64,000 bases of DNA from Plumapathes pennacea (lineage: Eukaryota > Cnidaria > Anthozoa > Antipatharia > Myriopathidae): positions 17,519,670-17,583,669 of the forward strand of contig OZ038467.1 in the NCBI GenBank assembly GCA_964036295.1, in the 5' to 3' direction. The translations under genes and the position numbers were made by a program. Positions 1 to 64,000 of this stretch are shown here, in pieces; the first letter of the stretch is position 1; every line of letters starts with the position of its first letter. Below the pieces are notes generated by a model. It had not been told where the DNA came from and ran no database searches. It saw only the letters and a list, made by a program, of their open reading frames with translations.

Positions 1-490
1 GCTTCTATTTTCGCGAAACGAAGAATTGTATTTTCTGTAATCAATGGGCAAATGACCTGGCTTTATGTTAATAGAATTTGTTGAAAGGTGCTGAATTATG
101 CCACGGCACCTTTGTAAACGCCTAAGTTTATAACACCTCCAATTTTAGATATGTAGGCAAAAGGTTAGACAAATTACCATACATCTTTAAAGATTCAAAA
201 CAAGATTTCAACCAGTTAAGCCCAAAATGCAACAAAGATGTTTACAGTGTGAATGAACTACGTCTAACCCTAACACTAGGAACAAGAAAAATATTTACCA
301 TAATTACGTGGCATTGATGGATATACAGTATTTCATTCCCTTTGTATATTTTTATCTATCTACACCAGAAGAACACAACGGTCGAGCGCACAACGTGTCA
401 CCAAGTGCGTCTTTAATGGGGACAAGGAAGCTCACAACAATTATTTCGTGGTGAGTGTTTCTATTTATTGTTTATCTTTATGTTTGGTTC
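1..490 (+). repeat. Dispersed repeat R1, copy a
   Basis: This stretch aligns by eye with 5688-6440 and 9112-9491 in the same orientation. Shared blocks include the segment around GATCAATGGGCAATG and, in copies a and b, a block near 360-460 with the string AGCGCACAACG. The last block ends in a GTGAGT donor-like string, but I see no convincing protein. The copy starts before the window. Family unknown. Confidence 0.7.
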
Positions 491-559
491 GATAGATCGT
501 GAGAGAAAAAGAGTGGTCTGAATGATAGTAACTTTGTGTCGGGTACTCCGTTCAAACGA

Positions 560-1415
560 TTTATTGCCACGTCGAGAAGCTACTCGCTGGCGATTGAATT
601 ATCTTTGCGGAGTTGTCTGTGTCAACTGCTTCTGTTTATGACGCTTTTGATTGGCATCCATACGCTGTTGTCTATGCGGAGTCTTTTCTTTGGCCCGTTT
701 TTTCTTCTAAAGTTCCCGATTTGCTTTTAAGCGCTGTTCTTTTTACGGAGTATTTTCTTCGGCCCGTTTTTTCTCCTGAAGTTCCCGATTTGCTTTCAAG
801 CGCTGTTCCCTTTGCGGAGTTGTCTGCGTTACCCGCTTCTTTTCATGTCGCTTTCGATCGGCATTCATGCGCTGTTTTCTCTGCGGAGTTGTCTGCGTTA
901 CCCGCTTCTGTTCATGTCGCTTTCGATCGGCATTCATGCGCTGTTTTCTTTGCGGAGTCGTAACTTCGGCACGCTTCTGTTTATGATGCTGTCGATCATA
1001 TAAACAGGATTGTCGCCTTTTCTCCAGACGAATTTGGCGTTGTTCGCTCGTTTCACGATTTCGCCTTGCTCGTGCCTGTTCCCTTCTCATTTGAAGACGA
1101 GCTTCGCGAGACTGTTGTGTTTCAAGTTTTTTAGTTTTCCATTTTCGAGAACGTAGCTACAATATATTGTTGCTTCGTTCAAATCTAAATGCTTCGTTCA
1201 AATCTAATTTCTCTTATTCCGAGTAAAAGTACAGGGCACACGTGATCGATCCGGCCTTTGTTACTGGTTAGCAGGGTAGCCGCGCCTAAAGTCGTACGCC
1301 AGACAGACTGACTGACGAACGTTAAATTTCGAGATTGCGACACGCTTGGAGTCTCCAAGTAGGCGGTATATTACTGCATTAGTGTCTTGATTATTTCCCT
1401 CACTTCGTTCGGGGA
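560..1415 (-). mobile_element. Helitron 5' fragment, copy 1
   Basis: Read on the minus strand, the element begins at 1415 with TCCCCGAACGAAGTGAGGG directly after an A. Helitrons of known families start with TC and insert between A and T. The same terminus appears at 37070 (plus) and 41444 (minus). About 300 bases of leader follow, then a coding region of Arg/Glu/Gln-rich 23-residue repeats (743-1090 and decayed copies down to about 560). No helicase or Rep domain remains, so this is a truncated 5' piece. Confidence 0.75.
743..1090 (-). pseudogene. STPR-like 23-residue repeat protein (Helitron N-terminus)
   Basis: The open frame encodes a highly basic, probably helical protein built from repeats of about 23 residues around TPQRKQRMNADRKRHEQK. 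This is the STPR type of repeat (23-residue, putative DNA-binding), which I know from the N-termini of Helitron-type replicase/helicase proteins. At least three units are visible, and degraded ones continue past the stop towards 560. The plus-strand frames over 536-1003 are shadows of it. Related units occur at 37430-37680 and 43140-43360. The protein is truncated before any catalytic domain and is almost certainly non-functional. Confidence 0.65.
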
Positions 1416-1418
1416 TTA

Positions 1419-2445
1419 TCACGTGATATGCAATGACGTAATTGACTTCGTTAAACAACTCGAGTGTGGCCAGTGTGTGTAAAGGTTAACTGCATTTAAT
1501 CCAAACTCAACACCGTTTGGCTTTGTGGAACTGATACACTGGCTGTTAGGAAACGATTTTGGCTTGCGTTCTTTAGTTCACCGCGGAAGCTTCGAGAATA
1601 GCCGTAAACAGATGTTTGATGGATACCGCCAATTTCTCTGTCGCCGCTAAATATTTAGTCCCGACGAAACTTTCTATGGCGACACGAAATACTTCTGGGA
1701 AGAAAACAAGTCGAGAACGGAAACCAAAGCTACGATGAGCTTTAGCCGCAAAACAATGGCGATTTATGCTTTTCTCTGTACATGACATCTGTTGCCTCAT
1801 AAAATTCTTCTGCTTATCGTACATTGCCTGTTAAAATGTTTCTTTCATTCGATCATGTAGCCTTTGTTTCGCAATGGTCATTGTATACCAGAAATGAAAA
1901 ATACACCAAAATAGTCCTGAGCATTGAGTTTGCAGTCACAAATGGACTGAACACACTGTGAACAAAACCGCAATAATATTTTAAACATGTCTCGTGTTAC
2001 ATTCCTCGCTTTCAATTTTATATTTGTTGCAGAGCACGAATACTCGAAAGCCTGATAGAAGAAACGTATTGAGTTGATAAAAGAAAACACATAAGTATTG
2101 AAGCGAAGGCTGGAGTAATAGTGGCCTCTGATTAGAAATAAGAGTCGAAGTCAAACTTGCAAATCGATTGTGCATACGAAGAGATGTCACGCATTCTCAA
2201 AATGCAGGGTCGCTCAACCTTTAAGAAGCAAGTGTATGAGTGTTGTATTGATAATTTGTAGTTTAATCAGGTTTCATTTGAGCAAGGTGTCAAAAGCCAA
2301 GTTCTCTATACTTTGTGATATTTTTCTGGTGAGAAACTGGAAGTTTCTCTTGGGAGTTCCACTCTTGTCCCTACTTTCCATTTTAGTATTTTCTGGTCTC
2401 GACGCAACTCACGCCGCGAGCTCACTGGCAACGCCAGTCTAGTTT
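1419..2445 (+). repeat. Dispersed repeat R3, copy a
   Basis: This copy starts right beside the Helitron terminus with ATCACGTGATATGCAATGACG. The same sequence starts the copy at 21505. Further partial copies lie at 20570-20960 and 22560-23170, all in the same orientation. Shared blocks include CGAATACTCGAAAGCCTGAT and CAACGCCAGTCTAGTTT. The small frames inside (1573-1824, 1878-2190, 2170-2442) are not conserved between copies and are not called as genes. Family unknown. Confidence 0.7.
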
Positions 2446-2629
2446 ATAATTATCTGAAGTCATTAAACAAAACTCGCTGTTGATCTCACAGACATATATT
2501 TTCTACACCGACAGATAAGAGAGTATACTACACGCTACGCGACACGCGATGTATTTCAATTGACTAATTATTTTATAAAATAAATATATAACGCGTTCCC
2601 GTGTAATATAGCCTCATCTAAACACTTGG

Positions 2630-2760
2630 GAAGTTGGGAGAACACTCGAGTAGCGCCGGTGTGACACTCGAGTAGCGCCGGGTTCCCCCCCCCCCCCCCG
2701 GAACACATTTCCTAGGATATGTGTTCCCCCATCCGGAAATGTGTTCCCCCCAGTAAACGT
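2630..2760. repeat. Low-complexity patch with tandem duplication and poly-C
   Basis: CACTCGAGTAGCGCCGG occurs twice in tandem, followed by a run of about 15 C and a small palindrome around GGAACACATTTCC. A related string (GTTGGGAGAACAC) occurs in the foldback at 34391. It probably derives from a MITE end. Confidence 0.5.
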
Positions 2761-2989
2761 TGACCATGCCGAAGGCATAATTGTGCCCTGCTCTTGTCAG
2801 GTATTCTGAAGTCCAAAATTACGACAATTCTCGATCAATTGTGACACTGCTTCTTCTGTATTGTGGGCTTATCTGCTCAAGACGCCTTTTTGTGTAGATA
2901 CCAAATAAATTGCTCCACTGATTTACGCACACTAGTTTTATTTATAACTGCAATTGGAAGTCTAGTATTCCATTAAACTGTGGCATGAT

Positions 2990-3660
2990 GTTCAGTCAGT
3001 TGTGTTTGCTGGAGTCTCGGAAATTCTGAAACACTCTTCGCTGTTTTGTCCGGTATAGCTTGGGCCTCGGGCCACTTGAGAAGTAGTCTGTCAACGTGAC
3101 AATATAAGAATTGCCTTGTTAGGTCTTTGTGAGTGGACCGATTAAATCTATCGCAACCTGTGTGAAAGAAGAAAATGCCGCGGATTAGTTTAAAACATCA
3201 CATGCGAAATACTTTTTAAAAGTATCTGTTTTACTTACCTGCTTCCACACGTCTGAAACAGGAATAGGATGCTGCCTAGCAAGCTTGCCATCTACGCGTT
3301 GGCACACATCACAAGTTGCCACATAATCCTTGACGTCCTTCATCGTTCCTGGCCAGTAGAAACGTTCCGCTATTATGTGGAAAGTTTTGTCGCGTTTGAA
3401 GTGGCCTCCACTCATCTCTCCCTCGTGACATTCCTTTATGATTGACGCTTTTTCTTGCACTTTCACTACTCTCCTCTCCCTCAAACCAAGACCATCTGGT
3501 CCCTTGTCATTGTAAAAAAGCAGGCCATCCTTTGCAAGGAATTTTCTGCCAAGTTCCTTTTGCGTTCCTCTCGCGTCGACCTTCACACTCAGAGATCTCT
3601 TTTCTTCTTTAGAGAACCTATCTGAATACTCTCCTCTTGCAACATAATTTTAGATAACAC
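2990..3660 (-). pseudogene. Gypsy-type integrase pseudogene, two exons
   Basis: Exon 1 (about 3660 down to 3239) encodes an H2C2 zinc-binding integrase domain: HEGEMSGGHF, then FYWPGTMKDVKDY and CDVCQR. It ends at a canonical GTAAGT donor (3233-3238). An acceptor with a pyrimidine tract ends at 3158, and the next exon (3157 down to about 2990) reads into the start of a retroviral-type integrase core (IDLIGPL, then LTDYFS). The putative intron is 81 bp. The core carries an in-frame stop and a frameshift, and a further stop lies upstream near 3650. Ty3/gypsy integrases and host genes derived from them share this layout. The retained intron argues for decay of a host-type spliced copy rather than a fresh retrotransposon. 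Confidence 0.7.
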
Positions 3661-4268
3661 TATACTCCTTTGAATCCATCTTTGCTTCTCCTCGCAGTTT
3701 ACTCCTCTTCACTCCACAGAAACCCTGGGAGGTTTTTTATTCCAATCTTACAATTGGTCAATGCATTTTGTCCTTTATGGGTGGAGTAAACATAACAATG
3801 TGTCAATCATTCGCGTCATTACCAAAGAAACACAAAAGAAACGATTTTATTCACGACACGGCGGGCTTTTTCAGCGGGCAATTAGTCCCATTGTTAATTT
3901 GCATGCTTGAGATGTTGAAGTCTTGCTTTGCTTAATGTTTTCATCTGTTATCGTTCTTTGTTTGAGGCGCGGTTTACACGGATGCGTTTACACGGAAAGA
4001 GAAACCGGGCCGTTTTGAAAATGATCCACTTTTGGCTGTGTTTTCGAATCAATGCATTTCTATCACCGAATTCTTTCGTTTTCGTGTAGACCAAAGTTGA
4101 AAACACAAGACGCAATAAGCTTGACTCCGCCCAAATCCCTGTTGCAGTTGCTCAGACAATTGTCATCGTATACAGCTAATGCTAACTTGGGGAGAACATA
4201 TTTCCGATGCGGGAAACACATATCCCAGAAAAAGTGTTCCCTGGGGGGCCAAGTAAAAAGCCTGTGAT
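3661..4268. other. No gene seen
   Basis: AT-rich sequence with no supported gene. The frame at 4052-4267 has no recognisable domain and codon use like noise. Confidence 0.5.
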
Positions 4269-4740
4269 TAAGGGCGCGTTCGATTGGGTCTATTCCAGAA
4301 TAGGAACAGTGATGTTGATCAGTAGAATTCTTTGGTTTGGAGCTGACCTGGGTAGAAATGCATTGGTACCTGTTTGAAATGCCAGTTTGAAGGTTTTCAA
4401 AACAATTCTGAACAAAATTCCTCCCGCAACAAAAGCAACACTTTGGGTCATTTTAGCTAACTGTTTAAAATCAGGGAGCAGTTAATGAAAACCCGCTCCT
4501 TGACAAAAATGTGTGTGCTTTGGTCAAAAATAAAGCCGATATTATGCCCAATGTGTAATGAATATTCCATGAATAATTTGCATGCTACTAAAATACAGTT
4601 TAGTTATGTAAAGCAACAAAAATTTACAAAGCACAAAACATCACCACCACCCACCCTTTCCAGTTTACGAATTTCGCGAAGCATTCAAGGGCACGTTTGA
4701 TTGAGTTAATTCTGGAATACGAATTTAGTTTGCGCACTTT
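4269..4740 (+). repeat. Pair of MITE-like ends in direct orientation
   Basis: AAGGGCGCGTTCGATTGGG at 4269 recurs, diverged, near 4687 (CAAGGGCACGTTTGATTGAG). Both run into a partly palindromic TATTCCAGAATA-like core. They look like ends of the same short element family. The internal frame at 4485-4700 has no recognisable domain. Confidence 0.4.
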
Positions 4741-4859
4741 GTGAAATGCTTAAATTATTTTATTGTTTTCACTGACCCTGAAAGTGTGTCTCTTAACGCA
4801 TTTTGTGTACAAAAATTACATGGTAACGTCATCAAAAAGCTATCTCAGAAGTTACGCAT

Positions 4860-5660
4860 ACAAGCCTACAAGCCTGATACACTGATCAAGACTATAATGT
4901 GTTAAGAACTATCGCAAATTATCACCAGATATCTTGTAACAACAATAAGGACTACATGCGCCGCATCGCAGTAGAGTAGCCCAGGCCAGGAATATAACAC
5001 ATTGCCAGATAACTGAACCTGGTTCGTGGTTTCAGGTTTGAAGTTTCATTTACAAAAATACTCCCGAAATACCTCCTGATCATACCCTGGTTCAAACGTT
5101 TCTCCTGAACATACATGAGCCTAACCAAATGCAAATGAGCAATATTCATTGTTTAAGCTCATTTGCATTAGGTTTGGCTTGTGTGACAAGCGACCTCTGA
5201 AACGGGTCTCAATTGCTTTTTGGAAACATCCTCTGCACTGATTTTACTTCCAAAACGGATCTCTCGCGTTGTTTATTTAATTCACTGATTTCTCTCACTT
5301 CAAGACTGATCACCCAAGACTGGTCGCTTCCTGACTCATTTCGAGATACAACACTCCGCACCCTGAGTGATTGGCATGTTTCGCACGCTTCATTGTTTAA
5401 AAAATGAAATTGATAATCAGACGAAGTCTTTTGACAGAAAATATAAACGAAACTCTATCAATCCAATTCATGTATAACGAGTGTCTGTATCTAGAGCGTC
5501 ATTCTGCAATCGAGAGAAATTCAAAATAAACCTTTGCAAAGGTGAGTATTTTATTTTGGCATCTAAAACCCTAACATGGTATCGAAAAGTTTCTGTGCAT
5601 AACTATCAAAATAATATACAAATGCGGTGAAGAATGGCATGATTAGATGAACTGGGGCAC
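4860..5660 (+). repeat. Dispersed repeat R2, copy a
   Basis: It matches 7137-7745 in the same orientation and 19034-19825 in reverse. Common blocks include GAACCTGGTTCGTGGTTT, CTGAAACGGG and GTATAACGAGTGTCTGT. Short frames inside differ between copies. R1 copy b follows directly, so R2 and R1 may be parts of one larger element. Family unknown. Confidence 0.75.
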
Positions 5661-5687
5661 AATAATCTTTATACTGGGAGGTTCCGC

Positions 5688-6440
5688 CTGGACTTTCAAC
5701 CCCTTATACCTTTCTGGGGTCGAAATAGTGACCCTTTCATATGCCTCTAGTAGAAATTCACACCCCTTTTACGATTTCAAACAGGTAAACGTCCAGAAAA
5801 ACTGCACGCAACTTGCTCAGGAACGCGGCTTTTGCGACTTTTGTCTCAGTTTTTCTTTTCATAAAAAAATCCTGTATCAACATGTTTCTGTGTATAACTT
5901 AGTCTGAACGATGCGAATAGTGAAGAAACTGACTTCTTTTTTCGCAAAACAAAGCATTTTATTTTCTGTGATCAATGGGCAATGGACTTCCTTCATATTA
6001 ATGACATTTGTTAATGAGGTGTTGAGTTATGTTAACGGTACCATTGCCAACGGATTAAAGTTTTCGACGTCCCCATTTTTCAATATGTAGGCAAAATGGT
6101 CTGAAAAATTTGACTTATACTTCTAGAATCAAAACCCACGCAATTTTAACCAACTATGCACAGAAAGTGCAACAGGAATGTTTAAAGTGTGAGCAAACTA
6201 CGTCCAAACCCTCACACTAGGAAAAAGAAAAATATTTACCATAATTACTTGACATTGATGGATATGATTAATACTCTTTATATATTTTTATCTATCTACA
6301 CCAACAGAACACGCCGGGCGAGCGCACAACGGGTCACCAAGTGCGTCATTCAGTGGTTACAGGAAGCTCACAACAGCTATTACCGTGGTGAGTATTTTTA
6401 TTTATTGTTTATCTTTACGTTTGGCTCGTTAAATCTTTTA
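5688..6440 (+). repeat. Dispersed repeat R1, copy b
   Basis: This is the longest R1 copy. It starts with TTCAACCCCTTATACC and includes the block ending in a GTGAGT-like string near 6385. It matches 1-490 and 9112-9491. The frames at 5647-5907 and 6189-6455 are not supported as genes. Confidence 0.75.
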
Positions 6441-7136
6441 AAATATGAAAAATGAATAAAGTTGTACAAAGTTCATTATTATGATGACTATCGCCGGATA
6501 TAAAAAAGAGATAAAAATTAAATAACAAAATTAAATTATGAAGTTTTTCTGTCTATTTCACACCGAACTAAGAATTCATCAAGTTTCGAGCTCCTAAACA
6601 AGGTAATGGGCATGGAAGGACAAAGAGTGTCGTGATAAAGTTTCATCCTTTGCTGTACACAGTTTATTTTTCTGGCTTTTTTACCACAAATGTGCTCGGA
6701 ATATAAACGAGTTTCCAATTTATTCCTGCCTGCCTTGTTTATATTGATCCGAAGTCATTAAACAAATTCGCTGTCGCGATCTTCAGACATATATTGAGGT
6801 GTACAAAATATGAAGCACACTGGAAATGCCATTCCAGGAAAACTAAACTTTTATAGTTTCCATGTAACAGTTCTTTTCCATTTTCAGTACGACATATTGG
6901 CAAGTATGACTTTCTTTTCAGTACAGTAAAAGACGACGAAGACGGAGAATTATTTATCTTCTTATGACTACGGACTATTTTGCTTTAAATTCAGCCAAAC
7001 AAAGTAATTATAGGCTGCTTTTCAGCACTACGTTTTCCCAAACCCAATATTAAAATGCACTTAAAACAATTTCTACACGACGACCACTCAACGAATGAAA
7101 TTTAATATTTCACTGAGCGAGTGTAATTTTTAGCCA
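6441..7136. other. No gene seen
   Basis: AT-rich sequence between R1 and R2 copies. Nothing recognisable on either strand. Confidence 0.5.
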
Positions 7137-7745
7137 GTTACACGCATGAACCTGGTTCGTGGTTTAAGTTTCCATTAAAAAAACTCCTGATTCATACGTT
7201 GCTTCTGCTCACACACGAGCCAAACTCAATGTAAATGACCAATAATTACTGTTTAAGCTCATTTCCGTTAGGTTCGTCACGTGTGAAAAGCGACATCTGA
7301 AACGGGCCTCAATTGCTTTTCGGAAACATCCTTCACACTGATTACTTCCAAGACGGATCTCTCACGTTGTCTATTTAATTAACTGATTTCTTTCACTACA
7401 AGACTGATCACCCAAGACTGGTCGCTTTTATTTCGAGATACAACACTCCGCACCCTGAGTGAATGACATGTGTCGCACGCGTCATTGTTCAGAAAATGAA
7501 ATTGATAATCAGACGGAAGTCTTTTGTCAGAAAATATAAACGAAACTCTATCATCCCAGTTCATGTATAACGAGTGTCTGTGCCTAAAGCGTCATTCTGC
7601 AATTGAGAGAAGTTCGGGATAAACCTCTGCGAAGGCGAGTATTTTAGTTTAGCATGTAAATCCCTCACATGATATCGAAAGGTTTCTGTGCATCAGTATC
7701 AAAAGATCTTACAAACGAGGCGAAAACTTGCAAGACTGGATGAAC
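7137..7745 (+). repeat. Dispersed repeat R2, copy b
   Basis: It shares the GAACCTGGTTCGTGGTTT and GTATAACGAGTGTCTGT blocks with copies a and c, in the same order as copy a. It lacks the first part (4860-5010) of copy a. Confidence 0.75.
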
Positions 7746-7799
7746 TCGCCCAAAATGCATAGCCTGCTTGTTTCGACTCCAACATCTCTTAATTTTACT

Positions 7800-8765
7800 G
7801 AATATGCGACGATCACGTAAAGGTTCCAAAGGTTCTAAAGGTTTTTATTTCCATTTATTTTTAGGGTATTTGTTTACAGAAACGATAATTCTATATCGAT
7901 GATAAGTGGAGGAAGCATGCTACGACCCATCATGGGTTTTTGGGCGCATGCTCCCTCGTACAAATTTTAATTACTAACGGCGTAGGTTACAAAATGAAAT
8001 AAATAGGGTAATAAAGGTTTATACAATGAAGTAACACGTATTAAGTAGGTAATAGGATCTGTAAGTTAACAGGACTGAATATGTAGCTTTATAGGTATCG
8101 AAGAAAGTGTATACATAGGCTATGGATATAGCTCTAGCTCTGCGTTCTCTGAGAGATAATGTGCTTCTTATAAAGACGTTTAAAAACTTTTAGCGAAATA
8201 CAGTTCTTTAAGCCTATTGGAACAGAACTCCATATTTTCGCAGTATTTGATGCCAAATTTTGCATAGTTCAAATTTTGAAACGGAAAGTAAAGATTCTTG
8301 TTTGATTTGGACCGAGTGCCGTAAGTATGAAGTGAGGTGAGATCCGTAAAATAACTGGAAAAAATGTCGGGCAGCTGATCTGCAGAGTATCAAAAAGCCA
8401 ATTCCCCAAGTTGGAAATTAACAATTTCATAGATGTTTAGAACTTCTAGTTTCTTAAAAAAATGGTTTGCTCGCAGATCTCCTCTCACTGAAAGTAATAG
8501 CTTTAGAGCTCTTTTTTGCAAAATATAAATAGGATTAAGTTTTGATTTGTAATTACTTCCCCAAATTAAAGTACAATAACATATATATGGGTATATTAAA
8601 TTTTAATAAAGATTCAGTAAAATATCCGCATTTAAATAATGCCTGGCTTTATAAAGAATGCCGATATTTTTTGATATTTTACGAGTAACGTAATCTATTT
8701 GTTTATTCCATGAAATTTCCTCATCAACGATCACGTAAAACTTTAGTTGATGTGCTTTTCTGATA
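7800..8765 (-). pseudogene. CR1/L2-like LINE, C-terminal part of reverse transcriptase ORF
   Basis: On the minus strand, broken frames between 8765 and 8130 read VDEEISWNKQIDYVTRKISK, then YICYCTLIWGSNYKSKLNP, ILQKRALKLL and KFGIKYCENMEFCSNRLKEL. This order matches the region after the polymerase motifs in CR1/L2/Jockey-type LINE ORF2 proteins (thumb and C-terminal tail). Several stops and frameshifts interrupt it. The AT-rich 7800-8130 would be the 3' untranslated part. The polymerase core is missing, so this is a dead fragment. Confidence 0.7.
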
Positions 8766-8769
8766 TTAA

Positions 8770-9111
8770 ATAATACGCAAGATTTTACAGGTCACTAGAA
8801 GTTTGCTGATCATAATTGAACTATTTTGATTTTGATCTTTAAATGCAATGGTTTTTGTTTCTTTGAGCATTATTTCGTCTTGATTGTTATTCATATTCCT
8901 TCTTCTTCTTTCTTTTCTTTTATTTCGCAAACGGCCGAAACCTAATTCAGCCAAAAAGTGCAATAAGGTATTTTAGGTTTGATGCAACATTACTGTTTCG
9001 AAAGCAAACTACAAGTTCTCAAAGGGTTTCCTCTTTATGGAGGCCGCGCATTTAGCGCACACAAATTACTGACAGACGAGAAGAAATTACTGACAAGAAT
9101 TTTATACGTGG
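8770..9111. other. No gene seen
   Basis: The minus frame 8766-8963 is Lys/Arg/Asn-rich and has no recognisable domain. It may be a decayed upstream part of the LINE. Confidence 0.4.
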
Positions 9112-9491
9112 AGGCTTTCAACCCCTTACCCCTTTAAATACCATTCTGGGGTCGAAATGGTGACCTTTTTATTTACCTCTAGTAGAAATTCACACCCTTT
9201 TTACGCCTTCGAACCGGTAAACGTCCAGAAAAGTCGCACGCAACTCGCTCGGGAACGCGACTTTTGCGAGTTTTATCTCGGTTTTTCCTTTCATAAGTTT
9301 CAACATGTTTCTGTGTATAACTTAGTATGAACGATGCGAATGTTTGAAAAAAAAAACTGGCTTCTATTTTCGTGAAACGAAGAATAATATTTGCTATGAT
9401 CAGTGGGCAATGACCTGACTTCATGCTAATGGAATGTGTTGAAAGGTGTTGAATTATGTCAACGGCACCTTTGTAAACGCCTAAGTTTCTA
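9112..9491 (+). repeat. Dispersed repeat R1, copy c, interrupted
   Basis: It follows copies a and b up to the string CGCCTAAGTTT near 9485, where similarity stops. The remaining R1 sequence is not found on the far side of the Polinton. The break is the best estimate of the left boundary of that element. Confidence 0.65.
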
Positions 9492-9570
9492 AATTTCGCC
9501 TAAGGATCTCTCTCTGGTCCCCAGAGAGTTAAGACGTCTTAAAAGCGCTCCGTACTATCGCGACGAGAAA

Positions 9571-9913
9571 ATGGCTACAACAGGTTCCCAAACTGGCGAG
9601 CCTGACACGGATATTACAAAACTAACACCACATTTGGACTATCTGATTGCCAAAGATCAATTCAAGTGGAATGGGACATTTCAAGAGCTCGTAGTGCTGG
9701 TAAAACTCCTGCTCTGTGCCAGTGACAATGGAGAGCATAATAAGTATAAACAATCTTGTAGAGATTGTGGTGGATCTTTGTTTTGTAAACACAATAGAAG
9801 AAGGTTTTATTGTAAGGATTGTGGAGGAAAAGGTATTTGCTCTCACGGAAAACAGAAACACAATTGCAAAGATTGTAAAAAAGAGTCATTGTAAGGATTG
9901 CGTTACTAAATAA
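9571..9913 (+). CDS. EsV-1-7-like Cys/His-repeat small protein
   Basis: The 107-residue frame (9571-9894) has an N-terminal part of about 65 residues with WNGTFQELVVLVK. Then come short repeats of the form CxxCGG..fCkH.r....YCKDCGG.gICsHGk, similar to EsV-1-7 type cysteine motifs known from large DNA viruses, brown algae and many protist or invertebrate proteins. They probably bind zinc. The function is unknown here. One more CKDC unit is visible just after the stop in another frame, ending at 9913, so the tail may be frameshifted. A GCGTTACTAAATAATTCAT motif and hairpin follow directly, as after the next gene, which ties this gene to the Polinton. Confidence 0.6.
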
Positions 9914-9937
9914 TTCATAACAAACAATGTTATGAAT
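9900..9937 (+). promoter_or_regulatory. Intergenic motif plus hairpin, copy 1
   Basis: GCGTTACTAAATAATTCAT (9900-9918) overlaps a perfect 9-bp stem, ATTCATAAC (9913-9921) and GTTATGAAT (9929-9937), with a 7-base loop. Copies at 10822 and 10873. Role (terminator, promoter or both) is inferred. Confidence 0.55.
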
Positions 9938-9939
9938 TT

Positions 9940-10156
9940 CTGTAAACAGTAAGTTGATTACGTAGTGTTTCGGGACTTTCCGATTTGCTTAACCAATCAA
10001 AAATGATCCCATAAATTAACCAAGTAGCTGAAAATCCGGTTTTGGTTTTGGTTTTGGCACGAAATTGTATTTTTAATTAGGAGGCATGAGAGAGGTCTTC
10101 GTTGGTGTAATTGATTTGGATAAAGACTTAAAGTTAGAAACATAATACTCAAAAGA
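9940..10156. other. Intergenic, includes GGTTTT run
   Basis: Short AT-rich spacer with a threefold GGTTTT repeat near 10038. No gene seen. Confidence 0.4.
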
Positions 10157-10814
10157 ATGAAAATCGAAGATCTGAAAACTGAAAATTTAAGATTTACAGA
10201 CTTTGAAACGAAGAAAAACCAAATAGGTGAAAAATTTCACATTATGAAAGTTTACACCGAAGATTCTAATGGAAGGACTAAACCAATAATTTTATAGAAG
10301 AAAGATGTGACAACTTTTGGTTTGAAAAAAAGTTCTTAAAGGATATGGAACACTAAGTCATTTTTATTTTTCAATAATTTTTGGGCCTGTTGTTACAGAT
10401 GAAGCTTGGATTAAGAAATTTAATGACATCGTGAACTTTATAAGAATGTACGTCAACAAACCAGAGATTAAGAAACAAATTGGAAAGAAGCCAGGCGGAA
10501 CGAGTTTTAAGAAGTTTTATCCTTTGAAAGAGGAACCAGGAGAAGATCCAATAATGTTTGTTAGAGTAGGTCATCGTAATGGAAAAGTTTTTAGTAAGTT
10601 TTATAGTCATTATGGAAAACGATTAACTCCTGATTTCATGCTTGATGAGTATTTTGACGTTGATGTCAAAATAAAGATTGATTCCGTCTTTATTAATTCA
10701 ACAAACGCGTATTTACAAGTAAGTTTGAAGGAGGCGATTGTTAGTCCAATGTCAAAGATTAAAGATGGTGAGGTAAAAATCTTTGTTGATAAAGCTGAAA
10801 GCGAAGATGAATAA
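10157..10814 (+). pseudogene. Unknown Polinton gene with beta-rich C-terminus
   Basis: An ATG at 10157 opens a frame that hits a stop at 10295 and then a frameshift. The downstream 127-residue frame (10431-10814) is open. Its C-terminal half (YFDVDVKIKIDSVFINST, then YLQVSLKEAIVSP) alternates hydrophobic residues like beta strands and ends in an acidic tail (KAESEDE). I do not recognise the family. A small beta-barrel nucleic-acid-binding protein is possible but is only a guess. It is flanked on both sides by the same intergenic motif and hairpin as its neighbours. Confidence 0.5.
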
Positions 10815-10821
10815 AAGATTA

Positions 10822-10891
10822 GCGTTACTAAATAATTCATAACTAATTTTGTTATGAATTTAATTGTTGTTCGCGTTACTAAATAATTCAT
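10822..10891 (+). promoter_or_regulatory. Intergenic motif copies 2 and 3 with hairpin
   Basis: GCGTTACTAAATAATTCAT occurs at 10822-10840 and again at 10873-10891. Copy 2 has the same 9-bp stem (10835-10843 with 10851-10859) as copy 1. Copy 3 has no stem and ends 9 bases before the ATG at 10901, as a promoter or start-site element would. The two copies lie in different reading frames, so conservation is at DNA level. Confidence 0.55.
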
Positions 10892-10900
10892 CAAGTTGAG

Positions 10901-11629
10901 ATGGCTGCGGTTGAGTTTTTTGAGGACGACTTAGAGATGGAGTCTTTGCTAGATCAGGCGACACAACCACCACGACAACCCGTTCATCCTGAGGAAGTGA
11001 TGCTGAATGAAATAAAGAATATCTTCGAGCAAATTGTGCTGAAGTATCCTTTGGCTGGAGCAGGCTTGGAAAAGTGTTATTTAAGCATACAAGGAGGTGT
11101 GAATAGAGGGAGGTAAACTGAGCAGCAAAAGAAGGTTAAGAAGGCAGAAAGGAAGGACAGGCTGCGTAAAGAGTTGAAGGTGTCGTACGACAAAACTCGA
11201 GTCGACGAAACTTATCCGGGTTTACTAGAAGAGGAAGCCAACAACGAGAACGATATGATAGACTTGTTGAGGAAACTGAAGAAAGCTGATTCCACTGCTC
11301 TTAAGTGTCGTATTTGGTACGTTGTAAGACAAGGTTACCTATTGAAAAAGACCAAGGAATTTTTCACTAAGGCTCAATATAGAAACATTTGGAGTGTTTG
11401 TGATTTTTCTAAGGAACATGGCAACTTATTAATAGCTTTTCATGACTTTTCACAGACTTACCATAGGTTGACCTATTGTGCTTTTCCCATAAGGAAGTTT
11501 AGGAGAAACATGAAGATCACCAGGGAAATTTGTGAAGAAGATACTGTGTACTGGAGTAATATTGGTTGGTATGAACAAAAAGATTGCGTTTGGTTTTTGC
11601 AAAAATTAACTTGTGTGAAGACACAATAA
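10901..11629 (+). pseudogene. Unknown Polinton gene, one internal stop
   Basis: Two frames (10901-11116 and 11174-11629) lie in the same phase and are separated only by a TAA at 11114-11116 and an open Lys-rich stretch. The product would be about 242 residues. It has an acidic N-terminus (FFEDDLEMESLLDQATQPP), a basic linker, then a charged helical region (RVDETYPGLLEEEANNENDM) and a C-terminal part with aromatic and Cys residues (CRIWYVVRQGYLLKKTKEFF, YRNIWSVCDFS). I do not recognise the family. The ATG choice is supported by the intergenic motif just upstream. Confidence 0.5.
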
Positions 11630-11656
11630 TTAATAGTAATAAGTAATAAGTAATAA

Positions 11657-12128
11657 TTAACGAAACCACCACCAAACAGCTACTACGACAACTACAGCGA
11701 TTGAAGCTAATTTTTCTTCATGAATTCTTGCGCTCACTGAATCATCAATTTTTGTTGCGGTTATCGTTTGCTTCTCGATTTTATGATCATTAATATTATC
11801 CGGTTTCACAACACTTTGAGAGGAATCTTTCTTCGTATTAACTTTTTAGCCTTTTTGTTGACTAAATCATTAACTCCAAACTTCATATCATTAGTGGCTT
11901 TTTGCAAGTTATTATTGTAACCATCGACTCTTCCTGTGTTAATGACTAATTTGGAAGGAAGTAATCAAGTTCCAGGCATATTTTAATTTGTACCTCCGGA
12001 TCTATTTCAGGTTCTTCTTTATTTTTTCTTGCTCTTGGTTTTCTTTTGGGTTTCGGTTTTTCGACTGGAGTTGATTATTCTTTTGGTTGAGTTGATTCAA
12101 TATTGACATAATCATTTACAGTTTTCAT
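11657..12128 (-). pseudogene. Small Polinton protein with C-terminal membrane anchor
   Basis: On the minus strand a frame starts at 12128 (MKTVNDYVNIESTQPKE). After one stop it continues through a Pro/Lys-rich stretch (KPKPKRKPRARKNKEE), then VDGYNNNLQKATNDMKFGV, and after two frame changes reaches a hydrophobic end (LASIAVVVVVAVWWWFR) before a TAA at 11657. The Lys-rich middle and a single C-terminal membrane segment suggest a virion-associated or membrane-anchored protein, but I do not recognise it. At least three lesions. A further minus-strand stretch upstream (12130-12328) may be the end of another gene cut by the MITE. Confidence 0.45.
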
Positions 12129-12327
12129 TTTATTTGTTGAAATGAAATCTTAAGTTGTTTGTGGAATTTCAACATGATATGAAAATGGATGACGAAGAAA
12201 AAACAAATTCTTGAGTGTTTGTCATTTTTTAAAATTTCACAAATAATTTTCTTTTCATTATTATCAATTCCGGAACCAAACTATTTGAGAAGTAAATCTG
12301 TTCCATCAGATTCTGGATTACTAGAAA

Positions 12328-13285
12328 TACGATAATTGCAGATACCCGTCGCTCTGCCATTGATGGGACTTTTACTTTGGTACTCCCAAGAAGAGTAGCC
12401 TTTGTTTTACCGAAATGTTAACTCAATCTTTTCTTCAAAGTCAAATGCTACACGCAAAGGAAGGAGAAAAAGAATGGTGTGTGTTATACTTTTGCGTTGA
12501 AAAAAAGAATCGATTGCGTGACGAAGTACGTATTTCCCACGGTCCGTCGGCACGACAAATTAATTTTTACCACAACACACAATTTTCTCGCTCTCTGATT
12601 GGTCGATTTACCGTGGTAAATAAGAGTCCAGACAACGATGCTGACGCCAGCATGTCACGTTTTGTAGCGAAATACAACAAAAGTTTCCTGTATATTTCTA
12701 AATATTTTGGTAAAAAACAAATTTCTACTGGTTTGCCGTGGTGTGGACTCTTATTTACCACGGTTTACGTCATCACATGGTCAAAATTAGTTGCGGACTC
12801 ACTCGGCGAAGCGCCTCGTGAGTCCACAACATTTTGACCATGTGATGACGTAAATCGTGGTAAATAAGAGTCTACACCACGGCAAACCAGTGGAAATTTA
12901 TTAATTATACAGTCTGCCAAGCACGTTCTCAAAATCTAATACTCAAATTTTGAAGTTAATCGGCCGTCGTAGTACGGGAAAAAAGAAACACTGATTTCCC
13001 AATTTTGATTTCATAGGCAGTACAATTAAATAGGCTTCCTGTGCAATTTGTTTTTACTCTGGACTGCATGCACAAGACTCAGGCATGCATGTTTAATGAG
13101 CTCGAATTGTTTTGTACGTGAACGCGCTCAAAACAACATGATTTCTACCAGAATCAAAGCAAAACTTGAACGGTTTACCTCAAATTATACACGGGCTTCA
13201 GACCTAGTCATACTTCTAAGGGCTTGCGAACGATTCTCGCTGCAATTACCGCATTTTGGATAGGAAATCATATATTTTAAAGTCT
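12328..13285. mobile_element. MITE-type insertion inside the Polinton
   Basis: The left end TACTAGAAATACGATAAT also occurs at 39743. The right part (12950-13265) recurs inverted at 43640-43945. Because both parts occur elsewhere, the block is a repeat lying between the capsid gene and the neighbouring broken gene. It contains the long palindrome at 12719-12899. The frames at 12415-12837 and 13048-13263 fall within it and are not considered genes. The exact ends are approximate. Confidence 0.55.
12719..12899. repeat. Long imperfect palindrome (foldback)
   Basis: The left arm (CTGGTTTGCCGTGGTGTGGA and on) is matched in reverse complement by the right arm ending GGCAAACCAGTGG. Arms are about 85-88 bases with few mismatches. 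The centre (GGACTCACTCGGCG / CGCCTCGTGAGTCC) is itself paired. A transcript would fold into one long hairpin. Confidence 0.8.
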
Positions 13286-13292
13286 TGGAATC

Positions 13293-14458
13293 TCAAGAGG
13301 ATGGCTGAATTCTCACGTCTTTTACTATTCCGTCACTAACAAAAACTGCTGCATCAGATACAACAAAGACGTGACAATCAACGGTCTCACCTGAAATACC
13401 GGCTAACTCAACAACTAATCTAACACCATCGTGTGATCTTCCTACCACAATTCCATCACCATGAAGGTCATTATCTTAAATCAACCCACAAAGCAAATTT
13501 GTCATTATGAAAGTCTATTTGAAAATAACTTGTGTGGAACACCATTGATAGAAACTTTGACAGAATTAACGAGGGGATTAATAAACTCTTCTGCCTTCCT
13601 CGCACCAGAATCAAAATTTTTCAAAAAGAATAACATTATTCCTTTCATACAACTTCTTGGTGTAGTTATATGAAAATTAATAGTAGATCCAGAATCAATG
13701 TTAATTGATGATTGTTTTTTGAAATGATGAACATCCTCATAATAGAAAGTTATCCCGTTTTGATAAGCGTTACTAGCAATTTTTTGCTAAATTTTCGTCT
13801 TCAATAGTTGCATATTCTAATTCTATTTCTTTCAATTCGTAACCATGTCCTTTTGTCTTGTCTGACGTTTTTACTATCGCAGAAGCTGGAGGTAGCGTTA
13901 TCTGGTTATCTGGTTATCTATCAAATTTCAATTCTGATTTCAACCCGCTTTGGTAATAAACTCCGTGATCATCTAAAACTGGATGAGATAAAGGAATGGG
14001 ATACCTATTATCATAAGTCGTATTCGTTTGTTTCTTGATCTTAGCATCTCCACTTCTTTTTGCCATAACCTTTCTTTTAGCTTCACTCATTACTCCTCTT
14101 TTTACATCTTCCTCACACGTCAGCATGTCATGATAACCATGAAAAATGTCGTATCTGTCTGTGTCACAAATAGTTTTTCACCAAACGTAATTTTCATTCG
14201 TTTTATTAAGTTTCTTGATACATTTTGAGCAAGATGGTTATCAGCATGCCCCTTTTCTACATCTATCTTGAACCTCAAAAACATACTTTTTGGAACAAAC
14301 ACCATGCTTTCATTTAATCTTGGCACGTCAACATAAATCGTTTCCCTAGGCTTAGCAGATGATGGTGTAAAAGTCGTTCTATGAGTAGTTATCTCTGCCT
14401 TCATTGCCCTGGACAATTTCGGTTTTCTAGTTGGATTAAGTATTTCTGCAATTGACAT
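13293..14458 (-). pseudogene. Polinton major capsid protein (double jelly-roll), decayed
   Basis: The minus-strand frame starts at 14458 (MSIAEILNPTRKPKLSRAMK). It continues with MVFVPKSMFLRFKIDV, then, after frame changes, TCEEDVKRGVMSEAKRK, RYPIPLSHPVLDDHG and LPPASAIVK, and ends with DLHGDGIVV, HDGVRLVVEL and CHVFVVSDAAVFV before a TGA at 13293-13295. This order and spacing fit the major capsid proteins of Polintons and related adintoviruses, which form the virion shell. Breaks: a frame change near 14165, an in-frame stop at 13914-13916 beside a duplicated 8-base string, a frame change near 13770, and more in 13450-13680. Start is 41 bp from the divergent integrase start. Confidence 0.7.
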
Positions 14459-14499
14459 ATTTATTTTAAAACGTAATACCAAATCTTTAAATTAAAAAG

Positions 14500-15473
14500 A
14501 TGGAAAAGATTTATTACTCGTCAAAAGGATATTGGAAAGGACAATCAGCAATTAAAAAACTTTCTTTAGAAGCAAAAGTTAGTGTTGAAGAAGCTAAAAA
14601 GCGGCTATCTAAACAGGCGCTTTGGCAAATTTATCTTCCCCCACCAAATAATGTTCCAAGACCACACTGGATTATTTCAGTACCAAACGAAATTCATCAG
14701 GCCGATCTCCTATTCCTCCCACACGACAAAGTTGGAAGAAAAACGTATAAATATGCTTTGGTCGTCATCGATATTGCTTCAAGATATGTTGACGCAGAAT
14801 ATCTCTCACAAGTAAGTCAAGTGATGAAGTATCAAACACTTTCAAAAAAAATTATTCAAGAAAGTTAAATGGCCAAAAACTTTGATTGTTGATCCAGGAA
14901 GAGAATTCATCGGATCTGTAACAACTTTGAACAAAAAAGCCACCGTTATCAAACGATCAGAAGCCGGTAATCATAGAGCACAGGCTTTTGTTGAGAGAGC
15001 AAATAAAACATTGGGAGAAAAAATATTTAGTCAACAATATGCCGACGAAATGTTAACTGAAGGCAGATCAACAAAGTGGGTAAATAGATTACCAAATATC
15101 GTGAAAACTATCAACAACCACGTCACTCGATTAACTGGTAAAAAAGCAATTAATGCTTATCGTGAAAAAAATGTTGAACAAGAATTCAGAAAATTATTCA
15201 CGACCAGTGGGATTTGATGAAAAAAGACTTGATCCTGGTGAAAAAGTGAGATATTTACTTTCTCCTGGTGAGGAAGAAGGAGGAAGTGTGAGGAGAGCTA
15301 CTGATCCCATATGGAGTACAAAAGTTTTTGAGTTAAAGAAAACTGTAATCTCCAAAGATCAACCAGTTTTATACTAGTTAGACGATGGACCAAAAAGAGG
15401 ATTCGTCAGAGAAGAATTACAAATTATTCCAGAAGATACTGAATTATTGCCAAAATTTGTATTAAAACAATAA
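14500..15473 (+). pseudogene. Polinton integrase (retroviral-type, rve), decayed
   Basis: Frame starts at 14500 (MEKIYYSSKGYWKGQSAIKK). The core has the three acidic positions of DDE integrases: HQADLLFLPH, then IVDPGREFIGS, then FVERANKTLGE. A C-terminal part (DPGEKVRYLL, then VFELKKTVIS) looks like the SH3/chromo-like tail seen in this family. In Polintons it inserts the linear element into the host chromosome. Breaks: frame changes near 14810 and 15200 and an in-frame stop at 15375-15377. The final stop at 15471-15473 is 5 bp from the convergent polymerase stop. Confidence 0.85.
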
Positions 15474-15478
15474 CATTA

Positions 15479-18335
15479 CTAAGTTTCATTTATTTTATAA
15501 TGGCTAAGAGCTAAAGTGTCTACCCCGTTTGGTAATATGTGTTTTTTATCTTCTTCCCTACTAAGCGCTATTTTGTTCACTTCTTCCGTGTAAATATCGT
15601 GTTCATAACTTCTAATGAGATTCATTGTCCTCATTCGCTTAGCACCAGCAAGAAGACAATCTTTATAATCCTGAAATCTAATATCTTTATTAATAACCGA
15701 CTTTTAACTCCCTTGCACTTCTTCTCGTTTATTGTGGAAGAATACACAATAAACGAATAAAGTTTTGCCCTCAAGCCAATAAACTCTGAAATTTGCTTTC
15801 CACCAACTTCATCCTTGAACATACCAATTACTTTCTTGTTAACACCAGTCGTAATTCCTGAAGAATGTTCCTTAGGGTAATTACTAGTGTCAAAATTAGT
15901 TAAAACATCACCACTAATATCTTTGTAAAAATCCTCCGTCTCTATTTCATACATTAATGAGTCTGTGTCAGTAAATAGTAACCTTGCCTTCTCCCCATAT
16001 TTCTTTTTGATATAGTCGTAGTGAAAGTCGTACATAAGAGTCTTGCTTGTGTCAAGTATCGACATTCCCAAGTAAACTGGCTTGTTAAAAACCATTTTCG
16101 TTCTATGCATGTGAACAGCGGCGAGGTTCTCACAAAATATTTTACTGCGGTTAAAACTTGGTTTTGCAATAAGTTTTCTCGCTTGTACCTCATTAGTGGT
16201 CAACTTAATATCCACCCTGTTGCGAATATTTTCCATTGTCTTTCCAAAAACTGAATTGTTCATCAGTTTGAAAAGTATTTCTCAATGTCATTCTTTGCAT
16301 TTGCTCGAAGTTTCGTATTCAAATCAATGTAATTTTTCAACCACGCACTCTCCTCAAGTGTTATTCCTTTGTGAATCTTCTTAACCAGCAAACCCAATCT
16401 TTCATACGTCTTTAACGCCTCATGATGAACAACATACTTTCTTTTATCACCAAGTGTAGGTACTAGCTTTTCACACTTCTCTATCATGATTCTCTCTGGT
16501 GCAAGTGGATAATCATTATGAAGGTCATGTAAATGTCTTGGATACTCCAAGTCTACCTCAAGAATGCAGGGGTGACTCCTCCAATCTTTCATCTCTTGGT
16601 GACTCATCCACTCAAAATCTTTGGTTGGTAATGGTTTACTCATTGCCCAGTCATAAAGATTATTTGCATCAAGATAAGTTATGTACTTCTTTTGTAGTGA
16701 ATCGTCGTACTTTTCCATGTAAAGATTGTTAGGTTCACCATGTCTCGTACAAATCATCGAAACACCCCCTCTCCCTTTCTCAACTATTAGCAACATGTCG
16801 ATGTCTGTTAGTAACTCTAATTCAACTTTCGTCAATTTCAGAGCTGCACTCCAAGCTAATCCTGTAGAAGTATAATACCAAGCTGGGTCTAACTTATAAT
16901 TTTCGAGACAAACGTCTCTAAAATTCTCAAAAACGTCTGCCAGCAAAAGAACGTCTGATTTCAAGTAAATAGTATGGTACCCTCTCATTGCTTTTATACG
17001 AAACGTTTTCCAAACATTTTTCGCATGTTCATAATCTTGTTCCGAAATTCTTTAATTATTTAGCTTTGAGTAAAATTCCTCAATAGGTGGAAGATTTGTC
17101 TCTTCTAATTTCTCGATGGAGTCCACATAATAAGGGTAAACACCTTTTCTCAGTAACAGGTTAAGGCGTCCACCCTTGTAAAATCTGGACAAGTTTTTAA
17201 ACTTCTCCTTATCAAGATTACCAGCGAGACTTGCTAAACTAGACGACATGAACTTGAAACTATCAATGAATCTAATGTCACGCTTCACATTAACCTCTTC
17301 ACCGGTTTCCTTGTCAATGAATGTATCAACGATTATCTTCTTCGTAAATGAAATGTAGTCTCATCGGTATTCGGAATGCATCGTATGTCACCACCCAATT
17401 CCTTTATAAAAAGATGAGCGTCGTAACGAGCTAAGTTGTGAAAAATTACTGGATAAAACCTTGGCACCTTGTATTTTAAATTACACTCATTATGAGCGGC
17501 TCCTCTAAATTTCCCTGTTATATGGCAATGATCTCTTACCTTATCATCTGTAGTGATCTCTTCCTCACAAATGTGGCAAATATTCGTCTCGTTAAATGCT
17601 TTCCTATCTTTCTTGCCAAACACCATTTCCTTAGAAAACTTTGTTATATTATAAATATGCTTAATAGCAATCTCAACCTTGCTTACAAATTTCTGCGCTA
17701 AATTATCATCCTCCGACTTTTTCGAAACAATGAAAGGACCGAATGAAAGACTGCCATATATACACTTGACATAAAACAAAACCCTGAAGGTGTATGTTTT
17801 TGATACTTTTTTGTATAGCTCTCATCACTAGATGGAGTAGACTTTGATAAAATCTTTTCCGTAAAGCACTCAAAGTCTGCGTAAATCACAAAAGGAACAC
17901 GCATACTCTTATTATAATCTTTGAACTTTATGAAAGACCTCTCTTCTGGTAGATCTATCATCGCAGCATCATTCCTTAAGCAGTATTCCAAATGTTTTTC
18001 TAAAGCTTTATCATTCGTAAACGAGTTTAAACAATAATTACAAAAATACCTCCTGTGCTTATTCTCACTCTTCTGTGCACTTAATAACCTACTCTTGTCT
18101 TTTATCCAACAATAATGCATAGTCTCATAATTTGATATTAAAATCAAATCAATGTGTTTTCTAGATTCTCTTAGCTTGTTAAATCTTAGTGGATAAACAC
18201 CTTTACCCGACTCATACCCAACAACGTTAACCGAAAATGGGTTTTCTTTCTCAAACGTGTCGATTTGTTTCAAAGAGACTGGAAACTCGCTTCCACTCCA
18301 ATCTAACTTTTCAGAATCCTCCCTCAGTTTCTATG
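15479..18335 (-). pseudogene. Polinton protein-primed DNA polymerase B, truncated and broken
   Basis: Reading on the minus strand, the motifs come in family order. A C2H2-like finger (CNYCLNSFTNDKALEKHLEY) is followed by exonuclease motif I (IYADFECF), an HNH/endonuclease-VII-like block (CHICEEEI with DHCHITGKFRG), exonuclease II (FHNLARYDAHLF) and exonuclease III (LKSDVLLLADVF). The polymerase motifs are A (YLDANNLYDWAMS), B (MNNSVFGKTMEN) and C (FTDTDSLMYE). This is the replicase of Polintons. Breaks: frame changes near 17775, 17345, 16265 and 15710, and a stop at 17052-17054. The N-terminus is absent where LINE sequence begins. Non-functional. Confidence 0.9.
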
Positions 18336-19033
18336 TCATCTAAACATTGATAACGACATGGTCACAGCAGTAATTTTCCTAGACCTAGCCAAGGCGTTTG
18401 ATACCATAGATCACTCCATCCTTCTAAATAAACTCAGTCTATATGGTGTACATAAAAGCTCGATAAAATGGTTCCAATCGTACCTCACTGGCAGAAAGCA
18501 AAAATGCAAAGTAAATGGCATTCTATCTGATGTCTCAGATATAACGAGTCGAATCCCCCTGGGATCACTTTTAGGGCCGCTATTGTTATTGTTATTTATA
18601 AATGACCTTCCTCTTTGTCTAAAACACTCAAACGCGAAAATGTATGCAGATAATACCAACCTCACTGTAGCAGCTCCAAATTTTAAGGAAACACAAACAT
18701 TGGCTAACAAGGATTTATAATCTATTAAGGAATGGTTCCTCGCAAACAAAGTAAGCATAAACGTCACCAAAACTGAGTATATACTTATCTGCTCCAAATA
18801 TAAGTCAGCGCAACTAACCCATAATGCTTGGCTCCGACACGATCAAACGAGTCGAAGCCAGCAAATCTTTAGCTTTATACATAGATGAACACCTGTCCTG
18901 GTCTGCCCACATTGATTACAAAGATTCTTGTGCCCGAGGTAATCTAATAATGCCATTCTTCACCGCATTCGTACATTATTTTGATAGTTATGCACAGCAA
19001 CTTTTCGATACAATGTTAAGGTTTTACGTGCCA
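18336..19033 (+). pseudogene. CR1/L2-like LINE reverse transcriptase fragment
   Basis: The frame 18358-18720 encodes the RT core: FLDLAKAFDTIDHSILLNKL, then WFQSYLTGRK, PLGSLLGPLLLLLFINDLP and MYADNTNLT. The catalytic YADD box reads YADN. After a stop, KEWFLANKVSINVTKTEY follows, and, after a frame change, KSLALYIDEHLSWSAHID (18824-19039). It joins the broken Polinton polymerase at its left and repeat R2 at its right. Truncated at both ends and dead. Confidence 0.85.
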
Positions 19034-19825
19034 AACTAAAATACTCACTTTTGCAAACGTTTACCTTAAATTTCTCTCAATTGCAGAATGACGCTCTAGA
19101 TACAGACACTCGTTATACATGAATTGGGCTGATAAAGTTTCGTTTATATTTTCTGTGAAAAGACTTCCGCTTAATCATCAATTTTATTTTTTAAACAATG
19201 ACGCTTGCGACACATGTCAATCACACAAAGTGCGGAGTGTTGTATCTCAAAATAAATCGAGGAGCGATCAGTCTTGGGTAAACAACGTGAGGTGATCAGT
19301 CTTGCAGTGTGAGGATTTAGTGAATCAATGAACAACTGAGAGATGAGAAATCCAAGTAATCAGTGCGGAGGATATTTTTCCAAAAAGCGATTGAGGCCCG
19401 TTTCAGATGTTGCTTGTCACACGTGCCGAACCTAACGCAAATGAGTGTAAACAATGATTGTTGGTCATTTGCATTAGGTTCGGCTTGTTTGTGATCAGAA
19501 GCAACGTTTAAACCAGGGTATGATCAGGAGGTATTTCAGGACTAATTTTTTAAATGAAACCCCAGATCTGAAACCACGAACCAGGTTCAGTTATCTGGGA
19601 ATGTGTTGTATTCCTTGTCGGGTTACTCTACTGCGATGCGGCGCATGTAGTCCTAAAGCTTGTTCCAAGATATCTGGTGATGTTATGTTTCTAGTCAGTG
19701 CTACTCCACTGCGGTGCGGCGCGTGTAGTCCTTATAATTTCAAAAGATACCTGGTAATAATTTGCGATAGTGCTTAACACAGTATAGTCTTAAAAATATC
19801 AGTGTATCAGGCTTGTAGGTACCCT
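19034..19825 (-). repeat. Dispersed repeat R2, copy c (inverted)
   Basis: Reverse-complement copy of 4860-5560. It begins with AAATACTCACTTTTGC and ends near CAGTGTATCAGGCTTGTAG. It carries an internal duplication of a segment with GCGATGCGGCGCATGTAGTC and GCGGTGCGGCGCGTGTAGTC, about 90 bp apart, not present in copy a. Confidence 0.75.
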
Positions 19826-20569
19826 GGGTACCAGAGGTTCCTCGCTCTCGGCAGCGTGATTGCGTGGGCCGCGAGAGGCTGAGGACGAGGCGGAACCGAG
19901 GCGGGCTGGGGGTGAGGGAACCTTTGGGCGCGACGTGTCACCTATTGTTCTGAGAGGCCAATTATGAACCGAGTTTCATTCCGCGAGTCAGATTCTGACC
20001 CTGGGGCGCTGATTGGCTCGCTGCAAAACCGGTTTGCCCATGCGAGTAAAAATGGCTTCCGAAATGTTCTTGCTCGAAGTTGCTCCATCTTTGACAGAAC
20101 TATTACGTACAAAAAGGTTTTATGCTGGGCCTAAGGGCCCAGCATATAATTGTTTTCACCCGAAAACCACAGCGTAGGTATCATGACAATTGGTGAAAGA
20201 AGTCCCCCCTCTAGGATTTCGCTTGAAGTGTAAGCAAAAACACTATAATTTGATTGGATAATGTTCACGTGCAAGCGGCGTGGAAGTCTTTCTTTTCTTG
20301 GCTGAGTTTCAAAGTATGTTTTGTGAGATTTTTGTTGACATGTACTTGGGCTCTTGCGGTTGTGGTTCATTATATTCACTTTCGCATTTTTCTTCGTCCA
20401 GCTGGTTAAAACTAAGCGAAGGAAAGCAAACATAATCAAACGATACCATTTCGACAAGCTGAAATAGCTCCCGGCTGGATTTTTCAGCTTTAACATACGC
20501 TCGTCAAACAAACCGTGAATTCATCAAAATCGCGTTGATAATAGCTCTGAAATGAAACAGGCTGACTGG
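19826..20569. other. MITE-like end and GC hairpin, no gene
   Basis: TACCCTGGGTACCAGAGG at about 19828 resembles the end of the MITE at 42697. Its partner end is not seen. A perfect hairpin (ATGCTGGGCC / GGCCCAGCAT) sits at 20121-20144. The minus frame 20131-20511 (126 codons) has no recognisable domain. Confidence 0.45.
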
Positions 20570-20960
20570 AAATTTAGAAAGCCTGGTAGAAGAAACGCAA
20601 TTTAGAAGACGAAAGACAGGTAAGTAATGAAGCGCAAGCTAGATTAATCGTAGCCTATGATTAGAAACAAATGTTCGAAGTCAAACTGTCAAAATCAATT
20701 ATGCATGAAAATGAGGTAAGTCACGCATACTCCCAAACTCAAAATGTAGATTCTCTCATCCTTTTGAAGCAACTGTACGAGTGTTGTATTATAACTTATA
20801 GTTTAATGAGGTTCATTTGAGTAAATCAAAAGCCATGCCAAGTTCCCTATACTGTATGATATTTTTTCGGGTGAGAAATTGAAAGAAAAAATTGAAGTTG
20901 ATCACTCTTGGGAGTCTCGCTCTAGTCCTGAGATTGCTTATTCAATAATTGTTATGGTGC
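20570..20960 (+). repeat. Dispersed repeat R3, copy b (partial)
   Basis: It corresponds to about 2050-2400 of copy a, including AGCCTGGTAGAAGAAACGC and the GAGTGTTGTATT block. It lacks the left part. Confidence 0.6.
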
Positions 20961-21504
20961 GTGCGGACACTTGCAACACCAAACTTGAATCCCAGCATCT
21001 GTCGCGTTTTCACGCGACAACACCTTTTAAGACTATAATATTTCTACAACAAATTGTAGCGTAAAAATAATTACCCAAAGCAAATATGAGGAAAACAGAA
21101 ACATTATGGAAGCATTTTTTCTAACGTTAGTTCAAGGGACCGACCATAATTTTTTTAAGATAAGGGAACTGTCGTTATATTTTTCGTAGTGGGGCAAGCA
21201 GGAGGGGCAGGGGCATTCAATTTTAAGGATCATTCAGTTTTGTGGAGAGGTAAAGAAAGAGGGAAAGGGGGGGGGGGAGGGACTCCCTTAACAATTTTTG
21301 CCTTCGCGGCTCAGCCTGGCAAAATTCGATGTTCCGGCGACCGCGGCCGCCTCACATTTTCACAAGGGGCAAGGATCGGATAACTATATATGGTAATTAT
21401 TGCTCGCGGGGGCCTGGGGCCCAAGGCGAGCTTAAAAACGCAACTTTTTATTTTTATTTTTTTCCTATTTGTCGGTCGAGAATCAGCACACGGTGATTGG
21501 TTCA
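20961..21504. other. No gene seen, G-rich run
   Basis: Contains a run of about 10 G near 21270. The frame 21189-21383 is Gly-rich low complexity and is not supported as a gene. Confidence 0.4.
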
Positions 21505-22290
21505 GTTTATCACGTGATATGCAATGACGTAATTGACTTCGTTAAACAACTCGAGTGTGGCTATGAATTGCTCGGTACCTGTATGTAAAAGTTACCTGCA
21601 TTTAATCCAAACTCAACACCGTTTGGGTTTGTGCCGAACACGCACTGATAAACTGGATGTTAGGGAACGATTTTGGCTTGCGTTCTTTAGTTCACCGCGG
21701 AAGCTTCGAGAATAGCCGTAAACAGATGTTTGATGGATACTGCTGGGGGATTGCAAATATCTCTGTAGCCGCTAAATATTTAGTCCCGACGAATCTTTCT
21801 GTGGCGACACGAAATACTTCTGGGAAGAAAACAAGCTGGAAACGGAAACCAAAGCTACGATGAGCTTTAGCCGCAAAACAATGGCGATCTATGCTTCACT
21901 CTGTACATGACATCTTTTCTCATAAAATTCTTCTGCTTATCGTACATTGCCTTTTGAATTGTTTCTTTCATTCGATCATGTAGCCTTTGTTTCGCAATGG
22001 TCATTGTATACCAGAAATGAAAAATACACCGAAATAGTCCTGAGTATTAAGTTTGCAGTCACAAATGAACTGAACACACTGTGAACACACTGTGAACAAA
22101 ACTGCAATAATATTTTAAACATGACTTGTGTTACATTCCTCGCTTTCAATTTTGTATTTGTTACAAAGCACGAATACTCGAAAGCCTGATAGAAGAAACG
22201 CATTCAGTTAATACAAGAAAAACACACAAGTATTGAAGCGAAGGCTGGATTGATCGTGGCCTCTGATTAGAAATGAGTCGAATTCGATTG
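21505..22290 (+). repeat. Dispersed repeat R3, copy c
   Basis: Close match to 1419-2165, from ATCACGTGATATGCAATGACG through TTAGTCCCGACGAA to AAGCCTGATAGAAG. It has a short internal tandem duplication (GAACACACTGT) near 22073. Confidence 0.75.
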
Positions 22291-22559
22291 TGCATAGGAA
22301 GAGATGTCAGAATTTCGCCCCAAAATTTTTAACGGGGCGCAGCAAGCTGACGTTCGGAGAGAGGTAAGATAACGCGCAACTGAACATATTTAGCCAGTTT
22401 TTAAGTTCAATCGTTGCCGAAGACCGCCGTTCGGCGAACGACCAAAATCCCCATACATTTCTTTATAATTGCCAAAGGTCATGTTCTTTCGTAATAACAA
22501 AGGTATCACATATCACTGTGTGACAGACAGACAGACCCCCCCGGAGCCTGGGCTGCCCT
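22291..22559. other. Spacer between two R3 copies
   Basis: About 270 bases unlike R3, with no gene seen. GACAGACAGACAG near 22523 is a short simple repeat. Confidence 0.4.
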
Positions 22560-23170
22560 GTGTGTATACTAGAAATGAAAAATACACCAAAATAGTCCTG
22601 AGCATTGAGTTTGCAGGCACAAATGGACTGAACACGCTGTGAACAAAACCGCAATAATATTGTAAACAAGTCTCGTGTTGGGCTTGTGTTACATTCCTCG
22701 CTTTCAATTTTATATTTGTTACAAAGCACAAATACTCGAAAGCCTGATAGAAGTGAAACGCATTCAGTTAAAATAACAAGACAGACTAGTATTGAAGCGA
22801 AGGCTGGAATAATCATGGGCTCTGATTAGAATTAAGTGTTCGAAGTCAAACTGTCAAAATTGATTCATAAAAAGACAAGTCAGGCATTACTCAGATTTAC
22901 TCGGTGGGTAACCGTTTCGCTTCTAAGCTCAAAATGCAGAGTCGCTCAACCTTTAAGAACCAAGTGTATGAGTGTTGTAATGATAAATTTATAGTTTAAT
23001 CAGGTTTCATTTAAGCAAGCCAAGTTATCCATACTGTGTGACATATTTCTGGTGAGAAACTGGAAGTCTACCGAAAGTTCCGCTCTAGTCCTTGCTTTCC
23101 ATTTTAGTTTATTCTCCTCTCGACCCAACTAACACCGCGAGCTCACTGGCAACGCCAGTCTAGTTTCTTA
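22560..23170 (+). repeat. Dispersed repeat R3, copy d
   Basis: Matches 1885-2445 of copy a, including AATACTCGAAAGCCTGAT and the end CAACGCCAGTCTAGTTT. An 11-base insertion sits near 22680. Confidence 0.75.
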
Positions 23171-23290
23171 TAAAGCTCAACCGGACGAGCAAATACCTGG
23201 CCCTAATGAGCAAGTACGCGACCTTGAAAAATGATAAGCCGTAAATTGCATTGATGCGACTGAGAAATACTGCAATAGCGCACAAATATT

Positions 23291-23409
23291 TAGCCTGAAA
23301 TGTCAGTCGTCTCCTGAGCCCTCAACCGAAGCCCCGGGCGAGAGAGACGCGTCTCTCTCTCTCCCGGGGCTTGTGTTGAGGGCCGAGGGAACGACTGACA
23401 TTTTAGGCT
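23291..23409. repeat. Foldback element, about 118 bp
   Basis: Left end AGCCTGAAATGTCAGTCGT pairs with right end ACGACTGACATTTTAGGCT. Inner arms (GAGCCCTCAACCGAAGCCCC / GGGGCTTGTGTTGAGGGC) and the GA/CT-rich centre also pair. A likely MITE folding into a single hairpin. Confidence 0.8.
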
Positions 23410-23622
23410 TACAAAGATTATTCAGCAAATTGCATTATTTCGGATATGCACTGTAAATTCGCTAATTGCGACTACAGTTTGCCCTGAGAGGGGCGGTTTG
23501 AATGAAACAGTGTATTCTTAAGGCAAAATCTGTTAATATCCAACATCAATAATATTCGGGGCACAAATCAACGAAACACAGACATTATATTTATACAAAA
23601 ATTACGGCCCAACCCTGATCAG

Positions 23623-23661
23623 AACCCTAATCCTAATCCTAACCCTAACCCTAGCCCTAGC
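23623..23661. repeat. Short interstitial telomere-like repeat
   Basis: About six CCCTAA-type units, some reading TCCTAA or CCCTAG. TTAGGG is the telomere repeat of cnidarians and vertebrates. Confidence 0.6.
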
Positions 23662-24000
23662 ATGAAAAGAACGCAGCAATCGCAGATGTCATGGATGTTA
23701 GGATTTAGAAGTTTTGACGATTTTATTGATTTAAAAATTTTAAAGATCCAAGGACGACACGGGCGTAATGACGTCAGTTCCTCTTGATGATTTGATCGGA
23801 CTCCATAGACTGACCCAATATGTTCTCAATCAGATGTTCCAGTTATGCATCAAGAAACATAAAAACGATTTGTTTACACAAACACTCGGCATGAAGGAAA
23901 GCGAGAGAAAGAATGTGTGTGTGTATGTGTGTGAGTCTAAAAACATTTTGTCAGATTTCTCTTGAAGGCAGAGACTGAGTCTTGTGACCTTAAAGAGTTT
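23662..24000. other. No gene seen
   Basis: AT-rich, with a short GT-rich stretch near 23915. The frames at 23768-23965 and 23830-24018 show no domain. Confidence 0.4.
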
Positions 24001-25580
24001 GTCAGAGCATTCCATCAAATAGGTCCCGCGTAAGAAAAACTCTTTTTCAAATATTCAGTTTTTGGGAGTGGAAGCTTAATATCAAGCTCATTATTTCGTA
24101 AGTTGTATGGATTGCTTTCCTTTGCCTTAATAAATCTGTGTGCCAGGCATTTCGGGGCATGCCCTTTTACCGCTTTATACATTAACAGCGCCTTATGCTC
24201 TGTTCCTCTTGTAGATAAATTGTCCCAATTAAGTAACTCCAATATCGTTTCGGACCTCGTTCCATAGTTTGCCCTTGTAATAACTCTCGCTGCCCTATTT
24301 TGCAGTCTTTGTAATCTATCAGCTAGACCCTTAGATAAATTTTCCCAGACTACATCGCAGTAGTCGAAGAGTGGTAAAATTAGTGCTTTGTAAATTGTTA
24401 AAGGTCTCTTGATTAACAAACGGCCTTATTTGTCTTAGGCCATCAATTGCACGAGATACCTTTTTAGCTAAATAATCAATATGGTGTGTCCATGATAACC
24501 TCTCATCTATAATGAAGCCAAGCGATTTTGCAGAACGAACTCTTTCTATATTTAGGTCACCTAGTTTAATTTCTGGTGGAAAAAATTAATTTGCCAGTTT
24601 AAAATCGGAGCCAATCAACATATATTCTGTTTTAGTGACATTTAAACTCAACTTGTTGGCAAGGAGCCATTCTTTAATATTTTCTAAGTCGCGATTGGTT
24701 GCATCTTGTACGTCAGGCATACATTTTCCTGCGACTGCAAACACTGCGACACTTTGTGTCGTCTGCAAACATTTTTTTGCTTTAGAGTACTTTAGGCAGT
24801 TTGGAAGATCATTTATATACACCAAAAATAAAAGAGGTCCAAGTATTGAGCCTTGGGGAACCCCACAAGACATTTCACAGGTTTTTGATCTGTAACCATT
24901 TGTGAAGCGCACTGTTGCTTTCGATTTGCAATATAAGATTTGAACCACTGATGTGTTTGACCCGCCACTCCGTATAGCTCTAGTTTCTGTAACAAAACTG
25001 TATGATCAACTGTATCAATCGCCTTGGCTAGATCAAGATACACGACGAGTGTAGTAGCCCATTATCGATATTAAGGAACCAGTCGTTGGTTGCATCTAGA
25101 AGTGCAGTCACTGTAGAATGCGCCGAGCGGAAACCAGATTGGCAAGTTAAGAGAATACTATTTACATTTACTAGGTAGTTATGGAATTGATTATATAATT
25201 CTCTCGAAAACTTTAGCTACAGCAGATATTATAGAGATAGGGCGGTAATTATTAGGATTGTCTTTTTCATCTTTCTTGTAGATGGAAAATTAAATACTTT
25301 ATTACACTTCCATTCATCTGGGAATGTACCAGTGGTAATAGACACATTAAACATTTTGCATAGGGAATCATATATTATAGGCGCTGCTTCTTTCCGCAAC
25401 CTGCAACGTATATTATCTAGTTCAATAGCCTGAGCTGGATTTAGTTTCTGGAGGAGCATATGAACATTTTTAATAGTGCAAGATAGCTTGAATTACTATT
25501 AGCCTGTTTAATGTAATCGGCATACGGTACAGTAGATGGTTTTAAGAGGCCAAATTTGATCCAACCGTTGCAAAATGAGA
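24001..25580 (-). pseudogene. CR1/L2-like LINE reverse transcriptase, copy 1
   Basis: Minus-strand frames in order: ELDNIRCRLRKEAAPIIYDS and TGTFPDEWK (25459-25229), YLDLAKAIDTVDHTVLLQKL and WFKSYIANRKQQC (25043 on), CGVPQGSILGPLLFLVYIND (24948 on), ENIKEWLLANKLSLNVTKTE, and the tail YKALILPLFDYCDVVWENLS, LQNRAARVITRANY and LNWDNLSTRG (24419-24015). The FADD catalytic box is legible only in a shifted frame. No endonuclease domain is left. Several stops and frame changes show it is dead. Its 3' end is towards 24000. Confidence 0.85.
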
Positions 25581-25889
25581 GTTCATTTATTCATTAAGAG
25601 TTCATTAGTTCATTAATTCAGAGATGACTTGAGGGTCAGAGACCGTGTTGCGAGAGAGAGAAAGAGAAGAAGAAGAAGAAACTCTATTTAACTACAGAAT
25701 TTCATCAATCTTTACATATTACTTTCCATGAAAGCCGTACTACTTACTAATACATTCATATATAACTTCAACAATTACAATTCAATATAAATATGAATAA
25801 GCTTCCAATACAAGATAAGTTATGTACAATTAAAAATTGCATCACAATGATGATCAAGCAACCTTTTAAACGATGCCATAGAGTGAGCT
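25581..25889. other. GA-rich microsatellite and LINE 3' flank
   Basis: A purine-rich (GA/GAA) tract at about 25653-25680 sits between the two LINE copies. No gene seen. Confidence 0.45.
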
Positions 25890-27440
25890 GATCTGATTTG
25901 GAAGGGTAAGTTATTCCATAAAAGCAACCCCACTATATACAAAACTGTTTTTTGGAGCATCTGTACGAGGCTTTGGGAGGAGAAGTTTTAATTCATTATT
26001 TCTTAGACTGTACAAGTTACCCACAGTATTCATGTCAAATTGACTTTGGAGGTATTCCGGATAGATTTTATGTATAATCTTATACAGAGTAATGGCCTTA
26101 TGTTTATATCTTCTTTGGGATAAGTTTATCCAGTTCAATTGCTTTAGTATATCTGCTGAACAAACATCATAATCATAACACTTGTTGGTAATTACTCTGG
26201 TTGCTCTGTTTTGCAATTTTTGCATTCTATCTGTCAGCACTTTGTTAATATTACTCCAAACTACATCACAAGTAGTCAAAATGAGGTTGGATTAAAGCAT
26301 TGTAAATTGTTTTCAATGTCTTGAGTGAGACATACGATCGGACTCGCCTTAATACTCAATGACGGATGATATATTTATAGATACATAATCTATGTGATTT
26401 TTCCAGCTTAGTTTATCATCGATATGTACTCCGAGACTTTTGCTGCTGTGAACTCTGTCGAGTAGGTGGTTACCTATATGGATCACGGGAACTTGAACAA
26501 GATTAGATAACCTGTGATTGGATGCATTTAGGCTCAGCTTATTTGAAAGCAGCCAATGTCTGATATTTTTCAAGATCATGGTTAGCAGTATTCTGAGCTA
26601 TTGATGCAGACTGTGCAGCAATAGTAATATTTGTGCCATCAGCATACATTAGGCTATTTGAGACAATTAGGCAGGTCATTGACATAGAGCAAAAATAGCA
26701 CAGGCCCCAAATGAGAACCATGAGGCACACCATACGACAATTTACGAGGTTGAGAAGTATGACCATTTATGATACATTTCTGCTGTCTGTCTGTTAGGTA
26801 CGATTCAAACTATAATTGGGGGGTATCCTTGATCCCGTATAAGTGTAGCTTCTTTAAAAGAACAGGGTGATCTACACTATCAAATGGTTTTTTCAAATCA
26901 AGAAAAACAACAAAGTTTAGATGCTCATTATCTACCAATCGTTAGTAGCATTCAATAAGGCTGTAAGCGTAAAATGATTAGATCTGAAGCCTAACTGAGA
27001 TTTACTAAGCAAGGTGTTGTTTGGAAGATAATTATTAATTTAGTTTGAGATGATCTTCTCAAAAGTCTTTGCTGCAACTGATATAACAGAAATTGGTCGG
27101 TAGTTGTTACCACAATTTTATTTATGGTATGATCACAACGTTTTTGGACATCACTTGATTAATTGTAGTCCAGACCTCTCTAGGATTTTTGCTGTTAACT
27201 TCCATATGCGTGGTGCAGTAATTATTCTAGCTGCTTTGATTGTGCTATTTACTTTGTTCCTAAGTTATTTGTAGAGTTGCCAGTGTTCTGGTTTACCACT
27301 CTTAATCGATCTTTTCTTTGTCATGTCTCTTTCAATTATAAGTTTTCTTATCTGTGATGTAAGCCATGGTGAATCTTTGTTTTTTACCCTTCGCGTTCTG
27401 AGAGGAGCATGTCTGTCAGATCAAACATTTTTCCAGCATT
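25890..27440 (-). pseudogene. CR1/L2-like LINE reverse transcriptase, copy 2
   Basis: Minus-strand pieces from 27440 downwards read a linker between endonuclease and RT (LRTRRVKNKDSPWLTSQIRK, then SGKPEHWQLYK), then NNYRPISVISVAAK, then SLMYADGTNITIAAQ (catalytic box YADG). They continue with RHWLLSNKLSLNAS, VHIDDKLSWKNHIDYV, CDVVWSNINKVLTDRMQKLQ and LNWINLSQRRYKHKAITLYK. It is more complete upstream than copy 1 but broken by many stops. The fragment ends about 170 bp before the TPR-CHAT exon. Confidence 0.85.
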
Positions 27441-27613
27441 TCCAAGTCCCTTACAGAGATAGAGAGAGAGTGGGGGAGGTTAATAGGGGGCATGAAATGT
27501 TGACCCAATAATGTTGCCAAGCAGATGTTCCAGTTATGCATGTCTTATGTCCATCAATAACTAAACAAGTTCGTCCTGATGAAAATATCTCACGAAGTTC
27601 TTCGCTAATGCAG

Positions 27614-30600
27614 GACGAGAATCACTGATGGAGGAACTGCTTCTTCTCGCCGAGCAAACTATGAACAAGCAATCAAAAATACAAGTTCACGACACAATCG
27701 GTTGTCGTTATTATTCTACCGGACAGTACAAAGATGCTATACAACATTTTCAAGTGTGCCTTGCAACCGCAAAAGAGATTGGAGACAAGAAAAGAGAAGG
27801 AACCGCTTATGGTAACCTTGGTGCTTCCTATAACGGTCTAAGCCAGTACGACAAGGCTATTGAATATCAAAAAATGCACCTTATTATCGCAAAACATATT
27901 GGAGACAGAAATGGAGAAGGAACAAGTTATGGCAACCTTGGTGTTTCCTATTGCTCTCTCGGCCAGTACGACCAAGCTATTGAACATCATAAAATGTCCC
28001 TTACCATTGCAAAAGAGATCGGGCAGAAAGGTGGACAAGGAACAGTTTATGGCAATCTTGGTGTTCTCTATCACTCTCTCGGCCAATACGACAAAGCTAT
28101 TGAATATCACGAAATGCGCCTTATTATCGCAAAAGAGATTGGAGACAAAAATGGAGAAGGATCTGCTTATGGCAACCTTGGTGCTTCCTATAATTCTCTC
28201 AGCCAGTACGACAAGGCTATAGATTATCAGAAAATGTGCCTTACTATCACAAAAGAGAATGGAGATAAAAGTGGAGAAGGAAGAGCTTACTCCAACCTTG
28301 GTGTTTCCTATCACTCTCTCGGCCAGTACGACAAGACTATTGAATATCAGAAAATGTTCCTTACAATCGCAAAAGAGATGGGAGACAAAAATGGAGAAGG
28401 AACTGCTTATGGCAACCTTGGTGCTTCCTATAACTCTCTCTGCCAGTACCAAAAGGCTATTGAATATCAGAAACTGAGCCTTAATATCGCAAAAGAGATT
28501 AAAGACAGAAATGGAGAAGGAAGAGCTTATGGCAACCTTGGTTTTTCCTATAACTCTCTCGGCCAATACAACAAAGCTATTGAATATCAGGAAACGCGCC
28601 TTTTAATTGCAAAAGAAATTGGAGATAAAGATGGAGAAGGAACAGCTTATTCCAACCTTGGTGTTTCCTATCACTCTCTCGGCCAGTACGACAAGGCTAT
28701 TGAATATCAGAAAATGTTCCTTACTATCGCAAAAGAGATTGGAAACAAAAAAGGAGAAGGAACTGCTTATGGCAACCTTGGTGCTTGCTATAAATCTCTC
28801 GGTCAGTATGACAAAGCTATTGATTATCAGAAAATGTGCCTTACAATCGCAAAAGAGATTGGAGACAAAAATGGAGAAGGAGCAGCCTATGGCAACCTTG
28901 GTGATTCCTTAGACTCTCTCGGCCAATACGACAAGGCTATTGAATATCAGAAAATGTACCTTATTATTGCAAAAGAGATTGGGAACAGAAATGGAGAAGG
29001 AGCAGCTTGTGGCAATCTTGGTGTTTCCTATAATTCTCTCGGCCAATACGACAAAGCTATTGAATATCAGGAAATGCGCCTTCTAATTGCAAAAGAAGTT
29101 GGAGACAAATCTGGAGAAGGAGCAGCTTATGGCAACCTTGGTATTTCCTATTGCTATCTCGGCCAATACGACAAAGCTATTGAATATCAGAACAATTGCC
29201 TTACTATCGCAAAAGAGATGGAAACAAAGGTGGAGAAGGAACAGCTTATTGCAACCTTGGTGCTTCCTATTACTTTCTCAGCCAGTACGACAAGGCTATT
29301 GAATATCAGAAACTGAGCCTTCATATCGCAAAAGAGATTAAAGACAGAAATGGAGAAGGAAGAGCTTATGGCAACCTTGGTGTTTTTCATACCTCTCTCG
29401 GCCAATACGACAAAGCTATTGAATATCAGAAAATGTCCCTTACTATCGCAAACGAAATAGGACACAAAAGTGGACAAGGAACAACTTATGGCAACTTTGG
29501 TGTTTCCTATTACTCTCTCGGCCAGTACAACAAAGCTATTGAATATCAGAAAATGTCCCTTACAATCGCAAAAGAGATGGGAGACATAAATGGAGAAGGA
29601 ACTGCTTATGGCAACCTTGGTGCTTACTATAACTCTCTCTGCCAGTACAAAAAGGCTATTGAATATCAGAAACTGAGCCTTAATATCGCAAAAGAGATAA
29701 AAGACAGAAATGGAGAAGGAAGAGCTTATGGCAACCTTGGTTTTTCCTATAACTCTCTCGGCCAATACAACAAAGCTATTGAATATCAGGAAATGCGCCT
29801 TTTAATTGCAAAAGAAATTGGAGATAAAGATGGAGAAGGAACAGCTTATTCCAACCTTGGTGTTTCCCATCACTCTCTCGGCCAGTACGACAAGGCTATT
29901 GAATATCAGAAAATGTTCCTTACAATCGCAAAAGAGATGGGAGACAAAAATGGAGAAGGAACTGCTTATGGCAACCTTGGTGCTTCCTATAACTCTCTCT
30001 GCCAGTACAAAAAGGCTATTGAATATCAGAAACTGAGCCTTAATATCGCAAAAGAGATTAAAGACAGATATGGAGAAGGAAGAGCTTATGGCAACCTTGG
30101 TTTTTCCTATAACTCTCTCGGCCAATACAACAAAGCTATTGAATATCAGGAAATGCGCCTTTTAATTGCAAAAGAAATTGGAGATAAAGATGGAGAAGGA
30201 ACAGCTTATTCCAACCTTGGTGTTTCCTATCACTCTCTCGGCCAGTACGACAAGGCTATTGAATATCAGAAAATGTTCCTTACTATCGCAAAAGAGATTG
30301 GAAACAAAAAAGGAGAAGGAACTGCTTATGGCAACCTTGGTGCTTGCTATAAATCTCTCGGTCAGTATGACAAAGCTATTGATTATCAGAAAATGTGCCT
30401 TACAATCGCAAAAGAGATTGGAGACAAAAATGGAGAAGGAGCAGCCTATGGCAACCTTGGTGATTCCTTAGACTCTCTCGGCCAATACGACAAGGCTATT
30501 GAATATCAGAAAATGTACCTTATTATTGCAAAAGAGATTGGGAACAGAAATGGAGAAGGAGCAGCTTGTGGAAATCTTGGTGTTTCCTATAATTCTCTCG

Positions 30601-33600
30601 GCCAATACGACAAAGCTATTGAATATCAGGAAATGCGCCCTCTAATTGCAAAAGAAGTTGGAGACAAATCTGGAGAAGGAGCAGCTTATGGCAACCTTGG
30701 TATTTCCTATTGCTATCTCTGCCAATACGACAAAGCTATTGAATATCAGAACAATTGCCTTACTATCGCAAAAGAGATTGGAAACAAAGGTGGAGAAGGA
30801 ACAGCTTATTGCAACCTTGGTGCTTCCTATTACTTTCTCAGCCAGTACGACAAGGCTATTGAATATCAGAAACTGAGCCTTCATATCGCAAAAGAGATTA
30901 AAGACAGAAATGGAGAAGGAAGAGCTTATGGCAACCTTGGTGTTTTTCATACCTCTCTCGGCCAATACGACAAAGCTATTGAATATCAGAAAATGTCCCT
31001 TACTATCGCAAACGAAATAGGACACAAAAGTGGACAAGGAACAACTTATGGCAACTTTGGTGTTTCCTATCACTCTCTCGGCCAATACGATAAGGCTATT
31101 GAATATCTCAAAATGCGCCTTACCATTGCAAAAGAGATTGGAGACAAAAATGGAGAAGGAAATGCTTATAGCAACCTTGGTGCTTACTATAACTCTCTCA
31201 GCCAGTACGACAGGGCTATTGATTATCAGAACCTGAGCCTTCATATCGCAAAAGAGATTAGAGACAAAAATGGAGAAGGAAGAGCTTATGGCAACCTTAG
31301 TGTTTCCTATTACTCTCTCGGCCAGTACAACAAAGCTATTGAATATCAGAAAATGTCCCTTACTATCGCAAAAGAGATTGGAAACAAAAATGGAGAAGGA
31401 ACTGCTTATGGCAAACTTGGTGTTTTCTATGACTCTCTCAGCCAGTACGACAAGGCTATTAAATATCAGAAGCTGAGCCTTGATATCGCAAAAGAGATTA
31501 AAGACAGAAATGGAGAAGGAAGAGCTTACGGCAACCTTGGTGCTTCCTATAACTCTATCGGCCAATACGACAAAGCTATTGAATATCAGGAAATGTGCCT
31601 TAACATCGCAAAAGAGATTGGAGACAAAAATGGAGAAGGAGCAGCCTATGGCAATCTTTGTTTTTCGTACCACTTTCTCGGCCATTACGACAAAGCTATT
31701 GAATATCAGAATATGCGCCTTAATATTGCAAAAGATATTGGAGACAAAAAAGGAGAAGGAACAGCTTATGGCAACCTTGGTGTTTCTTATCGCTGTTTCG
31801 GCCAATACAACAAAGCTATTGAATATCAGGAAATGCTCCTTCTAATCGCAAAAGAGGTTGGACAAAAATCTGGAGAAGGAAGAGCTTATGGCAACCTTGG
31901 TGTTTCCTATAACTATATCGGCCAGTACGACAAAGCTATTGAATATCAGAACAAGTGCCTTATTATCGCAAAAGAGATTGGAAACAGAAATGGAGAAGGA
32001 AAAGTTTATGGCAACCTTGGTCTTTCCTATGACTTTCTCGGTCAGTACGACAAGGCTATTGAATATCATAAAATGCACCTTAATATCGCAAAAGAGATTG
32101 GAGACAAATCTGGAGAAGGAACAGCTTATGGCAACCTTGGTTTTTCCTACAACTTTCTCGGCCAGTACGACGAAGCTATTGAATATCAGAAAATGCGCCT
32201 TAATATCGCAAAAGAGATTAAAGACAAAAATGGAGAAGGAACAGCTTATGGCAACCTTGGTTTTTCCTATGACTTTCTCGGCCAGTACGAGAAAGCTATT
32301 GAATATCACAAAATGCACCTTAGTATCGCAAAGAAGATTAAAGACAAAGATGGAGAAGGAGCAGCTTATACAAACCTTGGTACTTGCTATAACTCTATCG
32401 GCCAGTATGGTGATGCTAAAAGAAATTTTAAAAAAAGTGTAAAGTGCTATTTTAAACTGCTGGAAGCTGTGCCCAGTTGGGATAAATATAAAGTTACTTT
32501 TATTGAGAAGTTTGTGGAGATAAATAAAGGTTTGGTAAAAATCCTTTTGTATCAAAAGAAAAAGGACAAGGCTCTAATTGCTGCTGAAAACGGACGTTCA
32601 AGAGCTTTAGTTGACCTGATGTCCACCTATCCCGTCAAATGTGAATCCAGGATTAAAGACCTCTATCAAACCCGTAAAGTGGTCAAGGCCCTGGAAAGTA
32701 CAGTTCTCTTCTTTGCGTTACTTAGCCATGATATTTGTACTTGGGTCATTCAGCCAAATGGAGATGTTTTGTTTCATCATCAAACTTGTACCGAGGATTT
32801 GGACTCTCTTATTAGTAAGGCTGTAGAGTCGATACAACCAAGTAAGAATGCCAGAATGAACTGTTTGCTGAAAGCTCTGTACCAGATTCTTCTGAAGCCT
32901 GTTCGACAACATGTGGTGGGTTCTCAGTTAATTATCGTCCCTGATGGAAAACTCGCTCTGGTTCCATTTGCCGCCCTCAAGGATGAGAACGGACACTACA
33001 TGGCAGAATCCTTACGAGTGAGACTAATTCCATCTCTAACAACAGCAAAGATAATCAAAGATTACCCGGTTGATGTACTGTCAGGCCAGGCAAGACCCTT
33101 GATAGTGGGAGAGCCAGAAGTGGGCAAAGTGTGCAAGGATGGTAAAGTTATCACTCCGCCAAGAATACCATTGGCATTGAAAGAATTGGAATTGATCAGT
33201 GAAATTCTCTACGTCAAGCCACTTGTGGGGGATAAGGCGACCAAAAGGAGGTTTCTACGGAGAGTTGAAAGTGCCAGTTTAATTCATGTTGCAGCACACG
33301 GAGATAAAGATAGGGGAGAGATCTTGCTTGCCCGTTCTCCTGAAATGCCTGAAATTCCCAAAGCTACAGATCTCATGCTTCTCATTTCCGATCTCGAACG
33401 CAAACGCATCAAGGCAAAGCTGGTTGTTCTTAGTTGCTGTCACAGTGGATGTGGTGACGTCATGAGAGGAGAAGGGGTGGTCGGTATAGCTCGTGCGTTT
33501 CTCGGAGCTGGAGCTAGAGCGGTTCTTGTAACACTGTGGGCGGTTGATGATGGGGCCACCACGTGTTTTATGTCTCGTTTCTACCAGTACCTTAAAAATG

Positions 33601-33731
33601 GCGAAAGTGCAAATGGAGCACTCAATCAAGCTATGAAGGACGTGAGAGAATACAAGAAATTCTACCATCCCCGCTACTGGGCTCCTTTTGTCCTCCTGGG
33701 AGATGATGTGACTCCTTTTCCTAAACCATGA
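27614..33731 (+). CDS. Giant TPR-CHAT protein (frameshifted once)
   Basis: About 40 TPR units of exactly 40 residues (consensus AYGNLGVSYHSLGQYDKAIE with KMxLTIAKEIGDKNGEG) run from 27776 to about 32420. A helical linker follows, then a C-terminal CHAT domain, a caspase-like protease fold. The family's catalytic His lies in IHVAAHGDKDRG and the Cys in VLSCCHSGCGD (residues 1368 and 1415 counted from 29196). The fold's end (YWAPFVLLGDD) is intact. The first ATG is at 27628, but an in-frame AG acceptor at 27612-27613 and open sequence upstream suggest an internal exon. Frame is lost at 29219, where one T is missing relative to the duplicate unit at 30779. It could be a real null mutation or a sequencing error. 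The role in animals is unproven; TPR-CHAT proteins are tied to proteolytic signalling. Confidence 0.85.
28261..31070 (+). repeat. Internal duplication in the TPR array
   Basis: 28261-29510 and 29820-31070 are almost identical at DNA level, offset by 13 units of 120 bp (1559-1560 bp). A smaller 3-unit shift (360 bp) relates 29575-29935 to 29935-30295. The first block alone carries the 1-bp deletion at 29219. This points to recent unequal exchange, or to an assembly effect. Confidence 0.75.
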
Positions 33732-33773
33732 TGCAGCAAAATTTCCGGTAGTGACTTTGAGAACGCTAATTTA

Positions 33774-34140
33774 ATGGTTTTGATGTCTTTACAGATTATT
33801 TTTGGGTTAATACTCATTGATAATGGAGTTGGAAAGAGTAAAAAAGGCCACTCGTCTTTAGACCCGCCTCAGTCATATTTCACTACAGATTACATTAGAA
33901 AACACGTTGCACCGCTAGTAGCACAAGCTAATCGAGGCGGGCAAAGTTACATATTGATACAAAATTAGAGGGAAAACGTGATAAGTGAACCGGATTTAGA
34001 ACTCGGTGTTACGAAACTGGGACACAATTATTACAATATAGGAATAGGACATTATGTGGGATGCATCATAGGAAAAGGGAACATTAAATATATATTTCAA
34101 AGGTACAATATAAGAGCTAGAGACAAGTATGGAAAAACGT
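33774..34140 (+). pseudogene. Unknown ORF after TPR-CHAT, one internal stop
   Basis: A frame from 33774 (or from the acceptor-like TTTACAG ending at 33794) runs to a TAG at 33966-33968. It then stays open in the same phase to a TAG near 34140 (LGVTKLGHNYYNIGIGHYVG, IKYIFQRYNIRARDKYG). Together that is about 120 codons with one stop. I do not recognise it. It may be an exon remnant or a repeat-derived fragment, and chance cannot be excluded. Confidence 0.3.
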
Positions 34141-34390
34141 AGAGGTTGCTATACTCCTAGTACAAGATTCTAAATTCTAAGTAACTTAGTTGTTTTTATT
34201 AAGATTGGGACATCAGCTGAAGTATCTTCGTTTTCGAAAACTTGCAAAACGTTTTGATTAGTTTTGCTTTGAATGAAGGTTTAGTTTGTTTCAGAATATT
34301 ACCAGAGATCTTATTCCATATTTTATATTTTTATCCAGTTTTTTATATCTTTACCCAAGAGACCAACAAACTCTTATAATTAAGCAATAT
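34141..34390. other. No gene seen
   Basis: AT-rich flank. Nothing recognised. Confidence 0.4.
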
Positions 34391-34538
34391 AACACGAGTT
34401 TCCATGTCTATGTACTCTTATGTAAACACGTGGGATGTTGGGAGAACACGAGAGCACGCGAAGAAAGAGACTTTTTCGAGTGTTCTCACAACATCCCAAG
34501 TGTTTATATAAGAGTACATAGACATGGAAACGAGTGTC
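34391..34538. repeat. Foldback element, about 148 bp
   Basis: Left arm (CGAGTTTCCATGTCTATGTA, then GATGTTGGGAGAACAC) pairs with right arm (GTTCTCACAACATCCC, then TACATAGACATGGAAACG) with few mismatches. Only the purine-rich centre is unpaired. MITE-type; its string GTTGGGAGAACAC also occurs at 2635. Confidence 0.8.
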
Positions 34539-35537
34539 ACATTGCTTTTATAAAATAACGAAGCTTTTATTACCTGAAAGAACTTTATATTGAAAATGAT
34601 CAAGTTCAAGATTCTCCCGAAAACCGTCAAAACGCACGCTCATCCAATCGGAAAGTCTGTTTCACGGCACTTCGCTCAAGTCAGTCCATGAATGAAAACG
34701 GAACACCACTCCCGTTCACTTGAAAAACTTGACAGGCTGCTAAATGAAGATGAATTTCGCAAGAAATGTGTTGGATATCAGTACCACTGTTTGTCAAGAA
34801 TTCAAAAGAACCGGCGAGAATGTTTTGAGCCGTCAGGTTTCAACTTTCAGGACAACGGTGTCACTCGACGTAAACATGTCTGCACAACAACACTATTCTG
34901 CTGAAGAAGGTAGTTTGTACATTTGTTTGCTTTACTTGAGCATTACTTGAACTCTGCCAGACGACAGTCAACTCCATTGAATTGACTCAACAGCTTTTGT
35001 GCCACCGAGCCGACAGCCGAGACAGACTCATTAGCGAAGACTGTTTGTGCCTTCATCACCATAAACCTACAATTATTCGTGTGAAACTCCCGTAATCTAA
35101 GCCATCTAGTTACTAGCTACGAGCCACAGGAGACGAAGGTATAAAGGTTAGAACTTTAGAGAATGTTCTTTGACTGTGTAATTGTTGGCTTTCTGTCTCA
35201 CGGTTTCCGAATTAAATTTCATGCAATATTCGGACAACTTTTCTTCACGCTGCTTCACTAATTGCACATGATTTGCACACGGCTTCACTATTTGCTCTAA
35301 TAGCCCACTGCAGTTTCTGTAACACATGAATCTTTGAAGTAGGGGACGACACGCAGTCTTTTTATTGCAGGATTCGTCATTTCCATGTCTTTGTACTTAT
35401 TTATAAAATGGTTTTTTAACCAATCAGAGCGCGCGTAGTATCATAGTTATTTTATAATAAACAGCATAAACGTATTGCAAAAATAGTAACTGCTGTGTTT
35501 TTATCGATAGTTCAAGAACAGTAAATCTGAAATGAAA
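34539..35537. other. No supported gene
   Basis: Overlapping frames at 34692-34950 share one region, and one ends near a GTAGTT string at 34910, but neither has a recognisable domain. A MITE-like string, AACCAATCAGAGCGCGCG, sits near 35419. Confidence 0.4.
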
Positions 35538-35661
35538 CTATTGGTCAGACTCAATTGATTGTTTGTTAAAAGAATTTATTATAAAAGACAGACTTTGTGT
35601 CATGGGTGAACTTTTTGAACTCATATATATACACAATAGACTACTTTTGGCGAGAAGATAT

Positions 35662-35939
35662 TCATGGGTAATATTGTCCAATGATGTTATTTGTTCCGAG
35701 TAGCAAACAGTTTCTAGGACAGGAAATGTCCAAGGAAAATTTACCTGTGCATGTTTCTGAAGCCAAAAGTAGTTTATTATCTTTATTAAATAGCCTCTCA
35801 AGCAGCAAAAAGTGTAGAATTTTGGTGCTTTCCTGAACTGCTTTTTCGACCAATGAATCGATGTCCTGATCAGTAATTGACGCAAATCGTTTTGTTCCGT
35901 AATGATTGTGTGACTCATTAAAAATAGTGTACTGCACAC
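35662..35939 (-). pseudogene. Possible DUF3504/ZMYM-type (Crypton-related) fragment
   Basis: The minus frame begins MQYTIFNESHNH and contains KRFASITDQDIDSLVEKA followed by VQESTK. This resembles the opening of the DUF3504/ZMYM-type domain, derived from Crypton tyrosine recombinases (a short helix ending in a STKK-like motif). After that the reading frame no longer resembles the family. It could be a first exon or a decayed fragment. An overlapping frame (35538-35939) is not supported. Low certainty. Confidence 0.3.
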
Positions 35940-36980
35940 TCCTTGTTACTGTAGCGACAGTTTGCCAGGCAGAGGTTATTTGCTGATAGCGGACAATATT
36001 CGGTCACGTGTCATGCTTCAACCAATCACGCACAAGAGGAAATATTGATTGGTCATAAATATAGACTTTTCCCTTTAATGCACTTTCCTGATGTGTATAC
36101 TTTGCACGTTTCCTGATGTATATGCTCAGTTAGATTTATTCTTGGCCTCGTCCTCTTCCACTCCATGTGCAGCTAGTTCTGCGAGCACATTGTCTAGATA
36201 GTTAGGATCTGGGTAGCCATGTCCTGAGTGATTGGAGTATGCGTCTGTCTTGTGGTGGATTTCATTCCATACCACTGTATCTTGTTGTCTGATGTGTTGG
36301 ATGTGCCAATAGTAAAAACCAGTCTCCTATCCCATGATATCCTTAGAAGCCGCAGAACCTGGTGTCACAAGCAAAATGGAACATAATGTCAGCCAGGGTT
36401 GATGATTCAGGGGAGGGGGAGGATTCCCGTATAAAAAGGACGGGGATGCTCGTCCTACCTACCCAAAATCACAGGTTTTGGTACCGCTTAGAGTGCTCAA
36501 CATCAAACACTGACAATTCTTATGAGATGTGGTACCGTTTAGTGGTCGGGTATCAGTCGAATTTTTTTAAGACAGCAAGGGATGAGGTGCTTCATGATAT
36601 CATTAAATTCTAATTGTCATGCTTTTAATGGTACCTTTTAGTGAAAAGGTCAAAATAGGATCCAGCCACCCCTCCCCCCCTCGTCCAACCAGGGGTTGAT
36701 TACTGAACCCAACTGCAAAGAAAAAGCTGAAATTGATATCATATATCGGACTATTTGAAAGGTGTTGTTGTGGTATATGTGGATGGGTATTTGTATATCC
36801 TGGATTTTTAAAATACACAAAAATGCACAGCTTGAAAGAAGTGTTTGTCTATGACCCAAATCACCACCCTGCTCATGATATATCAGATAATTTCTTCTAA
36901 ATCAGTATGAATTGTCTTGCATACAGGGCACTGCAAGCTGCCATCCTAAAAAATGTCAAAAATCACCACTTTACCATAAT
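35940..36980. other. No supported gene
   Basis: The frame 36362-36613 has no recognisable domain. Two GGTACCG-type strings near 36480 and 36531 suggest repeat sequence. Nothing else seen. Confidence 0.4.
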
Positions 36981-36982
36981 AG

Positions 36983-37024
36983 TACAGTGGAACCCCGTTA
37001 AGGTGTCACCCCCTTTCCCATCCC

Positions 37025-37055
<31 letters not shown>

Positions 37056-37056
37056 G
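36983..37056. repeat. pogo/mariner-like MITE end and poly-C run
   Basis: ACAGTGGAACCCCGTTAA near 36984 is the mirror of GGAGTTCCACTGT near 42631. It is followed by a run of about 22 C and then 9 A. The rest of this element is not seen at this end. Confidence 0.5.
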
Positions 37057-37069
37057 ATACTGGTCTTAA

Positions 37070-38270
37070 TCCCCGAAAGAAGTGAGGGAAATACTCTAAT
37101 GCAGTAATATTATACCGTCTACTTGTGTTATACCGCTTACTTGGAGACTCCAAGCCTGTCGCCATCTCAAAATTTAACGTTGTCTGTCAGTCAGTCAGTC
37201 AGTCAGTCAGTCTGGCGTACGACTTTAGGCGCGGTTACCCCGCTAATCAATAACAAAGGCCGGATCGATCACGTGTGCCCTATTGTTTTACTCGGAATAA
37301 TTGAGAAATTAGATTTGAACGAAGCATTTAGATTTGAACGAAGCAACAATATATCGTAGCTGCGTTCACGAAAATGGAAAACTTAACTGAAAAACTTGAA
37401 GCACAGCAGTCTCGCGAAGCTCGTCTTCAAATGAGAAGGGGAACAGGCACGAGCAAGGCGAAATCGTGAAACGAGTGAACAACGCCAAATTCGTCTCGAG
37501 AAAAGGCGACAATCCTGTTATGATCGACAGCATCATAAAAAGAATCGTGCCGAAGAAACGAATCCGCAAAGAAAACAGCGCATGAATGCCGATCGAAAGC
37601 AACATGAACAGAAACGGTTGACACAGACAACTCCGCAAAGAGAATCCAATCGCCAGCGAGTAGCTTCTCGACGTGGCAATGAACCGTAGTACCCGCAGGC
37701 TTCAAGCTCAAAATGAAGCCAACACTCGACGCCGACAACAGCATGCTGCAGTTTTAATATCAAAGAACGTCGCAGCCAAAAACAACAATATTTGCATAAC
37801 CGTGGGTGGGCAAATCCAGAAATTCCTCCATTCCACGAACAAGAATGGATGCGGGAAGAACTCACTGCCTTTCACAGCTTTGAGGAAAATATCCGACACT
37901 TACGCTGCAAGGTATGCAGAGAAACATGGACGATCACCAACCAAAGTGTGCCCGAGCTGAACTATACCTGCACCAGGTGCAAACGCGACAAAAAGACCTC
38001 GTGTCGATTGTTCTCAGCTGAAAACGACATGGATCCTGGAACAGTCCCTGCAGAACTACAGGACCTCACCGAAGTAGAGGAAATGCTGATCGCCAGAGCT
38101 TTCCCAATCATGTGTGTTCACCGGAAACACGGCGGCCAGCGTGGGTACAAAGGTCATGTCCTCAACTTGCCACAGGATGTTCAGGGATTTCTCAGCACTC
38201 TTCCAGCCAATGTGAGTGATCTGCCCGTTCTTATCATCAGGAAGCAAGGGGCAGGTAAGAATTGAAAACT
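37070..38270 (+). mobile_element. Helitron 5' part, copy 2, with DUF6570-type domain
   Basis: The TC terminus is at 37070 (TCCCCGAAAGAAGTGAGGG after an A). The leader contains a CAGT microsatellite. The coding region from about 37374 first reads STPR-type basic repeats (about 37430-37680), then, after a frame change, the block 37792-38265 with two Cys pairs (CKVC, then CTRC), ENDMDPGTVPAELQDLTEVE and INLPQDV-like NLPQDVQGFLSTLPANVSDL. This order is that of the N-terminal half of Helitron replicase/helicase proteins (zinc domain of DUF6570 type). The frame closes at a GGCAGGTAAGAAT donor-like string at 38255. No Rep or helicase domain follows. At least two frame changes. Confidence 0.75.
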
Positions 38271-39742
38271 ATTCTGTATGGCTTTTGTAGTTGTATTTAT
38301 ATTTTTGACCTCGCTGTGTATTGCTGGCCAAATTTGCACAATTATGCATTAATTGCAATTCGGCCATTCTTTGTCATTGTTTCTTTTCAATGAAGATCAG
38401 TTAAACAAAGAATGCATGGTGAATTTTTTTTAAAATTGAATTCCTGCTTATTCAGACCACTTTTTGTGTTTTTTTATTATTTGCTGCACTTTAATACACA
38501 AGGATCGAAGAGAACACAACACTGTATACACGTGTTTGTACTTTGATTTACAGTTGCAAAAGCTGTAGTTTGTGCTTTTTGGAATAGTTGCCAATTTTTA
38601 CTACAGTATACAGTGCCTAATTAATTTACAGTGATTTATGATCTATGCAGTGAAGTTTCTTTAGCTGTCCATATGATGATGTGCATTTGTTTTTATGCCA
38701 TGTGCACTTGATATTACCAAAACATTTATAGCAGTGTTTTGAGGAAAGAATTGGCCTCTATTATCAGGACAGCAAGTACTTATCTACAGTGCGCCAGTTC
38801 CTTTGCAGCATCCTTCCAAGATTTATGTCAATTGTGCATGAATAGTACAGGTTAGCTATGAAAGTGCATTGTATTGTGTACATCATGTGAATTATCTTAT
38901 TAATCCACTTAAAACTTGGTGCCTTTTCTTATTTTTGTGGAGCAAAGAAAGAGGTTCCTTGGCTAAACTTACACTTCGGTCCAAGTGGAAGTTCAATTTC
39001 TATGTTGTTTATAGGTAAGTACTGTATAATAAATTTGCAACAATATGTATCAAAGACAAAAACCTGAGCATGTGTTTTCATCTTCAAAGATCATGCTAAA
39101 GGAAATGTTAAAGTGAAAGAATCATGCTGAGAAGCCAACTCCTGTGCTGTTAAGGGATCCTCATATACCAAGTCACTGACATCATGAAAGTGTAAGATTG
39201 TCAGGAGCCAAAAATGAACTCAATGCTGATGTGTACAACCCGATTGTCTGGCCCAACAAGAATGCCGAAGGAAAATGTTCTCAAAAACATTGGCCTGTAT
39301 GTTCTGTTGAGTACGCCACAAAAAGAAATTCGGTATATCTGTATGTTTTCTTAAAATTTGGAATGGTACTGTACTGTGCTCGAGTGGATGACATGCTCAG
39401 AGCCAAGTATTTTCTATGTGTACTTTTTTGACACAAGGTTTTGTTATTTACTTATTTGTTAGAGGGTTGTTTGCTTTTTATGAAGGAAAACTTCAGTACA
39501 GTTATGTAATATAAGTGGCAATAACATGTGAGTATATAAGGCCAGCACCAAGGTAGACAGTATTCAATGTTGTAACAACAAGTTTAAACCCTTTCACACC
39601 TAAGCGTGATCAAATTCAATGTTCTCTTTCAGTTGAAAGTGTACTGTATTGTACAGTATAGACAATATATAGCTTTTTGTACCTTTTTGGTTAAGTGAAT
39701 ACTGACTAAACTGTCACTTCTCACTACATAATTTATTTTATA
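38271..39742. other. No supported gene
   Basis: AT-rich with scattered TACAGTA strings. The frame 39198-39431 has no recognisable domain. If the Helitron reading frame is spliced at 38255, its next exon is not evident here. Confidence 0.4.
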
Positions 39743-39790
39743 CTAGAAATACGATAATCGCAGATATCCCCTCGCTCAGTAGTGGGTTTT
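39743..39790 (+). repeat. MITE end shared with 12328
   Basis: TACTAGAAATACGATAAT followed by CGCAGATA repeats the left end of the insertion in the Polinton. Similarity fades after about 30 bases. Confidence 0.5.
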
Positions 39791-41354
39791 CGGAAAGCGG
39801 GATTCTTGCTTATTTTCCGTTCGGAGATTATTTAAATTTTTTTGCAAACCACGGCTGTGTAGCGACGTCACCAGTCGGCCGTTAAAAAAAATCTTTGTCA
39901 CACGAAGTCTGGTTTAGTTCAGACAACGTGCACAGTCTGCAATTTTTCGTAGACACTAGCTGAACTTCAAAATTCGCTGAGAAAACATTTACACGCAACT
40001 ATAGAATACTCCCGAGGCTTGAAAGCCAAGCAAAGTCGATCTTGGACACCGAAGTTTTTATGAATTTCAAGAAAAGCCGCGATTTCTCCAGCCAATGCTT
40101 TATCCTAACCACATACGTGTGTTTGTTTGTTTTTTTTTGTGTGTGTGTGTGTGTGTGTGTGCCAAATTTAGAACCGTCAAAGCGAGTCGCTTGTTTACAC
40201 GCTTTCGAAGTCTCGGAATCGTGTGAATTTTGGCAGGGATTCAATTTTCAACACAACAACTTTTCAAACTGCGTTTGACGATTTTAAAATCTTTGACAGA
40301 AAAAAGAAATCAAGTCACTAAATAATACAAAGTGCGATTGTGTTGAGCGAGTATCTTACGGGGGTCCCGCTAGTAGACACATTGTTTAATTTGGAAAGCA
40401 GTGGCCGGATATTTTCTACTTTAATAGCCTTCAAAAAGCAAAAGCATTTTAACCCGGTTACATTTTATCCTTGAATACAGTGTGCCAACAAACGCGGCGA
40501 CAAAACTTCACAGCATGTGTCAGACTGTCAATGAAATTATGCAAACATGTCAGGAATCGGATGACACAATCTTGCACGAAGGCACTCTGAAATAGCTTTG
40601 AAAACCAGGGAAAAGATCACAGTATAATCCTAATTGGCCTTCATCACAGTTACCGGGGCATCAAACGACAAAATATACGGCAATTGTTGAAATACCAATG
40701 ATAACACGACCGTCGTTTAACAAAAGTGTATTTAACGTTAATTGAATTAAAGTTTCAAAACTCACCGCTTCCTGAAAGCCATAGCTTTAGCTCTTTTCCA
40801 GCAAAGGAAACAAAACCCAAAACACTATTGTTTACGTCTTCAATGATTTCAAAATACACTGTATAGAGCAGTCCTCATACAGTACGAAAATTCCACTTTC
40901 CATTGTATTGTGTTGTCATCTTGTCAAACTTGGATTCTGAAAACTGCATTCCTGTTATTGCGAAAGGTGAAATTTGCCACAGTGATTGTTCGATTTCCAC
41001 CGACTGTATTTTGCTATTCCTTTCTGAAGAAGTGTCTGCGTTTTAACACAATACTGGCGTCTAGGATTGTGTTCAGGTCGACCAGTTGGGCCTTAAAGAA
41101 TCCGCTTTACGTCTAGTAAAGCTTGCCTCCCATGCACTGGCAAAATATCCGGGCAATTTACAGCCGTCCGTCGAACTGCTTGGCCTTGTACCTGCATCTT
41201 GTTGTACAAAATCACTTCAGTTCGTACTCTATCGCATGTCTCCAAGAAAATGGCGGTTTACAGTTAAGCTGCCGATGTAACCTCGCCTGCTGTGATCGCT
41301 CGACGCGGAGGGCCTTGGGACGAGGTCGTATGGCACAAACACACGAACATTAGA
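39791..41354. other. No supported gene; GT microsatellite
   Basis: A T run and GT microsatellite lie at about 40129-40162. Frames at 40042-40278, 40910-41116 and 41086-41353 show no domain. Confidence 0.4.
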
Positions 41355-41444
41355 TTTCGAGATGGCGACACGCTTGGAGTCTCCGATAAGGCGATAATAC
41401 TACTGCATTAGCGTCGTAAATATTTCCCTCACTTCGTTCGGGGA
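41355..41444 (-). mobile_element. Helitron 5' fragment, copy 3 (short)
   Basis: Minus-strand start at 41444 (TCCCCGAACGAAGTGAGGG after an A). It runs through GGAGACTCCAAGCGTGTCGCC to about 41355, where similarity to copies 1 and 2 stops. Only about 90 bases remain. Confidence 0.7.
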
Positions 41445-42159
41445 TAATGTATTTTGAAAAAGCTGAGAGATTCTGCATTTAGGCTTGGGAGTGAAAGGGT
41501 TGTTTACCTGTATTAAGTTTATGATAGCTATTATTCCCTTATCCTCCAAGGGATTGTGCTCCTGCATGCTCTTGGTTGGAGAGTACGTTCCTACGTTTTC
41601 CTACAAGGCTTTGGGTTTTCGTACCAGGCAGGAGCACTTGATGAAGTTTATTGATTCTTGGTGGTGGTTGTCATTGATCTTGGGGGAACCTATTGTGCAA
41701 TCAGTGACGTCATATATAATATATTTTTTACTTAATCTCCCTTAATTTTTAACTAATCAGAACGAAACCAACGGCATATGAAAGAGTTGATGGGGGTCTA
41801 CAAAAGCGCATCTCACAATTTTGAAAGTTTGCTTCAAACTTTTTTTATGATTTTTTAATGTAATCTGTGAAAATTTCTCACATGGTTAAAATTGAAAAAA
41901 TCATAAAAAGTTTTGAATCAAAATAAAGAAAACAGAGACACACTTTTTTAGAGTTCCATGAGTCCTTTCAAATGCCCTTTCAATTCAGTCAAAAATATGA
42001 AAAACCTGTGGCAACAATGATTGCGCAATATTTAACGTTTGCCATATTTGGTATTAACGAAAGACATTATTAGAAACAGGTAGACAATTTAATAAAACAG
42101 TTACATATATAGCATGCATGCATGTATGTTTAGTCAATTGATGCCATTTAATTAAAATT
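41445..42159. other. No supported gene
   Basis: AT-rich. The frame 41485-41745 has no recognisable domain. GCATGCATGCATG near 42113 is a small simple repeat. Confidence 0.4.
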
Positions 42160-42646
42160 CTGCTATAAAGTGGTCGTTTAGGGGGGTGATACCTTAATGC
42201 AACCACCAATGAGCCAAAAAATACTGATTGTATCAACGGGGTGGTCATTTTAATGGGTAGGGTCAAGTTTTGTAGCTGGCCTCTCTCAAATGACGTCATA
42301 ACAGTTATGATGAAATTTCATTTTCCTATTGACTGTTTGTGAGCATCTGGAACACTACGTGGAATTTACTGCAACAGAACTAAGAGTTTTTAAAACAGGA
42401 ACAAAATGCTACAAGTTTCTTGTATTTAAACAAGGCTCTGGAGCTCTCCATTTTGTTTGGTTGTATTAATGGGGTGAATTTAGAAAGGGGAAAGCCCATT
42501 AAGATTTCAAAAAGTAGTCGTTGGTAGCGTTAACGGGGTTTTCTGATGAGAAAATGACTGGGTGTTTGGTCGGGACAAAAACGTGATTGTAATAACAAGG
42601 TGGTCATTAATGGGGTGGTCGTAAGGCGGAGTTCCACTGTACCCAT
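42160..42646. repeat. pogo/mariner-like MITE with GGGGTGGTC sub-repeats
   Basis: Several diverged units of TTAAYGGGGTGGTCG type (42170, 42235, 42460, 42530, 42600) end at GGAGTTCCACTGT (about 42631-42643). The matching end in the other orientation is at 36984. Confidence 0.5.
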
Positions 42647-42696
42647 AAACTTATGTTGGGACTCAATTTAACGTTTGTGTACTGTCCAAATGTACT

Positions 42697-42806
42697 TTAC
42701 CCTGGTGCCAGAGATTTCTCTCGGAAACTCCGAGTTGCACGGTCGCGTAGGCCCGGGGATGAAACCACGGGCGGAGGAGAGATGACCCCTCTGGCACCCA
42801 GGGTAA
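42697..42806. mobile_element. MITE, 110 bp
   Basis: Terminal inverted repeats TTACCCTGGTGCCAGAG (42697-42713) and CTCTGGCACCCAGGGTAA (42789-42806). They match except for one or two bases. The interior is GC-rich. A similar single end lies at about 19828. Confidence 0.8.
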
Positions 42807-42959
42807 TAATAACTGTAATTATTATATTGTTATAATTATTGTACTTATTCTAGTTTCTGTTTATTGCTTTAAAATACTACTGATCAGGGAAGGACAAAGG
42901 TGCATGTGCAGACAGTAGTTTGTAGAATCACAACGCTAATGAAGTAGTATCGCATCATT

Positions 42960-43380
42960 CAGAGACTCCAAGCGTGTAGCCATCTCGAAACTTAATGTTC
43001 ATCTGTCAGTCAGTCAGTATGTCGTACGACCTCGTCCCCAGTTCCTATTGCTGCTCAACCAATAACAAAGGCCGGATCGATCACGTGTGGCCCTGTAGTT
43101 TTACTCGAAACAAGAGAAGTTAGATACAGCATATCGTAGGTGTGTTTACGAAAGTGGAAAACTCGAAAACTTGAAACACAACAGCCTCGCGAAGTTCGTC
43201 TTCAAAAGAAAAGGGAACAGGCACGGGCAAGGCAAAACCGTGAAACGATCGAACAGCGCCAAATACGTCTAAAGAAAAGACGACAAACGGAACGGAAGCT
43301 TGCCGAAGAAACGGCTCCGCAATAGGAACAGCGCTTGAAAGCAAATCGGGAGCTTCAGACGCCGTTTTGTGTTAAACTCA
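42960..43380 (+). mobile_element. Helitron 5' fragment, copy 4
   Basis: It resembles copy 2 from GAGACTCCAAGCGTG through the CAGTCAGTCAG stretch and GGCCGGATCGATCACGTG to the coding start. A 61-residue frame (43140-43325) reads QARARQNRETIEQRQIRLKK and an STPR-like unit. After a stop it continues EQRLKANRELQ. Its TC terminus is missing. Decayed. Confidence 0.65.
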
Positions 43381-43639
43381 GATACTTATTTAGACAGGAC
43401 AAGCAACCAAGGTTAGTCAGTGGAAATTGAACAATCACCGTGACAAATATATTCTATCCCGCTTGTAATTCGTTCACTTCAAGAATGTATTAAGATATGT
43501 ATGCTGATCATTTTCCCTCGAAGTATTGTTTTAATACGATTCTGTCGCCAGTTTCGGCTACTGTATTCGCTCAAAGCAATCGGAACTTCGAGTCTTGAAT
43601 GATTTAGTCTAATGTCTTATTTTTCTGTAATCTGACACG
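43381..43639. other. No gene seen
   Basis: Sequence between the Helitron piece and the inverted repeat copy. Nothing recognised. Confidence 0.4.
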
Positions 43640-43945
43640 CGGTGATTGCAGAGAGAATCGTTCACAAGCCCTTAGAAGTATGACTAGGTCTTAAGCCCGT
43701 GTATAATTATAAGTAAACCATTCAAGTTTTGTTTTGATTCTGGGAGAAATTATGCTGTTTTGAGCGGGTTCACATACAAAACAATTCGAGCCTATCAAAT
43801 ATGCATGTCTGAGTCTGGTGCATGCAGTCCAGAGTAAAAACAAATCGCACAGGAAGCCTATTTAATTGTACTGCCTATGAAATCAAAATTGGAAAATCAG
43901 TGTTCCTTTTTTCCTGTACATCGACGGCCGACCAACATTAAAATT
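43640..43945 (-). repeat. Inverted copy of the repeat at 12950-13265
   Basis: Reverse complement of the right part of the MITE within the Polinton. Shared strings include AAGCCCTTAGAAGTATGACT, TGCATGCAGTCCAGAGTAAA and CAGGAAGCCTATTTAATTG. Similarity is roughly 85-90% by eye. Confidence 0.75.
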
Positions 43946-45549
43946 TTAAGTATTAAGAAGCAGTCTCTGTAAAAACCACCTGCCGATTTTCGGGTCAAAA
44001 ATGGATTTTGCTAATTTTCTCCCTACAAGTCAACATTGTCATGCAACTTATAAAAGTGAAACCCTTTCGTCTGAATTATTTCTCTGGCTTCCGAAATTGA
44101 ACGAAATGACCTTGACCCCGCGTCAGCCGTTTGGCGCCTGTTGAAATTCTGAAAATTAGGCAAGTTCGACAAATCGCTTCGTCGAAAGTATAAGATCCCG
44201 AACTTTAAACTTTTAATTATATGGAAGTTTTGTGTCTTTTCTTTATACAGTATAGTTAAAAATCTCCTCTCCTTTAATATTCGCGAAATGCGAGACCGAA
44301 TGGTTGACCTACCCAAGGCTGCGTTTTACAAGGACCACTTCTGACCATTTTCAGAATGGATTTAGCAAAAAGTGGGAAACTTTATTCCAAAGCAAGGCAC
44401 ATCAAATTAAAGTTTAAGGTTCCATCTACAACTTTCTGTAAGAAAACCTTTTGGTGGATTTTTTCAAAGTAAATGAAATACTTCTTGACATTGTAAACAG
44501 TGATTTATCGTCAATATGGCCCCTATTCTAAGTGATGTTTATTGTTCAAACATGCCATCTTGATGTGGTTTTTACAGTATTCACCCACTTTTACAACTGT
44601 CAAGGGACAATTCGGAAGTTTATTATAAAGAATAATATTTCGGCTATCCTGGAGCGAACTTGTATTTGCAAAACGGAAGAGCTCAAAATTGACCTTCGGA
44701 CTTAGGTTTACAGTAGCCTTTAGGAGCATAGTTCATAAATGAGGTCAGCGAAGCATTTGCGTGTGCAGCACAAACCACAGGAAAGGCATAACGCCAGGTT
44801 CGCTACGAACGTGCCTGTCGGTAAGCTTTACCTGCACGATATGAGCAAGCTGCCAAGTGTTTGCACGGCATCGTGATGCACAGACACCTTCGGAGTCTTT
44901 GTAGTCACCTATACCGCGGAAATTCTATCCACCCTTTTCCGTTCTGATCTCATCGTGGTTTTGCTATCTAATTTAGTTGTTTACCCAAAAGGAAGTTTGT
45001 AACCGCTGTACGTGCTCCCTGAGCATACTTATGATCATTGATAAGTTCATTGCATTTGCTTTCATGGCTTTCAATATGGCTTTTGAGGCTGAACGGACCG
45101 ACCCAAGCCAAAACCGCTCAATGGAATTTAGTGTGGGTCTACCGCAGCCGACGTATGCGTTTGTAAGTAAGATGAGCGGTCCATAAAATAATCCACAGAG
45201 CCAACTAAGGCAAGCAACTTGCTGTCTTCAAAATGGCGAAACTGCTCGCCCTCCAAGTCACTTGATCACAACGTCATCACAAATCACATGATAATATGAA
45301 CCAATCACCGCATGAAGATTTGTAACCCAGAAAAATAAAAATAAAAAAAAAATCGCTCCATTTTAAAGCTTGTGGCGTCACAAGCAATAAGCCTCTGATC
45401 CGGCCGTATGTCGAAGCAAAATAAATCAAAAGAGTATTGTTTAAATTCAAACCAAAGTTCTTCATATGTTTAAGTGACCCCGGTTTGGGTGCCAGTCTGG
45501 GTCCGATTGCCAACCCTGGTCAACCCGTTTACAGTCAATCTTCTGTAAC
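43946..45549. other. No supported gene
   Basis: A 13-base inverted pair CTGTAAAAACCAC (43967) and GTGGTTTTTACAG (44565) could mark a 600-bp element, but this is short. Frames at 44023-44316, 44523-44729 and 44977-45186 have no recognisable domains. Confidence 0.35.
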
Positions 45550-45731
45550 GCCTGGTCCTCACTAGCGCATAAGCATAAACATAAGCACAAGCATAAGCAT
45601 AAGAATAAGAAAGAGACAGTGGCGACATAAGCATAAGCATCAGGATCAAACGCTTCCGTTCCTTATGCTTATGTCGCCACTGTCGCTCTCTTGTGCTTAT
45701 GCTTATGCTTATGCGCTAGTGAGGACCAGGC
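45550..45731. mobile_element. Foldback MITE with ATAAGC repeats, 182 bp
   Basis: Perfect ends GCCTGGTCCTCACTAGCGCA (45550) and TGCGCTAGTGAGGACCAGGC (to 45731). Inner arms are built from ATAAGC/GCTTAT hexamers, and a second paired block is TGGCGACATAAGCATAAGC with GCTTATGTCGCCA. The whole unit folds on itself. Confidence 0.85.
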
Positions 45732-46069
45732 TTTAGCAATGAACAAAGCTTTCTTCAAACGCTTACAGAAGGTTGTGACTTAAGGTGACTTATCTAGCAC
45801 CCAACAGGGGCCATGTAAGCATGGCCTAAGATTATGTTTGTATAGAGAAAAGTCGCCCTTGAGTTTCCGTTGACGCTTTTACTACTCATAAATTTCTCTA
45901 TACTCGCACAATGAACCGTTTGCATGTGTTCTCCACGCGTCACCCTGCCCCCGACACAAGTTGTGGTTTTACGTGTAAAGCGACTTCGTTAGATTTCCAA
46001 ATCTCCAATCAATCGGTGATTGATAACTAACTGATGACAGTCGAGGAATCACAACTATCGTCGAAGTTC
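45732..46069. other. No gene seen
   Basis: Nothing recognised on either strand. Confidence 0.4.
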
Positions 46070-46410
46070 GGATTCCCTTTTATTAGGGTCTTGGCAGGAA
46101 TGAACAGTTCTGACTTCGATGTTGAGGCAGAAATATATGCAACAGCTTCTGTAGTGTCTGCACCTTCTGTCCCTTTCTCAGTCTTAGTTTGGATAAATTT
46201 ATGATGTAAACCGTTGTCTCTCAACTCTGAGATTGACTTTGTGTCTAACTGGCTATGCTCCACAAAATACTTATTTGGAAGCACTGTAATACTGGTTTGA
46301 AAAAATACTTTTTAGATGCTTCTCAATTCTTATTCATGAATCTTGATCAGTGAATATGTACTTTGTCAAGCAAACTTCGAAGCTACAAGATCTAGTTTTT
46401 AACAACCGTA
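46070..46410 (+). repeat. Duplicated block, first copy
   Basis: Aligns with 47795-48130: GAAGTTCGGATTCCC, TTTTATTAGGGTCTTGGCAG, AGCTTCTGTAGTGTCTGCAC and TAAACCGTT occur in the same order with small indels. Frames differ between copies, so no conserved protein is supported. Confidence 0.65.
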
Positions 46411-47794
46411 AAAATTACGAGATATTTTATGGTTTTCATGGCATTTTTTACATAAAGAAACAGAACAGAGTTCAGTCCGTGCATGCTCTGCGCCCCACAT
46501 TGTTTTTCGTGGTACAAAATATGCCGTGCACTAAAACAAATTTTAGAAACACGCAGGAATAATAGAAAGAATAAGAGAAAATTTAGCGCGGTGACCTACC
46601 CTGGATATTTGGGTATAGGTGACAACATGTCAGATCTGCATTTTGAAGAAAAAAGAAAAACATTATGTGGAGCAGTAAGTTCTTTTGGAATTTGGGTTAA
46701 AACTGGAGGTGCGCTTATATGTAAACTGTGCGTTCTGTTCGGGCAGAAAGCTCGTGATATATTGGCCACAATAGCAGCTAAACGGAGTCCGTGACCCCAT
46801 CCTTTTTTATAAATCCGTATCTGGCAAACAGAAGTCTGCGGACTATAAAATGGGCAATCGTATGACACGTTTGTAACGTGTTTTAAGAACCCCCGATATA
46901 TAGTAAAAATATTCTGCAAACTTGGCAATCCGTTATATCGGGCTGGGGTTCCACTGTGTGAGTGTTGCAAATGACTGCTTGAAACGTTGTTTCTTTGTTT
47001 CCTGATAATTATTCTCCAGACAGCGAAATTTTTATTTCTGAAATGAAGAAAACTATCGTCTATGCTGTTGATATGAAGTTGAACAGTTTTATCACAAGTT
47101 ACTTCAGAACAGACCACACAAGTTATTCACGGTAGACAAGATACAAAAGAAAGCACACAATATATTTACTGTAGACAAGATACGGAATAGAGCACACAAG
47201 ACATCAGTTCACTACAGACAAGATACGACAGAACGTAAGCCGAAACACAAGATATTTACTGTAGTGAGCAAATGAGTACAGCCTTCTCCTCTGTTATCGA
47301 GTATTCGTGAGCTGACAGTTCGCGTGCGTCGTCGTTTTGACACAGTTGAGTGGTGACTAACCGGTTGACGTAAAACAATAGTCCTGTTGTGCCTCAGCGC
47401 CTGTGCACAAATCTGTCACTATATTAAAAATCCTTGATTTGAAATATTTGCAAATTAAAAATCAAAACTCTTTTACTAAAATTGTATTCTGCGTTACAAC
47501 AGAAGCCGTGTACTGAATATGCGAAGAATTTTGTTTGAGATACATCAAAAGCTGTGTAACAATGGCGATTCGTAAACAGTCAGTGAGCTAAAAGCCACGA
47601 GTATGATTGACATGTTATTCCTGTTTACAAATTTCTGCATGACTGAAGCTAGCATTATGAAAAGCTGCTCCTGTTTACAGATTCTGATACACTGAGAGCA
47701 ACTGCAGCCTGTGTTTGTCTGTAGCTGGTGCGGTGCAGTTCCAAGATTTAAAGGTAAGACGGAACTCTTGAAGTTTCTGGGTGGGGAGGCTGCC
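46411..47794. other. Repeat-rich, no supported gene
   Basis: A pogo-like end, ATATCGGGCTGGGGTTCCAC, lies at about 46933. A diverged repeat around ACACAAGATATTTACTGTAG with TAGACAAGATAC runs at 47118-47265. GGCGATTCGTAAACAG near 47562 recurs near 48261 and, diverged, near 48627. Frames at 46483-46794 and 46596-47117 have no recognisable domain. Confidence 0.45.
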
Positions 47795-48130
47795 GAAGTT
47801 CGGATCCCCAGGCACTTTTCTTTTATTAGGGCCTTGGCAGGAATGAAACGCTCTGATTTTGATGTTGGGACAGAAATATACGCAGCAGCTTCTGTAATGT
47901 CTGCACCTAACTTCTGTCCCCTTCTTAGCCGTAGTTTGGATAACTTTACTTTGTAAACCGTTCTGTCTCTCGTGTATCAGTTATCTGGCTAAACTGAAAC
48001 GCTGTAATAGCGGGGTAAAAAAACATAAACTCTTCAGTGTTGCTTCTCAATTTAAATTCAGAAATTCTGTTCACTGAATGTCCACTCAGTCATGCCAACT
48101 GCAAAGCTAGGAGATCCAATTTTATTGCTC
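47795..48130 (+). repeat. Duplicated block, second copy
   Basis: Partner of 46070-46410, in the same orientation about 1.7 kb away. The open frame 47711-47956 spans part of it but is not open in the partner. Confidence 0.65.
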
Positions 48131-49856
48131 CACAGAGCACACAAGATATTCACTGCATGAAAACTCTTTTACGAACTTTGTATTTTGCGTCACAAAAGAA
48201 GCCATGTGGTAAATGTGTGAAGTATTTTGTTCTCGATACATCACAAGCTGAGTAATGATCGCGATTCGTAAACAGTTTCTCACGACTAGTGCCTTTACAT
48301 TTTTATACCTCAGGCAGTAAGGAGAATATATTTCTAATTGGCCTTGACTCGACCTGAAACTTTTCAGTTGAACAGAGCACGAGATATTCGGCTATAGCGA
48401 GCAAATGAATAACCTTCTTTTCTAATATATCGAATACGATAAATACTCTAATAAGCTTCCCCTCCTCCCCCCTTATTGTGTCAACCCTTGAGCACCACAA
48501 TTAAGCAGTAGAAGCACGACAAAGGGCACTCATTAGATGTTCTGAAGTGCCAGAATCTGCGTACTGAATATGTAAAGAAAACTGTTTATATTTCATAAAC
48601 CCACGAGCTGAAACCAGCTGAGCAACAATGGCGGTTCGTAAACAAAGTTTTCTCAAACATTCAAGGCATCCGTCACTATAGTGATAATCATTATTTCACC
48701 AACATTTCTTTTGTCATTCATAACTTTGCAAACTGTGAAATAAAAAGTCTCCTATAGGTAATGCATAGATAAATTTCAGCTGTAACCATCTCCCCAAGGC
48801 TATCCCGGGGATTTGTCAGACCTGGTTGCCCCGGGGGGTGGAGAATTTGCACGAGAATCGTAAAAACTTGATAGGAAATGGTAACAGCTGGAATTGATCG
48901 ATGCATCATCGCTATAAAAAGCCACAACCGGAATTTTTTGAGATCACGCGATTGATCACACACCCTTTATTATGAATTTGTGAGAATTGAATTCCCTGGT
49001 GAGCTGTTTCTTGACTATTTTTTCTTCAGTGAAAATTTGTAAAACAGCGTGCTTTGAGTGGCGCAAAACACAGAACGATCACACTGGAGAAACATGCGAC
49101 ATATCAAAAAAATAAGCTGGCAATTCACTCAAAAGCAACAGAAAAAAAGAATACAGCGTTGTTCAGTCAGTTTAAGGGCTGGTATTCCTGGGCCGCTATG
49201 TGAGAACACACGTTATCATGTGACACATGAACTCAATTCTGTAGCTTAATTGGTGGAATCACGCGAAAAACACTTTATAGATGAAAAACGCTTCCAAGCA
49301 AATAATTAAGGTTCTTCGCTGATCAGTCTTAGAGTAAAAAGAGAGCACAATAACTGAACAGTGAAACTGAAACAAATTTGTATTGAAAAAAAGAAAACAG
49401 TAAAAACATAATTTGCATTTTAACTAGCACACTGGAGCCTTGTTTGGCTATTGTTACCAAAATATTGATCAATAAATACTCATGACTTCAATTATTTGCA
49501 ACCGCCAATCTGACACTAGGCCTTGATAACTTGGTGAAGTCGATGAATGTACGCAAGAAGAAATATCAGATATTCAGTTCCGTTTAATTCAATCTATTTC
49601 CCTGCTGATGTAAATTATATTACATAAAATAAATATTGTAGAATGGATCAGTTTGCATTTACCAGGCCCCTTTCATTTTTCATGTATGGCGCAATGGTTT
49701 CTGGGATCGCCAGGGGTCAAACAGATGGCGCATAAGAGGCGTTTGACTGGGGATTGAAGAAGTTTGGTCGATAATAGTGTACAGTATTGTCTAAGAAGCA
49801 TGAAACATAGATTCTTTGCTTCATGGTGTAAATGAGCGTGCCTGCTAATACAATTC
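48131..49856. other. No supported gene
   Basis: AT-rich. The units near 48157-48280 and 48540-48660 repeat parts of 47465-47580 (TTGTATTYTGCGT, GATTCGTAAACAG). No protein domain seen. Confidence 0.4.
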
Positions 49857-50115
49857 ACAGAAGTGAGTCAAAAGACGAGAATGCTACGATCGTTGGACAC
49901 GGAGCATTCCGCAGGAATACGCGAGTGCTAGTTTGGATCTGACGTACCTGTAAAATGTTGACAATAAATCAGTTATATACGGCTAATAACGGAACCCGAA
50001 GAGTTGCAGTTGCGTTTTTTACTTGCTAATTGACTACTGCATTCTGTTTTTTGCGGGCCGAGGTTGAGAAAGCGTGAATTTGGTTCTCTTTTGATTTGCT
50101 GTGTGAAGGTTTAAT

Positions 50116-50478
50116 GTGAGAATGATGTTTACTGGGCCTTTACCCCCTGGTTTGAGGGACGTCAATGTTCGTGGAGATGGCAATTGTATTTATAGGGCTA
50201 CTGCCATGTGGATGGAGGGCAAAAGTGACAACAATCACGGGGAAATCAGGATGATGTGCAGCCAGTCAATCGAGGGTCATCCTTACGTGTTTCAGCCTTT
50301 GTTAATTACCACAAACTCAGTGATCGATTATGTGAAGAGGAGCAAGATTACAGGTACTTGGGCAGAAACTGTTGACAGTTTTAGTACTGCTACATTCCTG
50401 CAGCGCACAATTTTTATCTTTTCCCAAGTTAGACAACAATGGTTAATATTCGAGCCACTATTCAGCAGTTGTCTATGA
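50116..50478 (+). pseudogene. OTU-type cysteine protease fragment
   Basis: The frame has ATG at 50122 and reads MFTGPLPPGLRDVNVRGDGN. The box RGDGNCIYRATAMW contains the catalytic Cys of OTU deubiquitinases. Next comes a helical region, then ITGTWAETVDSFSTATFLQR, as in OTU proteins of cnidarians and of some transposons. The family's C-terminal part with the catalytic His is missing: the frame stops after about 120 residues (QQWLIFEPLFSSCL). It is therefore a truncated, inactive copy. It lies inside the 95-bp inverted repeats, so it may be transposon cargo. Confidence 0.75.
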
Positions 50479-50589
50479 ATAAATGTTTATTGTTTGTAGA
50501 CTAAAAGTTCTAACAACCATAGTTGATTTACATAGAAGCTGTGTTTAAATAAGAAATATATATGTAAGTTTAAGTTTAGTGATAAAATC

Positions 50590-51040
50590 CCTCCCACTCT
50601 TTTAGGCATCTAAAAGATTGATGGCCTTAAATTTGCTTTTAAATTATTCTAGGGGTGTGGCCTTGTGTAAATCAATAGGAAGCCTGTTCCATGTTGCGGT
50701 CTCATAGTAACTAAAAAGCATTTTTTTCATAAATTCTGCGCTGGGGCGTGGCGAATATACTTTAGTGGATGAGCCTCTAAGATTATACGAATTGGTTTCT
50801 TCTACATTTTTGAACAGAGTGGTGAGACAACTTGGTGCAATAGAGTTCCTAACTTTGTACATCAGGACAGCCTTTTGTTTTGCTCTTCTCTCATTAAGCT
50901 TTTCCCAGCCCAACTGGTCAAGCAAAGATTTAGACCGTGTATTATATTCAGCACGAAGAATGAGTGTTGCGGCTTTGTTCTGTAATTTTGCAATTTTTAG
51001 CTAGTTTTTACGCCTATAGTATTCCATACATCACAGCAAT
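50590..51040 (-). pseudogene. CR1/L2-like LINE C-terminal fragment
   Basis: Minus-strand frame LDQLGWEKLNERRAKQKAVL, YNLRGSSTKVYSPRPSAEFM and SYYETATWNRLPIDLHKATP is the C-terminal tail of LINE ORF2. LQN and AATLILRAEYNTRSKS precede it in a partly open frame. The rest of ORF2 is absent. Confidence 0.75.
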
Positions 51041-51049
51041 AACATAAGT

Positions 51050-52393
51050 GAGATTGAATGAGGGAATTTTATATGTTTATCAGAAACACTTTAAAAAACG
51101 GACGTGCATATTACAAAATATCGCATTTAGCAAAAAGCAGCTATTTTGTGCCATTCATACCAAAACAAGTCATAATTTACGGTACAATATCACACCGAAA
51201 GCTAAAATTTGCTAACTGTAATTTCCTGATGGTATTTATAAGCCCCATTCCTCCTTATCTTTCCAGTACTTGAAAATATAGGCATTTGAAAGAATTAAGC
51301 AATTTAAGCGTTACTTTTGCCACAGGTCTAAAGAACGTCATCACAGCAGTAACAAGTGTTCGATTTTAACTTTTTTTCACAAAGAACGACACACTGCAAA
51401 ATACATTTTGACAAAAAGTCCATTTATTTTCCACTATGTCCAAAATCATGGTAAAATACAGTTACATGTCTTCAATCCAGCCATCAATGCAAGCCACCCT
51501 AAACAGCATGGTAGCAATCGGCAAAATTTGCTTGAATGAAAATTTTAAAACCCATTAAGAACAGGAACATGTTTGATGAAGAATCGATTGTAAAGGTGTC
51601 ATTTTTGGGGTTATATGCACTTTAAAATATCATTCTACCTCAAAAAAGAGCAATAAAAGCAATTTCTTTGTAGCATATGAACCTCTTACATGAAGTTTAG
51701 TTTAAACAAAAAATCACAAAAGCTAATAGAGCCAGTTTGAAATGGCTGTCAAAAAACTAAAGTAGTAGTTATATACTGTCAATCACAGAAGCCAAAGTGA
51801 TTTTGTGCTTGGTTTTACGTCAAAAGAGGGTACAATCAGAGAGTTAAGCAAACAATGTATGGCTTATTTGTGCCATTTAAAAACAATAGTACAACAAACC
51901 ATTGAGCAATCACACGATTATTTTCGAGAGTCATCTGAAAACAGCTCTGTGAACATATAAGAGGATCTCCACTGTAAACATGAGTAATGATCACAATAGA
52001 AAGGAAACAATTATTGTACTAAGAAAATGTATTTACATTTGAGAATTTTTTACTGATGCCAGACATTTTTCACTATAACATTTGAATAAGAATTTGCTAA
52101 ACCCTTTGAGAAACAGGAGGATGATTATTTGTATTAACTCTTATTAAACTTGGAGCTACGAAATTTGAATTATAAATCATAACAAATAGTACTTTAATCT
52201 GTACAGACTAATTTGTATGCACATTACTCAAATTTACAGTAAAAACCTCTTAAAAATTTAAGGGAACTTATAATATTATGTAATGAAAGCAGACCTAAGC
52301 CTCCTTTTGATACTCCTGCAATTTATTTCCTGAATTTCCATGACAACCGTGTTTTGTCCCTTCTAAAATTTACCCTATATAAGCATCGATTAG
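51050..52393. other. No gene seen
   Basis: About 1.3 kb of AT-rich sequence with no recognisable coding on either strand. Confidence 0.45.
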
Positions 52394-53015
52394 CAGGTAC
52401 GTCAGATCCGAATTAGCACTTGCGTATTTCTGTGGTATGGTCCGTGTTCCACGATCGTAGCAACTTTGTCTTGTAACTCACTTCTGTAGATGTACATCAA
52501 AAGATTACACTGCAAAAATAAGACAGCTTTAATCTCTCAAGCACAGTGAACACGTTGGTAGCAATATGCAGCGTGGAATTCACTCAGCAACAACAGAAAA
52601 GAGGAAACACTTTACATTAACAGCAGGCCCCGGCAACATGTTTTAATCTTGTAACGTGGAGACTTCTCTTAGCATATTACCGAACTAAGCATTTGCAATC
52701 CAAATAAGAAAATTACTTGCCTCAGGAACAGACGGTTTTGATTTAACACAGGAAGCATAAAGAACGAGTAATTCACTCATGAGCTCCAGAAAATAGATAG
52801 GAAAAAGTTACATTTAAGACCATATATAACCCATTCAGCCAGAGGAAGTCTGGGGATACAGAAAATATAACTAACATGACATGCACGAACTAGGTCATTT
52901 ATAGATTCCCTGGTTTTGTGAGTCGCGTGCAAAACCACACTTTTCCATTCAACAAAGCAACATTACTTTTTTATGCAGTAATTTCGAGGTATACTGTATC
53001 CACCAACCCAAGACA

Positions 53016-56000
53016 ATGGAGAACTGTTTTGATGCAAAGAAGTTTTCAAGTTTCAGTCGGCTGAGTTTCCTCAGTTTGACCGTCTTTGGCATTGGAGCAT
53101 CTGTCTTTCTGACTGCTGCGATTACCATAGCAATTGCCGAACCATTACAATTCGTGTGCCTCACAACAGCAGGAATCAAGGCAATAGACAGGATCCAGGA
53201 ACAGGGTCGTGAGGACTATGGAATGAGGGCTGGCCAATTCCCCATATATGCTTTTGTGTTGTTGGATTTCCTTCCTATACTGCTGGTGTGTTTCTTGTAC
53301 CAAGTGTCGGTCAACACTGGCGAGCAGAAAATGGTGACAGGCTGTTGCAGAGTGTCTACAGCATATGTTAGTATACTTTTCTTCAGAATCCTCGTGCTGG
53401 CTGTTCTTGTGCCATTGCAGTGGGGGTATTTCTACCCTGTCTTGTTCCCAGCCAAGCACGTCTTCACTCTGCTACAAACTGATCAGGTATTACTTACTGG
53501 ATACAACTTCACTAAAGATACAAATGCAACAATTGCACCTTTGGTTTACAACTGCAAGAACCGTGTTGCTGTGGCAAAATCCACCTTGAGTATTGTTCTG
53601 TTTTTGGTACGCTGTTTTGTGTTGGTCCTCTCTTTGATGGAGATGATTCAGCTTGCAAATAGGACAAGAAAATTCAATGGAAATGGATCATTCCTCAATG
53701 ATCAAGTGTTTTGTCAAAATTTTCTTGAAATGGAAGGTAGGAATAATAAAAAGTGTAATTAAAATTATGATATTACAGTAATACAGTCAACGAACGCTAT
53801 TTCGAAGTCTCATGGGGAATGAAAAAGTTTGAAATAGCAGGGTTTTGAAATAGTCAAGCTTGACAAGCTAGTCAAACTAATCCAATGGGATTCTTCTTAA
53901 CGTGGAATTAACCGAGTTCGAAATGGCGGGGCTCGACTGTATTTATTTACGTATACAGCGCTGTTTCCAACAAATTACCCAATAGCTCTTTACATGCATT
54001 CAAAAACGGCTGTCTTACAAAAATGACTTGCAATCATCTGAAAGTTATGACCTATTACATACTAATCTACTTAAAATACACATATTTATGACGAAAACTA
54101 TAACAGTATATACGTTCTATATTCTACTAAATTTTCTCCTAATTCCTTAATCTTTACCAACATGCGTAGACTCTTTAAAAAGTAGGCTTTAACTACTCTT
54201 AAAACTAGAGGCGGAGGGAGCAAATCTTACTTCCTGTGGCAGAGAGTTCCATCAGGAAGCGAACAGCATGTAAGAAAGCTCTAAAGCCACATGTTCATAA
54301 GTTCTAAGTCGAAGTTGAATTAGTTACTTATTATTGGCAGAATAAAGAGATCTGCTCGGAAGCAGTCTCAGTTTACTGCTAAGGTTATGTGCACCAACAC
54401 CCTTATAAAAACACTATAAACTACACAATATTGAGTATTTTGTTTCAGACTGAGTATTTTCTGTATTTCAAATATGGCACCTTGGAACTAAACGGCTTCA
54501 CTTAAAAACAACTGTCTTACCCATTTTGGTCACATTAATTTACTGTAGACTTTGTCTCCCCCCCAAACAAAATACATGCCATCTTGGCAGTCACCCATTA
54601 TACAGTGCTGCTGCAATATTTTTAGCAAATAGCTGGCAGACCAAAAGTTGCACATTTAATGTTCTATTCTGTTGTATCTGCAGGCTGTCACGATGCTGAA
54701 GGTCGAGGACTTTGTATGGAAGAACGAGCAAGTAACTAATCTCCTCCTCAAACCCACTGCGAATACAAGAAATATTTCCTGCAAACAAAATAGACCAAAG
54801 AGCTGAAAGAAAGACCTATGTGACAAAATACTCGCTAGTGATCAAAATTTGTCTCGCATGCAAAGGTCTTGAATCAGGGCCCGAAATTAACTTTTTATCA
54901 TTCACCAGCTAGAAAAATCTTGTTACCAAGGTCATATTTTTGGTTCCACTACTTTTTTGGTTTGGATTGCCTGTGGAAGCTTTAAGAAGTTTTGTGGAAC
55001 GCAAGTTGTCATTGAAATATTTTTGGAAAAATTAGTAGACTATTGGAGTCCAAAAATACTTTATAATACTTTATAATTCCAATCCCTGTACTCTGATAGT
55101 TGATGATCTTCAAGTGTGCTGTTTCTTCAGGTCAATTGAATGCTCCCACAAGCCAACCAACCACATTACCAGAGGAAGAATTTGTAAGGAAAGATGCAGG
55201 TAAGTGAACATTGCATTGCGCTTTCCTTGAGAGCATTCCTGACTGTCAGAATAAATTCATTTTGTCAGAACTTGGAAACATTCATTTCACTGGGACTGAA
55301 CATAATTCATTAGGTGCAACAGGAGATGAATGAAATATTGTTAATGTGTAGAACTGTAGTTGAGAATGAGAATATAAAGCTGATGGAAATTAGAGCTGAT
55401 TAGCTATAAATTCTCACTACGTCTCTAATACATGCTCTTCTCGAGTCGTTGGAGGAATTAGTATTATGAACTTGGGGGTGAATTTTTTTTTTTTTGCGTG
55501 ACCTCTATTTTTTCATTTAAAATTAGATATACATGTAAGCACTGGTAGACCATCAATGCTCCTAACAATGCCCATCCATTTTTGTTCAGTGCAGTTTGGG
55601 AGAACTGGAATATTGATACTGGGGGCTAAGATATAAATAAGGATTTTTTTATACAACCTGCAGTCTTGATGAGGCTTTTCAAATAAGTTTAGATTCACTG
55701 TTTTTACAGGTCACCAGGATGTCTCCACAAGCCAGTCAACCGCATCACCAGAGGACTCAGTTGTGAAGGAAGCTGCAGGTAAGCAAGCAGGACCCGTATG
55801 ACTGGTTTATTGAGTAAAAGAAGCTGGTTTGGCTCATCAAAAAAATGTTACTCATGCATGCTCAACAAAGAAATATGAGTTCATTAACAGACTATCTGAC
55901 GTTACTCACTCAGCTAGCAGGGTATAATTAACAAGGAAGGCATTGCAAATTAATGTTGTATTAATGTTCTGTTTCTGCAGGTTGCCCAGATATCTCCTCA

Positions 56001-58425
56001 AGTCAAGCACCCACATCACCAGAGGACCCAGTCACAAAGGAAGTTAAGTGTAAGTTAATGTTGTGTTTTGCTATCCTTATGGGCATCCTAACTGTTGTTA
56101 TTGATAAACCAACACAAATAACGTAAAACCTTGATATAAAAAAGGCCAAGGGACTGAGAAAATATGCTCATTATAGCAGGGTTTCGCTATAGCAAGGTTC
56201 TGCTTCCATACTTTTTACTGTAACGGGCTGAATGATATCATTCGTTATATCAAGGTTTTTGTTATACCAAGGGTCGTTATATCGATGTTTCACTGCACCT
56301 TCTAGGGTTTTCCCTGCATTGGAGTCTTTGTTGTTGTCACTACCCTGAAAAAAAGCCTTGAGACCAACATATTAGTGCTATTTAATGTTCATGTGTAAGC
56401 CCCCTTCAGGTCGTGAACTTCATGATTATCAAAGAGTTGTGGCAACTTCTACAAAAGATGACAAAGCCTTAGCTTCAAAATCACCAAGAAGCCAAAAAAT
56501 TATCTTCAGGTTAATGCTGAAGCTTAAGAATTAAGATATGGTTTTCAATTATTACGGTAATGGTCTATATGAAATGAAACTTTAAGAAATTTTAGGACCT
56601 TCCTCAGTTTCAGTTTTGATTGTTCTTTTCTGATTCTTTTCTAGTCTTACTGCACAATATGCGGGAAGAGTACAAGAGACGAGAAGCTTTCCTTCACCCA
56701 TTCCCGTGGTGTGAAGACTTTCAACTCTCTTTGAACAAAATCTACACCAAAGTCAGAATGGTTACCAGGAAGAAAGAGCGATCCGAACTGACTGAGAAAA
56801 GGTGCAGTTTGTATGAGGTATTCCAACCACACGAAGAATGCGGAAATCCTCGAGTTGTTCTCTTAGAGGGAAAACCCGGGATGGGTAAGACTGTATCTTG
56901 TCAGAAAGTAACATTCGATTGGTCTATGGGTGAAACCAACGGATTTTTGAATGATGTGAAAGTTTGGCTAAAGATAAAGTGCCGCGATCTCAAGAATGCT
57001 GACATCAAAGAGGCGATTATCGGGGAATTGCTTCCATTGGACTTGTCGCAAGAAGTAAAGACGGCCTTCTTTAAACACATCAAAAGTTCTGAATCTGGGG
57101 TTTTGCTTGTGTTGGACGGCTTAGATGAACTTGAAGAAGGCATTGATCTCTTTCCCTTGATTAAAGGAAAACTGTTCCCCCACTGTCGCCTTCTGTTAAC
57201 GAGCAGGAACAACCCGAAGCTCAGGCAGTACTGCGATACTCTTTTTCAGATAATCGGCTTCACTCGAGAACACGCAAAGGATTTCATCGTAAAGTACTTC
57301 AGGAATAACGAAGAAAAAAGGAAAATTCTCCTTGACAGAATAGAAAGTCTGGGTTATGAAGAAAGAGAAGAGGACGAAGAGATCAAGCATGGCGCTTACT
57401 TTGAAGAGCTCCTTTCCAGTCCGCTCAACACTGCTCTTCTGTGCTTAGTGGTGGAGGATATGGGCCGGCTTCCTTCTCGGACGACGGAACTGTACCAGGA
57501 CCTAACGGGCTGTCTTTTGAGGCGGCACTACAAAAAGAAGAAGCAAGAACCTCCTGTTGACCCTATCGCGACACACGAAGAAGACCTCGCCGCTCTCGGT
57601 CGTTTAGCCCTCGAAGGAATTAAAAATGACCGACTCCACTTCAACCAAGACGACTTACACACCGAAGACCGCGCGACGACAATCCTGGATTACGGATTTC
57701 TTTCGAAAGAAACGAGCACTTCAATTCTCAATCCACGCTCTTCGTATCAATTTCTGCACAAAACACTGCAGGAATTCTTTGCCGCTTTAAGTTTCCAGTT
57801 GCAGATTTTGTCAGGTAACGCGGCTTGCTTTGAATATCTTAGTGAGGCTACAGGTCATGTATATAAGTACAAACAAGTAGCGATTTTCCTTGTTGGTCTT
57901 TTGAGTCAAAAAGCTGAGGCAGGAAATCTTTGTGTTCGTTTAGTGTCCTCTATCACACAGTCCATTTCTAATTATGATGATGATTCTAGTTTTTTGTACA
58001 TTTGTGAATTGATCCGTGAAAGTGTCAGCGACGAGTTACAGCAGGATTTACAAGCCGCTGTCGTCAGCAGTTTCATTTGGGAGGAACTGTACCTGATCAA
58101 CACGCGGATTAATGAGAATTCTGTAGAATATCAACTTGTGTGTCAAGCAGTGAAAGAGAATTGTCCGCTGGAGAAGATATATTTGGGCGACAACGAGATA
58201 AAAGATATAAATCTACTAGCACATTCTATGGTGAGTAACTCAACTTTGAAATCTTTATCTTTGTATAATAACCAGCTTCTCCTCACAGGTGTTCGTGCAC
58301 TGGCTCAAGCACTCCACAACAACAAGACGTTAGAATGCTTATGGTTAGACAAGAAGTGGAGTGTCGAGCCAACTGTACAGAAGTTAAAACGACATAACCT
58401 ACTTCTGGATATTCAATTTTTATAA
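53016..58425 (+). CDS. Four-TM / NACHT / LRR fusion protein (5 exons)
   Basis: Predicted exons: 53016-53736, 55131-55199, 55710-55778, 55981-56049 and 56645-58425. All introns are phase 1 with GT/AG ends. The sum is 2709 bases (902 residues and a stop). Exon 1 (240 residues) has four hydrophobic helices at about 17-41, 76-98, 115-138 and 190-212. Two glycosylation sequons (N164-F-T, N170-A-T) lie in the loop between helices 3 and 4, so N- and C-termini should face the cytosol. Exons 2-4 each give a Ser/Thr/Pro-rich 23-residue linker. Exon 5 has a NACHT domain with P-loop GKPGMGKT (385-392) and Walker B LLVLDGLDE, then a winged-helix-like region with QFLHKTLQEFFAAL, then two or three LRRs (LEKIYLGDN, LKSLSLYNNQL, LECLWL). 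It resembles cnidarian NLR proteins. The N-terminal family is not recognised. An apparent frame start at 56620 is TTG inside the acceptor region, so it is not a start. Confidence 0.75.
53782..53941. mobile_element. MITE in intron 1, 160 bp
   Basis: Ends TACAGTCAACGAACGC...ATTTCGAA and TTCGAAATGGCGGGG...GACTGTA are inverted repeats with a few mismatches, flanked by TA. It is pogo/mariner-like. Confidence 0.7.
54130..54420 (-). pseudogene. LINE C-terminal remnant in intron 1
   Basis: Minus-strand reading LRTYEHVALELSYMLFAS, then WNSLPQEVRFAPSASSFKSS, with stops, matches the WNSLP tail motif of LINE ORF2 proteins. Short and decayed. Confidence 0.5.
55131..56049 (+). other. Three tandem-duplicated 69-bp linker exons
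   Basis: Exons 55131-55199, 55710-55778 and 55981-56049 are each 69 bp, start with GT and end in phase 1. They encode related peptides of the form G....S.SQ...SPED.V.KE. Each is flanked by a CAG acceptor and a GTAAG donor. Because they are symmetric, any number can be skipped or added without losing frame. Confidence 0.75.
56120..56300. repeat. pogo-like MITE in intron 4
   Basis: AAAACCTTGATATAA near 56125 and the end TTATATCGATGTTTCACTGC near 56276 are imperfect inverted partners. TATAGCA strings occur between them. Related ends lie at 46933 and 53782. Confidence 0.5.
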
Positions 58426-58565
58426 CTATTATAACTATAAAATGTACTGACACAATAGACAAGCGTTTCTTTTTCCTTTTAATGTTCACAAAACAATTTT
58501 CTGTAAAAAACAAAACATGTACTGTCTGAACCAAATAAGTTTCTCTTCAAAACTGAAAAATTTTG

Positions 58566-58571
58566 AATAAA
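58566..58571 (+). terminator. Candidate poly(A) signal of the NACHT gene
   Basis: AATAAA 141 bases after the stop codon, the first such hexamer downstream. The cleavage site is not identified. Confidence 0.4.
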
Positions 58572-59658
58572 GTCATCCGTAATTTAAAATTCTTCTCAGC
58601 ACTCTTAGTGGCGTCGACAAATCAAAGCGTAGTTTGCACAAAAGCAATTACAGTGAGTTTTTCGTGCCGTTTTTTACACAGTTATTACATCGTTTGTGTA
58701 ATCGAACTTTGCGGAGCTCCTTTCCCGTTCAATTCATTTTTGCTGTTCAAGTGATTAAGTGCAAAATTTCAATTAATCAGCTGTTTGCGATTTTACCAGA
58801 GGATTAAAATACACAAATGAAAAAAATTTGTTTAGTTTCCCAGACGTTCGCACTTTCGCTCTGCTGCAATTACAATGTTCACTCGTAAACTCGTTTTACA
58901 GTTACTGTATGTAATATTTAGTCTGCACCTTTTTTGAAATTTCTGTAAAAGTTTGCAGATTATTTGTGGAAGAAAGAATGGAGTGTTTTGCCACATCAAA
59001 GTGAATGAATAATGTCTAATTCCTGGTTAAACCACTTGTTCATATACATGTAGTTTTCCAAATTTATCAACCTAAATACTTAAGAAAAAGAAGAAGCTAA
59101 TTTACCCAATAATTTGAGTTGAATGTGGATTTTTGAAGAGAAATTTGGAAGTTTAAGTTTAATATGCGCACTCAGTGAAAGTTAGTAAAGCCATCACGAA
59201 CTGACAAATTGAAAGACATTTTCTTTTGACTTTTCAAGTTTACGTTTCTTAACACAACAGGCGCTTTGATTACTCACAATACTAGCATAGTTTACCGAAG
59301 AAGTTACACGGCATTCAAAGGAAATATTCAGGACTGAAAATTTTACTTGTCGTCTATAAGATGCCAGAAACTATCATCGGCAATCGTTCTCTTTCTTCCA
59401 CTGAAAACCAGTGTAGCGCTGAATAATGCATATAAATTTTGCTCCTGCTTACAATTTGTTAAGCCAACTGTCCGATTACAGGACAAAGAAGTATCCTATA
59501 ACAGAACAATAAGTGTCAATTTAATCATTAATCAAAGAGTTATGAATTAATCACATTCGAGGGAATTGTGATATTTGGGATTCCAGTGAAATGAGGAAGA
59601 AACACTCGCCTTTTGTGGGTCTAATGTAATGTCTATTGCCTTCAGGAATTGTGTTGAG
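58572..59658. other. No gene seen
   Basis: AT-rich. Frames at 58563-58754 and 59347-59550 have no recognisable domains. Confidence 0.4.
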
Positions 59659-60101
59659 TACAGTCAAAGCTCTCTGCGTGGACACTGTCGCAAGAGGACA
59701 GCTCTACTTACGGAGGCCTTTGCGAAACCCCGTTTAAACTCTCACTCAAACACTCTGTTTACACATTAACTTGAGCGGACATTCTCAAAAGCGGACGCGA
59801 CACTTTTGGGGTGAGATTTGGATTTTTTTCCCGTATAAGCAGAAATTCTGCCGGAATAATCCTTTTAGAAAATCTCAATTGCACTCAATCAACTTCACAA
59901 GTAGTTTTATTCTAAAATCAATTACAGAGTCGCAAGTAACGATTGACATTCAGTTGAATCTCTTTTATGCAGCCAGTCGCAGCTCGTGAGTTATGGAATT
60001 CAGTGAATTCAGCGTTCAGCTGATCACTTACAAGACTCATTTTCGTAAGTGGACAGTTCCAGTTACGATCAATTTTTCCTCTTACCGGAGCTTTGACTGT
60101 A
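59659..60101. mobile_element. Mariner-like MITE, 443 bp
   Basis: Ends TACAGTCAAAGCTCTCTGC (59659) and GGAGCTTTGACTGTA (to 60101) are inverted repeats beginning at TA, as in Tc1/mariner/pogo elements. Inner blocks (GTGGACACTGTC, TAAGTGGACAGTTCC) are related too. Frames inside (59771-59989 and 59918-60136) are not genes. Confidence 0.75.
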
Positions 60102-61010
60102 CTTCCAAACCATGCCCATCTTCTATTAGATGACAAGGAGTGTTTATACTAATCATTGGTTTTCTTCCACATTTTTTGCAACTTTTATTTTATCTGCTTC
60201 TGGACTGTGTGACATTTTCCTTTTTTGTTTCTTTGTATCCTTGCTTTCTCAGACCATTTATCTTGTGGCAGCATTAATTTCAGTCTATACTAATATCGCA
60301 CCAGTCAGCTTGGTCTCCTGTTTTAATCCTGTTTGAATTTTACACTACTGCCACAAGAGAATGATCTTATCAGCTCTTTTATTGCCTAGTTTTGATTCGG
60401 AGCCAACTGTTATATCAAATATGTTAGACTATTTTTTTAATAGGATTTTTTATTAGTAATGCAGTAAATTGTTACGGAGAGCGGAAACTTTCCTATCGGT
60501 CCATTGAGTCGCGCAATACAATCCCTCGCCACTGTTTTGAAATTCGTTGATTTCACATTTTGCAAAATATAAACTAAAATAAAAGATTGTATACTTGAGG
60601 ATCAGCGGGTGAATTGTTGGTGCTGTGTCTGTTTACTTGTAAAGTATAGTATTAATGTTCCATTTAGATGAACATTTTAGATTTATAGCATTGCACAGAA
60701 GTGATGTATATACACTACGAGGTTTTTAGACTCAGAAAATATTGTAGAAGAAAATTTCCCAATTGCATATTGTGCATTCAACATTTAAATAGCACTTTAT
60801 ATTTAAGTACTATTTGTTTTTTGCTGCAATATACGTGCAATCCATGACAGCATGTAAATACTTGAAAACTTGTGATTATCAATGCAGCTAAGTTTGGGAA
60901 GTTTTTAGTCTAACTAAGTTTTTAGAATTAATGGTCAAACTTTTGAATTATTGATATTAAAATTTGTAACTTAAGAGTGACTTGCTCATTGGCCTAATTT
61001 ATTTTTACCA
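60102..61010. other. No gene seen
   Basis: AT-rich. The frame 60130-60336 is hydrophobic but has no other support. Confidence 0.4.
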
Positions 61011-61440
61011 AATTTGAAGAGATATAGCTTTAAAACTACGCATTTCTTAAAATGTAATTTTGAATGAAAATGGTGAGTTTTCATGTGAAGTTTGAAGTGT
61101 TGTTACTCGCGGCCTGTTTTAGAAATCTTCAATCAGTTTTCATCCACACATTTGGGAAACATTCAAAACATTTGCTGAAAGTTTAAAGCGATTCAAGTAA
61201 TTTGCCGAGACTGTCCAGCGGTTTAACTAAGGGACTAAAAATGGCCGATTTTCGCCAAAAAGTTAATCATTTTCTATCACTTTTGACGAGATATAGCTTT
61301 AAAACTACGCATATATTTAGGTGTAAATTTGGCCAAAAATATTGACTTTTTATGCGAAGTGTGAAGTCTTATTACTCGCGGCCCGTGTTAGATATCTTCA
61401 TTTAGTTTTCTTAGACACATTTATGCTTTCCCTCCCAATT
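61011..61440 (+). repeat. Two tandem units of about 262 bp
   Basis: GAGATATAGCTTTAAAACTA recurs at 61018 and 61288, followed in both by a similar order of GTGAAG, TTACTCGCGGCC and ATCTTCA strings. The second unit is cut short near 61440. Confidence 0.6.
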
Positions 61441-61775
61441 TTAAATACTTGCTTTCGGTGCTGCAGTGCCGAGCTTGTTTACTGGGTAAGAAGATTTAGC
61501 AAGCTCATGTTGGAGTAATATGGCTAAGGGCCAACGCCCAAAGCCCCTTTAATCGAATTAAATTTTCTCTAGAATATTTACAACAATTTTATAATATAAA
61601 TTTTGGCCCAGTAAAGGTGAGGGCAACAGTAACGCCAAAGCATCGAATGAGAGGAGGATGCCGCCACACCCAAGGCAACTGCAGCACACACGAAAAAAAC
61701 AAGAAAACAAAAGAGAAATGTGTAAGATAAGAAATGGCACAAAAACGTATCCAACCACACTACCAGGGGAAAAAT
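61441..61775. other. No gene seen
   Basis: Nothing recognised. The minus frames at 61558-61818 and 61578-61760 are hydrophobic shadows of each other. Confidence 0.35.
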
Positions 61776-62190
61776 GGGGACAACTGCCCTTGCTAATCGG
61801 CCCCATTCCCCAAAGCACTATAAATAGAATAAAACGTCCCGGAAGAAGGTAGACCTAACGGAGAAAATTCAGAACTGCTGCCCTTGCTGATCAGTCCGTG
61901 AATTGTCTCCAAATAAATAAATCACACAAGATATGGAGGTGAAGCCACTAACGAAGGACAGGAACAGCTGCCCCTGCTAGTCTGTCCCATCCTGCCAAAA
62001 TGGATGGATCCGAAGCTGAGTCGTGAAAGGAATGGAATAAGGGAATGCAAATTAAACTTAAGGGAGAAAATTCTGAACTGCTGCCCTTGCTAATCAGTCC
62101 ATGAATTGCCTCCAAATTAATTAAATAAATCTTTATGTTAGTGAAACCACTAAGGGAGGACGGGAACAGCTGCACTTGCTAATCTGTCCA
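61776..62190. repeat. Five degenerate tandem units around CTGCCCTTGCTAATC
   Basis: Strings GAACTGCTGCCCTTGCTRAT and GAACAGCTGCCCCTGCTAGT occur near 61784, 61870, 61960, 62075 and 62165. The A and B forms alternate from the second unit, giving a higher-order repeat of about 200 bp. They sit just downstream of the tyrosine recombinase frame. Confidence 0.6.
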
Positions 62191-62266
62191 TCCTGCCAAA
62201 GTGGCCCACCATAGCAGCTGCCCCCTCCAGCTGCACGTAAATACAACAAGAATAGCTATGCCACAG

Positions 62267-62626
62267 TTAAGAGGACAAAGATGGAACACGAATGTACTTT
62301 TGGAAAGCATTGGCCTTCCACCTACCGAGAGTCCGAATTTTGTGCATCAGACATGCTCGTTCTGCGGCATGGGAGGCTTCTCCAATGCGGAAACTATGGC
62401 CCATGTAACGGGAAGGGTTAAAACCAGAAAACTTTATTGCCTTTGAAAGCAATTCTGTGCAGGGAGTCCTCTTAACTGTGGCCCCCTGCTCCGTTATGAA
62501 AATAGGACCTGGGGTATTGCCCCTGAGGGCCAGGTAATCCAACAAGATTTGCACTGAACAAAAGGATGATTGACGGTTTACTACCAAAGAAAAAGGATGC
62601 TGGTAATAGCTATGTTTGTAATTCAA
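62267..62626 (-). pseudogene. Tyrosine recombinase C-terminal domain (DIRS/Crypton-type)
   Basis: The 119-residue minus frame reads LLDYLALRGNTPGPIFITEQ, then SGFNPSRYMGHSFRIGEASH, then IRTLGRWKANAFQKYIRVPS. GHSFRIG holds the second catalytic Arg with its His, LGRW the second His/Trp position, and KYIR the nucleophile Tyr of tyrosine recombinases. Proteins of this type occur in DIRS-like retroelements, Cryptons and many cnidarian repeat proteins. The N-terminal half, with the first catalytic Arg, is not seen, so it is a fragment or one exon. Confidence 0.75.
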
Positions 62627-62659
62627 AAAGGTTACCCTTAAAGCTACACCCAGCTAACA

Positions 62660-63125
62660 CAAATGTTTATACAACGTTGTACCAAGGTTGTGGATTGGTT
62701 ACGTCACTTTCAAGAACGTTGTAGTCACGTCAGATCACAACTTGCTTAGGCATCTCTGGACAACGTTAGGTATCGACGTTTAATAAACGTTGCAGGAACG
62801 CTGAAGTTGTAACGTTTTTAAATTACCTACAGAAAACGTTATTTGCTGACGTTCTTTTAACGTCAATCGGTAACGTTATAGATTACATATAGAAAACGTT
62901 GTGCCGACGTTCTTTTTACGAAAGATAACAACGTTTGAAAGTTACCTCCAGAAAACGTTCTGTGCTGACGTTCCTTTAACGTCAGGCTGCAACGTTAAAG
63001 ATTACCTAAAGAAAACGTTGCGCCGACGTTCTTTTTACGAATAACAGCAACGTTTTAAAGTCACCTACAAAAATACGTTACTTGCTGAATTTTTTAACGT
63101 CATTGAGCTGCAACGTTAACGCAGA
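62660..63125. repeat. AACGTT-rich minisatellite with alternating units
   Basis: Five units start with AACGTT at 62811, 62872, 62930, 62991 and 63049, of 61, 58, 61, 58 and 63 bp. The odd units share TGCTGACGTTCYTTTAACGTC, and the even units share GCCGACGTTCTTTTTACG, so the true period is about 119 bp. The flank from 62660 has looser ACAACGTTGT strings. Confidence 0.85.
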
Positions 63126-64000
63126 AGCAAAATTCCTTGCAGGAATATTGAAAATTCACAACTCCAAGCAATTAACGTCATACAATAACAGATTACCGAG
63201 CCCCAGACTAGAATGAGTTGCTTTTAATAATTGTATGCTGCAGTGTGAATACTCATCACATAAATATGCTAAGCTCAACACCTAAAAAACAATGGAGTAA
63301 CTGACGTCTACTAGCAACCCCGCTGCTAATGTCTCTGTAGACACCGGAGGTAGTTGTTGCTCCGAACGTGCCAGACTTCTCAGCGTGGCGAAAATAAAAT
63401 GGGCCTTGGTAGATTCATAACGGCGTTTCCCAGTCGCGAGAAGACACCAGATTTTGAAATATCATGGGGTTTTCCTGGAGAGAAAAATAAAGAATGTTTG
63501 CTCAAGAAACCCACGTTGGATCGTCCATTATATAGTCATGGGAGTGTATGTTATGTCGTGCACAGGGACAAAGCCCTCCATTTTGAGATTTTTTCACTTC
63601 TGCCATCAGTCAGGAAAACACGAAGAGCCGTTTCATTGGCGTCTATAATTCGTGCATTTCGTTGGAAATAAAGAAGCTTCATTCCTTCTAGTTTCAAGTA
63701 ATGTACACAAAGGTAATTCCTTTGTATTTGGTGACTCAACATGCTATACCGGAAGCTGGGCGGAATGGAGAAAACAAATGTCTACTTGCTGTAAGTCCTT
63801 ATTTGTATATATCGTAGGATTCATTTCCTCCCTCATTGCTGACTCTAGCGCTATGGAATCTTGGCGTGGTTATTTTCATTCTTTTGCGTTTAGTCAGAAG
63901 ATATTACATCAACCAAAGGTGGCACGTTTATAACTTCCTGTAGTTCTAAAACAGCACCAGATTGTTCAATATTCATCACTTTGAGTAATAGTCATAGTAG
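63126..64000. other. No supported gene
   Basis: The overlapping frames at 63354-63671, 63454-63648 and 63551-63742 share one region on both strands and show no domain. The frame at 63652-63933 likewise has none. Confidence 0.4.

Follow-up and report, generated by a model that had tools for sequence, protein, structure and literature searches.

A Predicted Membrane-Anchored NACHT-LRR Protein with a Connexin-Like N-Terminal Domain in Plumapathes pennacea

Gene Structure and Predicted Protein

The window, the whole stretch of 64,000 nucleotides of Plumapathes pennacea DNA which was analysed, carries on its forward strand a gene between positions 53016 and 58425. Its five predicted exons sum up to 2709 nucleotides, that is 903 codons including the stop, and encode a protein of 902 amino acids (Table 1). 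All four introns are bordered by GT and AG, and each of them lies in phase 1. This architecture had been stated in the original prediction, and recomputation of the predicted splicing returned the same result. An alternative acceptor at 56410, which yields a frame of about 40 codons followed by a stop, and a candidate extra exon, an 18-bp stretch at 54684 between AG and GT, were left out of the gene model. The membrane domain of exon 1 and the NACHT-LRR part are almost certainly encoded as one fusion.

Table 1: Features of the predicted gene in the window (amino acid positions refer to the 902-residue protein).
Feature	Position in window	Strand	Remarks
Exon 1	53016..53736	+	four-helix connexin-like domain, aa 1-240; N-terminus predicted cytosolic
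TM1	53079..53141	+	aa 22-42, approximate (hydropathy)
Cys48, outer loop 1	53157..53159	+	invariant in 18/18 aligned copies; C54 of Cx43 falls on this position of the family
TM2	53235..53300	+	aa 74-95, approximate (hydropathy)
TM3	53358..53429	+	aa 115-138, approximate (hydropathy); carries invariant Y117 and R124
Sequon N164 (NFT), loop 2	53505..53507	+	sequence
Sequon N170 (NAT), loop 2	53523..53525	+	sequence
Cys180, outer loop 2	53553..53555	+	invariant in 18/18 aligned copies; C198 of Cx43 falls on this position of the family
TM4	53580..53651	+	aa 189-212, approximate (hydropathy); carries invariant E209
Exon 2	55131..55199	+	69-bp linker exon, phase 1-1
Exon 3	55710..55778	+	69-bp linker exon; resembles exons 2 and 4 and has its counterpart at C6:20875706
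Exon 4	55981..56049	+	69-bp linker exon
Exon 5	56645..58425	+	NACHT, helical region, LRRs, stop
NACHT	56851..57306	+	aa 379-530 (Pfam, E 7e-20; 71.9 bits vs cut-off 26.7)
LRR region, C-terminal	58114..58422	+	LRR_4 and LRR_6 matches under their Pfam cut-offs

Four hydrophobic helices are recognized by hydropathy in the product of exon 1, and the polytopic N-terminal membrane domain joined to a NACHT-LRR part which had been proposed is found here in a single gene model. The two sequons said to lie between helices 3 and 4 are located there, in loop 2, which upholds the predicted cytosolic side of the NACHT domain. The protein is very likely seated in the membrane with its NACHT-LRR part facing the cytosol. 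Two further sequons, N215 and N223, occur past helix 4 on the side predicted to be cytosolic. Both Walker motifs of the NACHT domain are intact, GKPGMGKT at residues 385-392 being Walker A and LLVLDGLDE at residues 463-471 Walker B. The models for the winged helix (NOD2_WH) and for HD2 (NLRC4_HD2) score under their cut-offs in the window copy and above them in several relatives.

Relatives in the Same Genome and in ENA

A search of its own genome with the exon-1 product gave 20 matches at E <= 0.001, itself counted. The family alignment A2 comprises 18 copies; L015 and L020, both contained in A1 and close copies of L017, were omitted from it, as were truncated, inserted, and frame-broken copies (L016, L024:604, L026, L028, a second L013 fragment, and further unaligned places). 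Nine of these 18 copies encode NACHT in the same open frame as their four-helix domain. The closest paralog of the window copy repeats the order of four-helix exon, 69-bp linker exon, and NACHT exon, and a four-helix domain followed by NACHT occurs in L009/L034, L010, and L019. L022 is one frame of 1200 amino acids with scores of 37.8 bits for Connexin (cut-off 31.3), 98.8 for NACHT, and 153.5 for LRR_6, the latter making its LRRs clear, while L027, with 33.3 bits for Connexin and 58.6 for NACHT, is a frame of 514 amino acids which stops within NACHT. With a full-length paralog as query five similar proteins of 954-1144 amino acids (P0001-P0005) were recovered from ENA, two of which, P0001 and P0005, carry a precomputed annotation of connexin, NACHT, and LRR. 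Used as queries against 5.8 billion proteins, neither the window's own domain nor profile A2 gave a match. The fusion is kept among the relatives.

Across 18 proteins the distances of the four-helix domain were correlated with those of NACHT (Mantel r 0.83, 0 of 5000 permutations). For the four-helix exon of the window a dN/dS of 0.84 at a dS of 0.18 was obtained against the nearest paralog, which indicates weak constraint, and of 0.35 against L010. The corresponding values for NACHT were 0.29 against L034 and, at a saturated dS, 0.13 against L010.

Homology of the N-Terminal Domain to Connexins

The window copy is tied to connexins through its family; taken alone it has no connexin match in Pfam (0 families for the exon-1 product) or, as a single sequence, in the PDB. 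The structures deposited in the PDB include other four-helix channels, namely, innexin, pannexin, CALHM, and LRRC8. When profile A2 was compared with the PDB, 34 of 36 matches at E <= 10 were connexins (best 7.8e-12), and what remained was only a galanin receptor at E 0.016 or worse. For 17 members of A1 the Pfam family Connexin was matched by 12, with a best value of 3.4e-11, and each other listed family by one or two; innexins/pannexins, CALHM, and LRRC8 were absent from this list. Five single copies (L022, L024, L026, L027, and L028) lie above the Pfam Connexin cut-off, and the other copies scanned, including all five P proteins, were under it or had no match. Of 16 places found in the genome with the connexin profile, three (L030, L031, and L032) were discarded as low-complexity frames on inspection by eye.

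With high probability, judged from sequence, the family of N-terminal modules is a divergent connexin homologue. A description of exon 1 as a tetraspan with a channel likeness of topology only, as in the original prediction, was dropped once the family profile matched connexins; it had been too modest for the family, though the window copy alone does not go beyond it.

Further characteristics are found in the outer loops. The number of cysteines in loop 1 equals that in loop 2 in all 18 aligned copies (1+1 in three, 2+2 in 15), and these cysteines align on C54, C65, C187, and C198 of Cx43. The loop pairing of Cx43 is C54-C198, C61-C192, and C65-C187, of which the middle pair is missing from the family. 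Connexins proper have three cysteines per outer loop, and their outer loops are unglycosylated. Three cysteines per loop, as in gap-junction formers, were not found in any of the 18 aligned copies, each having one or two; by sequence, sequons are present in loop 2 of 16 copies and in loop 1 of none. Both outer loops, TM3, and TM4 contain the residues which are invariant in all 18 copies, and a loop motif E-x3-F-x-C occurs in 15. P0004 departs from the matched cysteine numbers with one in loop 1 and three in loop 2, and L026 and L028, both outside the alignment, have inserts with additional loop-2 cysteines.

Comparison with Known Receptors and Channels

Cytosolic animal NLRs have a CARD, PYD, or BIR as N-terminal adaptor. 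With matches under the cut-offs for winged helix, HD2, and LRR, the window protein has the same order of NACHT, winged helix, HD2, and LRR as NLRC4 and NOD2, but a membrane domain takes the place of the adaptor. LRRC8 volume-regulated channels are four-helix large-pore channels with cytosolic LRRs on the same chain and no NACHT; they resemble the window protein in helices and LRRs, whereas they differ by lacking NACHT and are unmatched by the family profile. In plant CNL resistosomes, for example, ZAR1, the N-terminal part of the NLR is thought to form the pore itself. These differ in having CC-type helices rather than a polytopic channel domain and NB-ARC rather than NACHT. With connexins (PF00029) the family shares the four helices, the E-x3-F-x-C loop motif, the cysteines in register, and a conserved glutamate near the end of TM4, and it is set apart from them by the missing middle cysteine pair, the loop-2 sequons, the fusion to NACHT-LRR, and the non-chordate host. 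A chordate host is excluded by the mitochondrial code, and the mitochondrial layout agrees with that of an anthozoan; GFP-like genes, looked for as a marker of the organism, gave no match, a result which does not demonstrate their absence.

A close likeness in layout comes from anthozoan NLRs with three to five N-terminal membrane helices (TMD-NLRs), which van der Burg et al. (2016, PMC5094078) described from transcripts of several sea anemones. As presented there, they combine NACHT-LRR with N-terminal membrane helices in an anthozoan; in the window gene, too, several helices by hydropathy precede the NACHT-LRR part. To call a membrane-anchored NLR unusual, as was done originally, was therefore too strong. 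The main text of that paper leaves the membrane domain unnamed, with 0 occurrences of "connexin", "ion channel", or "gap junction". The window family and these TMD-NLRs are probably the same family.

A Possible Mechanism and Its Alternatives

As a member of a connexin-related family, the four-helix domain could make the sensor itself a gated membrane pore. On balance we lean towards a membrane-anchored NLR whose connexin-homologous N-terminal module would work as a NACHT-gated pore; that this is specifically a connexin-type pore gated by the cytosolic NACHT-LRR part appears to us evenly poised. In such a protein the LRRs or the helical region would sense a ligand or a disturbance, nucleotide exchange would let the NACHT domains assemble as a ring, and this ring would draw together or open a connexin-type hemichannel. 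The open hemichannel could then let ions pass or small molecules, for example, ATP, escape as an alarm or death signal. As loop-2 sequons are present and the middle cysteine pair is missing, we regard an undocked channel as somewhat more likely than a gap junction. This is weakened, however, since invertebrate gap junctions are also built from glycosylated innexins (PMC8769644). An AlphaFold model of P0001 (five rows) has a pLDDT under 50 at residues 1-629 and is confident for the LRRs only.

Alternatively the connexin-like domain might be a non-conducting anchor and oligomerisation scaffold, with an ordinary NLR signalling at the membrane via further partners. We consider this unlikely. It would fit with the weak constraint on the window's four-helix exon against its nearest paralog and with the loss of a loop cysteine pair from the window copy, two such pairs being kept in 15 of the 18 aligned copies, but the invariant residues in both outer loops, TM3, and TM4 exceed the needs of a bare anchor, and the divergent copy L037 is similar over the whole connexin profile (positions 8-223 of 225, 27.4 bits, under the cut-off).

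A convergence of four-helix proteins with paired loop cysteines towards connexins is a much more doubtful explanation. Most single copies do score under the Pfam cut-off, and neither the profile of the window copy's three-member clade (A8, 0 of 4 matches) nor profile A6 (L014, L019, and L023; 0 of 2) matches a connexin. Against this, the other four-helix channels are absent from the PDB matches of A2, and two profiles with no common members both list connexins first: A7, built from the three most divergent copies only, with 34 of 35 PDB matches (best 6.9e-9), and A5, weakly, with a best value of 0.0072. In the alignment with Cx43 the match moreover takes in the loops, TM3, and TM4 with the cysteines in register.

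Least probable of all is a pair of neighbouring genes, exon 1 encoding a separate small connexin-like protein and the NACHT-LRR gene beginning elsewhere, a reading in line with the open frame of exon 1 to 53762, just 8 codons beyond the predicted donor, with the short NACHT-less product which acceptor 56410 would give, and with L014, L023, and the L024:2194 copy having no NACHT in the downstream DNA examined, but opposed by the nine one-frame copies, by the order preserved in L009/L034, L010, and L019, by the in-phase joining of the window exons at canonical sites, and by the sea anemone TMD-NLR transcripts described in PMC5094078.

Implications for the Origin of Connexins

In the accounts given by two surveys connexins occur only in tunicates and vertebrates and are treated as a chordate acquisition, one unconfirmed sea-urchin transcript having been set aside (PMC6391747, PMC8769644). 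According to these accounts, HMMER on PF00029 together with BLAST was used in one of the surveys and BLAST in the other. If the N-terminal module is a connexin homologue, connexins might not be new in chordates. The channel domain could date back to the cnidarian-bilaterian ancestor or beyond and have survived as the output domain of anthozoan NLRs, a tentative proposal to which we give somewhat less than an even chance. With an ancestral connexin-type domain as NLR output, one chain would therefore be sensor, switch, and pore. Such a single-chain sensor-pore, if true, would be to animals what the resistosome channel is to plants.

A non-chordate connexin homologue would provide a testable root for the origin of connexins, and the published, unexplained membrane-bound NLRs of anthozoans would become readable as sensor-gated pores, which ordinary electrophysiology could test. 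As a phase-1 exon, the membrane module may in addition have passed from one NACHT lineage to another.

Gene Model and Domain Architecture

The re-derived gene model reproduced the five exons of the original prediction to the base, with canonical GT/AG borders and all in phase 1, and the 903 codons foreseen include the stop, giving a predicted protein of 902 amino acids. The exon 1 product (residues 1–240) indeed contains four hydrophobic helices (4TM domain), with the two expected sequons, i.e., predicted glycosylation sites, between helices 3 and 4. The linker is encoded by three 69-bp exons which are mutually similar in sequence, and the nearest paralog (C6:20.87 Mb) retains one such 69-bp exon. 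Exon 5 encodes a NACHT domain (71.9 bits in Pfam) with intact Walker A and Walker B motifs; its short LRRs score below their Pfam cut-offs.

Paralogs were searched in the species' own assembly (290 Mb, 24 contigs). Among the best candidates scored, the exon 1 domain yielded 20 genomic matches and two paralog queries yielded 32 and 24, each count including the query itself and fragments. Eighteen copies with a nearly complete 4TM domain were aligned (A2). In nine of these (L011, L012, L013, L018, L021, L022, L027, L029, and L037) the 4TM domain shares one open frame with an above-cut-off NACHT, the frames of L018 and L027 stopping inside it. In four (the window copy, L009 with L034, L010, and L019) each domain has its own exon, with order and strand preserved. 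A full NACHT was not found in the DNA fetched around the remaining five: none in about 8 kb downstream of L014 and L023, none downstream of the L024 copy at 2194, a short remnant at L025, and a weak piece 5 kb away at L017. L014 and L023 (C6:19.84–19.90 Mb) are 90% identical. Connexin-like copies L013, L015, L016, L017, L020, and L025 form a cluster at G000:C3:3461000–3506400; L015, L017, and L020 are frames of 235 amino acids ending directly after the fourth helix, and some of the remaining copies are broken. The cluster may thus hold stand-alone connexin-like genes.

Connexin Similarity of the Membrane Domain

The window exon 1 sequence alone found no connexin in Pfam or in a single-sequence PDB search, nor did the PDB profiles of its clade (window, L009, and L010) and of L014, L019, and L023. 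With a 17-member profile (A1) connexins made up 15 of 24 PDB hits (best E 3.8e-6; the other nine 0.23 or worse), with A2 34 of 36 (best 7.8e-12), with the three most divergent copies only (A7) 34 of 35 (best 6.9e-9), and with a further profile (A5) all six, weakly (best 0.0072). Pfam Connexin was matched by 12 of the 17 A1 members (best 3.4e-11), and its cut-off of 31.3 bits was exceeded by single copies at L024 (42.4), L022 (37.8), L027 (33.3), L028 (32.8), and L026 (32.4 bits). Scanning the genome with PF00029 gave 16 places, five above cut-off and three of low complexity. At the family level, homology to connexins is thus clear, and it extends to the window copy through membership of the family (match to L004 at C3:3525151, E 6.6e-22 in the genome search with the exon 1 domain).

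In an alignment to connexin 43 (Cx43) the family has cysteines opposite C54 and C65 (loop 1) and opposite C187 and C198 (loop 2), and the positions of C61 and C192 carry other residues. Connexin cysteines pair 54–198, 61–192, and 65–187. By this scheme the family lacks exactly one of the three pairs; the clade of the window copy lacks a second as well, retaining C48 and C180 (numbering of the window copy). Cysteine counts of the two loops are equal in all 18 aligned copies and in four of five related ENA proteins (P0001–P0005), the exception being P0004 with one in loop 1 and three in loop 2; inserts bring additional loop 2 cysteines to L026 and L028. Such loss in pairs fits disulfides joining the outer loops and supports the predicted topology.

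Sequons occur in loop 2 of 16 of the 18 copies and in loop 1 of none. According to one source, glycosylation of pannexins impedes gap-junction formation, and glycosylated innexins nonetheless make gap junctions in invertebrates (PMC8769644). Because of the latter, an undocked channel is only the better guess over a gap junction. In the mechanism proposed, both termini would be cytosolic, the LRR or helical region would sense, the NACHT would swap nucleotide and then assemble, and the connexin-type domain would open or assemble a pore. Less probably, though plausibly, this domain holds the NLR at the membrane as an anchor, without conducting.

Membrane-bound anthozoan NLRs are already published, eight of 35 NLRs having three to five N-terminal transmembrane domains (PMC5094078). 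A survey of 15 cnidarians lists NACHT partner domains, and "connexin" occurs nowhere in its main text (PMC8260672). Two papers report connexins as missing outside chordates, one unconfirmed sea-urchin transcript being set aside (PMC8769644, PMC6391747). Titles and abstracts of the literature searched describe no connexin–NLR fusion; most subscription papers lie outside this coverage and an earlier report is possible.

Evolution of the Two Domains

Distances of the 4TM and NACHT domains are correlated (r 0.83; 18 proteins, 13 own and five from ENA). For the window copy and its nearest paralog dN/dS was 0.84 in the 4TM domain (L009; dS 0.18) and 0.29 in the NACHT (L034; dS 1.02), and against L010 it was 0.35 and 0.13, the latter with saturated dS. 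The remaining 4TM pairs computed ranged from 0.35 to 0.67, except L014 versus L023 with 2.09, a value based on few changes (dN 0.057, dS 0.027). Window positions 52510–54298 are 81–83% identical to G000:C6:20868924–20870956 across the 5′ flank, exon 1, and the start of intron 1, non-coding parts included, and the NACHT exons of these two C6 copies are much more diverged. This contrast suggests that the 5′ block was recently exchanged between the copies or converted.

The NACHT domains of the window copy, L009, L010, and L019 share 19–27% identity with the single-frame copies, whereas those of L029 and L037 share 32–40% with the others (L029 versus L027 67%); the 4TM domains of these two sets show the opposite order of similarity. 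Possibly the 4TM module was joined a second time, to another NACHT lineage; unequal rates are the alternative explanation of the differing order.

The ENA proteins P0001–P0005 (954–1144 amino acids) are 41–49% identical to L022 over 95–100% of its first 330 residues. They probably come from a different genome, because their closest fetched loci are only 47–57% identical over long stretches and each long frame listed for the paralog query is a locus already read in the own genome. The database's precomputed annotation assigns PF00029 to P0001 and P0005; rescored here, all five fell below the Connexin cut-off (15.8 to 28.7 bits). An AlphaFold model of P0001 from a five-row alignment was confident in the LRRs only.

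Other Features of the Window and the Mitochondrial Contig

The overlapping frames 27583–29316 and 29184–33731 may be one gene, and assignment of the DUF6570 frame to a mobile element is a guess.

Further features of the window
Feature	Position	Strand	Remark
TPR-repeat frames ending in CHAT domain	27583-33731	+	CHAT 191 bits; located some 20 kb 5′ of the NLR
Maverick/Polinton-like element frames	14120-18330		
Type-B DNA polymerase of this element	16266-17051	-	46.4 bits
Integrase-like frame of this element	14491-15217		Assigned by eye; piece 14491-14865 has no Pfam match
OTU-like cysteine protease domain fragment	50107-50478	+	36.9 bits
DUF6570 domain	37717-38265	+	74.9 bits

Contig C24 (17,711 bp) is mitochondrial. 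ARAGORN (bacterial code) found no tRNA in two stretches of it, covering the rnl 3′ end, COX3, COX1, ND4L, and COX2. At conserved COX1 and COX2 sites TGA is read as Trp and AGA/AGG as Arg; the latter is incompatible with the vertebrate, tunicate, lancelet, and echinoderm mitochondrial codes. The gene layout would suit a hexacorallian anthozoan, possibly a sea anemone. Within COX1 lies an intron whose frame shows, on visual inspection, LAGLIDADG-like motifs.
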